Assembly (NCBI RefSeq): GCF_947504105.1
Contig: NZ_CANNGP010000038.1
Location: 1 to 41,925 of the forward strand
Source: an uncultured Tateyamaria sp.
GTDB taxonomy: Bacteria > Pseudomonadota > Alphaproteobacteria > Rhodobacterales > Rhodobacteraceae
Direction: 5' to 3'
Length of the DNA: 41,925 bases
The notes under the pieces: generated by a model
Told to the model about the DNA's origin: nothing
The model's database searches: none
What the model saw: the letters and a program-made list of their open reading frames with translations, nothing else
Shown: piece by piece, positions 1 through 41,925 of the stretch
How the letters are laid out: every line of letters begins with the position of its first letter
Numbering within the stretch: position 1 is the first letter of the stretch
Program-made: the position numbers and the translations under genes

Positions 1-233
1 GACACAAGACCGCTTCTGAAAAGGTACACGCAATCCCATTTAACCCTTGCTATGCGGGTGCCATCCACACAAGTCATTTAAGAAGCTGTACTAAAAGTCA
101 TCTCTCTGCGCATTTCGGCCTTAAGGCTGTTGCACAGCATCTGTCTCAACGCGCGTTCACCCAGCCTTGGGAATCTCGCCATTCGCGCAGGCCAACACTG
201 CCGTGCAATGGGCAACACTATGGCTTCGTCTTC

Positions 234-256
234 GTAGCGCAGGGATGTCCTCCGCC
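234..256 (+). repeat. Degenerate copy of a GC-rich palindromic repeat abutting the fbpB stop codon
   Basis: The 23 bases match the better copies at 36983-37051 (read on the minus strand) at 18 positions by eye. The right arm TGTCCTCCGCC is identical and the left arm has five changes (GTAGCGCAGGGA instead of GTAAGGCGGAGG). It lies directly against the stop codon of the permease on the minus strand (257-259), so it would fall at the very start of that gene's 3' untranslated region. The degraded left arm weakens the hairpin, so a terminator role is uncertain here. Confidence 0.45.
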
Positions 257-1915
257 CTAGCGGCGACGCACCTGGCGGCAGATCAGGATCACGGGCAAGA
301 GACCTACGGCCACTATAACGAGGCTGGGGACCGCCGCACCGTTCAGGCGTTCGTCTGATGCAAGCCGATACGCCTGCACTGCCAGCGTGTCGTAGTTGAA
401 CGGGCGCATGATCAGGGTGGCCGGAAGCTCTTTCATCACATCCACGAAGACGATCAGCAGGGCTGTCAGCAGGCTGGGCGTGAGGATCGGCAAGTGTACC
501 CGACGCAGGGTGGCAAAGGGGCCTTTGCCCAGCGACCGGCTAGCCGCATCCATGTTGGCGTGCACCAGAGCTTGCCCGCCTTCGTAAGCACCCAAGGCGG
601 CGGCTAGGAACCGAACCATGTAGGCAAAGACCAGAAGCCAGATCGACCCGGTGATCAGCAGCCCCGTCGATATGTCAAAGGTGGTCCGCATCCATGCATC
701 GAGCGCATTGTCGAAGGCCGCAAAGGGCACCAGCAGCCCCACGGCGATCACGCCCCCGGGCACGGCATAACCCAGTCGCGCGATATAGGCTGCTGTCGTC
801 GAGGACCGGCCCGGGCGGCTGCGCATGTAGTACCCAACTGCTATGGCCGCCCCGAGCGTCAGGACTGCGGCGGTGGAGGCCAGGACAAGCGAGTTGCGGA
901 TGAAGCCGAGATACCGTGTGCTGGTCAACACCTGCTCGGACCCGAGCCCCATGTTGAACAGGGCGATGATGGGAAAGAGCGCGCCGAAAAGCACTGGGAG
1001 GCCGCAGAGCGTGATGGCGGCCCCAGCCGACCACCCCGTCAGCTTGAGCGGCGGGTGGTGCCGTTGTCCGCGGCTGGGATCGTGGTACTTGGCCTGCCCC
1101 CGTTGCATCCGTTCGAGGATCGCCAGTAGCAGCGCGAAGGACAGGAGGCACAGCGCCAGTTGCGCGGCTCCGGCCCGGTCGCCCAAAGAGAACCAGCTGG
1201 TGTAGATGCCGGTGGCAAAGGTCTGCACGCCGAAATAGGCGACGGTGCCGAAATCGGCGATCGTCTCCATCACTGCCAGCAGCACACCGGCGGCGATGGC
1301 CGGGCGCGCAAGTGGCAGGCTGACCCGGAAGAAGGCTACAAGCGGACGGGATCCCAGCGCACGTGCGGCCATGAAGGTGGACCCGCTTTGCTGCAGGAAG
1401 GCGGCGCGGCTGAGCAGGTAGACATAGGGGTAAAGCACCAGCACGAGCATGGCCGCCGCCCCACCAAGCGAGCGAATTTCGGGAAACCAGTAGTCCCGCG
1501 GCCCCCAACCCGTCAGATCCCGTAGGGTCGTCTGCACGATCCCCGGATGGTCGAGGATATGGGTGTAGGCATAGGCCAGAACGTAGGCCGGAAAGGCGAG
1601 TGGCAACACCAGCGCAATTTCGAACAGGCGCGCACCGGGAAAGCGAGTCATCGTGACCAGCCACGCCGCACCCACACCGATGGCGAAGGTTCCGGTGGAC
1701 ACGAGGACTACCAAAAGGATCGTATTGCCTGTGTAGCGCCACAGCACGGTCGAGAGCAAATGCGTCAGCGTATCCGTTCCGCCCGTCAGCGCAGCAAGAG
1801 CCACCGCAAGCATGGGTAGAAGGCAGATCAGCGCAACGGTCCACCCCATGATGGACAGCGCACGGGGTGCGGCACCTTTTGGTGCGTCGGACTGGAAGAA
1901 TGAGGTCAGCGCCAC
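257..1915 (-). CDS. Iron(III) ABC transporter permease, FbpB/SfuB type
   Basis: An inner-membrane permease of about 552 residues that would move ferric iron from a periplasmic binding protein into the cytoplasm, powered by a separate ATPase. The protein is two homologous halves of about six hydrophobic segments each, the usual fused FbpB layout (about 500-560 aa), with EAA-type loops such as the segment around ARALGSRPLVAFFRVSLPLA in the first half and DAASRSLGKGPFATLRRVHL in the second. I chose the GTG at 1915 because AGGG lies about 7 bases upstream; a GTG at 1939 gives 8 more residues and has no visible ribosome site. Neither the binding protein (FbpA) nor the ATPase (FbpC) is adjacent: the gene is alone on its strand, facing away from the DUF1428 gene. 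The iron specificity is inferred from family resemblance only. Confidence 0.85.
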   Translation of the reverse strand: MALTSFFQSDAPKGAAPRALSIMGWTVALICLLPMLAVALAALTGGTDTLTHLLSTVLWRYTGNTILLVVLVSTGTFAIGVGAAWLVTMTRFPGARLFEIALVLPLAFPAYVLAYAYTHILDHPGIVQTTLRDLTGWGPRDYWFPEIRSLGGAAAMLVLVLYPYVYLLSRAAFLQQSGSTFMAARALGSRPLVAFFRVSLPLARPAIAAGVLLAVMETIADFGTVAYFGVQTFATGIYTSWFSLGDRAGAAQLALCLLSFALLLAILERMQRGQAKYHDPSRGQRHHPPLKLTGWSAGAAITLCGLPVLFGALFPIIALFNMGLGSEQVLTSTRYLGFIRNSLVLASTAAVLTLGAAIAVGYYMRSRPGRSSTTAAYIARLGYAVPGGVIAVGLLVPFAAFDNALDAWMRTTFDISTGLLITGSIWLLVFAYMVRFLAAALGAYEGGQALVHANMDAASRSLGKGPFATLRRVHLPILTPSLLTALLIVFVDVMKELPATLIMRPFNYDTLAVQAYRLASDERLNGAAVPSLVIVAVGLLPVILICRQVRRR

Positions 1916-2062
1916 GTGATACCCTGCATCTGCGATCACCGGGTTATCTTACGTTTTCTATCGGGTTTCCAGCCCTTTGGCGTGCCCGCCTTGGAGCAAG
2001 GCGCCCCGAAACATGCGCCACATCTGATATGCTCAGGGCACACCAAGCAGGAGAGATGCGTT

Positions 2063-2419
2063 ATGTCATACATTGATGGCTTCATGGCCCCCGTGCGCAC
2101 AGAAGACCGCGACACCTATGTCGCATGGCTCAAGGACCAGCACGCCCTATTCAAGGAATACGGCGCCGATGTCATTGTCGATGCCTGGGAGGACAATGTG
2201 CCCGAAGGCGAAGTCACCTCGATGCACAAGGCTGTCGCCGTGAAGGAAGGGGAAAAGGTGTGCCTTGGCTGGATCATGTGGCCCGACAAGGACACGCGGG
2301 ATGCGGCCTGGGCCAAGGTCATGGATGACCCGCGCATGTCGCCTGACCAAAACCCAATGCCCTTTGACGGGCAGCGCATGATCTTTGGCGGCTTCGCGCC
2401 CGTGCTGATCACGGACTAG
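2063..2419 (+). CDS. DUF1428 (YbaA-like) small cytoplasmic protein
   Basis: A 118-residue soluble protein beginning MSYIDGFMAPV. The start, the alternation of short hydrophobic and acidic stretches, and the end (DGQRMIFGGFAPV) match the DUF1428 family, whose E. coli member is YbaA; members adopt a dimeric alpha/beta-barrel (ferredoxin-like) fold and have no established function. The start is well supported by AGGAGAG at 2049-2055, eight bases before the ATG. An in-frame start further upstream (1916) has no ribosome site. The gene converges on the PaaK-like ligase, and the two stop codons share the palindrome CTAG (2416-2419), so both genes end on the same four bases. Confidence 0.85.
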   Translation: MSYIDGFMAPVRTEDRDTYVAWLKDQHALFKEYGADVIVDAWEDNVPEGEVTSMHKAVAVKEGEKVCLGWIMWPDKDTRDAAWAKVMDDPRMSPDQNPMPFDGQRMIFGGFAPVLITD

Positions 2420-3630
2420 TCGTAGCTGCGCTGATCCTCGATCACGAGGCCGTCCTTGGGCAAGGTGTTCGGGGCGTGCACCTCGATTGTGCCTTTGAGC
2501 TTGAGGGTGTCGATCACGGATTGTAAATAGGTTGCCTGATCTCCGCCAGGGCTTTCCAGCTGGACTGTCATTGCGTCCTGTTCGCCGTCGCGCCGCGCGA
2601 TAACGCGGGCGCGGGTGACCTCGGGGTGCTTGGCCACCAATGCCGCTACCTGTTCGGGGCGGACGAACATACCCTTGATCTTGGTCGTCTGATCGGCGCG
2701 GCCCATCCAGCCCTTGATCCGCATATTGGTCCGGCCACATGGGCTGTGTCCGGGCAGCATGGCACTCATGTCGCCAGTGGCAAAGCGGATCAGCGGGTAG
2801 TCAGGATTGAGCGAGGTCACGATGACTTCGCCGACCTCACCTTCGGGCACCGGGTCACCTGTACCGGGAGTGACGATTTCGACGACGCCCCCTTCGTCCA
2901 CGATCATCCCTTCAAGGGCTGAAGACTCATAAGCGATGTTGCCGAGATCCGCCGTGGCGTAGGATTGCATGCAGGTGATGCCGCGGTCTTTGTAATGATC
3001 GCGCAGCGACGGGAAGAGCGCACCGCCACCCACGGCTGCCTTCGTGATCCCAAGCGTCACACCCATCTCATCCGCCTTGTCGAGGATGATTTTCAGGTAG
3101 TCTGGCGTCCCTGCGTAAGCCGTGGTGCCTACGTCTCGCGCAGCTGTCACTTGGAGTTCGGTCTGCCCTGTACCAGCAGGCAACACCTTGGCCCCTACTG
3201 CACGCGCACCGTTTTCAAAGATCATACCCGCAGGCGTCAGATGATAGCCAAAGCAGTTCTGCACCACGTCGCCCGGACCAAAGCCCGCCGCATGTAGGAA
3301 CCGCCCCATGCGCCACCAGTCATGGCTGATACCGCCCGGTTCGTAGATCGGGCCGGGGGATTGGAAGATATGGGCGACGTTGGACACCGGCAGTCCACCA
3401 AAGGGCGGCTTTTCCGCCTGCCATTTTGCGAGTTCGGATTTGCGCAGAACCGGTAAATGAGCGAGGTCGTCGAGATACTTGAGCTTGCCGATATCGGGCA
3501 GGCAGCTGCCAGCCGCCTCGGCCACGCGGGCCAGTTGAGCGTTCACCGCCTCAAGCTGAGCCGTATGACGCGCGTCGGTCGAGCGTGTTTCCAGATCGTC
3601 GTAGTACACTTTGTCCAACATCTCTTTCAT
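2416..3630 (-). CDS. Phenylacetate-CoA ligase-like AMP-forming CoA ligase
   Basis: A 404-residue adenylate-forming enzyme of the PaaK class, expected to convert a carboxylic acid plus ATP and CoA to an acyl-CoA plus AMP and PPi. The ordered adenylation motifs are visible: SYATADLGNIAYES in the middle (where PaaK enzymes carry their acid-binding motif), LIRFATGDMSAM, then GRADQTTKIKGMFVRPEQV leading into the small C-terminal domain. The length is near that of typical PaaK proteins (about 430). It is the last gene of the liv block, and its ATG overlaps the TGA of the preceding small gene in an ATGA junction (3627-3630). The context suggests it activates the acid imported by the neighbouring ABC system. 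The acid may not be phenylacetate, since no other paa genes are present. Confidence 0.85.
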   Translation of the reverse strand: MKEMLDKVYYDDLETRSTDARHTAQLEAVNAQLARVAEAAGSCLPDIGKLKYLDDLAHLPVLRKSELAKWQAEKPPFGGLPVSNVAHIFQSPGPIYEPGGISHDWWRMGRFLHAAGFGPGDVVQNCFGYHLTPAGMIFENGARAVGAKVLPAGTGQTELQVTAARDVGTTAYAGTPDYLKIILDKADEMGVTLGITKAAVGGGALFPSLRDHYKDRGITCMQSYATADLGNIAYESSALEGMIVDEGGVVEIVTPGTGDPVPEGEVGEVIVTSLNPDYPLIRFATGDMSAMLPGHSPCGRTNMRIKGWMGRADQTTKIKGMFVRPEQVAALVAKHPEVTRARVIARRDGEQDAMTVQLESPGGDQATYLQSVIDTLKLKGTIEVHAPNTLPKDGLVIEDQRSYD

Positions 3631-3914
3631 ACCGCTCTGATCTGTTGCGGACCTTTGACATCGAGGCGTTCGATCTCGCCCCGCACTTCCAGTTCCAGTT
3701 TCACGGTCACCACATGCCAGCCGAGTTTGCCAAGATCAGCAAGGGTCTGGTCATCCAGGCGCGCCTGCACCGCCGCGTTGAGATCCTTGTAAAGGACCGT
3801 GCCACCGTCCAAGGCCCCGAGGATCGCGCCGCGCACCGCGTCGAACTTCCACGCCGGGATGTTCGTGACCCCATCGCGCCCTTCGGCGGGGGTGCGGCAG
3901 GCGATCTTGTCCAT
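3627..3914 (-). CDS. Small conserved protein resembling DUF6958
   Basis: A 95-residue acidic, probably cytoplasmic protein with no signal peptide. Its body (IPAWKFDAVRGAILGAL, then KLGWHVVTVKLELEVRGEIE and a basic tail) is what I recall of the DUF6958 family, small winged-helix-like proteins of unknown function; this assignment is from memory. It starts one base after the cupin gene's stop and ends in an ATGA overlap with the PaaK-like ligase, so it is translated as part of the same message. The tight coupling suggests it assists or regulates the ligase, but nothing in the sequence proves this. Confidence 0.7.
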   Translation of the reverse strand: MDKIACRTPAEGRDGVTNIPAWKFDAVRGAILGALDGGTVLYKDLNAAVQARLDDQTLADLGKLGWHVVTVKLELEVRGEIERLDVKGPQQIRAV

Positions 3915-3915
3915 G

Positions 3916-4296
3916 TCAGTTGGCCAGAACGGTCAGCGGTTCACCCTTGCGCACCACGTGGGTTGTGATGGCGACCATGGGTTCGTCGCCCATATTGGTC
4001 AGACCGCCATGCACCTGCCCTTCGGGGAAATAGAGCGGCGTTCCAACAGCGAACTCGACAATGTTCCCATTGGGCGCTTCAGCCCGGGCGGCTGTCATCA
4101 CGATGGCATGTTCGTCACCTGGATGGGTGTGCAGCGGGATGGTCGCGCCGACGGGCACAGTCAGTCGTGTCACGACAACTTCCATCGTGTCGGACCCTGG
4201 CACATCGGCGCGGCGGAGTTCCTCGCGCTGGATGTCCTGCGCCCAGGCGGCACCTGCCATCAGCAGCGCCATTGCAGACAGAATGAGGTGTTTCAT
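3916..4296 (-). CDS. Exported small cupin-domain protein
   Basis: A 126-residue protein starting with a clear signal peptide (basic MKH, hydrophobic LILSAMALLMAG, cleavage after AWA), so it should act in the periplasm. The mature part is one cupin barrel: metal-binding residues are visible in the first motif (PLHTHPGDEHAIVM) and in the second (FPEGQVHGGLTN). Single-domain cupins of this kind bind a metal and a small ligand, or act as isomerases or dioxygenases; the sequence does not tell which. A GGGAGAG ribosome site precedes the ATG, and the gene follows livF by 12 bases. A periplasmic cupin in a Liv-type uptake operon could bind or convert the substrate before transport; that is inference. 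Confidence 0.85.
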   Translation of the reverse strand: MKHLILSAMALLMAGAAWAQDIQREELRRADVPGSDTMEVVVTRLTVPVGATIPLHTHPGDEHAIVMTAARAEAPNGNIVEFAVGTPLYFPEGQVHGGLTNMGDEPMVAITTHVVRKGEPLTVLAN

Positions 4297-4308
4297 CGCA
4301 ACTCTCCC

Positions 4309-5133
4309 TTAGCTGAGCCACCGCTTGCGGCGGCGATACGACCGCACGTCGCGGAAGGATTTGCGCCCTTCGTCCGACATGCCGAGATAGAATTCTTTGA
4401 CGTCCGGGTTTTCGCGCAGTTCGGCGGCAGGGCCGTCCATCACGACACGACCGGATTCGAGGATGTAGCCATAATGCGCAAAACGCAGGGCCACATTTGT
4501 GTTCTGCTCGGCCAGAAGGAAGGTCACGCCTTCATTCTCGTTCACAGACTTCACGATGCCGAAAATCTGTTCGACCAACTGCGGCGCCAGCCCCATCGAC
4601 GGCTCGTCCAGCAGGATCGTCTCGGGCTTGGACATCAGTGCCCGACCAATCGCGGTCATCTGCTGCTCACCACCAGAGGTGTAGCCCGCCTGGCTTTTTC
4701 GGCGCTCACGCAGCCGCGGGAAGTAATTGTAAACCATCTCAAGATCAGCAGCGACTGCGCCCTTGCCGTCGGTCCGGGTATAGGCACCGGTCAGCAGGTT
4801 TTCCTCAACGGTGAGGTGCTCAAAACAGTGGCGGCCCTCCATCACCTGTACGACACCGCGCTTGACCAGATCGGCGGGGTCCTTCTCGGCCGTGTTTTCG
4901 CCGTGATAGTGGATCGACCCCTTGGTCACTTCACCGCGTTCGGACGCCAGCAGGCCCGAAATGGCTTTCAAAGTGGTGGTCTTGCCTGCGCCATTGCCGC
5001 CCAGCAAAGCGGTGATGCCGCCCTTGGGCACCTTGAGGCTGACGCCTTTCAACACGAGGATCACGTGGTTGTAGATCACCTCGATATTGTTGACCTCTAG
5101 AACGGTCTCGGTCTGTGCCTGGGCATCCAGCAT
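4309..5133 (-). CDS. livF: Branched-chain-amino-acid-type ABC transporter ATPase, LivF
   Basis: A cytoplasmic ATPase subunit of 274 residues of the Liv (HAAT) importer class. Walker A is GGNGAGKTTTLKA (near residue 45), the signature is TSGGEQQM and Walker B is ETILLDEPSMGLAP. It carries a basic C-terminal tail (RSYRRRKRWLS) that ordinary LivF proteins of about 235-250 residues lack. I recall this tail from LivF proteins encoded beside AMP-binding enzymes, which agrees with the two CoA ligases here. It sits between livK and the cupin gene. The substrate of the transporter cannot be read from this subunit. Confidence 0.9.
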   Translation of the reverse strand: MLDAQAQTETVLEVNNIEVIYNHVILVLKGVSLKVPKGGITALLGGNGAGKTTTLKAISGLLASERGEVTKGSIHYHGENTAEKDPADLVKRGVVQVMEGRHCFEHLTVEENLLTGAYTRTDGKGAVAADLEMVYNYFPRLRERRKSQAGYTSGGEQQMTAIGRALMSKPETILLDEPSMGLAPQLVEQIFGIVKSVNENEGVTFLLAEQNTNVALRFAHYGYILESGRVVMDGPAAELRENPDVKEFYLGMSDEGRKSFRDVRSYRRRKRWLS

Positions 5134-5201
5134 GGGCCACCTGTCCTGTCAAAATACTCATGGATCCCAGCGGCGACAGATGCCGCCGCCGGGTCACAGG
5201 C

Positions 5202-6476
5202 TTAGCAGCCCGCTTCGATGTTGTTCTCGCTGGCATAGGATGCGCTGTCCTCGTCGATCAGCGGCTGGATCACATCCATGTCCGTGGCCGAAAATTCAGA
5301 GATCAGCGACCATGTGCCCGCCGATGCATCCCACTGGGTCATGCCGATCAGGCCCGGACCACCGTGGTTTTCGCAGGACACGTTGAAGGATGGACCAAAG
5401 CCTGGCAGACCCAGTTCGGTCATCTTGGCCTCGGTGATTTCCAATGCTTCCATGCCGTCACGCATCATCGCGGGCGTGATCTCGGCCTCACCATGGATGT
5501 CCTGCGCGGTCTTGGCCGCCTCGGCCGCCAGCATCGCGGCGTAGAGGCCACGGTTGTAGAGCACCGTGCCGATCTGATCACCAGCACCAGCCGCCTTACC
5601 CGCATCCACAACGTATTTCTGGATGTCGTCAAAGACAGGGAAGTCGCTGCCCACACCGTGGAATGTCAGCGCCTTGTAGCCGTTGGCCGCGTCGCCTGCT
5701 GGCAGCACGTCGTTTTCAGATCCGGACCACCAGATACCGATGAAGTTTTCCATCGGATACCGGATGTTCGCCGCTTCCTGGATCGCCACCTGGTTCATCA
5801 CACCCCAGCCATACATGATGACATTGTCGGGACGCTCACGGCGGATTTGCAGCCATTGCGACTTTTGCTCCTGACCGGGGTGATCGACGGCCACCAGCAT
5901 CAGCTCGAAGCCGTGCTTTTCCGACAGCTCTTCGAGCGTGCGGATCGGCTCTTTGCCATAGGCGGAGTTGTGGTAGACCAGCGCGATTTTCTTGCCCGCT
6001 ATGTCACCCTGGCTCATCAGGTAGTTGATCGCACCCGACGCCCCGTTCCAGTAGTTGGCAGGGTAGTTGAAGGTGTGGCTGAAAACCTCACCATTCGCCG
6101 CCGAGGTCCGGCCATAACCCATGGTGTGCATGGGGATGCCGTCAGCCGTGGTCTTGGGGATCAGCTGATAGGTGATGCCGGTCGACAGCGGTTGGTAAAC
6201 CAGTGAGCCTTCACCCTTGGTCGACTCGTAGCATTCCACACCCTTTTCGGTGTTGTAGCCCGTCTCGCATTCCAGCACGCGCGTTGCCACGCCACCGATG
6301 CCGCCATCACGTTCGTTCAGCAGTGTAAAGTAGTCGGCGTAGCCATCGGCAAAGGGGATGCCCCCCGCCGCATATGGGCCTGTCCGGTAGCTGAGCGATG
6401 GGAACACGAGGTCCGCCATCACCGGGCTTGCCACCATCATGGCTGCGACGGCGTAGGTGCCTAGTTTGTATTTCAT
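5202..6476 (-). CDS. Liv-type periplasmic substrate-binding protein, LivK-like
   Basis: A 424-residue exported binding protein of the type-I periplasmic-binding fold used by Liv/HAAT importers. It has a signal peptide ending in SPVMA, followed by LVFPSLSYRTGPYAAGGIPF, where classic LivK proteins have a polar substrate-contacting loop. It is longer than classic LivJ/LivK (about 370). Two cysteine pairs are visible, near the N-terminus (LECETGYNTEKGVECYE) and at the C-terminus (SCENH and the final GC). The ATG at 6476 is chosen because GGGAGGAATT precedes it; a longer reading from 6542 is not supported. A palindrome at 6527-6548 lies just upstream in the gap after livM. The divergence from amino-acid binders and the flanking CoA ligases favour a non-amino-acid ligand. 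Confidence 0.9.
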   Translation of the reverse strand: MKYKLGTYAVAAMMVASPVMADLVFPSLSYRTGPYAAGGIPFADGYADYFTLLNERDGGIGGVATRVLECETGYNTEKGVECYESTKGEGSLVYQPLSTGITYQLIPKTTADGIPMHTMGYGRTSAANGEVFSHTFNYPANYWNGASGAINYLMSQGDIAGKKIALVYHNSAYGKEPIRTLEELSEKHGFELMLVAVDHPGQEQKSQWLQIRRERPDNVIMYGWGVMNQVAIQEAANIRYPMENFIGIWWSGSENDVLPAGDAANGYKALTFHGVGSDFPVFDDIQKYVVDAGKAAGAGDQIGTVLYNRGLYAAMLAAEAAKTAQDIHGEAEITPAMMRDGMEALEITEAKMTELGLPGFGPSFNVSCENHGGPGLIGMTQWDASAGTWSLISEFSATDMDVIQPLIDEDSASYASENNIEAGC

Positions 6477-6526
6477 CGGTAATTCCTCCCTAATTGGTTG
6501 TCCGATGCGAGCCCTGCGGCCCATCC

Positions 6527-6548
6527 GTAGGGCGGGGTTCACCCCGCC
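6527..6548 (+). repeat. GC-rich palindrome in the livM-livK gap
   Basis: GTAG is followed by a perfect eight-base stem GGCGGGGT, a two-base loop TC, and ACCCCGCC. It belongs to the same general type as the palindromes at 32580-32648 and 36983-37051 (GTA, one base, then GGCGG...CCGCC). There is no T-run, so an intrinsic terminator is unlikely. In the livM-livK transcript it would form a strong hairpin about 50 bases before the livK start, a position where such elements can protect the downstream message. The abundant binding protein often needs more transcript than the permeases; that role is inference. Confidence 0.6.
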
Positions 6549-6566
6549 ATTCTTGGTGGCCCCCCG

Positions 6567-7643
6567 TCAGTGCGGGAACGGCCACAATCTCAATTTCTCC
6601 TTGGCAACACGCCACAATTGCGCCAGCCCGTGCGGTTCAAGGATCAGGAACATGATGATCAGACCGCCCACGATCACAAGTTGGAAGTGTGCCACGATGT
6701 CTGTCGGCCAGCCCATCAGGTCCACACCCACGATTTTCAGGACCACGGGCAGGACCACCAGGAATGCGGCTCCGGCAAAGGAACCAAAGATTGACCCAAG
6801 GCCCCCGATGATGATCATGAACAGAACAAGGAATGACTTGGTGATACCGAACACCTCGCCGACTTCGACCGCGCCAAGGTAGACCGCAAAGAACAAGGCC
6901 CCCGACACACCGACAAAGAAGGACGACACAGCAAAGGCCGTCAGCTTGGCGCGTAGCGGGTTCACCCCGATGATCTCGGCCGCGATGTCCATATCACGGA
7001 TCGCCATCCATTCGCGCCCGATCGATCCGCGCGTCAGGTTACGCGCCAGGATCGCGGCGCCGACGGTAAAGACCAAACAGAACAGATAAGTGGCCCATGC
7101 TTCGGTATTCGGCCCGGTGACTTCGATGCCAAACACGGTACGCTCAGGCGCGTTGATCTGACCCGAGGCCGAGTAATTGTAGAACCATGACACCTTGTTG
7201 AAGAGCCAGACCAAGAAGAACTGCGCGGCCAGTGTCGCCACGGCAAGGTAGAACCCCTTGATCCGCAAACTTGGTAAGCCAAAGGCGGTGCCGACAAGGG
7301 CCGTAATGCCCCCAGCAAGGATGACGTGGAAAAAGATGTTCACATCCGGAAACGCGGTCATCAGCTTATAGCAGGCATAAGCACCCACAGCCATGAACCC
7401 GCCGGTGCCCAGCGACACCTGCCCACAATATCCCGTCAGGATGTTCAGCCCGATCGCTGCAATGGCGTAGATCAAGAAGGGCAAAAAGATAGAATTGACC
7501 AGATAATCCGTCATCACGAAGGGCATGACCAGCACGGCCACAGCCAGCACGACATAGTACCGATAGCGGTCGAACTTAATCGGGAAGGTCTGGCTATCCT
7601 GCGGATATGTCGTCGAAAAATCGCCCGCCTCACGATAGAACAT
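6567..7643 (-). CDS. livM: Branched-chain-amino-acid-type ABC transporter permease, LivM
   Basis: An inner-membrane permease of 358 residues with about eight to ten hydrophobic segments. The LivM family pattern is visible: LNILTGYCGQVSLGTGGFMAVGAYACY in the first third and the cytoplasmic EAA-like loop IGREWMAIRDMDIAAEIIGVNPLRAKLTAFAVSSF followed by GGLGSIFGSFAGA. A strong GGGAGGAG lies about 7 bases before the ATG. It would pair with LivH to form the channel. It is separated from livH by 468 bases that contain a gene on the opposite strand (7770-8099), which is unusual for a liv operon. Confidence 0.9.
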   Translation of the reverse strand: MFYREAGDFSTTYPQDSQTFPIKFDRYRYYVVLAVAVLVMPFVMTDYLVNSIFLPFLIYAIAAIGLNILTGYCGQVSLGTGGFMAVGAYACYKLMTAFPDVNIFFHVILAGGITALVGTAFGLPSLRIKGFYLAVATLAAQFFLVWLFNKVSWFYNYSASGQINAPERTVFGIEVTGPNTEAWATYLFCLVFTVGAAILARNLTRGSIGREWMAIRDMDIAAEIIGVNPLRAKLTAFAVSSFFVGVSGALFFAVYLGAVEVGEVFGITKSFLVLFMIIIGGLGSIFGSFAGAAFLVVLPVVLKIVGVDLMGWPTDIVAHFQLVIVGGLIIMFLILEPHGLAQLWRVAKEKLRLWPFPH

Positions 7644-7769
7644 CAGCTTGCTCCTCCCAGTGCGCGCGTGGTGAACGCGGCTTTAACCAACCTGTCGGGT
7701 TTCTGCGTTTTGCCACATTTTCCGCCCGGTCCCATGGCAATCTGAGCTTGGGTAAATGGAGTGGGATCT

Positions 7770-8099
7770 ATGACCGCAATTCTGGACGACATCCGTCGTC
7801 TCGATGCCGCGCATGCGCGGGGTGAAATCAATGCCGTCGATCTTGCGGCGGCCAAGTCCAAGCTATTCGAGGCCGTACCGGACGCGGACGAGATAACCGT
7901 CCATGCAACTGCGCGTACCGTGCCACGCCGCCCTCCTGCGGCGCGGCTTGGGCCAACGCTACTGCTGTGCATCTTCGTGCTGACGTTATGTGCCGGTTCG
8001 ACCTTGTTGCTGACCGGGGACCTCATGCTGGCAATGACATTGTCCATCACAGTGCTTGCCGCGTTGACGGTGACGTTGTTCCGGCAGTTGGATGGGTAG
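7770..8099 (+). CDS. Small membrane protein with a SHOCT-like N-terminus
   Basis: A 109-residue protein encoded against the direction of the surrounding liv genes. Residues 1-40 (ILDDIRRLDAAHARGEINA and following) resemble the SHOCT helical motif, a short module in bacterial membrane proteins thought to mediate oligomerisation. Residues about 60-105 form two hydrophobic segments (LGPTLLLCIFVLTLCAGSTLLL and LMLAMTLSITVLAALTVTLF). ATG at 7770 is preceded by GGAGTGG with 5-6 base spacing; the GTG three codons upstream would overlap that site. The gene ends 12 bases before the end of livH, so readthrough from either side would make antisense RNA. The function is unknown. Confidence 0.7.
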   Translation: MTAILDDIRRLDAAHARGEINAVDLAAAKSKLFEAVPDADEITVHATARTVPRRPPAARLGPTLLLCIFVLTLCAGSTLLLTGDLMLAMTLSITVLAALTVTLFRQLDG

Positions 8100-8111
8100 C
8101 AAAGGGTTGGG

Positions 8112-9143
8112 TCACACACGTTCAATGATCTTCTCCCCAAAGAGGCCCTGCGGGCGGAACACCAGAAAGATCAACGCAAGCACATAGGCAAACCAGTTTT
8201 CGGTCGCGTTCATGGTGAAGCCAAGGAACGCACCTGCCAGATCACCCGAGGACATGAAAAACTCAAAGAGCTTCTCGCCCACGCCGATAATCAGACCGCC
8301 GACGATGGCCCCAGGGATCGAGGTAAAGCCACCCAGCATCAACACCGGCAGGGCCTTCAATGCGATCAGTGATAGCGAGAATTGCACCCCCGATTTCGCG
8401 CCCCACATGATGCCGGCAACCAGCGCCACGAAACCCGCTACCGACCAGACCAGGATCCAGATGTAATTCAACGACACCCCCACAGACAAAGCCGCCTGGT
8501 GATCATCCGCCACTGCCCGCATGGCCCGACCTTGCTTGGTGTATTGCGAAAAGATCACCAGCGACGTCACCAGCAGGATCGCAATGATCGTCGCCGTGAT
8601 GTCCAGATTGTCGATAAAGAAGCCGTAGCCAAACAGGTTGAACGTCGCCTCGTCAATGGCAAGGTTGATGCCCTGCGGCAGGCACGCGCCCTCGGCCAGA
8701 CAAACATCCAGCTTCTTGATCTCAGAACCCCACATCAAGTCGGCGACGCCTTCCAGCAGGTACGCCAGACCGATGGTCGCCATGAACAGGATAATTGGCT
8801 CCTGCCCCACCAGATGCTTGAAGATGAAGCGCTGAACCATCCAGGCCAGCAGGATCATCACCAAGACGGTAAGCAGAATGGCGACAACCGAATGCACATG
8901 CCATCCGAAGTGATGAATCTTGGTCCCGAAGATCGCGTTGATCAGATGCGCGAATGGCACTTGCCCGGATTGTATACCTACCAGCGTCATCGCCGCAAAC
9001 AGCGCCATGACCCCTTGGGCGAAGTTGAAGATACCTGAAGCCTTGAAGATCAGGACAAAGCCAAGAGCAACTAGGGCATAAAGCACCCCGGCCATCAGAC
9101 CGTTGAGGAAAACCTCGCTCGCATAGATCAGTTGGTCAGACAT
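8112..9143 (-). CDS. livH: Branched-chain-amino-acid-type ABC transporter permease, LivH
   Basis: An inner-membrane permease of 343 residues. Family signatures are visible: NGLMAGVLYALVALGFVLIFKASGIFNFAQG near the N-terminus (given here only as a landmark), TKQGRAMRAVADDHQAALSVG in the cytoplasmic loop, and FTSIPGAIVGGLIIGVGE near the C-terminus. Compared with about 300 residues for classic LivH it has an extra loop around residues 130-165 containing two cysteines (LDVCLAEGACLP). Two adjacent ATGs exist; the one at 9143 is six bases from GAGGAGG, the better spacing. Its start lies inside the last codons of the preceding exported protein gene (9136-9143 overlap), so translation is coupled. Confidence 0.9.
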   Translation of the reverse strand: MSDQLIYASEVFLNGLMAGVLYALVALGFVLIFKASGIFNFAQGVMALFAAMTLVGIQSGQVPFAHLINAIFGTKIHHFGWHVHSVVAILLTVLVMILLAWMVQRFIFKHLVGQEPIILFMATIGLAYLLEGVADLMWGSEIKKLDVCLAEGACLPQGINLAIDEATFNLFGYGFFIDNLDITATIIAILLVTSLVIFSQYTKQGRAMRAVADDHQAALSVGVSLNYIWILVWSVAGFVALVAGIMWGAKSGVQFSLSLIALKALPVLMLGGFTSIPGAIVGGLIIGVGEKLFEFFMSSGDLAGAFLGFTMNATENWFAYVLALIFLVFRPQGLFGEKIIERV

Positions 9144-9720
9144 CATTATCCTCCTCGAAGGCTGCCCTGCCCACATTCAAAAAAGTGTGGAAACTGCCGG
9201 GCACTAGTTCGGTGGTTGCGATCATCACAAATCGCCCCGTCTCTTCTTTGGGCCGAAAAACACGATGCACAGAGAAGCCGGTTTTCTCGCGCAAATCTAT
9301 AAACTTGGCAGGCTCCGCTACCCATTTAAGACCAAGCGCAGTTGCGTAGTCCTCGACATTTGCGCGATCGCTATCTGTCCAACGCGAACGAACGCTTTCC
9401 ACAAGGCAAGATGCGTTTTGATTATCCACAAGCCTGAGAGTCACCCTTAAGGAGTTCGCCGTGTTGGAAAACTGTGGGTGCCCATCGCGTTCAGCCAGCA
9501 CTATCAGTCCCGTACCGTCAAAGTGATCGGCTTTACCGCCATCCCAAGCGTCAAGAAACGGCACGCAATGGTCTTCGACAACCGTCTGGACAGCCATCGC
9601 CACATCTCCGCTCATCTTTTTTGCGTGCAAACGTTCTTTGACCATCAAGAATCCAGGCGTTGCCGCAAGGGCGACTAGGGCACCGCCAAACGCGAACATC
9701 AGATGCTTGGATAGTCTCAT
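9136..9720 (-). CDS. Uncharacterised exported or anchored protein, third of three tandem two-cysteine paralogues
   Basis: A 194-residue protein I do not recognise. Residues 5-27 are hydrophobic (HLMFAFGGALVALAATPGFL), a signal anchor or signal peptide without a clear cleavage site. The rest is soluble, with only two cysteines, C52 in DHCVPFLDAW and C105 in NASCLVESV. The two upstream neighbours have the same arrangement: E-x-x-C-x-x-P/Y early in the mature part, then a second cysteine 52-56 residues later. The first base of its ATG overlaps the previous gene (ATGA, 9717-9720) and its end overlaps the livH start, so it is made together with the permease. A periplasmic role linked to the importer is likely by position only. 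Confidence 0.75.
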   Translation of the reverse strand: MRLSKHLMFAFGGALVALAATPGFLMVKERLHAKKMSGDVAMAVQTVVEDHCVPFLDAWDGGKADHFDGTGLIVLAERDGHPQFSNTANSLRVTLRLVDNQNASCLVESVRSRWTDSDRANVEDYATALGLKWVAEPAKFIDLREKTGFSVHRVFRPKEETGRFVMIATTELVPGSFHTFLNVGRAAFEEDNDV

Positions 9721-10304
9721 TTCACTGCCACCCCCATCAAGTCAGCGGTGTGATCCCGAAGCGGTTGATAACTCACCCGCAGACGGGTTAGCCCCTCAAA
9801 TGTCAGGTTCCAGTTCAGTGTGATCTCGGTCACCCGTCCGTCTCGGCGTGGGGCGGCTAGGAACGCCGCTGCAAAGGCGCGGTCCATCGATACTCGGCTG
9901 ACGGGTTCAAAGGCGGTTGTTGACACAAACCGTGCACCGGCCCCGCCCCGCCATTCGTTGAACGCCGCCAATAGCTCGGAATAGCTGAGCCCGTGGCTGA
10001 TGATCTCGCACGCCGGTTCGTCATACATGAACACCACCAGCGTGTTGTCCAAATCTGTTTCCTGATAGCCAAGCGCATAGGAATTCAGTGTACTTTCAAA
10101 GTACCGGCGGAAGGTGCGCGGGATCGGCATGATATCACGCGGCGACAGGCTGGCCGGGTCCTCAAGATAGGGCATGCAACGCGTTTCGATCACGCTGCAC
10201 AGGCCCGCCATCTCAGGCTGAGCCGGATCACAGATCGCTGGTTCCCCTGCCAGCGTAGGACCGGCCCAGAGGGCGGCACATATGGCCAGGAGCCTAGCTC
10301 TCAA
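9717..10304 (-). CDS. Uncharacterised exported protein, second of three tandem two-cysteine paralogues
   Basis: A 195-residue protein with a signal peptide (RARLLAICAALWAGPTLA, cleavage after TLA). Mature cysteines are C25, C36, C43 and C99. C43 in IETRCMPYLED and C99 in EPACEIIS correspond in position and local sequence to C52/C105 and C29/C81 of the neighbours. The C-terminal third (ITLNWNLTFEGLTRLRVSYQ) also parallels the end of the downstream protein (TTELVPGSFHTFLNVGR). The start is a TTG, with GGAG about 8 bases before it and no ATG or GTG available ahead of the signal peptide. The reading frame overlaps the end of the upstream gene by 11 bases. No known family is recognised. Confidence 0.75.
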   Translation of the reverse strand: MRARLLAICAALWAGPTLAGEPAICDPAQPEMAGLCSVIETRCMPYLEDPASLSPRDIMPIPRTFRRYFESTLNSYALGYQETDLDNTLVVFMYDEPACEIISHGLSYSELLAAFNEWRGGAGARFVSTTAFEPVSRVSMDRAFAAAFLAAPRRDGRVTEITLNWNLTFEGLTRLRVSYQPLRDHTADLMGVAVK

Positions 10305-10737
10305 GGTCCGTCTCCATCACTTGATAGTGCAGGCCCTCAGGCCGAATCTCGGCCATCAGGTGCAACTGAGGTTCGATCCATTGGTTACTGACATAGCGCC
10401 CGGGCTCTGGCAGATAGCGCCCGCTGGTCTTGTTGGCCTCTGCCCAAGACACAAAAGTAGGTTCGAAATCCGTGTTGCCGAGCTTGTACACGGAACAGGT
10501 GCGTTCACCGGCAGTGGGCGCGGCATCCAGCACCAAAAGATAACCATCGTCGGTCGGGCCATATGCACGCAGGCTTTCGTGCATGCCGTCGACGGGCTGC
10601 ACGGCAAGGCCATCAACAACTGGTTCCGTCAGATGTTCATAGGGATCAAGACAGCGCGCTTCGAACATATCCCATGCCGATCCGGCCCAGAGGGGCCCAG
10701 ACACGAATGTTCCGACAAGCGCCAGCGCCTTAATCAT
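10294..10737 (-). CDS. Uncharacterised exported protein, first of three tandem two-cysteine paralogues
   Basis: A 147-residue protein with a short signal peptide (MIKALALVGTFVSGPLWA). It has only two cysteines in the mature part, C29 in FEARCLDPYEHL and C81 in GERTCSVYKLG, 52 residues apart, matching the layout of the two following proteins. It is shorter than they are because the region after the second cysteine is reduced. ATG at 10737 is chosen since it opens the signal peptide directly; an upstream alternative adds MGCH. The start lies inside the final codons of livG (stop at 10730-10732), so translation is coupled to the ATPase gene. The function is unknown. Confidence 0.75.
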   Translation of the reverse strand: MIKALALVGTFVSGPLWAGSAWDMFEARCLDPYEHLTEPVVDGLAVQPVDGMHESLRAYGPTDDGYLLVLDAAPTAGERTCSVYKLGNTDFEPTFVSWAEANKTSGRYLPEPGRYVSNQWIEPQLHLMAEIRPEGLHYQVMETDLES

Positions 10738-11548
10738 GTGACACCCCAAGATAGGCGTCGATCACATCCTGGTTGTTGCGCACATCGTCTGGCGTGCCAT
10801 CGCCGATCTTCTTTCCATAGTCCATCACGACCACCCTGTCGGACAGGTCCATGACAACACCCATGTCGTGTTCGATCAGCGCGATGGTGGTCCCAAACTC
10901 ATCATTCATGTCGAGGATGAAGCGGCTCATGTCCTCCTTCTCTTCAACGTTCATGCCCGCCATGGGCTCATCCAGCAGCAAGAGTGACGGCTCAGCCGCC
11001 AACGCCCGGGCCAGTTCCACCCGTTTCTTCAGTCCGTAGGGCAGCCGTGCCACAGGCGTCTTGCGGATGGCTTGAATTTCAAGGAAATCGATAATTTTCT
11101 CAGCGATTTCGCGGTTGGCCGTCTCCTCGGCCTCGGCTTTCCCCCGCCATATGGCCTGCCCAAACAGACCCGTCTTCATATGGGTCAAACGCCCGGTCAT
11201 GACGTTATCAAGCACGGACATACCCTCAAAAAGGGCAATGTTCTGAAACGTCCGTGCAATCCCCTGACGGGCCACTTCAAACGGTTTCATCTGTGGCCGT
11301 GGGGCGCCCTTGTAATACACCTGCCCCTCTTGGGGGATATAAAAACCAGAGATGACATTCAGCATCGACGACTTACCAGCACCGTTGGGCCCGATGATGG
11401 CGCGAATTTCGCCTTCGCGGATGTCAAACGAAATATCCTTGATCGCCTCAACCCCACCAAAGCGCAGGGTGATGTTCTTCATTTCCATAACTACGCCGCC
11501 GATCTTGCGGCCATCGGCGGTGGTGTAGCCTTCGGTCTGATCAAGCAT
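10730..11548 (-). CDS. livG: Branched-chain-amino-acid-type ABC transporter ATPase, LivG
   Basis: A cytoplasmic ATPase of 272 residues. Walker A is GPNGAGKSSMLNVISG, the LivG-specific GIARTFQNIALFEGMSVLDNV follows, the signature region is LPYGLKKRVELARALA, and Walker B is PSLLLLDEPMAGMN. The signature motif departs from the usual LSYGQQRRLEIA of LivG proteins: GLKKR replaces GQQRR, a variant I associate with Liv systems coded beside acyl-CoA synthetases. GGAGATGATGC precedes the ATG. It is the first transporter gene after the acyl-CoA synthetase, separated by a 372-base gap holding a small opposite-strand gene. Confidence 0.9.
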   Translation of the reverse strand: MLDQTEGYTTADGRKIGGVVMEMKNITLRFGGVEAIKDISFDIREGEIRAIIGPNGAGKSSMLNVISGFYIPQEGQVYYKGAPRPQMKPFEVARQGIARTFQNIALFEGMSVLDNVMTGRLTHMKTGLFGQAIWRGKAEAEETANREIAEKIIDFLEIQAIRKTPVARLPYGLKKRVELARALAAEPSLLLLDEPMAGMNVEEKEDMSRFILDMNDEFGTTIALIEHDMGVVMDLSDRVVVMDYGKKIGDGTPDDVRNNQDVIDAYLGVSHD

Positions 11549-11630
11549 GCATCATCTCCATCGTCCGCGCGCTAAGCGGGATGTTAACCAATTTATGTGC
11601 AAGCTCGGGACACATTTCGGAGGGTTCCCA

Positions 11631-11795
11631 ATGTTTGACGCACTTGAACGCCGCTACCTGCTGAAACTCGCATTCGATTTCCGTCGAAAGGGGCTGAGCG
11701 CTGCGGAAACGCGCAAGGTCATGCGACGGAACATCGGACATTTCACTGGCGACAACCGCCTCGTCTGTGCCGTGCGGCACGTGTTCGAAGACTGA
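11631..11795 (+). CDS. Small basic protein of 54 residues, opposite strand within the liv block
   Basis: A short frame encoding MFDALERRYLLKLAFDFRR and a further basic, helical stretch ending VCAVRHVFED. It is supported by a near-perfect ribosome site, GGAGGG at 11619-11624, six bases before the ATG. No family is recognised. It is transcribed against livG and the acyl-CoA synthetase, in the gap between them. A competing minus-strand frame across the same gap (11541-11924) has proline- and arginine-rich low-complexity sequence and no ribosome site, so I prefer the plus-strand gene. Whether it is expressed is not certain. Confidence 0.55.
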   Translation: MFDALERRYLLKLAFDFRRKGLSAAETRKVMRRNIGHFTGDNRLVCAVRHVFED

Positions 11796-11920
11796 CATCA
11801 GGTCCGTCCATATTCCAAAGACTTCCCTGCCAGAGAGCCGAGGTGCAATCACCCTCTGCAATCCTCCGCAACGGGATGGTGGGCGGGGCGATGGCGCAGC
11901 CGAGCGTCGTTCCAGCATCC

Positions 11921-13891
11921 TCACTCCGCCGCCATCTTCTGCGCAACGGCGGATGTGGCCGCCGACCGGATCTCGAGCGTCGCTGAAATCGAACCCTTGC
12001 GCCCGTCCTCGTAGGTTACCTCGGTTGTCGTCGACACCAGCACCGATCCGTCATAGAGCGCCGCGATGATGTCGGCGTATTTCTCCTCAATGATGCGTCT
12101 GCGAACCTTACGCGTGCGGGTCAACTCACCGTCATCAGCGTCAAGTTCTTTATGCAACACAATGAAGCGATGCACTTGGCAGCCAGACAGCATCTCGTCT
12201 TCGGCCACGGATTGGTTCACATCCTCAACATGCGCCTGGATGGTCGCAAGAACCTGCGGATGCCCCGCCAGCTCTTGATAAGACGCATAGGCGATGTTGT
12301 TCCGCTCGGCCCAGTTGCCAACCGCCGTCAGGTCAATGTTGATGAAAGCCGTACATTCCTCGCGTGCATCGCCAAAGACCACGGCCTCGAGGATGTTGGG
12401 GAAGAACTTGAGCTTGTTCTCGACATACTTGGGCGCGAACAGCGCGCCTGACGCCATCTGACCCACATCCTTGGCTCGGTCGATAATGCGCAGATGACCG
12501 GTGTCTTCTTCAATGAAACCAGCGTCGCCAGTGGCCACCCAACCTTCGGCATCCTTGGTATCGGCAGTGCTTTCCGCGTTCTTGTAATACTCCACGAACA
12601 CGCCGGGCGAGCGATAGAACACCTCGCCATTGGGCTCTATCTTCAGCTCCACGCCGGGGCATTGCACACCCACCGTGTCGCTGCGCACCTCGCCATCTGG
12701 CTGGGCGGTGATGAATACGGTCGCTTCGGTCTGACCATAAAGCTGCTTCAGGTTAATTCCTAAAGAGCGATAGAAATCAAAGATTTCTGGGCCAATCGCC
12801 TCGCCCGCCGTATAGCCAACGCGCACACGCGAAAAGCCAAGCGTGTTCTTGAGTGGCCCATAGACCATCAACTCACCCAACCCGTATTTGATCCGGTCCA
12901 TGAACCCCACGGGCTTGCCATCCAGAATGGCGGGACCAACCTTGCGGGCGTGCGCCATGAAGTAGTGGAACATCCGCTGCTTGAACGCGCCAGCATCCTC
13001 CATCCGGATCATCACGTTAGTCAGTTGCGTCTCGAACACACGCGGCGGGGCGAAATAGTAGGTTGGCCCGATTTCGCGCAGGTCCACATGCATCGTGTCA
13101 GCACTCTCAGGGCAATTCGTGCAGAAGCCCGACCACAGCGCCTGCCCCACGGAAAAGATGAAATCACCGACCCATGCCATCGGCAGATAGGCGAGGATGT
13201 CGTCGGTTTGGCGCAATCCATCAAATTCGGACGACGATTTCGATGTCTCGATCACGTTTCGGTTGGACAGCACGACGCCCTTGGGTTTTCCCGTCGTTCC
13301 AGAGGTATAAAGCATTACGCACGTGCTGTCGTAGTCCAGAACCGCGATCCGTTTGGCCATTTCCGGCGTCAGCTCATCCCGCTTGGCCCGGCCAGCATCC
13401 TGCACATGGCTATACTGATGCAGCTTGGAATGATCGTATTTCCGCAAACCTCGCGGATCGAGGTAAATCATCTGCTCGAATTCGGGCAGTTGGCCCTGCA
13501 CCTCGATCACCTTGTCGACCTGCTCCTGATCGCCTGCGATCACGAACCGCGCACCGGAATGGTCGAGGGTATAGGCCATCTCGTCGGCTGCGGCGTCCTG
13601 ATAAAGCGGTACTGGGATCGCGCCTGCCATCTGCGCGGACATCATGGACCAGTACAAGTACGGACGGTTGCGCCCGATGACGGCGATATGGTCGCCGGGT
13701 TGCACGCCCAAATCAATCAGCCCGAGCGCCAGCGCTTCGACCTCTTCCAACGTTTCCGACCAGGTCCAGCTCTGCCATATCCCGAACTCTTTCTCGCGAT
13801 AGGCTAGGGCCGATCCGAATTCCTTGGCATTCCGGTGTAGCAGCGCAGGTACGGATTTCAGCCCGCTTGCGCCCTCGGACGACTTGACCAC
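11921..13891 (-). CDS. Long-chain acyl-CoA synthetase-like AMP-binding enzyme
   Basis: A 656-residue adenylate-forming ligase of the large long-chain acyl-CoA synthetase group (FadD15-like, COG1022), expected to form acyl-CoA from a fatty or other hydrophobic acid. Visible motifs in order: VMLYTSGTTGKPKGVVLSN (ATP loop), YGQTEATV (acid and adenine site), GWVATGDAGFIEEDTGHLRI, then DRAKDVGQMASGALFAPKYV. In the last, most related enzymes have R/K-KDxxK/x-TSGGxxI/VAP. The start is the GTG at 13891, with GGGGAGG seven bases before it; a longer frame from 13936 lacks such a site. It is the first gene of the liv block and, with the PaaK-like ligase at the other end, brackets the transporter. Confidence 0.9.
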   Translation of the reverse strand: MVKSSEGASGLKSVPALLHRNAKEFGSALAYREKEFGIWQSWTWSETLEEVEALALGLIDLGVQPGDHIAVIGRNRPYLYWSMMSAQMAGAIPVPLYQDAAADEMAYTLDHSGARFVIAGDQEQVDKVIEVQGQLPEFEQMIYLDPRGLRKYDHSKLHQYSHVQDAGRAKRDELTPEMAKRIAVLDYDSTCVMLYTSGTTGKPKGVVLSNRNVIETSKSSSEFDGLRQTDDILAYLPMAWVGDFIFSVGQALWSGFCTNCPESADTMHVDLREIGPTYYFAPPRVFETQLTNVMIRMEDAGAFKQRMFHYFMAHARKVGPAILDGKPVGFMDRIKYGLGELMVYGPLKNTLGFSRVRVGYTAGEAIGPEIFDFYRSLGINLKQLYGQTEATVFITAQPDGEVRSDTVGVQCPGVELKIEPNGEVFYRSPGVFVEYYKNAESTADTKDAEGWVATGDAGFIEEDTGHLRIIDRAKDVGQMASGALFAPKYVENKLKFFPNILEAVVFGDAREECTAFINIDLTAVGNWAERNNIAYASYQELAGHPQVLATIQAHVEDVNQSVAEDEMLSGCQVHRFIVLHKELDADDGELTRTRKVRRRIIEEKYADIIAALYDGSVLVSTTTEVTYEDGRKGSISATLEIRSAATSAVAQKMAAE

Positions 13892-14338
13892 GTATATTCC
13901 TCCCCAGCGCACCCCCTCTCCCAAAGCGGTGCGCATGATCGCTCAGACGATTCTTGCTGCGTCTAAGGATGTCGTCCATACGCTGCGCGTCAACTTTTTC
14001 CTGATGTTTTCCCAAACCTTACGAATTGTAACAGAGGGCACATGTGATCCGTCACGCATCGTTTTTCGGATATCTGCAAAATCCAAGGCCCGGGCGAACA
14101 GCTGCGTCAGAGCACCATGCCCAAGGTGTCACACTGACCTGAACTGATGGCAGCTTTGCGCAAGTTGCCGACGATCATCCAAGTCGAGCGAGGGGCAGCT
14201 GGCAGATTTCAGCCGTGGCACGGATCACAGAGGCCGTTGTGTTGATGGGCCATTATTGTGCCGTTATCGTCCTGAGCAACTGCTCTCGCGCGTGGATGGG
14301 CGTCCTTCTATACAAGGCAAAACCTCGTTGGAAAATAC
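13892..14338. other. 447-base intergenic region between divergent genes
   Basis: No convincing gene on either strand. It should hold the promoter of the minus-strand liv block. A weak candidate -35 (TTGACG, minus strand, 13988-13993) has no good -10 at proper spacing. A dyad GTGA-TCCG-TCAC is at 14044-14055, about 150 bases upstream of the acyl-CoA synthetase start, and might be an operator. Base composition is lower in GC in the 13990-14080 part than in the flanking genes, as expected for a control region. Confidence 0.4.
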
Positions 14339-14941
14339 ATGTATCGTTTGATCGTCGCCCTGTTGTTTGCACCTTTTATCGCTCAGGCTGACGACGTACC
14401 GCCTCTGCTGCCTGCGCTGTATCAGGTCGTCGATGTTACAACAGATGACGTCTTGAATGTCCGAACACGTCCCGATGTCGCGGCTGAGGTGATAGGGTCG
14501 ATACCGAACAGCACGTCAGATATCGAGGTCATCGATTTCAGTTTTAAGGGCGACTGGGCAATGGTAAATGTCGATGGACAGACCGGGTGGGTCTCGGGTC
14601 GTTTTCTTGAGCGTATGCAGGACGTTTTGGATCCGGCGGGTCTGCCCGCATCGTTGCAGTGTTTTGGAGCAGAGCCTTTTTGGTCACTTCGTCGGACAGA
14701 GAATGGAGTTACGGTATCCACACCTCAGGGAAAAGCGACACATGCTCTTGACGGTGAATCGCCCAATACAAACAATGTTGATATCCGCGAAACCGGCGCC
14801 CGGCTTGTTTGGTTACGCGCACAAAACAAAGTTAGTTCCAACATCGTGCCAGGCCGATGTCATGACAGCATGAGTGACGCCACATATGGCTTTCACTGCT
14901 TTGACAGTGACGGAAACACCGGGTGTTGTAGCCTGCAATAG
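14339..14941 (+). CDS. Exported SH3b-domain protein with a C-terminal COG3650-type cysteine domain
   Basis: A 200-residue periplasmic protein with a signal peptide (RLIVALLFAPFIAQA). Residues about 28-95 form a bacterial SH3 domain: YQVVDVTTDDVLNVRTRPD, then GDWAMVNVDGQTGWVSGRFL, a module that often binds cell-wall peptides. Residues about 105-200 match what I recall of COG3650-like envelope proteins: CFGAEPFWSL, then GRCHDSMSDATYG and a terminal GCCSLQ. The conserved cysteines suggest disulfides. No strong ribosome site precedes the ATG. It stands alone on its strand before the histidine kinase, with 150 bases between. A cell-envelope role is likely; the exact function is unknown. Confidence 0.8.
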   Translation: MYRLIVALLFAPFIAQADDVPPLLPALYQVVDVTTDDVLNVRTRPDVAAEVIGSIPNSTSDIEVIDFSFKGDWAMVNVDGQTGWVSGRFLERMQDVLDPAGLPASLQCFGAEPFWSLRRTENGVTVSTPQGKATHALDGESPNTNNVDIRETGARLVWLRAQNKVSSNIVPGRCHDSMSDATYGFHCFDSDGNTGCCSLQ

Positions 14942-15095
14942 GCATAATGGAGGCTTTCCTGATCCACGCGGCGTGTCGCATACACTGTGAAATCCCGACA
15001 AATTCGGTGACCCGTGACACGAAGATTAGGCTTATCTGACGTTCAACAGCGCGGACCCGTTGTACGCTTGCCAAATCCAATGCTAGCCATGGGCC

Positions 15096-16988
15096 ATGTC
15101 ACAGGATCACATGGCATCACTCACGGCCTCTGGCCTGAACCTGATCGCGCAGGCGCTGACGATCTATGATCAGGATTTGCGGCTTGCGGTCTGCAACGCG
15201 CCGTTCCAGCAGATGTTTGATCTGCCCGACGCACTCGTCACTCCCGGCTCAACCTTTCGCGAAACCATCACGCATCTGGCCAAGCGCGGCGAATATGGCC
15301 CGGTTGATGATCTGGACAGCTTTGTGCAGGAACGTGTGGATCAGGCGCTTGCCTTCGAGCCGCATTACATGGAACGCACCCGTGCCAATGGCCGTACCAT
15401 CAGTGTCGAAGGGTCACCCCTGCCGCAAGGCGGTTGGGTCACTGTCTATACCGACATTTCGCATATCAAGGCACAGGAGGCATTGTTGCGCGCCCGCGCC
15501 ACAGAGCTTTCAGATCAAGTTCTGCAACATACCGAAGCCCTGAGTGCCACGAACCGCCAACTGGCCGCGACCGTGGCCGCGCTGGAAGAAGCTAAGCGCC
15601 AATTGACAGAGACCGAGGCCCGCACGCGCCTGACAACCGAGATGATGCCAGCCCACATCGCGCTTGTAGATGCCAGTGGTCATTACACCTACTCCAACAG
15701 ACGGCTTAGTACAGTCATTCCAAGCCGCCCGTCTGATATCGTCGGGCAACACATCTCGGACGCGCTCGGCACCTTTGCCTATGGTCGCATCGCGTCCAAC
15801 CTTACCCGCGCCTACAGAGGTGAGGCATCCGTCTTTGAATTCACCGATGAAGCGAGCGCCAGACGTATCCGCGTGGCATTCACACCGGAAGAGTCAGGCG
15901 GTGTTTATATCCTGTCCATGGACATTACCGAAGAGACGCAGGCCCGTGTCGCTCTGCAACAGAACCGCCGTCGCACATTGGCTGCGCAGATGACATCGGG
16001 TATGGCGCATGACTTTTCCAACCTGCTGACCATAATCCTGGGCCTGCAAGCCAAGCTGGCTCGTATGGGCGACCTCCCCCACGGCGCACAGAACCTGATC
16101 GACGGCACGCTGTCCGCCACCCGCCGCGGCGGTGAGCTGCTGAACGCCATTGCCGACATGACAGCAGGCCGCGCCATGCGTCCTGCGGCCACAGACATTG
16201 AAACGCTACTCAGCGACGTGACCACCATGGCGCAATCAACCCTGCCACCCGACCTCACACTCAGCACCTACACCACCGTAACCGGGCCACACATGCTGGA
16301 CCCTGGGTTGGTCAAGGACAGCCTGCTGAACCTTATTCTGAATGCCCGCGACGCCTGCGGCACAACGGGGGAAATAACCTTGTCAGCGCGTCCAGTCCAC
16401 GACACATGGATCGAATTCACGGTCGCCGACACCGGCCCCGGATTTTCGAATGACGCGCTGGAGCATGGGTTCGATCCGTTCTTTACCACCAAGGGGTCCG
16501 AAGGGTCGGGCATGGGTCTGCCCATGGTGTACGACATGACCAAACGCGCAGGTGGTGATCTGAAACTGGACAACGGAGACATCGGCGCACAGGTTCGGTT
16601 GCGCCTGCCCCTGCGCCCGGCACCGCAATTGGCCGGTGCGCTTGTTCTGCTGGTTGAGGATGACCCTGACCTGCGTCAGCACTACCGTGATCTGCTGATG
16701 ACCATGGGCCATGCAGTGATCGAAGCTGCAGGTGTGGACGAGGCCATCGCTCTCACCGCCGACCTGCCCGATATCGGCCTTGTGCTGTCGGACATCAATC
16801 TTGGGTCCGGCGCCCGTACGGGTATTGACCTTGCCACTCAACTGAACGGTACCCTGCCCGTGATCCTGATGACATCGTTGCCCCCCGGCGATACCACGTA
16901 CCAGAGTGCCATTCGTGCCGCTCCAGTCCTGCGCAAACCGTTTGAGGCGTCCGACCTTGCCGCCCTTCTTCGGGCAGATGCCGCATGA
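15096..16988 (+). CDS. Hybrid sensor histidine kinase with two PAS-type domains and a C-terminal receiver
   Basis: A 630-residue protein without membrane segments, so a cytoplasmic sensor. In order: a PAS_7-type domain (residues about 10-125, LNLIAQALTIYDQDLRLAVCN), a coiled coil (about 128-180), a second PAS domain (about 185-285), the dimerisation helix with the phosphorylated histidine in SGMAHDFSNLLTI, an ATPase domain with LLNLILNARDAC, DTGPGF and GSGMGLPMV, and a receiver with its aspartate in LSDINLGSG and lysine in LRKPF. The stop overlaps the next gene's start (ATGA). No ribosome site precedes ATG 15096, but AGGA lies just before an in-frame ATG at 15111, which may be the real start. 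The signal sensed is unknown. Confidence 0.9.
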   Translation: MSQDHMASLTASGLNLIAQALTIYDQDLRLAVCNAPFQQMFDLPDALVTPGSTFRETITHLAKRGEYGPVDDLDSFVQERVDQALAFEPHYMERTRANGRTISVEGSPLPQGGWVTVYTDISHIKAQEALLRARATELSDQVLQHTEALSATNRQLAATVAALEEAKRQLTETEARTRLTTEMMPAHIALVDASGHYTYSNRRLSTVIPSRPSDIVGQHISDALGTFAYGRIASNLTRAYRGEASVFEFTDEASARRIRVAFTPEESGGVYILSMDITEETQARVALQQNRRRTLAAQMTSGMAHDFSNLLTIILGLQAKLARMGDLPHGAQNLIDGTLSATRRGGELLNAIADMTAGRAMRPAATDIETLLSDVTTMAQSTLPPDLTLSTYTTVTGPHMLDPGLVKDSLLNLILNARDACGTTGEITLSARPVHDTWIEFTVADTGPGFSNDALEHGFDPFFTTKGSEGSGMGLPMVYDMTKRAGGDLKLDNGDIGAQVRLRLPLRPAPQLAGALVLLVEDDPDLRQHYRDLLMTMGHAVIEAAGVDEAIALTADLPDIGLVLSDINLGSGARTGIDLATQLNGTLPVILMTSLPPGDTTYQSAIRAAPVLRKPFEASDLAALLRADAA

Positions 16989-17686
16989 CCAAACCGCTTG
17001 TCACCATCCTTGACGACGAACCGGCAATCCGCACCATCCTGTCCGATGCGCTGGAAGAGGCAGGGTTTCGCACCCTGTCCTTTTCCCGCGCGGCAGCGTT
17101 CGAGGCGGCGCTGAAATCTCACAAACCCGACGTCTGCCTCGTTGACCTGGGACTGCCGGATACCGACGGCCTTGCCCTCGTGCACAAACTGGCGCTTGAG
17201 CAAGGGGCCGCCGTCATCATCATTTCCGGCCGCGCGCAGGTGCAAGACCGTGTGACCGGATTGGAGCTTGGGGCCGACGACTACATCATCAAACCTTTCG
17301 ATCCGGCCGAGGTGGTAGCTCGTATCCGCGTCCGACTACGCACGCCCAAGGCAGCAACCCAAACCGGGCAGATCGCCCGCTTCAATGGATGGGAGGCCTC
17401 TTTTGACAGCTACACACTGACCGACGATTCCGGGCAGGAAACCCCGTTTTCCCATGCTGAGGGCGAGGTGCTACGACTTTTCCTTGATGCGCCCAAACGG
17501 TTGATCAGCCGGGCACAGATGCAGGAAAGCCTGGGCGGTGGTGCCGGTGACAGCTTTGATCGTGCCATGGATGTACGCATCAGTCGCCTGCGCACCAAGC
17601 TGCGCGAAGACCCAAAGAACCCACGCCTAATCAAAACCATCTATGGCGCCGGTTACATCTTTTTGGGCGATGTACAGTGGACATGA
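16985..17686 (+). CDS. OmpR-family response regulator
   Basis: A 233-residue transcription regulator. The receiver has the acidic pair in ILDDEPAIR, the phospho-accepting aspartate in CLVDLGLPDTDG and lysine in IIKPFDPAEV. The winged-helix DNA-binding domain (about residues 130-233) shows SHAEGEVLRLFLDAPKRLIS, MDVRISRLRTKL and the closing IKTIYGAGYIF. It begins in an ATGA overlap with the hybrid kinase, its presumed partner. Since the kinase carries its own receiver, phosphotransfer could go through that receiver or straight to this regulator. No target sites were identified. Confidence 0.92.
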   Translation: MTKPLVTILDDEPAIRTILSDALEEAGFRTLSFSRAAAFEAALKSHKPDVCLVDLGLPDTDGLALVHKLALEQGAAVIIISGRAQVQDRVTGLELGADDYIIKPFDPAEVVARIRVRLRTPKAATQTGQIARFNGWEASFDSYTLTDDSGQETPFSHAEGEVLRLFLDAPKRLISRAQMQESLGGGAGDSFDRAMDVRISRLRTKLREDPKNPRLIKTIYGAGYIFLGDVQWT

Positions 17687-17713
17687 CGATTCAACCCGTG
17701 GCAGAATCGAAAC

Positions 17714-17935
17714 ATGATTGAAGCACTCCTCTACCGTTCCAGTCACAGCCGGTTTTATCGGGTTGAGATCACACTGAACCTGTTTGCCGAAGCGTCCGTT
17801 GTCATCGAGTGGGGGCTGATCGGCGGCAAGCCCTGCCAGCGTGTAACCTGCCACAGCGATCTGCGCGCCGCATCCACAGCCGCCGACCGTTACAGGCAAC
17901 GGGCCCTCAAACGCGGCTACGCCCGCGCGGCCTAA
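17714..17935 (+). CDS. Stand-alone WGR-domain protein
   Basis: A 73-residue protein that is little more than one WGR domain: [25 protein letters not shown] near the start (the W-G-x-I-G core) and a helix ending [20 protein letters not shown] domains bind nucleic acid and are found in eukaryotic PARPs and in bacterial MolR-type proteins; short bacterial single-domain versions have no established role. It follows the response regulator by 27 bases and could be co-transcribed, although the ribosome site is weak. Its last four bases overlap the end of the amidohydrolase gene on the other strand. Confidence 0.8.
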
Positions 17936-19119
17936 AGCCCGGCAGCATGGGCCAACACGTGCAGGCCCGCCACAAGATCGGCCTCATCCGTATTTTCCTC
18001 GAACGCATGGCTGATGCCACCGATTGAAGGCACGAACAGCATCGCAACCGGCATACACCGGGCCACATTTGTCGCGTCATGCAAGGCACCGGACAGCATC
18101 TGCCGCCATTTGCCCGGTGCCACCATCTCGGCACCTGCTTCAAGCTGCGCGCACAGATCAACATCCATCGCCACGGGCTCCAATCCCAGAAGCGGCCCTT
18201 TCTCGACACCAAGGTCCAGTTCCGCTGCGACCTTGGACAGCGTTTCCTCGATCACCGCCTCCATCCGTGCCAACCGGGCCACATCCGCATCCCGCCATTG
18301 CATGGAAAAGCGCACCTGGCCCGGCACGATGGACGACGCATTGGGGCTGAGCGCCACATGCCCAATAGTCCAAACGGATTGCGGCGTGACCACATTTCGC
18401 AACCGCTCGTTCAACCGACTGGAAAAAGCAACCAGCCCCTGAAACGCATCCCGCCGCAGAGCCATGGCCGTGGTTCCCGCATGGTTCTGCTGTCCGGTCA
18501 GTGTGATCACCCGATCCCGAATGCCGACGATATCGGTGACGACACCTATCTGCTCGCCTGCGGTGTCCAGCGTCGCGCCCTGCTCGATATGCAATTCGAC
18601 GAAGCCGGTGAACTGCGCCGGATCAACAGGCGCGCCTGCGCGATCTCCGACAACCTGCCGCGCCTGCCCAAGCGGCACTCCGTCGTGATCCGTCAGCGCG
18701 TCCGCATCGGCTTGGAACAAGCCGCCGGACCACACGTTGGATCCAGTCGTAACACCATACCGGCCCTCTTCATCCTGAAAGGATACAACCGAAACGGCAG
18801 GGCCACCGGACCCAGTGCTTACCCGTGCCACCTCCAATGCTGCGACGACACCCAGCGCGCCGTCCAACCACCCGCCTTGCGGTTGACTGTCGGAATGCGA
18901 CCCAAGCAGCAACGACGGCCCCTCTGCCAATCCAAACAAGTTCCCCATCGCATCAAAGCGCGGCGTCAAACCAGCCTCGGCCATACGCGATGCCAACCAA
19001 TCCCGGGCGGCCATGTCCGCCTCAGAATAGGCAGGGCGCACCACACCTTTGCCGACACCCGCCGCCCCGAACCGGCGCAGAGCATGCAGGTCGTCAAGAA
19101 AACGATTCGGATCGATCAT
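17932..19119 (-). CDS. M20-family amidohydrolase (allantoate amidohydrolase / N-carbamoyl-amino-acid hydrolase type)
   Basis: A 395-residue cytoplasmic zinc enzyme of the AllC/HyuC group, cleaving a carbamoyl or ureido amide from a carboxylate substrate. Metal and substrate motifs are visible in order: [55 protein letters not shown], and near the end [12 protein letters not shown] with [13 protein letters not shown]. The length is usual (about 400-415). The sequence cannot separate allantoate from N-carbamoyl amino acids as substrate. PuuD in this window makes 5-hydroxyisourate, upstream of allantoate in purine breakdown, but it lies about 18 kb away and no other ureide genes are near. The gene stands alone in its transcription unit. 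Confidence 0.85.
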
Positions 19120-19215
19120 GGTCTCTTGTCCTTGTCAGCTGCAGGTTGCCGCCTGTTGCCAAGACGTGACACCGGCCCCGTCTACGTTCCACATAATCAA
19201 ACGAAAGGCTGATCA

Positions 19216-19398
19216 ATGATCAAATACTATTACCCAGATGGAACCCACTGTTATCGCGCCTTGCATACGGCTCATGCGGTCTACACCAATGATGCGGGCA
19301 AGCTGATCGCGCGCGCCGAAAAGCCAGACCGCTCTGACATGTATGAATTCGAAATCACCGGCTTCGAACTGGTCCCCACCGGAGCGTTGTGCATCTAG
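19216..19398 (+). CDS. Small hypothetical protein, 60 residues
   Basis: A short soluble protein beginning MIKYYYPDGTHCYRALHTAH, with a tyrosine-rich start and an acidic central part (SDMYEFEITGFELV). No family is recognised. GAAAGG lies seven bases before the ATG, and the gene sits between two minus-strand genes with room for its own promoter. A minus-strand frame across the same bases (19213-19437) has no ribosome site. Expression is not proven. Confidence 0.5.
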   Translation: MIKYYYPDGTHCYRALHTAHAVYTNDAGKLIARAEKPDRSDMYEFEITGFELVPTGALCI

Positions 19399-19471
19399 AA
19401 GATCGAAGTAATGAAAAGCCCGCCAGACCATATCCAAGGAGCGATTTTCTTCTCTAGAACGGATGGTCAGA

Positions 19472-22237
19472 CTATTCCGCGGCCACGGCCCCGGTCACTG
19501 ATTCAACCCGCACGGCCGAGAACTTGAACTCCGGGATCTTGCCATATGGGTCCACCGCAGGGTTCGTCAGGATGTTGGCGGCGGCTTCAACATAGGCGAA
19601 GGGCACGAACACCATATCAGGCGAAACGGCCCGATCTTCGCGCGCCATGATATCGATCGACCCGCGTTTGGTGGTCAGCCGCACCATGTCACCTGGGACC
19701 ACCCCCAGCTTGCGCAAGGTCGACGGGTGAAGCGAGCAGTTGGCCTCCGGCTCCACAGCGTCCAGCACGGTCGCACGGCGGGTCATCGACCCGGTATGCC
19801 AATGCTCCAATTGCCGTCCGGTGGTCAGGATCATGGGATAGTCAGCATCCGGCACATCATCCGGCGGGATCACCGCAGCAGGCGTAAACCGTGCGCGCCC
19901 ATCGGGGCGAGGGAAGCCATCACCAAACACAATGGCCTGGCCCGGATCCTCCGGCGACAGCGACGGGTAAGTGACTGCGTTCTGCCCCTCAAGTCGCTCC
20001 CACGTGATATTATCCAGCGACTTCATGTTCAGCTTCATCTCGGCAAACACGTCCGCCGGGCTGTCATAGGTCCAGCCCAGGCCCAACCGCTTAGCCAACT
20101 CCACCTCGATCCACCAATCTTCTTTGGCGTCGCCCGGTGGCGGCACGGCAGGGCGCCCCATCTGCACCTGACGGTTGGTGTTGGTGACCGTGCCAGTCTT
20201 CTCGGCAAAGGCACTCGCTGGCAAGATCACGTCGGCATAGTTGGCGGTTTCAGTGATGAAAATATCCTGCACTACAAGGTGGTCCAGTTTGGCCAGCGCA
20301 TCCCGTGCATGCTCCACATCCGGGTCGGACATGGCCGGATTCTCACCCAGAACATACATCGCCTTGATCTCATCCGCGTGGACCGCATCCATGATCTCGG
20401 TCACCGTCAGGCCTTTCTCATTGGAGAAATCACCTGAACCCCACACATCGGTAAAGGCCGAACGCACGCCATCATCCGTCACGGTCTGATAGTCCGGTAG
20501 GAACATCGGGATCAGGCCTGCATCCGACGCGCCCTGCACATTGTTCTGCCCCCGCAGCGGATGCAGCCCGGCACCGGGGCGTCCCACCTGCCCCGTCATC
20601 AGCGCCAGCGAGATCAGGCAACGCGAGTTATCCGTCCCATGGATGTGCTGAGACACGCCCATGCCCCAGAAAATCATCGCCGACTTCGCCCCGGCAAAGG
20701 TCCGCGCCACATCGCGCAGCACATCCGCTTCGATCCCGCAAATCTCAGCCATCTTCTCGGGTGTAAAGCCTGCCAGATGGTCTTTCTCCGCCTCCCAATT
20801 CTCGGTGTAAGCGTCGATGTACTGCTGGTCATAAAGACCCTCTTCGACAATCACATGCATGATCGCGTTCAGCATCGACACATCCGCGCCGGGCCGGAAC
20901 TGCAGCATGTGACTGGCAAAGCGCTTCAACGCCTGCCCGCGCGGGTCCATGACGATCAGCTTGCCGCCCCGTTTGGTAAACTGCTTGAAATAGGTGGCCG
21001 CGACAGGGTGGTTCTCGATCGGGTTGCAGCCGATGGCAATCGCCACATCCGCATTCTCGATCTCGTTGAAGGTCGCGGTCACTGCGCCCGAACCCACATT
21101 CTCCATCAGCGCCGCAACGGACGACGCGTGGCACAACCGCGTGCAGTGGTCCACGTTGTTGTGACCAAAGCCCTGCCGGATCATCTTCTGGAACAGGTAT
21201 GCCTCTTCATTCGTGCACTTGGCCGATCCAAAACCAGCCACTTCACGCCCACGACCCTTCAAGCCATTTGCGGCGAAATCCAGCGCTTCTTCCCAAGACG
21301 CTTCGCGGAAATGGGTCGACCAGTTGCCCGGGTCGACGTTCAACCCCTTCGCGGGTGCATCCTCGCGGCGGATCAGCGGTTTGGTCAGACGATGATCGTG
21401 GTGGATGTAGTCAAAGCCGAACCGGCCCTTCACACACAGCCGACCCTCATTCGCGGGACCATTGATGCCCTCGACATATTTGACCTTACCATCCTTCACT
21501 TTCAGCGAGATCTGACATCCCACACCGCAGAACGGGCAAATGCTTTCGACCTCATCATCATAATCGGCGCTGTCACCAACCTGCGCATCGTCCACGACGG
21601 TCGAGGGCATCAGCGCCCCCGTCGGACAGGCCTGTACACACTCGCCACAGGCGACACAGGTGCTCTCGCCCATCGGGTCGGCAAAGTCGAAGGTCGGATA
21701 AGTATCGTGGCCGCGCCCCGCCATGCCGATCACATCATTGACCTGTACCTCGCGGCAGGCACGGACACAGAGGCCGCATTGAATGCAGGCATCCAAATTC
21801 ACGGACATCGCCACGTGGCTGTCGTCAAGCAGCGGAATCCGCCCCTCTTCCAGCTTAGGAAAGCGGCTCTCGGACACGCCATTCATTTCGGCCATGTCCC
21901 AAAGATGCGCGGACTTGTCGTGGGCGACATCGCGCTCGGGCTGATCCGCCACCAGCATCTCGACCACCATCTTCCGCGCATTCTCGGCCCGCGCGGAATT
22001 GGTCGTGACAACCATCCCGTCCGCCGGTTCGCGGATGCACGAGGCAGCAAGAACACGCTCACCTTCGATCTCGACCATGCACGCCCGACAGTTCCCATCC
22101 GGGCGATAGCCGGGCGCAGGTTTGTGGCACAGATGCGGGATCACCAGACCACGCCCATTGGCAACCTCCCAAATGGTCATGCCAGCCTCAGCCTGCACTT
22201 CTTGCCCATCCAGCGTGAATGTCACCTTGTCCGTCAT
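19472..22237 (-). CDS. NAD-dependent-type formate dehydrogenase, alpha (molybdopterin) subunit
   Basis: A 921-residue cytoplasmic catalytic subunit oxidising formate to CO2. Domains in order: an N-terminal [2Fe-2S] domain (residues 1-80, with CHKPAPGYRPDGNCRAC), a cysteine-histidine motif, two ferredoxin-type [4Fe-4S] clusters (CIQCGLCVRAC and CVACGECVQACP, about 150-215), another [4Fe-4S] site (CPFCGVGC), and the bis-MGD domain. C369 in CTRLCHASS is the expected metal ligand, followed by the conserved histidine. This motif resembles Methylorubrum FDH1 alpha (tungsten or molybdenum). GGGAG precedes the ATG. The NuoE/NuoF-like partner subunits and FdhD/FdsD accessory proteins, usually encoded alongside, are missing from the neighbourhood. 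Confidence 0.9.
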   Translation of the reverse strand: MTDKVTFTLDGQEVQAEAGMTIWEVANGRGLVIPHLCHKPAPGYRPDGNCRACMVEIEGERVLAASCIREPADGMVVTTNSARAENARKMVVEMLVADQPERDVAHDKSAHLWDMAEMNGVSESRFPKLEEGRIPLLDDSHVAMSVNLDACIQCGLCVRACREVQVNDVIGMAGRGHDTYPTFDFADPMGESTCVACGECVQACPTGALMPSTVVDDAQVGDSADYDDEVESICPFCGVGCQISLKVKDGKVKYVEGINGPANEGRLCVKGRFGFDYIHHDHRLTKPLIRREDAPAKGLNVDPGNWSTHFREASWEEALDFAANGLKGRGREVAGFGSAKCTNEEAYLFQKMIRQGFGHNNVDHCTRLCHASSVAALMENVGSGAVTATFNEIENADVAIAIGCNPIENHPVAATYFKQFTKRGGKLIVMDPRGQALKRFASHMLQFRPGADVSMLNAIMHVIVEEGLYDQQYIDAYTENWEAEKDHLAGFTPEKMAEICGIEADVLRDVARTFAGAKSAMIFWGMGVSQHIHGTDNSRCLISLALMTGQVGRPGAGLHPLRGQNNVQGASDAGLIPMFLPDYQTVTDDGVRSAFTDVWGSGDFSNEKGLTVTEIMDAVHADEIKAMYVLGENPAMSDPDVEHARDALAKLDHLVVQDIFITETANYADVILPASAFAEKTGTVTNTNRQVQMGRPAVPPPGDAKEDWWIEVELAKRLGLGWTYDSPADVFAEMKLNMKSLDNITWERLEGQNAVTYPSLSPEDPGQAIVFGDGFPRPDGRARFTPAAVIPPDDVPDADYPMILTTGRQLEHWHTGSMTRRATVLDAVEPEANCSLHPSTLRKLGVVPGDMVRLTTKRGSIDIMAREDRAVSPDMVFVPFAYVEAAANILTNPAVDPYGKIPEFKFSAVRVESVTGAVAAE

Positions 22238-22387
22238 CGCGCACGTCTCCCTACCGTCTGATATTATGTAGCGCGCAAGTCACGCGCATAGGACTCCTAT
22301 TCCCGACACCAAGCCCCGGTTTTGCGCCACGCAGGTTTCCGATCCGCAACCATTGCCCATCCCCGGCAACACGGGTAGCGATTGCGC

Positions 22388-23431
22388 ATGCTTTCACGCC
22401 CCACCCCCGACAGTTTGCGCATCACGGCTCAAACCCTGATCGTGGGCGGTATCGGGGCAGCCCTGGCTGAGATGATAGGTGCTCCCATCGCGGTGCTGAC
22501 GGGTCCCGCGCTTGTCGTCAGCCTTGCTGCCCTCGCCGGGTTGCGCACTGGGATTGACGACACCGTACGCAACCTTGTCTTCTTGCTTGTTGGCGTGAGC
22601 ATCGGCAGCGGAGTCGACAGCAGCGCAACAGACGCCATGTTGCGATGGCCCCTTGCCTTCGCAGTACTTGGAGTGATGCTCTGGACGACAATTTTGTTCT
22701 GCGGGCGTCTCTTGCACCATGGGTTCGGTCTGGACCGTCGCAGCGCCTATCTTGCATCCGCCCCCGGTCATCTCAGCTTTGTCGTCGGGCTCTCGGCGGG
22801 GCTCCATCTTGATACCACCCGCATCGTGGTGATCCAGTCGGTCCGGCTGCTCGCCTTGACGCTCACAGTGCCAGCCATCGCGCTCGCCTTCGGCTTTGAA
22901 CTGACGGGGCAGGTGCTGCCAAATGGCCTGCCGCTGGCCTGGCTCGACCTTGCCGCGCTCCTTATGGGTGGCCTCACGCTCGGGTATGCCCTCGACAAGA
23001 TCGGCCTGCCCGCCCCCCTGTTGATTGGCGGCATGATCACATCCAGCCTTGGCCACGCGACCGAAGTCACACCGGGCGTCATGGCACCATGGCTCAGCTA
23101 TGCCGGGCTGATGACCGTGGGTACGTTGATCGGCGCCCGGTTCGACGGTATCACCCGCGCAGCCCTTGCGACTTCGCTTTTGGCCGGGCTCACGGTCACG
23201 TCGCTGACGATCTTCATAGCAATGGTTGCAGCCCTGCCGGTGGTCTATGCGCTCGACTTTGACCCCACCCACGTCCTGATTGCCTTTGCGCCGGGCGGCC
23301 TTGAAACCATGATCGCAATGGGTGTTGTGCTGGGTGCAAATCCCGGCTTTGTCGCTGCCGCCCACGTGGCCCGCCTGCTGTTGCTCACGATCCTGCTGCC
23401 TGCGTTCGTGGGGCGCATCAAACGCGCCTGA
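22388..23431 (+). CDS. AbrB-family (ammonia monooxygenase-like) membrane protein
   Basis: An integral inner-membrane protein of 347 residues with about ten hydrophobic segments. It shows the duplicated AbrB/YkgB-like pattern: each half contains a helix pair with a GP/GA motif (GAPIAVLTGPALVV and GLPAPLLIGGMI) and a characteristic ASAPGHLSFVVGLSAGLHLD or AFAPGGLETMIAMGVVLG stretch. The family was once called ammonia-monooxygenase-like, a misleading name; it is regarded as a transporter or regulator and substrates are unproven. ATG 22388 is chosen over a TTG two codons upstream. The ribosome site is weak. It is divergent from the formate dehydrogenase gene. Confidence 0.8.
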   Translation: MLSRPTPDSLRITAQTLIVGGIGAALAEMIGAPIAVLTGPALVVSLAALAGLRTGIDDTVRNLVFLLVGVSIGSGVDSSATDAMLRWPLAFAVLGVMLWTTILFCGRLLHHGFGLDRRSAYLASAPGHLSFVVGLSAGLHLDTTRIVVIQSVRLLALTLTVPAIALAFGFELTGQVLPNGLPLAWLDLAALLMGGLTLGYALDKIGLPAPLLIGGMITSSLGHATEVTPGVMAPWLSYAGLMTVGTLIGARFDGITRAALATSLLAGLTVTSLTIFIAMVAALPVVYALDFDPTHVLIAFAPGGLETMIAMGVVLGANPGFVAAAHVARLLLLTILLPAFVGRIKRA

Positions 23432-23531
23432 TCCATCTTCATTTCACAAAATAAACCAACGCCGAAGGCACCCGCACTTTCCACATACACACCGCTCGCC
23501 TAGAACAAGACGAAATACTCAGCAGGCTCCC

Positions 23532-24185
23532 ATGTCCCACATCACATTGATCCGCCACGGCCAAGCCAACACACATGCCAAGGACGAAGCCAGTTACGAC
23601 CAGCTTTCCGACCTTGGCCACCAACAGGCCGCGTGGCTGGGCGACCACATGCGCGTAACGCATCAGCACCACACGCGGCTCTATACCGGCACGCTCCGAC
23701 GGCACCGCGAAACGGCAAACGGCATGGAAACGGGCATGAAGGCAACCGAAGATGCGCGGCTGAACGAGCTGGAATACTTCACGATGGCGCAAGCGCTGGA
23801 AACCGAACACGGCATCGCCGCCCCGACCGAGCCGTCAGAGTTCGTACACCACTTTCCCAAAGTTCTGGCCCATTGGCAGGACGACAAGCTTGAAAACGTA
23901 CCGGAGCGTTTCTCGCAATTCGAAAAACGCATCAAGGATGCTCTGACCGAGATCGGCGAGGGTGACGGCCCGGCACTCGTCGTCACCTCGGGCGGACTGA
24001 TCGCAATGACGATGCGGCTCCATCTGGGACTTGAAGTCTCGGCCATGGCCAATGTCGCCCTTGCGATCATGAACACCTCGATGCATCGGCTGCACCCCAT
24101 CGGAGGCACATGGTCGCCTGTGATGTTCAACGCCGTCCCGCATCTGGAACGCCCTGATCGGCATCACGCGCAAACGCATGTGTAA
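23532..24185 (+). CDS. Histidine phosphatase family protein
   Basis: A 217-residue cytoplasmic enzyme of the phosphoglycerate-mutase-like superfamily. The catalytic LIRHGQANTHAKD is at residues 5-17, with the second arginine in YTGTLRRHRETA, the acid/base glutamate in RLNELEYFTM, and the late histidine position apparently replaced, since VTSGGLIAMTM stands where active phosphatases usually have SHGG or THGG. This loss of the second catalytic histidine could mean reduced or altered activity. The gene leads a three-gene run with the GST and the saccharopine dehydrogenase-like gene, 36 bases before the former. Substrate unknown. Confidence 0.8.
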   Translation: MSHITLIRHGQANTHAKDEASYDQLSDLGHQQAAWLGDHMRVTHQHHTRLYTGTLRRHRETANGMETGMKATEDARLNELEYFTMAQALETEHGIAAPTEPSEFVHHFPKVLAHWQDDKLENVPERFSQFEKRIKDALTEIGEGDGPALVVTSGGLIAMTMRLHLGLEVSAMANVALAIMNTSMHRLHPIGGTWSPVMFNAVPHLERPDRHHAQTHV

Positions 24186-24221
24186 AGTCGAACAATCAAT
24201 CGCACGTCCGAGGAGCAGCTT

Positions 24222-24833
24222 ATGAAACTCTACTACGCCACTGGCACAATCTCGATTGCCGTCGCCATCGCACTGGAAGAGGCAGGGCTTGCCTACGACA
24301 CCCACAAACTTGACTTTGCAGCGGGTGATCAACAATCCGCAGACTACACCAAGGTCAATCCCAAGGGCCGGGTTCCCGCGCTCGACGTGGATGGGACAAT
24401 CCTTACGGAAACTGGCGCCCTGCTAGACTACATCGCAGCACGTGCACCCGCGCTCATGCCTGCCGACCCTATCGAAGCGGCCAAGGCGCGTAGCGTCATG
24501 TACTACCTCGCCTCGACCATGCATGTGAACCACGCCCATAAGATGCGCGGCCACCGCTGGGCGGATCAGGACAGCAGCTGGCAGGACATGACCGCCAAGG
24601 TTCCGCAAACCATGACCGGCTCGGCGCAGTTCGTCGAAGACGAATGCCTGAGCGGCCCCTTCATACTGGGGGATCAGATGACCATCGCAGACGCTTATCT
24701 GTTCATGGTCTGCTCATGGTTGCCGGGCGACGATGTTGACCTGGCCCCCTTCCCGAAAATCCGCGCCTTCATGGAGACGATGGATGCGCGCGACAGCGTC
24801 AAAACGATCCGCGCCAAGGGCATGATGCGATGA
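24222..24833 (+). CDS. Glutathione S-transferase family protein
   Basis: A 203-residue cytoplasmic protein with the thioredoxin-like N-terminal domain (MKLYYATGTISIAVAIAL, then NPKGRVPALDVDG and the glutathione-contacting TETGALLDYIA) and an all-helical C-terminal domain containing GDQMTIADAYLF. This is the beta-class-like layout found in Proteobacteria, though the usual catalytic cysteine near residue 10 is here a threonine/isoleucine-serine stretch, so serine or another residue would act. GAGGAG lies eight bases before the ATG. The end overlaps the next gene's start by ATGA. Substrate unknown. Confidence 0.88.
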   Translation: MKLYYATGTISIAVAIALEEAGLAYDTHKLDFAAGDQQSADYTKVNPKGRVPALDVDGTILTETGALLDYIAARAPALMPADPIEAAKARSVMYYLASTMHVNHAHKMRGHRWADQDSSWQDMTAKVPQTMTGSAQFVEDECLSGPFILGDQMTIADAYLFMVCSWLPGDDVDLAPFPKIRAFMETMDARDSVKTIRAKGMMR

Positions 24834-25882
24834 CCCACCTCTGGGTCCGTGCTGAACAGCGTGAAAACGAGGACCGCGTCGGCCTGACCCCCGAAGGTGC
24901 GGCCAAGTTGATCACTGCCGGGATCAAGGTCACGGTCGAAGACAGCCAAACCCGATGCATCCCGATCGACCGCTATGCCATTGTGGGTGCAACCATTGTC
25001 CCCCAGAACGCGTGGCCGACAGCACCGACGGACGCGATCATCTTCGGCCTCAAGGAGTTGCCAGACGACGCTACATCACTGCCGCACCAGCACATCATGT
25101 TCGGTCACGCCTACAAGGGGCAACCGGCAGGCCGGATTCTGCTGCAACGTTTCAAAGCAGGGGGCGGCACACTCTATGATCTTGAATACCTTGTGGACGA
25201 AGCCGGAAAACGTGTCGCCGCCTTTGGCTACTGGGCAGGGTACGCGGGCGCTGCAGTCGCACTTAAGTGCTGGATCGCGCAGCAAAAGGGTCAAATCTCA
25301 GGTCCGGTCACATCCTATGCAAGCTCGAACCACCTGCTGGCAGAATTGCAATCGGACCTTGTTTCGACCGGCACGCACCGCCCCACGGCCCTGATCATCG
25401 GCGCGTTGGGGCGCGTCGGCACTGGCGCCGCAGACCTGTGCACGGTCATGGGCGTGCCCACCACCCGCTGGGACATGGCGGAAACCGCGCATGGCGGCCC
25501 CTTCCCTGAAGTGTTGGCACACGATATCTTCTTCAATTGCATTCTTGCACGCCCCGGCACGCCCATATTTATCCCCGCGGTGACACCACACAAGCTTCGC
25601 AAACTCAGCGTGATCGGAGATATAGCCTGTGACCCGGACAGCGACTTTTCCCCAATCAAGGTTAACGACCAGACAACCGCCTGGGATGCCCCTGCGCTGC
25701 GCGTGCATGATGCGCCACCGCTTGATGTCACGGCCATCGACAATTTGCCGTCGATGCTGCCGGTGGAAAGCAGCGAAGACTATGCAGATCAGCTTTTGCC
25801 AAGCCTTCTGACACTCGCCAACCGCGACACTGGAGTATGGGGAAGGGCCAAGGCCACTTTTAACGCGGCATTGGAAAACTGA
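24830..25882 (+). CDS. Saccharopine dehydrogenase (NAD+, lysine-forming)-like protein
   Basis: A 350-residue enzyme of the alanine-dehydrogenase/saccharopine-dehydrogenase fold. The N-terminal half starts HLWVRAEQRENEDRVGLTPEG, the signature of the family, with KELP and FGHAYKGQ contacts; the NAD domain has GALGRVGTGAADLC. The closest function I know is LYS1-type saccharopine dehydrogenase, which interconverts saccharopine and lysine plus 2-oxoglutarate; bacterial members have been linked to lysine breakdown and osmotic stress. No lysine-ketoglutarate reductase lies next to it. It begins in an ATGA overlap with the GST gene. Confidence 0.85.
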   Translation: MTHLWVRAEQRENEDRVGLTPEGAAKLITAGIKVTVEDSQTRCIPIDRYAIVGATIVPQNAWPTAPTDAIIFGLKELPDDATSLPHQHIMFGHAYKGQPAGRILLQRFKAGGGTLYDLEYLVDEAGKRVAAFGYWAGYAGAAVALKCWIAQQKGQISGPVTSYASSNHLLAELQSDLVSTGTHRPTALIIGALGRVGTGAADLCTVMGVPTTRWDMAETAHGGPFPEVLAHDIFFNCILARPGTPIFIPAVTPHKLRKLSVIGDIACDPDSDFSPIKVNDQTTAWDAPALRVHDAPPLDVTAIDNLPSMLPVESSEDYADQLLPSLLTLANRDTGVWGRAKATFNAALEN

Positions 25883-25963
25883 GCGCAAGCCGTTGCTTAG
25901 GCTGCATGCAATCAGGGCATAGCCGGGCAGGTGGTACCAATAGTCAAAGGCGGGTTCTTGTCT

Positions 25964-26290
25964 CTACCTACCCAGCAACGCGTCTTCGTCTTCGCCCAGT
26001 GGCAGACCCAACGCCTCCATCCCCGCCTCCAGATGGTCAGGGAAATGCGGTGTGCCAAGAAGGTAATCAACACATGGCGTCGTCGCCTCGGCCTCTGCCG
26101 TCGCAACGGCTTCGGCCCAATCATCCGGCTCGAACGCACCACGCCCAACCCACATGATCGCGACGAGTTCGGCTTGTTCGTCCGTATCCAGACGATCAAT
26201 CAACCCGCGCAATTCACCTTCCGCCCGCTCCAGTTCGTGGCCCATCAAAACCACCTGTGCGATGATGGCGCGTTCAATCTCAAGATTCAT
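25964..26290 (-). CDS. DUF3775-domain protein
   Basis: A 108-residue acidic cytoplasmic protein. The core LDTDEQAELVAIMWVGRGAFEPDDW and the end VDYLLGTPHFPDHLEAGMEAL are the recognisable DUF3775 pattern; the family has no known function. AGGAGG is eight bases before the ATG. A seven-base hairpin (26303-26321) directly abuts this ribosome site. The gene is monocistronic as far as the neighbours show, with the lysine-type dehydrogenase converging from the left. Confidence 0.8.
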   Translation of the reverse strand: MNLEIERAIIAQVVLMGHELERAEGELRGLIDRLDTDEQAELVAIMWVGRGAFEPDDWAEAVATAEAEATTPCVDYLLGTPHFPDHLEAGMEALGLPLGEDEDALLGR

Positions 26291-26302
26291 GGTTCAAACC
26301 TC

Positions 26303-26321
26303 CTGAGCACATCCTGCTCAG
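26303..26321 (-). promoter_or_regulatory. Hairpin abutting the ribosome site of the DUF3775 gene
   Basis: CTGAGCA, a five-base loop, then TGCTCAG form a perfect seven-base stem in the leader RNA. The 3' arm runs directly into the AGGAGG of the gene. The fold could limit ribosome access or the stacking could protect it; there is no T-run that would make it a terminator. Function is inferred from position only. Confidence 0.35.
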
Positions 26322-26549
26322 TCAGCAAACCTGCCGCCTTGATCCGTATCAAATGGTAGCGCGGCAAACATACTGACATTGCCAATTTCCCCTTCGAAAA
26401 CGGCGACAGCCAAAGCGAAGAGGATCACCCGCGAACAGTAGCACAGACCTGCCTTCGGCGACAGATGAGCAGAACAACAGCACGGCGAAACGCGCGATCT
26501 TCAGCTTGAAATGAAGGAGCCAACCACCATCAGCGAACGTATGCAGAGA

Positions 26550-27287
26550 TCAGGAAAAGATCCGGTAATACAGCCAATCCGGCAAAAACTGCGAACCGCG
26601 AAACAGCAACGAAAACAGGGTTGGAAAGCTCTTCTTGAAACTGTCAGTCAGCATCAACTCGAACATCTCGCGGGCTGCGGCATCGGCTTCCATGATGAAC
26701 GGCATGTTGAAATCGTTCTTGTCGGTCAACTGCGTCTTGATAAAGCCGGGGTTAGCCACCTGTACGCGCACGCCCGTTTTGCGCAGATCGGCATACATGC
26801 ATTCGGCCAGTGACATCGTTGCGGCCTTGGACGCGGTATAGCCAATCGACCCCGGAAGCCCCCGGAAACCTGTCAGAGATGAGGTGATGACAATGTGACC
26901 TAGATCCCTTTCCACGAAACCGGGCACAACTTGACCCAGCACCCGCATGAAGCCGGTGAAGTTCACATCTGCCATTGCCGTTGCCTGTTCGGCATTCCAT
27001 TCCTTGGCCGAGAAGGGCCAGTAAACCCCCGCCAGCAGCACCAAACCGTCGATGTCGCCCACAGCCTCTGCCGCCGCTCTGACGCTGTCATCGTCCGCGA
27101 TGTCGATCGTCTGGTAGGACGCCTTCCCCGGCAGGTCTTCCACCAGTTCTTTCAACTTGTCCTCGCCACGCGACGACACAATCACCTCGACCCCTGCGCG
27201 GCTCATGCAATGCGCCAACGCACGACCCAAGCCATCACCTGCCCCCACCAGCCAGTATCGTTTGCCGCTTAGGGACAAATCGTTCAT
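26550..27287 (-). CDS. Short-chain dehydrogenase/reductase
   Basis: A 245-residue classical SDR. The cofactor motif GAGDGLGRAL is near residue 17, the NAG-equivalent is LVLLAGVYWP, and the catalytic tetrad shows serine in VITSSLTGF with YTASKAA (Y and K). The glycine-rich motif is followed by SSRGEDKLKEL, suggesting NADP use. It is the last gene of the five-gene operon facing rpoE-chrR, and corresponds in order to the SDR gene RSP_1087 I recall from R. sphaeroides. A role in lipid or membrane-damage response is inferred from that regulon. The ATG overlaps the upstream stop (ATGA). Confidence 0.9.
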   Translation of the reverse strand: MNDLSLSGKRYWLVGAGDGLGRALAHCMSRAGVEVIVSSRGEDKLKELVEDLPGKASYQTIDIADDDSVRAAAEAVGDIDGLVLLAGVYWPFSAKEWNAEQATAMADVNFTGFMRVLGQVVPGFVERDLGHIVITSSLTGFRGLPGSIGYTASKAATMSLAECMYADLRKTGVRVQVANPGFIKTQLTDKNDFNMPFIMEADAAAREMFELMLTDSFKKSFPTLFSLLFRGSQFLPDWLYYRIFS

Positions 27288-27865
27288 GCTGCTTCTTTCA
27301 TCTCTTGGTTGGCCGGGCGCATCGTCGCCACCAGCTCTGCCACCTTTATCCCGTACTTTCGGAACTGCGACCTGTTCACGATCGTCCCGTTGGGCGCCAG
27401 ATACATCCAGTCAACGGTGTCCAGGACGTGTCCACCGGACGCCTCGGGCAAACGGAACTTGTATTTCAACTGCACCGAACTGCCCGCCTGTTGCCCGGTA
27501 CCATCGCCCACAACGTCATCCGCCCGGGCCAGTATCTTGCCGTCATTTCCAATGCTCAGACGCCATGCCCGGGCCTGTCGCGATCCGTCGTCATAGGTGA
27601 ATACCTCGTCCATGACGCCGGTATTGCCTTCCCATTTGCAGTCGAACTCGCCCACGAAGCGGGACGAAACCCGACCCGTCGGGCCAAAAATCACACCCTC
27701 GCAGATGATGGGGCCGTTCAAGTGCGTCCGAACATCGAATTGCAGCCCGTGTCCGGCATCGTAGTTGTCCGGGCTTTGGGCCAGAAAATCGGCATAGCGC
27801 GATCGCGTCCAGCCAAGCAGTATCGCGGCCACTGCCCCGATCAGGGCAAAAATCAAACCGTCCAT
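27284..27865 (-). CDS. DUF3833-domain protein
   Basis: A 193-residue protein with an N-terminal hydrophobic anchor (GLIFALIGAVAAILLGW) and an extracytoplasmic beta-rich body (GHGLQFDVRTHLNGPIICEGVIFGPTGRVSSRF landmark at residues about 40-70, and DTVDWMYLAPNGTIVNRSQF near the end). This matches DUF3833, often lipoproteins with a lipocalin-like pattern; this copy lacks the lipobox and is anchored instead. It is the fourth gene of the operon, one base after the MFS gene's stop. Its position matches RSP_1088 of R. sphaeroides as I remember it. Lipid binding is a reasonable guess. Confidence 0.85.
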   Translation of the reverse strand: MDGLIFALIGAVAAILLGWTRSRYADFLAQSPDNYDAGHGLQFDVRTHLNGPIICEGVIFGPTGRVSSRFVGEFDCKWEGNTGVMDEVFTYDDGSRQARAWRLSIGNDGKILARADDVVGDGTGQQAGSSVQLKYKFRLPEASGGHVLDTVDWMYLAPNGTIVNRSQFRKYGIKVAELVATMRPANQEMKEAA

Positions 27866-27866
27866 G

Positions 27867-29102
27867 TCAGGTCTCCTTCAGATCGGTCGTGGCGAGCAGC
27901 GCGATCGCCACGACTTTGAGGCCACAAGGCACAGCCGCGTAAAGCAGTGTGAGAAGCGCAAGCGCTTCGGGCGGATGGGTGGCTGCCGCGTTGTCAAAAC
28001 CGGCCCGCTCAAGCGCAGGCAGCAGGGTGATGGCGGCAAAGGCCAGGGTGAATTTCGAAACGAACGACCACAGGCCGAACCCTTCGGCAGCCGACGGACT
28101 TATGCGGGCCATGCGACTGGCGAACACAGCAGGCAGCACGGTCAGGTCCGCGCCCAGCGTCGCGCCAGACAAAGCACAGATTATGGCGAAAGCGACCCAA
28201 TCGCCGGACCCCAGCGTGACTGCCCAACCAAAAGCGAGGATGGCAAGCACCATTGCACTCAGCAACACCGGCTTAGGTCCATATCGCTCGGCCAAGCGGC
28301 CCCAAACGGGCGCTGCCAACGCTGCACACAGGAAAAACAAGAGAAGCAGTGCCCCTTCGTATCCCGGCGCGTCCAAGCGACTTTCGACAAAGAACAAAAA
28401 CAGCGTAGAACTCACTGCAACCGGGGCCGCATTGACCAACGCAATCAGCAGCAACTTGCGGGCAAGCGCATCGCCCAGAACAGCCTTGAACCCAACCGAT
28501 GGGGGCAGGCCATCACTGACCCACTCACCCCGCATCATCACAAAAGCGACAAGGGCCAGAACCAGAAAACCGATGGCAAACCCGGCAAAGGGCGCACCCA
28601 TGAACCCGCCCAGCATGACAGGGGCGATGGCTGCAACACAGACACCCAGCAGCGCACCGGTTTCGCGCCAGCGCGCGAGCATTAAGTGGCCTTGCCCGGG
28701 CAGGCGGTCCGCCTTGACCACACCTTGGGCATAGAAATTGATGGTCAGAAAGCTGAAGGCCGAGAAGACGCCCGTCAGCATCAGGGCAAACCAGATCAGT
28801 GGCGGCAGCAGCGGTGGTACAGCGAACAGGCCCAGCATGGACAGTGCCATGACAGTGCATCCGATCAGAACGGCAACGCCACGACGCGATCGCAACGCTT
28901 CGGACAACCGCCCGAACAGCGGGTCTTGCACCACGTCGAACAGGCGCAATCCAAACAAAACAGCGCCCAGCGCCGCCAGCGATACGCCGTATTCATCGAC
29001 ATAAAACTTCGGCGCATGGATATAGATCGGCAGCCCGGCCGCGCTCAGCAACCCAGCAAACACGGCGTAAGCCGGAAGTCGTTGGGGCTGCGCGTTGCTC
29101 AC
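27867..29102 (-). CDS. GPH-type (MFS_2) membrane transporter
   Basis: An inner-membrane carrier of about 411 residues with twelve hydrophobic segments. The GPH/MelB-like loops are recognisable: FDVVQDPLFGRLSEALRSRRG after the second helix and AERYGPKPVLLSAM in the second half. GPH proteins are cation symporters for sugars or, in the lysophospholipid-transporter branch, for lipids. The start is the GTG at 29102, seven bases after GAGGAGG; a 53-residue upstream extension to 29261 is a reading of the previous gene's coding sequence. The GTG overlaps the DUF1365 gene's TGA. It matches RSP_1089 in gene order. Confidence 0.88.
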   Translation of the reverse strand: MSNAQPQRLPAYAVFAGLLSAAGLPIYIHAPKFYVDEYGVSLAALGAVLFGLRLFDVVQDPLFGRLSEALRSRRGVAVLIGCTVMALSMLGLFAVPPLLPPLIWFALMLTGVFSAFSFLTINFYAQGVVKADRLPGQGHLMLARWRETGALLGVCVAAIAPVMLGGFMGAPFAGFAIGFLVLALVAFVMMRGEWVSDGLPPSVGFKAVLGDALARKLLLIALVNAAPVAVSSTLFLFFVESRLDAPGYEGALLLLFFLCAALAAPVWGRLAERYGPKPVLLSAMVLAILAFGWAVTLGSGDWVAFAIICALSGATLGADLTVLPAVFASRMARISPSAAEGFGLWSFVSKFTLAFAAITLLPALERAGFDNAAATHPPEALALLTLLYAAVPCGLKVVAIALLATTDLKET

Positions 29103-29860
29103 CGTGACACCTCCTCGGACGGCGGCACGGGGCGGGCGCGATACGTTGCGCGTTTCCACCACAGCTTTATCGCCTGCCAGTGAATCAGGGCCAGCACACG
29201 GCGTGATCCAAACGGGCGGCGCAGGGCGGCGCGCAAAATGGCATGGTTGGTGAGGGCACATCGACGTCCCGTGAGTGTGGCAATCAGCCCGCCCTCACCG
29301 TCTCGGGAATAGTTGATCCAGACCCCAATCCGGTCGTCCCGAATATCAAACCGAAACTCGTAACCGCCTTCGATGGGTTGGAAGGGTGACACATGAAAAA
29401 TCTTGGTGGCGCGCAACCGGTCCTCGGGCACAATGGGGCGCAGATCGGCATGGTTCACGAGATAGCTGTGGCGGTCGCCAAAGGTGTTTGTGACCTCAGC
29501 AATGACGGCGATCATCTGATTATCCGCGCGGCGGCACAGCCAGAAACTGACAGGGTTGAACACGTGACCAAGCACCTTGGGCTGGGCCAAGAGTTCGATC
29601 TTGGTCACGCCCGTGACTTGGTGGGCCTGCAACACCTCGCGCACCCACGGCGCACCCCGGCCCGCCTTGGGCGCACCCCCGTGGTCCTTGTCATCAAGCG
29701 CCATCAGGCCGCGCCGGTTGCGTCCGAACAGGCGCGGGGCGCGCAGCTCCGCCTCGGCATCCAGCAGCATGTAATCCACGCTGTAGCGAAAGGCGTTTTC
29801 GATGGCCCCTTTGCGCCCATGAAAGGTCACACCTTCGATATGATCGACCGTGGCCGTCAT
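29099..29860 (-). CDS. DUF1365-domain protein of the RpoE/ChrR regulon
   Basis: A 253-residue soluble protein. DUF1365 landmarks are present: RYSVDYMLLDAEAELRAPRLFG, VFNPVSFWLCRRADNQMIAVI, EVTNTFGDRHSYLV and HVSPFQPIEGGYEFRF. The family is encoded almost always beside a flavin oxidoreductase and is implicated in fatty-acid modification. The R. sphaeroides counterpart (RSP_1090) and its partner are reported to be involved in furan fatty-acid formation (Ufa proteins); I give this from memory and do not assert which Ufa name applies. Its ATG overlaps the TGA of the flavoprotein gene (29857-29860). Confidence 0.88.
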   Translation of the reverse strand: MTATVDHIEGVTFHGRKGAIENAFRYSVDYMLLDAEAELRAPRLFGRNRRGLMALDDKDHGGAPKAGRGAPWVREVLQAHQVTGVTKIELLAQPKVLGHVFNPVSFWLCRRADNQMIAVIAEVTNTFGDRHSYLVNHADLRPIVPEDRLRATKIFHVSPFQPIEGGYEFRFDIRDDRIGVWINYSRDGEGGLIATLTGRRCALTNHAILRAALRRPFGSRRVLALIHWQAIKLWWKRATYRARPVPPSEEVSR

Positions 29861-31158
29861 TCTGCAGCCACCTGCATCAGCGGTGCGCGCAGCAGGGCGC
29901 GGGCCACATCAAGCCCTGCCGTCAGCCCGTCCTCGTGGAACCCGTGGCGCATCCACGCCCCACAATACCACGTGTTGTTGGCCCCGTTCATGGCGCGCAC
30001 CTGATCCTGCGCGGCAAGTGCAGCAAGATCGTAGACCGGGTGCCGCAGAACCGTCTGATCATAGATCAGTTCCTCGCGGATCGTGCGGTTGGTATTCAGC
30101 GTCACGAAGTGCATATCATCCATCGGGATCGGTTGAAGCGAGTTGATCCAATAGGTCAGGTCGATGCGGTCCGATTGCACGTTCTTGTCCTCGGTATACA
30201 CCCAGCTTGACCAAACCTGCCGATGCTCGGGCATGATAGCCGCATCGCGGTGCAGGACGACATCATTGGGTTGGTACGTCACCGCGCCCAAGGCCGCCTG
30301 TTCACCAGTTGTTGGGTCAGCCAGCAGGGACAGGCTGTCGTCGGAATGGGTGGCAAATACGACCTCATCGAACATCTCCCATTGACCACCCCAGGCCTTG
30401 ACCTGCGCACCAACTGCGGTGCGGCGCACAGACTGCACCGGAGCGCCAAGGCGAACATCTACGCCGTTGCCCAGCATGGCTGTTTCGATCCGGCGCACAT
30501 ATTCCACAGACCCACCATCAACGGTGTACCACTGATGCTGGCCAGTGTGGTTCAGCAGGGCGTGGTTTTCAAAGAACTGGATCATGGCGTGGGCCGGGAA
30601 ATCCATGATCTTCTCAACCGGCGTGGACCAGATCGCACCACTCAGCGGCAGCAGGTAGTAGTTGCGGAACCATTTGCCTGTGCCCATCACCTCCAGGAAT
30701 TGTGCAATAGTGCGTGTCCGATCCTCGTTCGCGACGCGCAGGGCGTTCTTGTTGAAACGAAGGATGTCCCGGACCATGCCAAGGAATTTCGGATTCAGTG
30801 CATTGCGACGTTGCGCGAACAAGGCATTCAAGCTTGCCAGGCCATACTCCAGCCGTCCTCCATCAATGGAGGCACCAAAGCTCATGTTGGATTTGACAAC
30901 CGGCACATCCAGCTCGTCAAACAGCCGCGCCATGTTGGGGTAGTTGGCATAGTTGAAGACCAGAAAGCCTGTATCGACCGGCTGATCACCCCTTTTGCCA
31001 GCCATAATCGTACGAGCATGGCCACCCAAACGCGGCTCCGCCTCGAACAGGGTCACGTTGTGGTCAGGTGCAAGCGTATGGGCTGCACCCATTCCAGAAA
31101 TACCACCCCCTATCACGGCAATGCGTTTCGGTGCGGTCGTGGCGTGTTCAAATGGCAT
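29857..31158 (-). CDS. FAD-dependent amine-oxidase-type oxidoreductase of the RpoE/ChrR regulon
   Basis: A 433-residue flavoprotein with the dinucleotide-binding motif IAVIGGGISGMGAAHTL near the start and a second flavin contact (EVVFATHSDDSL) in the middle; it closes with NNTWYCGAWMRHGFHEDGLTAGL, typical for NAD(P)/FAD-binding proteins paired with DUF1365. The likely job is desaturation or another redox change on membrane fatty acids, by analogy to R. sphaeroides RSP_1091. ATG 31158 is chosen because the putative promoter (-10 at 31195-31200) would place transcription start near 31188, leaving a TTG at 31185 without a leader. First gene of the operon. Confidence 0.88.
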   Translation of the reverse strand: MPFEHATTAPKRIAVIGGGISGMGAAHTLAPDHNVTLFEAEPRLGGHARTIMAGKRGDQPVDTGFLVFNYANYPNMARLFDELDVPVVKSNMSFGASIDGGRLEYGLASLNALFAQRRNALNPKFLGMVRDILRFNKNALRVANEDRTRTIAQFLEVMGTGKWFRNYYLLPLSGAIWSTPVEKIMDFPAHAMIQFFENHALLNHTGQHQWYTVDGGSVEYVRRIETAMLGNGVDVRLGAPVQSVRRTAVGAQVKAWGGQWEMFDEVVFATHSDDSLSLLADPTTGEQAALGAVTYQPNDVVLHRDAAIMPEHRQVWSSWVYTEDKNVQSDRIDLTYWINSLQPIPMDDMHFVTLNTNRTIREELIYDQTVLRHPVYDLAALAAQDQVRAMNGANNTWYCGAWMRHGFHEDGLTAGLDVARALLRAPLMQVAAE

Positions 31159-31194
31159 AAGTCGTTCTTGTCCCGTACGTCTCAAGGTCTGTTT

Positions 31195-31224
31195 CGTTTA
31201 CGGAGGGATGGCGCAAACGGATGT
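31195..31224 (-). promoter_or_regulatory. Candidate RpoE-dependent promoter of the FAD/DUF1365 operon
   Basis: Read on the minus strand: -35 ACATCC (31219-31224), an 18-base spacer, then TAAACG (31195-31200) preceded by CCG. The spacing and the -10 match the divergent rpoE promoter (TGATCC, 18 bases, TAGACG). The RpoE consensus I recall from R. sphaeroides is TGATCC with about 18 bases to TAAGA. The expected start of RNA is about 30 bases before the operon's first ATG. Confidence 0.5.
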
Positions 31225-31246
31225 AGAAAAACCAGACATTTATTTT

Positions 31247-31276
31247 TGATCCGAAGTTCTTTGTATCGCGTAGACG
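31247..31276 (+). promoter_or_regulatory. Candidate autoregulated promoter of rpoE-chrR
   Basis: -35 TGATCC (31247-31252), an 18-base spacer, -10 TAGACG (31271-31276) preceded by GCG. It lies 88 bases before the proposed rpoE ATG and is oriented away from the matching promoter on the other strand. Group IV sigma factors commonly drive their own genes, and the -35 agrees exactly with the RpoE consensus I recall. Confidence 0.6.
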
Positions 31277-31364
31277 GAATATGTTTGCGGGTTTAGACAC
31301 GTCTGAAACAGATGCGCAGTCCGCCGTCGGGGTCTTTCCGAGGGCGGTAACAGGACCGGCACTC

Positions 31365-31913
31365 ATGCAAGAGAGCGATGGAAAACGGATACAGTGGGTC
31401 AGCCACATGGTCCGGATTCGTGACGACAGGGATCAGGCGGCCTTTGCCGCGCTGTTCGCCCACTTTGCCCCACGGGTCAAAGGGTTCCTGATGAAGTCGG
31501 GCGCGGATGCGTCGCTCGCAGAAGAATGCGCGCAAGAGGTCATGGCGACCTGCTGGCACAAAGCGCACATGTTTGACCCCGCGCGGGCTTCGGTGGCGAC
31601 CTGGATCTTCACCATCGCTCGGAACCGAAGGATTGATGTGCTGCGCAAGCAGCGACGCCCGGAGCCCGAAGATCTGGCATGGGGGCCCGAAGAAGAACCT
31701 GATCAGGCCGATGTGATGGCCCTGCAGCAGGAAAGTGAACAGTTGGGTCAGGCAATCAAAGAATTGCCGGAAGCCCAGCGGGAATTGATACAAAAGGCGT
31801 ATCTCGGGGACCTGTCCCACAGTGAAATCGCCGCTCAAACCGGTCTGCCCCTGGGCACGATCAAATCTAGGATTAGGTTGGCGTTGGAAAGACTGCGCCA
31901 CGCGATGAAGTGA
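31365..31913 (+). CDS. rpoE: ECF sigma factor RpoE (singlet-oxygen response, ChrR-controlled)
   Basis: A 182-residue group IV sigma factor. Region 2 shows FAPRVKGFLMKSG, AEECAQEVMATCWHKAHMFD and SVATWIFTIARNRRIDVLRK (the last contacts the -10). Region 4 shows LPEAQRELIQKAYLGDLSH and GLPLGTIKSRIRLALERLRHA (the -35 helix-turn-helix). These match the R. sphaeroides RpoE I recall, also about 181 residues. It directs RNA polymerase to genes protecting against singlet oxygen once ChrR releases it. Start 31365 gives family length; an ATG at 31281 would fall on the predicted RNA start. AGGA lies nine bases upstream. The stop overlaps the chrR start by GTGA. Confidence 0.92.
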   Translation: MQESDGKRIQWVSHMVRIRDDRDQAAFAALFAHFAPRVKGFLMKSGADASLAEECAQEVMATCWHKAHMFDPARASVATWIFTIARNRRIDVLRKQRRPEPEDLAWGPEEEPDQADVMALQQESEQLGQAIKELPEAQRELIQKAYLGDLSHSEIAAQTGLPLGTIKSRIRLALERLRHAMK

Positions 31914-32575
31914 CGGATATGGAACAGAAGATCACACATCACCTGACGGACGAGATCCTGATGGGCTATGCAGCCGGGACGCTGCCAGAGGCGTTCAACC
32001 TGATGGTTGCGACGCACGTATCTCTTTGCGACGAATGCCGCGCGCGAGTGGAAAGTTACGATGCTGTGGGCGGGGCTGTGCTTGAGGAAGCACCGGAGCA
32101 CGACATGGCGCTCGCCCCAGGAAGTTTCGCCGCGACAATGGCCTTGATCGCAGGCGGTGCCCCGGCCGAGATTCGCACCCAGCACCCTCAAGACGCTGTG
32201 TTGCCGCAGCCGCTGCAGGATTACGTCGGCGGCGGTATCGGCAGCATCAAGTGGCGTTCGGTCGGCATGGGTGTGAAGCAGGCTATTCTGCCAACGTCCA
32301 AAGACGCGTCGGCGCGGCTTCTCTACATACCTGCTGGCGCTGCCATGCCCGATCATGGTCACCACGGGATCGAGATGACGATGGTCCTGCAAGGCGCTTT
32401 CCAAGACGAAGATGACTATTTCGCCCGCGGCGATGTCGAAGTGGCTGACAGTGATCTACATCACACGCCAGTGGCAGACATCCACGAGGATTGCATTTGT
32501 CTGGCCGTTACCGACGCGCCATTGCGCTTCCAGGGCCTACTGCCGAAGATTGCCCAGCGTTTCGCAAGGATCTGA
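31910..32575 (+). CDS. chrR: Zinc-binding anti-sigma factor ChrR
   Basis: A 221-residue cytoplasmic anti-sigma factor that holds RpoE inactive until singlet oxygen. The N-terminal ZAS domain binds zinc through H11, H36, C40 and C43 (seen in HHLTDEILMGYAAG and THVSLCDECRA). The C-terminal cupin domain (about residues 110-215) keeps its metal ligands in MPDHGHHGIEMTMVLQGAF and DLHHTP and ends DAPLRFQGLLPK. These are the ligands known for R. sphaeroides ChrR. The start is the GTG overlapping the rpoE stop; an ATG three codons later (31919) is equally possible. The gene is followed by palindromic repeats rather than another operon member. Confidence 0.93.
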   Translation: MTDMEQKITHHLTDEILMGYAAGTLPEAFNLMVATHVSLCDECRARVESYDAVGGAVLEEAPEHDMALAPGSFAATMALIAGGAPAEIRTQHPQDAVLPQPLQDYVGGGIGSIKWRSVGMGVKQAILPTSKDASARLLYIPAGAAMPDHGHHGIEMTMVLQGAFQDEDDYFARGDVEVADSDLHHTPVADIHEDCICLAVTDAPLRFQGLLPKIAQRFARI

Positions 32576-32579
32576 CCGT

Positions 32580-32648
32580 GTAAGGCGGAGGTCTCCTCCA
32601 CCCCTTCTGCGGGCCAACACCTTTTGTAAGGCAGACGTGTCGTCCGCC
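32580..32648 (+). repeat. Two degenerate copies of the GC-rich palindromic repeat
   Basis: Copy one (32580-32600): GTAAGGCGGAGG, TCT, then CCTCC and a degenerate arm end. Copy two (32626-32648): GTAAGGCAGACG, TGT, CGTCCGCC, which keeps the fold with one near-pair. Both are in the same orientation, 46 bases apart, in the gap between chrR and mutL, starting five bases after the chrR stop. Neither has a following T-run, so they are unlikely to be strong terminators. Confidence 0.5.
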
Positions 32649-32695
32649 AAAACGGCCATGGTCGAATCGCGGGGTCGCATGCTAAGTCTTGTGGC

Positions 32696-34510
32696 ATGAA
32701 CACCCACGCCCCCAACATACGTCCTGTAATCCGTCAATTGGACGACGCCGCGATCAATCGTATCGCTGCGGGCGAAGTAGTGGAACGACCTGCCTCAGCA
32801 GTCAAGGAACTGGTGGAAAATGCCATTGACGCGGAAGCAAAACGCATTTTGATCGATATCGCTGATGGCGGCAAGACCCTAATCCGGGTCACAGATGACG
32901 GCTGCGGGATTGCGGCGACGGACCTGACGCTCGCCCTCAGCCGCCATGCAACCTCTAAAATCGACGGCAGCGACCTGCTCAATATCCACACCTTCGGCTT
33001 CCGGGGCGAGGCACTGCCAAGTCTGGGCGCCGTGGGCCGCCTGACCATCACCAGTCGTGTGCCGGGCGAGGACGCAGCCGAGATCAGCGTCGCCGGGGGA
33101 ACGGCCAGCGCCGTCAAACCGGCAGCATTGAACGCAGGCACGGTCATCACCCTGCGCGATCTGTTCTTTGCCACGCCCGCGCGTCTGAAATTCCTGCGCA
33201 CCGATCGGGCCGAGGCGCAGGCAATCACGGATGTTATCAAACGTCTCGCCATGGCCGAACCTTTTGTACGGTTCGAGCTGCGCGATGTGTCAAACGACCC
33301 CCGCACCGTCTTCAGGGTCGAGGCACAGACCGGTGACGTGATGGATGCACTCAAGGGACGTTTGCGCGACACACTTGGTCAAGATTTCACGGACAATGCC
33401 ATCCCGATTGATACAGAGCGGGACGGTCTGCACCTAACCGGCTATGCGGCCTTGCCCACCTACTCCCGCGGTGCGGCGGTGACCCAGTTCCTCTATGTTA
33501 ACGGGCGACCCGTGAAGGACAAACTGCTGACAGGCGCGTTGCGCGCTGCCTATTTCGACTTCCTCAGCCGTGACCGGCACCCGGCGGCGGCCTTGTTCAT
33601 CGACTGCGATCCGCAGCTTGTGGACGTCAACGTACACCCAGCCAAATCCGAGGTGCGCTTTCGCGATCCCGGAACCGCGCGCGGGTTGATCGTGTCCGGC
33701 TTGCGTCACGCGCTGGCGAATTCAGGTCACCGCGCCTCGACCACTGTGGCGGGCGCGACCTTGGGGGCCATGCGCCCGGAGCCGAGCGAGCCCCGCGTTT
33801 ACCAGATGGACCGCCCCAGTCTTGGGCCTCGTGCACCCATCGAAACCGGCTTTGCCGAGATGGCACAAGATTATAGCGCGCAGGTGGTCGACCCTGCGCC
33901 AATGCCCGCACCAGAGGCTGATCCAACCGACCTTCCCCTTGGCGTCGCGCGCGGGCAAGTGCATGAGAACTATATCGTGGCACAGACCGCGACCGGCATG
34001 GTGATTGTCGACCAGCACGCCGCCCATGAACGTCTGGTCTATGAAAAGCTAAAGACCCAGATGGCTGAAAACGGCGTTGCCGCACAGGCCTTGCTGATCC
34101 CCGAGATCGTGAGCCTGTCATCTGGAGACTGTGCGCGGCTTTTGGAAATTGCAGATGATCTGGCGCGCTTCGGCCTTGGCATCGAAGCCTTTGGCGGGGA
34201 TGCCATCGCCGTGCGCGAAACGCCCGCCATCCTTGGCGAGGTGGATGCCAAGGCCATGATCCACGACATTCTGGATGAACTTGCGGACCTCGGGTCGTCG
34301 CAATCCGTTCAGGCAAAAGTTGAGGCGATCCTGTCCCGCGTGGCCTGCCACGGCTCGATCCGCTCAGGCCGCCGAATGCGGGCCGAAGAAATGAACGCCC
34401 TGCTGCGCGAAATGGAAGCGACACCGCATTCCGGCCAGTGCAATCACGGGCGGCCCACTTATGTAGAGTTGAAGCTGGCAGACATTGAACGATTGTTTGG
34501 GCGCACATGA
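32696..34510 (+). CDS. mutL: DNA mismatch repair protein MutL
   Basis: A 604-residue GHKL ATPase that couples mismatch recognition to strand cutting. N-terminal motifs: IAAGEVVERPASAVKELVEN, DGCGI and TFGFRGEALPSLGAVG, then NVHPAKSEVRF closing the ATPase part (to about residue 330). The C-terminal domain carries the endonuclease motif DQHAAHERLVYE (D439), plus ACHGSIRSG and QCNHGRPTYVEL. Such MutL proteins nick DNA themselves, in line with bacteria lacking MutH. It starts 120 bases after chrR, downstream of two palindromes, and its end overlaps rmuC by ATGA (34507-34510). Confidence 0.96.
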   Translation: MNTHAPNIRPVIRQLDDAAINRIAAGEVVERPASAVKELVENAIDAEAKRILIDIADGGKTLIRVTDDGCGIAATDLTLALSRHATSKIDGSDLLNIHTFGFRGEALPSLGAVGRLTITSRVPGEDAAEISVAGGTASAVKPAALNAGTVITLRDLFFATPARLKFLRTDRAEAQAITDVIKRLAMAEPFVRFELRDVSNDPRTVFRVEAQTGDVMDALKGRLRDTLGQDFTDNAIPIDTERDGLHLTGYAALPTYSRGAAVTQFLYVNGRPVKDKLLTGALRAAYFDFLSRDRHPAAALFIDCDPQLVDVNVHPAKSEVRFRDPGTARGLIVSGLRHALANSGHRASTTVAGATLGAMRPEPSEPRVYQMDRPSLGPRAPIETGFAEMAQDYSAQVVDPAPMPAPEADPTDLPLGVARGQVHENYIVAQTATGMVIVDQHAAHERLVYEKLKTQMAENGVAAQALLIPEIVSLSSGDCARLLEIADDLARFGLGIEAFGGDAIAVRETPAILGEVDAKAMIHDILDELADLGSSQSVQAKVEAILSRVACHGSIRSGRRMRAEEMNALLREMEATPHSGQCNHGRPTYVELKLADIERLFGRT

Positions 34511-35745
34511 TCCAGATTGGCGATACGACATTGGACACCAGCGATCCGCTGGTGATGGTGGCCATGATCGGGGCCGCGACCCTGTTGGTGATCATGATCC
34601 TTCTGATCATGGCGCTACGGGCCGCCGGTCGTTCAGCCCGTGCCACAGCGCCGCTCGCCCAGCAAATGGGGTATCTCGGCCAACATGTGCAGGGGTTGGC
34701 GCAGGGGCAAGAGGGCTTGCGCGCCTCGATCCAAACCGTGTCGGACACGGCCACCAACGGACAAGCACAATTGGCGCAAACCGTCGAACAACGGTTGAGC
34801 GCGGTACAGCAGCAGATGCAGGAACGGCTTGCGGACAACGCGATGCGCAGCCAGCGCGCAATGACGGACATGCAGGAACGCATGAAGGAATCCCTGCACG
34901 GCTCCTCCAAGCAGACCACCACCAGCCTGACGCAATTACAGGAACGCCTCGCCGCCATCGACAAGGCGCAGGACAACATCACCAAGCTGTCCGGCGATGT
35001 GCTCAGCCTGCAGGACATCCTGTCGAACAAGCAGACGCGCGGCGCGTTCGGAGAGATCCAGCTGCGCGACATCGTGGGAAAAGCCCTGCCAAAGGACAGC
35101 TATGCGTGGCAGCCTACCCTGTCCAACGGCAAGCGGGCCGACTGTATGGTGCATCTTCCGAACCCGCCTGGGCCGATTGTCATCGATTCAAAGTTTCCGT
35201 TGGAGGCCTACGAAGCGCTACGGCGGGCAGAGACCGATCACGAACTGAAACAGGCCGTGGCATCAATGAAAACCGCCGTGAAAAAGCACATCGCTGATAT
35301 CTCGGACAAGTACATCATCGAAGGGGAAACAGCGGACGGTGCATTGATGTTCCTGCCGTCCGAAGCGGTCTATGCCGAGTTGCACGCCAACTTCCCTGAC
35401 CTTGTGCGTGAAGGTTTCGACAAACGAGTTTGGATCGTGTCGCCAACCACCTGCATGGCCACGCTGAACACCATGCGCGCGATCCTCAAGGATGCGCGGA
35501 TGCGCGAACAGGCGGGGGCGATCCGCAAGGAATTGTCGATGCTGGTGACTGACGTGGACCGGCTTGGCACGCGGGTTGGCAATCTAGACCGACACTTTTC
35601 CCAGGCCTCGAAAGATATCGAGGATATCAAGATCAGCGCGGAGAAGGCTGGCAAACGCGCCCATCGCCTCGACAATTTCGACTTTGAAGAGCTGGATGAT
35701 CAAGGCACGCTTGCGCTGAACAGCCGCCCACCTGCCGCGGAATGA
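34507..35745 (+). CDS. rmuC: RmuC-family DNA recombination protein
   Basis: A 412-residue protein with an N-terminal membrane helix (VAMIGAATLLVIMILLIMAL), a long coiled coil (residues about 60-165, rich in Q, E and R), and the RmuC nuclease-like core: TRGAFGEIQLRDIV, KRADCMVHLPN, IVIDSKFPLEAYE, and later FLPSEAVYAELH, then VWIVSPTTCMATL. RmuC was found as a factor limiting inversion at short repeats in E. coli and has a PD-(D/E)XK-like fold. It follows mutL with an ATGA overlap, so the two repair proteins are co-translated. The stop overlaps the cyclase start. Confidence 0.92.
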   Translation: MIQIGDTTLDTSDPLVMVAMIGAATLLVIMILLIMALRAAGRSARATAPLAQQMGYLGQHVQGLAQGQEGLRASIQTVSDTATNGQAQLAQTVEQRLSAVQQQMQERLADNAMRSQRAMTDMQERMKESLHGSSKQTTTSLTQLQERLAAIDKAQDNITKLSGDVLSLQDILSNKQTRGAFGEIQLRDIVGKALPKDSYAWQPTLSNGKRADCMVHLPNPPGPIVIDSKFPLEAYEALRRAETDHELKQAVASMKTAVKKHIADISDKYIIEGETADGALMFLPSEAVYAELHANFPDLVREGFDKRVWIVSPTTCMATLNTMRAILKDARMREQAGAIRKELSMLVTDVDRLGTRVGNLDRHFSQASKDIEDIKISAEKAGKRAHRLDNFDFEELDDQGTLALNSRPPAAE

Positions 35746-37010
35746 CCCCACAGGCGCAACGCATTTTCTTCGAAGCCGAAGCGCAGGCCGAATGGTTCAT
35801 CGGCATCCTGCGCATGGTTATGTCAACGTCCCTCGCCGTCGTTCTGTTCGTAACCGTCTGGTTCACCGGGCTACCGGAATCAGAGGCTTTGGAATCGCAG
35901 CTTGTGTATGCCGCCATGACCATGGCGAGCTACTTCGCCCTTGGCCTGGTCATCATCTTCGTGATCCGAACAGGCCAGTTTCGCGCCTGGATGGCGTGGC
36001 CGTCCGCCTTGATCGACTGTGTGTTCATCCTGTTGGGTTCGTGGCTGAGCCTGTCCAACATGGGGCTGTCGGGCCAATTTGTTGCGGCCTTTCCAACCAT
36101 CTGGCTGATCCCTGTCGTGCTGGCCTGCGGCGCGCTGAGGTTCAATCCCGCCCTTCTGGCCTGCATGTCATTGGTCTTGGTGGCAGGATTTGCCGCCATC
36201 CTGACCATCCCATTTCTGGCGACCGAGGCCCAGGCACGGGCGGGACTGATCTTTCTTTTTGGGTGGCCGCCAAACTTTGTGCGTATCGTCATGATCTCAT
36301 TGGCGGCGATGGTGCTTGTCTTTGCGTCGATGCGGATTCGCGCGCTGCTGCGTCGCTCGATTGACGAGGCAGAGGCGCGCGGCCAGCTGACCCGTTTTCT
36401 ACCATCCGAACTGAATGACCAGCTTTCAGCCCGCGGGATCGAAGCCATGCGCGAGGGCCATCAGCAGCGGATGGCTATTCTCTTTGTGGATATTCGCGGT
36501 TTCACCTCCATGGCCGAAAACATGAGCGCACCCGACCTGTCCGCCTTTCTGGCGCGCTACCGGGCCCGCATTTCGAAGTCGGCGGATGCGACGGGTGGCA
36601 TCGTGGACAAGTTCGTTGGCGACGGCGCGATGGTGGTCTTTGACGACAGCCATGGTGACGCTGCCACCTGCTCTGTCGCCTTTGCCCATGACCTCCTTGA
36701 GCACATCAATGACGTGCGTTTGGGGATCGGCGTTCATCTGGGCGAAGTGTTTGTGGGTGTCGTCGGTGATGAGGGTCGGCTGGAATACACAGTTCTGGGC
36801 GACGCCGTGAATGTCGCGGCCCGGCTCGAGACAGCGACGAAGACACAAGGTGTGACGTTGCTGATCTCGGACGCGGTCATGAACGGGCTGGAGAACGTCG
36901 GCGCAGGCTGGCAAGCGTTTCCATCATTGGTGCTGCCCGGACGCCAGGAAACGATCTCAGCCTGGGGGATGACCGCGGCAGCGGCGGAGGACACCTCCGC
37001 CTTACAGTGA
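35742..37010 (+). CDS. Membrane-bound class III adenylate cyclase
   Basis: A 422-residue protein making cAMP from ATP. The N-terminal half has about six membrane helices (residues 20-205), then a short linker and the catalytic domain (about 240-395): ILFVDIRGFTSM with the first metal aspartate, VDKFVGDGAMVVF with the adenine-contact lysine and second aspartate, and LEYTVLGDAVNVAARLE with the substrate-specifying aspartate. The lysine and aspartate favour ATP over GTP. It starts in an ATGA overlap with rmuC. The last eight codons (AEDTSALQ) are made from a palindromic repeat (36983-37005), so the C-terminus was likely extended or replaced by that element. Confidence 0.9.
   Translation: MTPQAQRIFFEAEAQAEWFIGILRMVMSTSLAVVLFVTVWFTGLPESEALESQLVYAAMTMASYFALGLVIIFVIRTGQFRAWMAWPSALIDCVFILLGSWLSLSNMGLSGQFVAAFPTIWLIPVVLACGALRFNPALLACMSLVLVAGFAAILTIPFLATEAQARAGLIFLFGWPPNFVRIVMISLAAMVLVFASMRIRALLRRSIDEAEARGQLTRFLPSELNDQLSARGIEAMREGHQQRMAILFVDIRGFTSMAENMSAPDLSAFLARYRARISKSADATGGIVDKFVGDGAMVVFDDSHGDAATCSVAFAHDLLEHINDVRLGIGVHLGEVFVGVVGDEGRLEYTVLGDAVNVAARLETATKTQGVTLLISDAVMNGLENVGAGWQAFPSLVLPGRQETISAWGMTAAAAEDTSALQ
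36983..37005 (-). repeat. GC-rich palindromic repeat forming the end of the cyclase gene
   Basis: Read on the minus strand: GTAA, then perfect eight-base arms GGCGGAGG and CCTCCGCC with loop TGT. It lies within the coding end of the cyclase, supplying its last codons before the TGA at 37008-37010. An identical copy follows at 37029-37051 in the same orientation, 46 bases away. Confidence 0.7.
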
Positions 37011-37020
37011 GCATCAGCAC

Positions 37021-37047
37021 AAAAAAGGGGCGGAGGACACCTCCGCC
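37021..37047 (-). terminator. Intrinsic terminator of puuD made from a palindromic repeat
   Basis: On the minus strand GGCGGAGG, TGT, CCTCCGCC is followed by CC and six T residues (37026-37021). The stem begins immediately after the puuD stop codon (37048-37050), whose TAA is itself part of the repeat's GTAA. This would end the minus-strand transcript efficiently. For the plus-strand cyclase transcript the same hairpin lacks a T-run. Confidence 0.6.
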
Positions 37048-37051
37048 TTAC
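37029..37051 (-). repeat. Second tandem copy of the GC-rich palindromic repeat
   Basis: Identical over 23 bases to the copy at 36983-37005 and in the same orientation. The puuD stop codon TAA is read from the GTAA end of this element. Together the pair occupies most of the gap between two convergent genes. Confidence 0.7.
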
Positions 37052-38256
37052 CCGTCGATCGCAGCACGATACCACGCCACGATGGCCGCCCGCTCCTCAT
37101 CTTCCATGTAGCTCAAGTTGGCCGGCGGCATGGCGTGGCTGACACCTGATTGCAGGTACACGGCCCGCGCATTGCGCGTCAGGTCAGCTTCAGTTTCCAG
37201 CACGACCCCCTTGGGCGCCCAGAGCAGGCCGGGCCAGCCGGGTTCGGCCGCGTGGCACATGCTGCACCGGCTCAGCACAATGTTGTGCACATCCGCGAAG
37301 CCCTCGGCTTGGGCATAGCGGGTAACAACAGCGGCCTCCTGCTTCTCCGGCGGCACGACGCTCAGCCACGCGATGAGGATGAACAAGATGACCGTCACGC
37401 CCCACGTCCAATGCGGATTTCCCTTGCGCGCGTGATGCGTGTTGAACCAGTGCCGGATCGTGACACCCATCAGGAAGACAAGCGACGCGATCACCCAGTT
37501 CCACTCACTGGCAAAGGCCAACGGGTAGTGATTGCTCAGCATCAGGAAGATGACAGGCAAGGTCAGGTAGTTGTTGTGGGTCGAGCGCTGCTTGGCGATC
37601 TTGCCATAGATCGCATCCGGCGTGCGACCCGCTATAAGGTCGGCCACCACGATCTTCTGGTTCGGGATGATGATGAAAAACACGTTGCCCGACATGATCG
37701 TGGCGGTGAACGCCCCCAGATGCAGCAGCGCTGCGCGCCCCGTGAAGACTTGCGTGTAAAACCACGCCATCGCCACCAAAACGACAAACAGCGCCACCAT
37801 CAGAACGGTCTGATCCGCGTCCACAAAGACCTTGCAGAGCGTGTTGTAGATCAGCCAACCAGCGGCCAGCGATACCAGCGACAGGCCAACCGCCTGCCAC
37901 GTGGCAAGCTCCATCACGTTGGGATCGATCAGATAAAACTCTGCACCCAGATAATATACCAGCACCAGCAGGATGAACCCGCTGATCCACGTCCAGTAGC
38001 TTTGCCACTTATGCCAGATCAGCCCATCGGGCATATTGTCCGGCGCCACCAGGTATTTCTGGATGTGATAGAACCCACCACCATGAACCTGCCATTCTTC
38101 GCCATCCGCCCCGCTTTTCAGGTTGCGGTCGCGGTGCAGGCCAAGGTCCAGCGCGATGAAGTAGAAGGACGATCCGATCCATGCGATCGCCGTGATTACA
38201 TGCAGCCAGCGCACCGCAAATTCCAGCCACGCGCCCATGGCGGCGAAGTCATACAT
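37048..38256 (-). CDS. puuD: Urate hydroxylase PuuD, membrane-bound with a C-terminal cytochrome c domain
   Basis: A 402-residue inner-membrane enzyme oxidising urate to 5-hydroxyisourate. About eight membrane helices (residues 12-310) include AVRWLHVITAIAWIGSSFYFIALD and STHNNYLTLPVIFLMLSNHYP, the hallmarks of the UPF0114/DUF989 urate oxidase domain. A periplasmic cytochrome c domain follows with the haem motif CSMCHAAEPGWPG near residue 330 and the methionine ligand in SHAMPPANLSYM. It thus feeds electrons to the respiratory chain. AAGGA lies eight bases before the ATG. No other purine genes adjoin it; the nearest related one is the amidohydrolase at 17932-19119. Confidence 0.93.
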   Translation of the reverse strand: MYDFAAMGAWLEFAVRWLHVITAIAWIGSSFYFIALDLGLHRDRNLKSGADGEEWQVHGGGFYHIQKYLVAPDNMPDGLIWHKWQSYWTWISGFILLVLVYYLGAEFYLIDPNVMELATWQAVGLSLVSLAAGWLIYNTLCKVFVDADQTVLMVALFVVLVAMAWFYTQVFTGRAALLHLGAFTATIMSGNVFFIIIPNQKIVVADLIAGRTPDAIYGKIAKQRSTHNNYLTLPVIFLMLSNHYPLAFASEWNWVIASLVFLMGVTIRHWFNTHHARKGNPHWTWGVTVILFILIAWLSVVPPEKQEAAVVTRYAQAEGFADVHNIVLSRCSMCHAAEPGWPGLLWAPKGVVLETEADLTRNARAVYLQSGVSHAMPPANLSYMEDEERAAIVAWYRAAIDG

Positions 38257-38377
38257 GTCGGCGTCCTTTCGTTCCCGAACGCCAAACTAGACAGGGCGCG
38301 CGAGATACGAAAGGGGGGGCTGGGGCTTTGCTCCAGGCCATCGGCCTTCCCCGAGGTATTTTTGGCCAGAAGAAAGC
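38257..38377. other. Intergenic region with a widespread-looking motif
   Basis: Contains a G-run (38313-38319), a mismatched stem-loop CTGGGGC-TTT-GCTCCAG (38320-38336), and the stretch GAGGTATTTTTGGCCAGAAG (38354-38373) followed by AAAGCC. The last resembles a short intergenic phrase I recall seeing repeatedly in Rhodobacteraceae genomes; whether it is a repeat in this genome cannot be judged from one copy. No gene is seen here, in particular no small cydX-like frame after cydB. Confidence 0.35.
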
Positions 38378-39388
38378 CTAATCGTAGCGCAGTTCCGACG
38401 CCTTGCCCTTGAATACCCAGTAGGCCAGCGCCGTGTATCCGCCGATCATTGGAATAACGACAATAGCCCCAGCAAGGATGATCATCAGGCTCTCAGGCGC
38501 GCTCGCCGCTTCATAGATTGTCAGCTTTTCAGGAACCACGTAGGGGTAGAATGAGTAGGCGAGGCCGCTGAAGGCCAGAATGAACAGGGTGATTGCATAG
38601 GCAAACGGCCCTTTCGAACCCGCATCGGTCGCGTTCGGCAGTTTCTGCAACGACCGCCACAGCATCATCACCATCACGGCCGACAGGACCGGCAGAGGGG
38701 CCAGCAGCAGGATCTCAGGGTATGTGAACCACTTGTCAAAAATCCGCGCGCTGACCAGCGGCGTGGCAAGCGATACCGCCCCCAGACCCAAGACCAATCC
38801 CCAGATGCCGCCCTTGGCCCAGTCCACGGCCTTGCCCTGCAGGATGCCCTCGGTCTTGATGATCAACCAGCAGGCGCCGATCATGGAATAGGCCACGGTC
38901 AGGAACACCGCCGTGATCATCGCAAAGGCCCGGGTGCCCAGCGTGCTTTCCAGTCCCATTACGTATTTGCCCAGCATGAAGCCCTGGCTCAGTGACGTCA
39001 TCAACGAGCCGATGAAGAACAGCCAGTTCCAGGTGGCCTTGTGCGGGGTGGGTGCCTTGACCCGGAATTCAAACGCCACGCCGCGCAGGATCAACCCGAT
39101 CAGCATGATCGCAACAGGCAGGTACAGCGCTGTCAGGATCGTGCCGTGGGCCGTCGGGAAGGCCACAAGCAGAAGGCCAATGGCCAGCACCAGCCATGTC
39201 TCATTCGCATCCCAGAACGGACCGATGGACGCCACCATCATGTCCTTTTCCTCATCCGTCGCGAAAGGGAACAACACCCCGACGCCCAGGTCGAAACCAT
39301 CAAGGACCACATAAATCAGGATCGACACGCCCATGAGGGCGGCAAAGGTGAACGGCAGCCACACCGCCGGATCGCCAAAAAGTTCCAT
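38378..39388 (-). CDS. cydB: Cytochrome bd-type quinol oxidase subunit II
   Basis: A 336-residue inner-membrane subunit with eight to nine helices. The family start is visible (VVLDGFDLGVGVLFPFATDE), as are GPFWDANETWLVLAIG and RGVAFEFRVKA. The sequence is closer to the cyanide-insensitive (CioB) type than to E. coli CydB, given the GVGVLFPF stretch and length. It pairs with subunit I to reduce oxygen with electrons from quinol at low oxygen or under stress. It starts five bases after cydA ends. No cydDC assembly genes are in view. Confidence 0.92.
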   Translation of the reverse strand: MELFGDPAVWLPFTFAALMGVSILIYVVLDGFDLGVGVLFPFATDEEKDMMVASIGPFWDANETWLVLAIGLLLVAFPTAHGTILTALYLPVAIMLIGLILRGVAFEFRVKAPTPHKATWNWLFFIGSLMTSLSQGFMLGKYVMGLESTLGTRAFAMITAVFLTVAYSMIGACWLIIKTEGILQGKAVDWAKGGIWGLVLGLGAVSLATPLVSARIFDKWFTYPEILLLAPLPVLSAVMVMMLWRSLQKLPNATDAGSKGPFAYAITLFILAFSGLAYSFYPYVVPEKLTIYEAASAPESLMIILAGAIVVIPMIGGYTALAYWVFKGKASELRYD

Positions 39389-39393
39389 CTATC

Positions 39394-40782
39394 CTACTCC
39401 GCAGGAATTTCGCGGGTGACCGCGTGACCAGACAACGGGGTGCGGGGCCGCGGGACATCACCGTCCACCGCCTTGCGCGCCAAGAAGAACAGTACGCCGA
39501 TATAGGCGGACAGCAACAGGACATAGATTGTCAGATACGCCCCCAAAGTGGTTCCCACGAACGGGGCAGGCACATCCGCCACGGCCATTTCGGTGGTCAG
39601 TACGCCCTGCACCAGCCATGGCTGGCGGCCAATCTCGGTCGTGTACCAGCCTGCCAACGTCGCCACCCAGCCGGAAAAGGCCATCGGCACCATGGCAAGC
39701 ATCATAAGCTTCGGCACGCCCGCAGGTCCGCGCCTCTTGCGCAGCATGAGGATAGCGGCACCCCAGCTCAGGAACAGCATGGCAAAGCCGGTGCCAACCA
39801 TGATGCGGAAGGACCAGAAAACGGGGGCGACAGGTGGGTGCATGACCTCACCCTCCTCGGTGACAAAGTCGTTCAGACCGGGCACCATACCTTCAGCTTT
39901 GTGCTTGAGGATGATGGAGGCCATGTTGGGAATGGCCACTTCCATGCGGTTCTCGCGGGCTTCTTCATCTGGAAGGGCAAACAGCAACAGCGGCACGTGG
40001 GACTGAGTGTCCAAGTTCCCCTCCATCGCTGCAACCTTCTGCGGCTGATGCTCAAGCGTATTCAGCCCATGCATGTCACCCATGAAAATCTGTAACGGGA
40101 TCAGCAATGCGCCCATATAGACGCCCGTCTTCATGGTCACATGTACGCTCTTGCTGCGGTCCCCGAGCAACCAACGGAACGCACTCAAGCCGGCAATCAG
40201 GAACGCGACGGTCAGGCCCGACGCCAGCAGCATGTGGGACAGGCGATAAGGCATGGATGGGTTGAATATGATCTCGAACCAGCTGGTGGCATGGGCCACG
40301 CCCTCGCGCATCTCGAATCCTTGGGGCGTGTGCATCCAGCTGTTCAACACAAGGATCCAGAAGGCCGACATGGTGGTGCCGAAGGCCACAAGGAACGTGG
40401 CCAGTGTGTGCAACCACCCCGGCACGCGGGAAAAGCCGAAGAGCATGATGCCAAGGAACACGGCCTCAAGGAAAAAGGCGGTCATCACCTCATAGGCCAG
40501 GAGCGGCCCAGCGATGTTACCAACTGTTTCCATGAAACCAGGCCAGTTGGTGCCGAACTGGAACGACATGGTAATGCCCGACACGACGCCCATGGCAAAG
40601 GATAGGGCAAAGACCTTCACCCAGAACCGGTAGGCGTCCATCCAGCGCACGTTGCCAGTTGCGTTGAAGCGCAGCTTGAAGAACAAAAGCACCCAGCCCA
40701 GTGCAATCGTGATCGTCGGGAACAAGATGTGAAACGAGATGTTGGCGCCGAACTGAATTCGGGACAGCATGAGGGTGTCCAT
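39394..40782 (-). CDS. cydA: Cytochrome bd-type quinol oxidase subunit I
   Basis: A 462-residue inner-membrane subunit carrying the haems and quinol site. Landmarks: MLSRIQFGANISFHILFPTITIALGW with the first haem histidine, GVVSGITMSFQFGTNWPGF, VAFGTTMSAFWILVLNSWMHTPQGF, and GWYTTEIGRQPWLVQGVLTT at the end. It is about 60 residues shorter than E. coli CydA, fitting the short-Q-loop CIO group. GGAG lies about nine bases before the ATG. An 18-base inverted repeat at 40898-40915 lies in its upstream region and could bind a regulator. Confidence 0.94.
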   Translation of the reverse strand: MDTLMLSRIQFGANISFHILFPTITIALGWVLLFFKLRFNATGNVRWMDAYRFWVKVFALSFAMGVVSGITMSFQFGTNWPGFMETVGNIAGPLLAYEVMTAFFLEAVFLGIMLFGFSRVPGWLHTLATFLVAFGTTMSAFWILVLNSWMHTPQGFEMREGVAHATSWFEIIFNPSMPYRLSHMLLASGLTVAFLIAGLSAFRWLLGDRSKSVHVTMKTGVYMGALLIPLQIFMGDMHGLNTLEHQPQKVAAMEGNLDTQSHVPLLLFALPDEEARENRMEVAIPNMASIILKHKAEGMVPGLNDFVTEEGEVMHPPVAPVFWSFRIMVGTGFAMLFLSWGAAILMLRKRRGPAGVPKLMMLAMVPMAFSGWVATLAGWYTTEIGRQPWLVQGVLTTEMAVADVPAPFVGTTLGAYLTIYVLLLSAYIGVLFFLARKAVDGDVPRPRTPLSGHAVTREIPAE

Positions 40783-40897
40783 GCGAGGTCTCCGCTCAAG
40801 GAATAACGGTTACGTGTTTGGTCGTGAACCACATATAGAAACCGCGCGCAGCAGATCAGCGGGGGTGCGACAGGGTGCGCCTGCGCGTTTTGTCACA

Positions 40898-40915
40898 CAG
40901 ACTTGTTCCAGTCTG
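40898..40915. promoter_or_regulatory. Inverted repeat upstream of cydAB, candidate operator
   Basis: CAGACT, six bases, AGTCTG: perfect arms with a six-base spacer, about 115 bases upstream of the cydA ATG. It does not match the FNR (TTGAT-N4-ATCAA) or the ResD-like sites I know. No T-run follows, so a terminator is less likely. Confidence 0.35.
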
Positions 40916-40996
40916 CGAAGTCAGCATCAGCCCGATGCGGGTCGTATTCTAGCGAGTCTGATGGGCTAAAACAGTGTCCGCTATGCATCCGAGGAT

Positions 40997-41876
40997 TCAA
41001 CGGATCGCCGCAACACACTGGGCAAACTTTTCAGCCGGGGTTTCGTATTGCAAGGTCTTTCTCGGGCGCTCGTTGAGCTGTCTGGCGACTGCGCTGAGTT
41101 TGGCCTGACTGTGGGTCGACATGTCGAGGCCGCGTGGGAAGTACTGGCGGAGAAGCCGGTTGGTGTTTTCGTTGCTGCCGCATTGCCAGGGTGATTGCGG
41201 GTCGCAAAAGTAGACGTCGATCTACGTGGCCATGGTGAACGTTACGTGGTCAGTCATCTCTGAGCCGCGATCCCATGTCAGCGAGCGGTAAAGCTCTTTG
41301 GGCAATTTGCGGGCCTGCTTGATCGGGGCGGTGATAACGCTTTGTGTGTCCTTGTTGGCAATTTTGGCCAGCATCACGAACCGCGAGTGCCGCTCGACCA
41401 GCGTGGCGATGTAGCTGTTATTGGCCCCGACGATCAGATCGCTCTCCTAATGCCCAGGCACCGCCCGATCCTCGATCTCGGGTGGGCGTTCACTGATCGG
41501 CACCGCATCCTTGATCTTGCGCAGCTTCAGGCCCTTCTGCGTTGCATGCCGGGACCGTCGGATAGCACGTGGGCTGCGCAGACACTGCTGAAGTTCTTTC
41601 TTCAGAACCCCACGGGTCTGCACATACAGGCTGCGATAGATCGTTTCGTGAGACGCACGCTTTTGCTCTTCGTCGGGGTGCCTGCGCATCAGCCAGCCTG
41701 CAATCTGCTGCGGCGACCGCTTCAGCCGCAGCTTCCGGGCAATGAACCGACACAAGTGTTCGTTGAAGGCGAGTTTACAAGCTTTGGGCCGCCTTGCGCA
41801 GTCCCATGCGCGCTGATCCGACAATGCCGCGCCATAAGCCTTGCGCCCACTGACCCAGCCCCCTGAAATCAGGCCA
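40997..41876 (-). pseudogene. Decayed IS30-family transposase, 5'-truncated with two in-frame amber stops
   Basis: One continuous minus-strand frame encodes recognisable IS30 transposase sequence: SPQQIAGWLMRRHPDEEQK, SHETIYRSLYVQTRGVLKKE, ERPPEIEDRAVPGH, then (after TAG at 41447-41449, where IS30 proteins have the W of GHWEGDLI) SDLIVGANNSYIATLVERHS and LTWDRGSEMTDH, a second TAG at 41222-41224, and DVYFCDPQSPWQCGSNENTN, the part containing the late catalytic acid region, closing PAEKFAQCVAAIR at 40999. The frame never shifts; only two TAG codons break it. The N-terminal helix-turn-helix is absent, cut by the sequence beginning at about 41877. No product with activity is expected. Confidence 0.88.
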
Positions 41877-41925
41877 CTGAGGTGCTAGTAATCCGTCCCA
41901 AGAAAGGATGGACTATGAAACGCAG
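41877..41925 (+). mobile_element. Possible left end of an IS3-type insertion sequence with the first codons of its orfA
   Basis: The IS30 similarity stops at about 41876. From there TGAGGTGCTAGTAATCCGTC leads to AGAAAGGA and an ATG at 41915 reading M-K-R-(S/R), where the window ends. IS3-family orfA genes often begin MKRS/MKRR, and the TG start of the element fits. Only about 50 bases are visible, so the family assignment is a guess from memory. Confidence 0.3.

What the first reader, a model, noticed from the sequence alone, without database searches (positions are those of the whole stretch)
9136..10737. Three tandem, translationally coupled exported proteins inside a liv operon share a two-cysteine layout
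Between livG and livH lie three consecutive genes of 147, 195 and 194 residues, each with an N-terminal hydrophobic export or anchor segment and each with a cysteine in a similar context (FEARCLDPYEHL, IETRCMPYLED, VEDHCVPFLDAW). A second cysteine follows 52, 56 and 53 residues later (GERTC, EPAC, NASC), and the two longer ones share a similar C-terminal beta-like stretch. All three junctions overlap (livG/first, 11 bases, ATGA, 8 bases with livH). This looks like an old tandem duplication of a secreted disulfide-bonded protein dedicated to a Liv-type importer. I know of no named family for it. They could form a periplasmic accessory complex that delivers or gates the substrate.
Basis: partly seen in the sequence, partly recalled or inferred. 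Interest (0 to 1): 0.75.

Follow-up and report, generated by a model that had tools for sequence, protein, structure and literature searches.

The report
Swappable exported proteins in importer operon
Inside a bacterial gene set for a nutrient importer lies a slot where related bacteria carry different combinations of small exported proteins of unknown family, probably helpers of that importer whose exact job is unknown.

Summary
The three genes are real: A (147 aa), B (195 aa) and C (194 aa) lie between livG and livH, with overlaps of 8, 11, 4 and 8 bases and Cys spacings of 52, 56 and 53. None hits Pfam, NCBIfam, PHROGs or PADLOC at E up to 1. A fixed triplet does not hold up. The livG-livH gap is a variable slot: 450 bases or more in 20 of 79 close relatives, and in nine states across 20 genomes of the genus. 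A and B are probably distant homologues: same predicted order of helices and strands, both cysteines in matching elements, 0 of 150 shuffles as good, but HHalign probability only 6.5%. Kinship of C is not shown; C was found in this genome alone. At its place the sister genome has an A-family paralogue and six others an unlike protein, D. A, B and D are under purifying selection. In 394 sampled family genomes 18 of 19 A, B and D hits lie in this slot. Best reading: lineage-specific, disulfide-stapled periplasmic accessories of one Liv-type importer paired with an acyl-CoA ligase. Function is inferred. Main rival: a tolerant passenger site.

The parts
10294..10737 (-). gene A: 147-aa exported protein, family 'WxxF..RCLxP...ETDLES'
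   Evidence: alignment A1; AF2 pLDDT 81.6; 13 of 14 family hits in the slot
9717..10304 (-). gene B: 195-aa exported protein, TTG start inside the ETDLES codons of A
   Evidence: A2; AF2 pLDDT 65
9136..9720 (-). gene C: 194-aa orphan with N-terminal hydrophobic segment, two cysteines
   Evidence: 1 of 61 genomes (itself)
10730..11548 (-). livG, ATPase; its last codons (His-Asp-stop) contain the ATG of gene A
   Evidence: Pfam ABC_tran and BCA_ABC_TP_C
8112..9143 (-). livH, permease
   Evidence: Pfam BPD_transp_2
6567..7643 (-). livM, permease
   Evidence: Pfam BPD_transp_2
5202..6542 (-). livK, substrate-binding protein (ORF from its first possible start)
   Evidence: Pfam Peripla_BP_6
4309..5133 (-). 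livF, ATPase
   Evidence: Pfam ABC_tran
11921..13936 (-). AMP-binding acyl-CoA ligase at the head of the gene set
   Evidence: Pfam AMP-binding

Best explanation
The stretch is a lineage-variable accessory slot of one Liv-type (branched-chain amino acid family) importer operon that is paired with an acyl-CoA ligase. A and B are distantly related small proteins, exported by Sec and probably stapled by one disulfide between helix 1 and the third strand. C occupies a third position whose gene is exchanged between close relatives. They are translated by overlap with livG and with each other. In the periplasm they most likely dock on LivK or on the outer face of LivH-LivM and tune substrate capture or release. 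Shown: genes, overlaps, variability, near-exclusive place, purifying selection on A, B and D. Predicted: fold order and cysteine placement of A and B. Inferred: export, disulfide, coupling, docking and tuning.
For: Near-exclusive place in 394 sampled family genomes: A 13 of 14 hits directly behind livG, B 4 of 4, D 1 of 1. Median dN/dS in the genus: A 0.24, B 0.09, D 0.13 (livG 0.026, livH 0.057). Slot large in 20 of 79 loci, while livM-livK is never large (0 of 77). Translational wiring: A starts on the ATG in livG's His-Asp-stop codons. In 12 of 13 genus relatives printed B starts on a TTG inside A's last codons, behind GGAG (10) or GGAA (2) that A's own codons supply; the 13th, which lacks A, has an ATG behind its own purine-rich stretch. 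Matching predicted layout of A and B and 0 of 150 shuffles. A/E paralogy.
Against: 59 of 79 loci have the importer with a short gap in the slot, so the proteins are not required for transport in general. Two of 20 genus members carry decayed remnants and one is empty. Three of the 20 occupied loci (L079, L084, L094) hold genes that do not look exported (by eye). HHalign probabilities for A/B are low (1.8%, 6.5%), and adding E to the A profile weakens the A/B match (7 of 150 shuffles). No link between a Cys pair in a LivH loop and slot occupancy. No solved structure matches the A or B model at E 0.001. One A-like hit (L135) has no liv gene beside it. A second gap of the operon, livH-livM, is also variable (26 of 80).
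Confidence: 0.5

Rival explanations
1. Passenger site: the livG-livH junction tolerates inserts because livG's last codons supply a start codon and overlap keeps downstream translation going. The proteins are ordinary exported proteins with envelope jobs unrelated to uptake.
For: Most loci lack them (59 of 79). Decayed remnants in G002 and G011. Unlike genes also enter this slot (L079, L084, L094). A second variable gap lies between livH and livM (26 of 80 loci at 450 bases or more) with mostly other kinds of gene among the longest ORFs printed.
Against: Only 1 of 19 A, B and D hits in 394 sampled genomes lies elsewhere, which is unlike free passengers; A keeps this place in 12 genera.
Confidence: 0.33
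2. Exchangeable envelope guards: the slot holds periplasmic proteins under pressure to diversify, for instance against phage entry or competitor toxins, hitch-hiking on a constitutive operon.
For: Clean replacement of the third gene between sister genomes (identity 0.45-0.59 in the 100-base bins inside C; 0.80 or more over B, and over livH apart from one bin of 0.70 that straddles the junction). Recombination signal at A (dS 0.10 against 0.72 for livG and 0.65 for livH in the same pair). At least 6, 5 and 5 state changes of A, B and D on the flanking-gene tree (remnants counted as absent).
Against: No PADLOC or PHROG match for A, B, C; no relative of A or C in viral contigs (B and D not scanned there); A, B and D are under purifying, not diversifying, selection on average.
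Confidence: 0.1
3. C is unrelated to A and B and shares the two-cysteine spacing by chance.
For: Only 14 or 15 residues of B and C align; A against C gives nothing; chance of the spacing alone 0.10.
Against: B/C local score reached by only 1 of 150 shuffles; same operon place, same order hydrophobic start - Cys - Cys, and an A paralogue at that place in the sister genome.
Confidence: 0.45

Closest known systems
Liv / HAAT-type branched-chain amino acid ABC importers (LivFGHMK)
   Same: All five importer parts are here with their Pfam domains.
   Different: Extra exported genes sit between livG and livH, and an acyl-CoA ligase heads the set; the substrate may not be an amino acid (inference).
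Mog1/PsbP-like and SciW-type small alpha/beta proteins
   Same: Weak Foldseek neighbours of the B model (PsbP, SciW). That these form one fold class is recalled, not from a call.
   Different: Best E 0.015, TM 0.25-0.38 for the rows named, no sequence match; below any membership standard.
YbjN (E. coli)
   Same: Weak Foldseek neighbour of the A model (prob 0.60, E 0.26).
   Different: TM 0.32-0.34; YbjN is not exported (recalled); the A profile was not searched against PDB sequences.

Membership tests
Liv/HAAT-type ABC importer operon | Two ATPases, two BPD_transp_2 permeases, one Peripla_BP_6 binding protein together | tested here: met
Liv/HAAT-type ABC importer operon | Transports branched-chain amino acids | not testable with these tools
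   no substrate data; the ligase next door argues for a carboxylate (inference)
Any Pfam, NCBIfam or PADLOC family, for A, B, C | Profile match | tested here: not met
   0 families at E up to 1
Any PHROG, for A, B, C | Profile match | tested here: not met
   0 families at E up to 1
Mog1/PsbP-like fold, for B | Structural match to a solved member | tested here: inconclusive
   best E 0.015, TM below 0.4, model pLDDT 65
YbjN fold, for A | Structural match to a solved member | tested here: inconclusive
   E 0.26, TM about 0.33
One superfamily A + B | Sequence profile similarity above chance | tested here: inconclusive
   0 of 150 shuffles but HHalign probability 6.5%; 7 of 150 when E is added
One superfamily A + B | Same order of secondary structure with both cysteines in matching elements | tested here: met
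One superfamily A + B + C | C matches A or B over a domain | tested here: not met
   14 or 15 residues only with B, nothing with A
One superfamily A + B + C | C has the same fold | not tested

The most novel reading that the evidence does not exclude
The livG-livH junction is a dedicated cassette slot in which Rhodobacteraceae swap fast-evolving, disulfide-stapled periplasmic modulators of one importer, so that an otherwise constant transporter is retuned from strain to strain by exchanging accessory proteins and not the binding protein itself.
Probability: 0.28. Interest if true: 0.72.

Novelty: new variant of a known kind. Interest (0 to 1): 0.5.

Why it matters
ABC importers of the Liv type are usually described as complete with five parts (general knowledge). 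A slot inside the operon that carries unnamed exported families, found almost only there and exchanged between close relatives, would add a layer of control or specificity that family libraries do not yet name. It offers a natural experiment: sister strains have LivH 96-98% identical to the window's yet carry different slot genes.

Tried and rejected
A conserved triplet as the unit: rejected, A+B+C was seen in one genome only. A Cys pair in a LivH loop as docking partner: of 20 occupied loci 9 have it and 11 lack it, and many short-gap loci have it. Viral or defence origin: no match for A, B, C in PADLOC or PHROGs, none for A and C in viral contigs (the A scan used one peptide pattern). PHROGs gave weak hits for the other slot proteins E (0.08) and F (0.015 and 0.17). 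Ten other slot proteins in Pfam and NCBIfam: one hit each at E about 0.1, far below cut-off. D as a relative of the other four-cysteine slot proteins: spacing alike but no profile match. F with L073: related to each other (P 8e-7), but F+L073 do not match A+E (76 of 150 shuffles as good). A viral structure library for the A model: nothing at E 0.001. Plasmid search with B: none. Solved-structure sequence search with C and B: no hit better than E 0.2; A was not searched there. Literature: five answered searches listed 1, 2, 20 of 43, 20 of 44 and 0 papers; no title or abstract beginning there concerns such a slot. I opened no paper.

Full report
What is there. On the minus strand the order is acyl-CoA ligase (11921-13936), livG, A, B, C, livH, livM, livK, livF. 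B has two further conserved cysteines, 25 and 36. None of the three matches Pfam, NCBIfam, PADLOC or PHROGs at E up to 1.

Surroundings in relatives. In 79 the livG-livH gap could be measured: 59 are short, 20 are 450 bases or more. Of the 20, by reading the ORFs, 14 hold A, B or D family members (L030-L036, L056, L077, L082, L087, L092, L104, L108), 3 hold other proteins with an export-like start and several cysteines (L049, L073, L107), and 3 hold genes without an evident export segment (L079, L084, L094). The livM-livK gap is never large (0 of 77). The livH-livM gap is large in 26 of 80 and ligase-livG in 4 of 70, so livG-livH is not the only variable gap. The longest ORFs printed for the livH-livM gap are mostly of other kinds.

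The genus. 20 genomes (own plus 19) show: A+B+C in the window's genome; A+B+E in G003 (the same place as L030); A+B+D in six (G005, G006, G012, G013, G016, G018); A+B in five (G008, G009, G014, G015, G017); B alone in G010; D alone in G001 and G007; D+F in G004; remnants in G002 (D with an internal deletion) and G011 (decayed B); empty in G019. That is nine states with the two remnants taken as one. On a quick tree of livG plus part of livH (26 rows, of which six from outside the genus) A, B and D need at least 6, 5 and 5 changes, remnants counted as absent (of 23 inner branches nine are starred and nine open). Between the window and L030 identity per 100 bases is 0.80 or more over livG, A, B and livH, but 0.45-0.59 in the bins inside C, with one bin of 0.70 across the C/livH junction: the third gene is replaced, not diverged. 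In the same pair dS is 0.10 at A, 0.40 at B, 0.72 at livG and 0.65 at livH, a sign of recombination into the slot.

Are the genes maintained? Median dN/dS in the genus is 0.24 for A (47 of 55 pairs usable), 0.09 for B (55 of 55) and 0.13 for D (12 of 15), against 0.026 for livG and 0.057 for livH. They are selected as proteins, A loosely. C could not be tested, having no relative.

Tied to the importer? With the A profile 14 of 394 sampled family genomes (13 genera) have a hit. 13 of these (12 genera) lie directly behind livG, one of them (L131) with four stops in the frame; the 14th (L135) has no liv gene beside it. With the B profile 4 of 394, all in the slot. With the D profile 1 of 394, in the slot. 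The profile searches scored at most the best eight or nine candidates per genome, so distant copies elsewhere could be missed. C: in 61 and 394 genomes only itself and one short hit of E 7.6e-4 inside an open frame of 1186 aa, taken as spurious.

How are they related? AlphaFold2 gives A a good model (pLDDT 81.6, pTM 0.78) and B a moderate one (65.3, 0.68). Both read helix, three strands, helix, four strands; B has extra short helices. In A Cys29 is in helix 1 and Cys81 in strand 79-86; in B Cys43 is in helix 1 and Cys99 in strand 98-103. HHalign pairs both cysteines and a Trp. Its probability is low (1.8% with 12 A rows; 6.5% with 25), yet 0 of 150 column shuffles that keep the cysteines reach the score; with E added to A it is 7 of 150. 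E, the third gene of G003, is an A paralogue (P 1.1e-5, probability 82%, 0 of 150). B and C match over 15 residues only (1 of 150); A and C do not match. Coordinates of the models were not available, so no superposition was made. Foldseek found nothing at E 0.001 in the PDB for A or B, nor in BFVD for A.

Wiring. livG ends His-Asp-stop, and the ATG of A lies inside those codons; the same arrangement is present in loci whose slot is short (L037, L044, L058). The A family tends to end in ETDLES: 8 of 12 rows of A1 exactly, 10 of 12 with ETDLE. In 12 of 13 genus relatives printed the codons of this end supply GGAG (10) or GGAA (2) and the TTG on which B starts; the 13th (L011) lacks A and has an ATG behind its own purine-rich stretch. 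The ending is also kept where no B follows (L104 with ETDLEA; L108, L125, L129 with ETDLES), so it matters to the protein itself.

Function. Best reading: periplasmic accessories of this importer. The strongest argument is the near-exclusive place over 12 genera; the strongest counter-argument is that most importers seen lack them. What they bind and do is inference.

Noticed in passing
window 7761-8099 (+): A 112-aa ORF on the strand opposite to the operon between livH and livM, with a short N-terminal motif and a membrane segment; similar ORFs recur in the same gap in L031-L034 and L036. It reminds me of SHOCT-domain proteins (recalled); Pfam gave nothing at E 0.001.
   Followed up: partly
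LivH residues 134-183 (gene at window 8112-9143, -): A loop of LivH carries a Cys pair (CLAEGAC) in Tateyamaria, Shimia, Aestuariivita and Sulfitobacter loci but is shorter and without Cys in Ruegeria and Roseobacter loci; no link to slot occupancy.
   Followed up: yes
L030, livH-livM gap: A 127-aa ORF with an export-like start and two cysteines about 55 apart in the part printed sits in the livH-livM gap of the sister genome, so slot-like proteins may also enter the second gap.
   Followed up: no
slot proteins of L049, L087 (second), L107 (both), L124 (third), L134 (second), compared with the D family: Six slot proteins without profile similarity have four cysteines at steps of 47-61, 42-57 and 31-42 residues, much like the D family (63, 45, 33); two of them have further cysteines. 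This hints at a second, four-cysteine kind in the slot.
   Followed up: partly
L079:4466-5008 and L094:4484-5008: Two loci hold an unrelated gene with a WTKKxLxEILGEDRGL motif in the livG-livH slot, without an evident export segment.
   Followed up: no
L135:1426-1899: An A-like ORF with a lipoprotein-like start lies without liv genes beside it, next to a large open frame on the other strand, and runs to the end of the fetched stretch.
   Followed up: no
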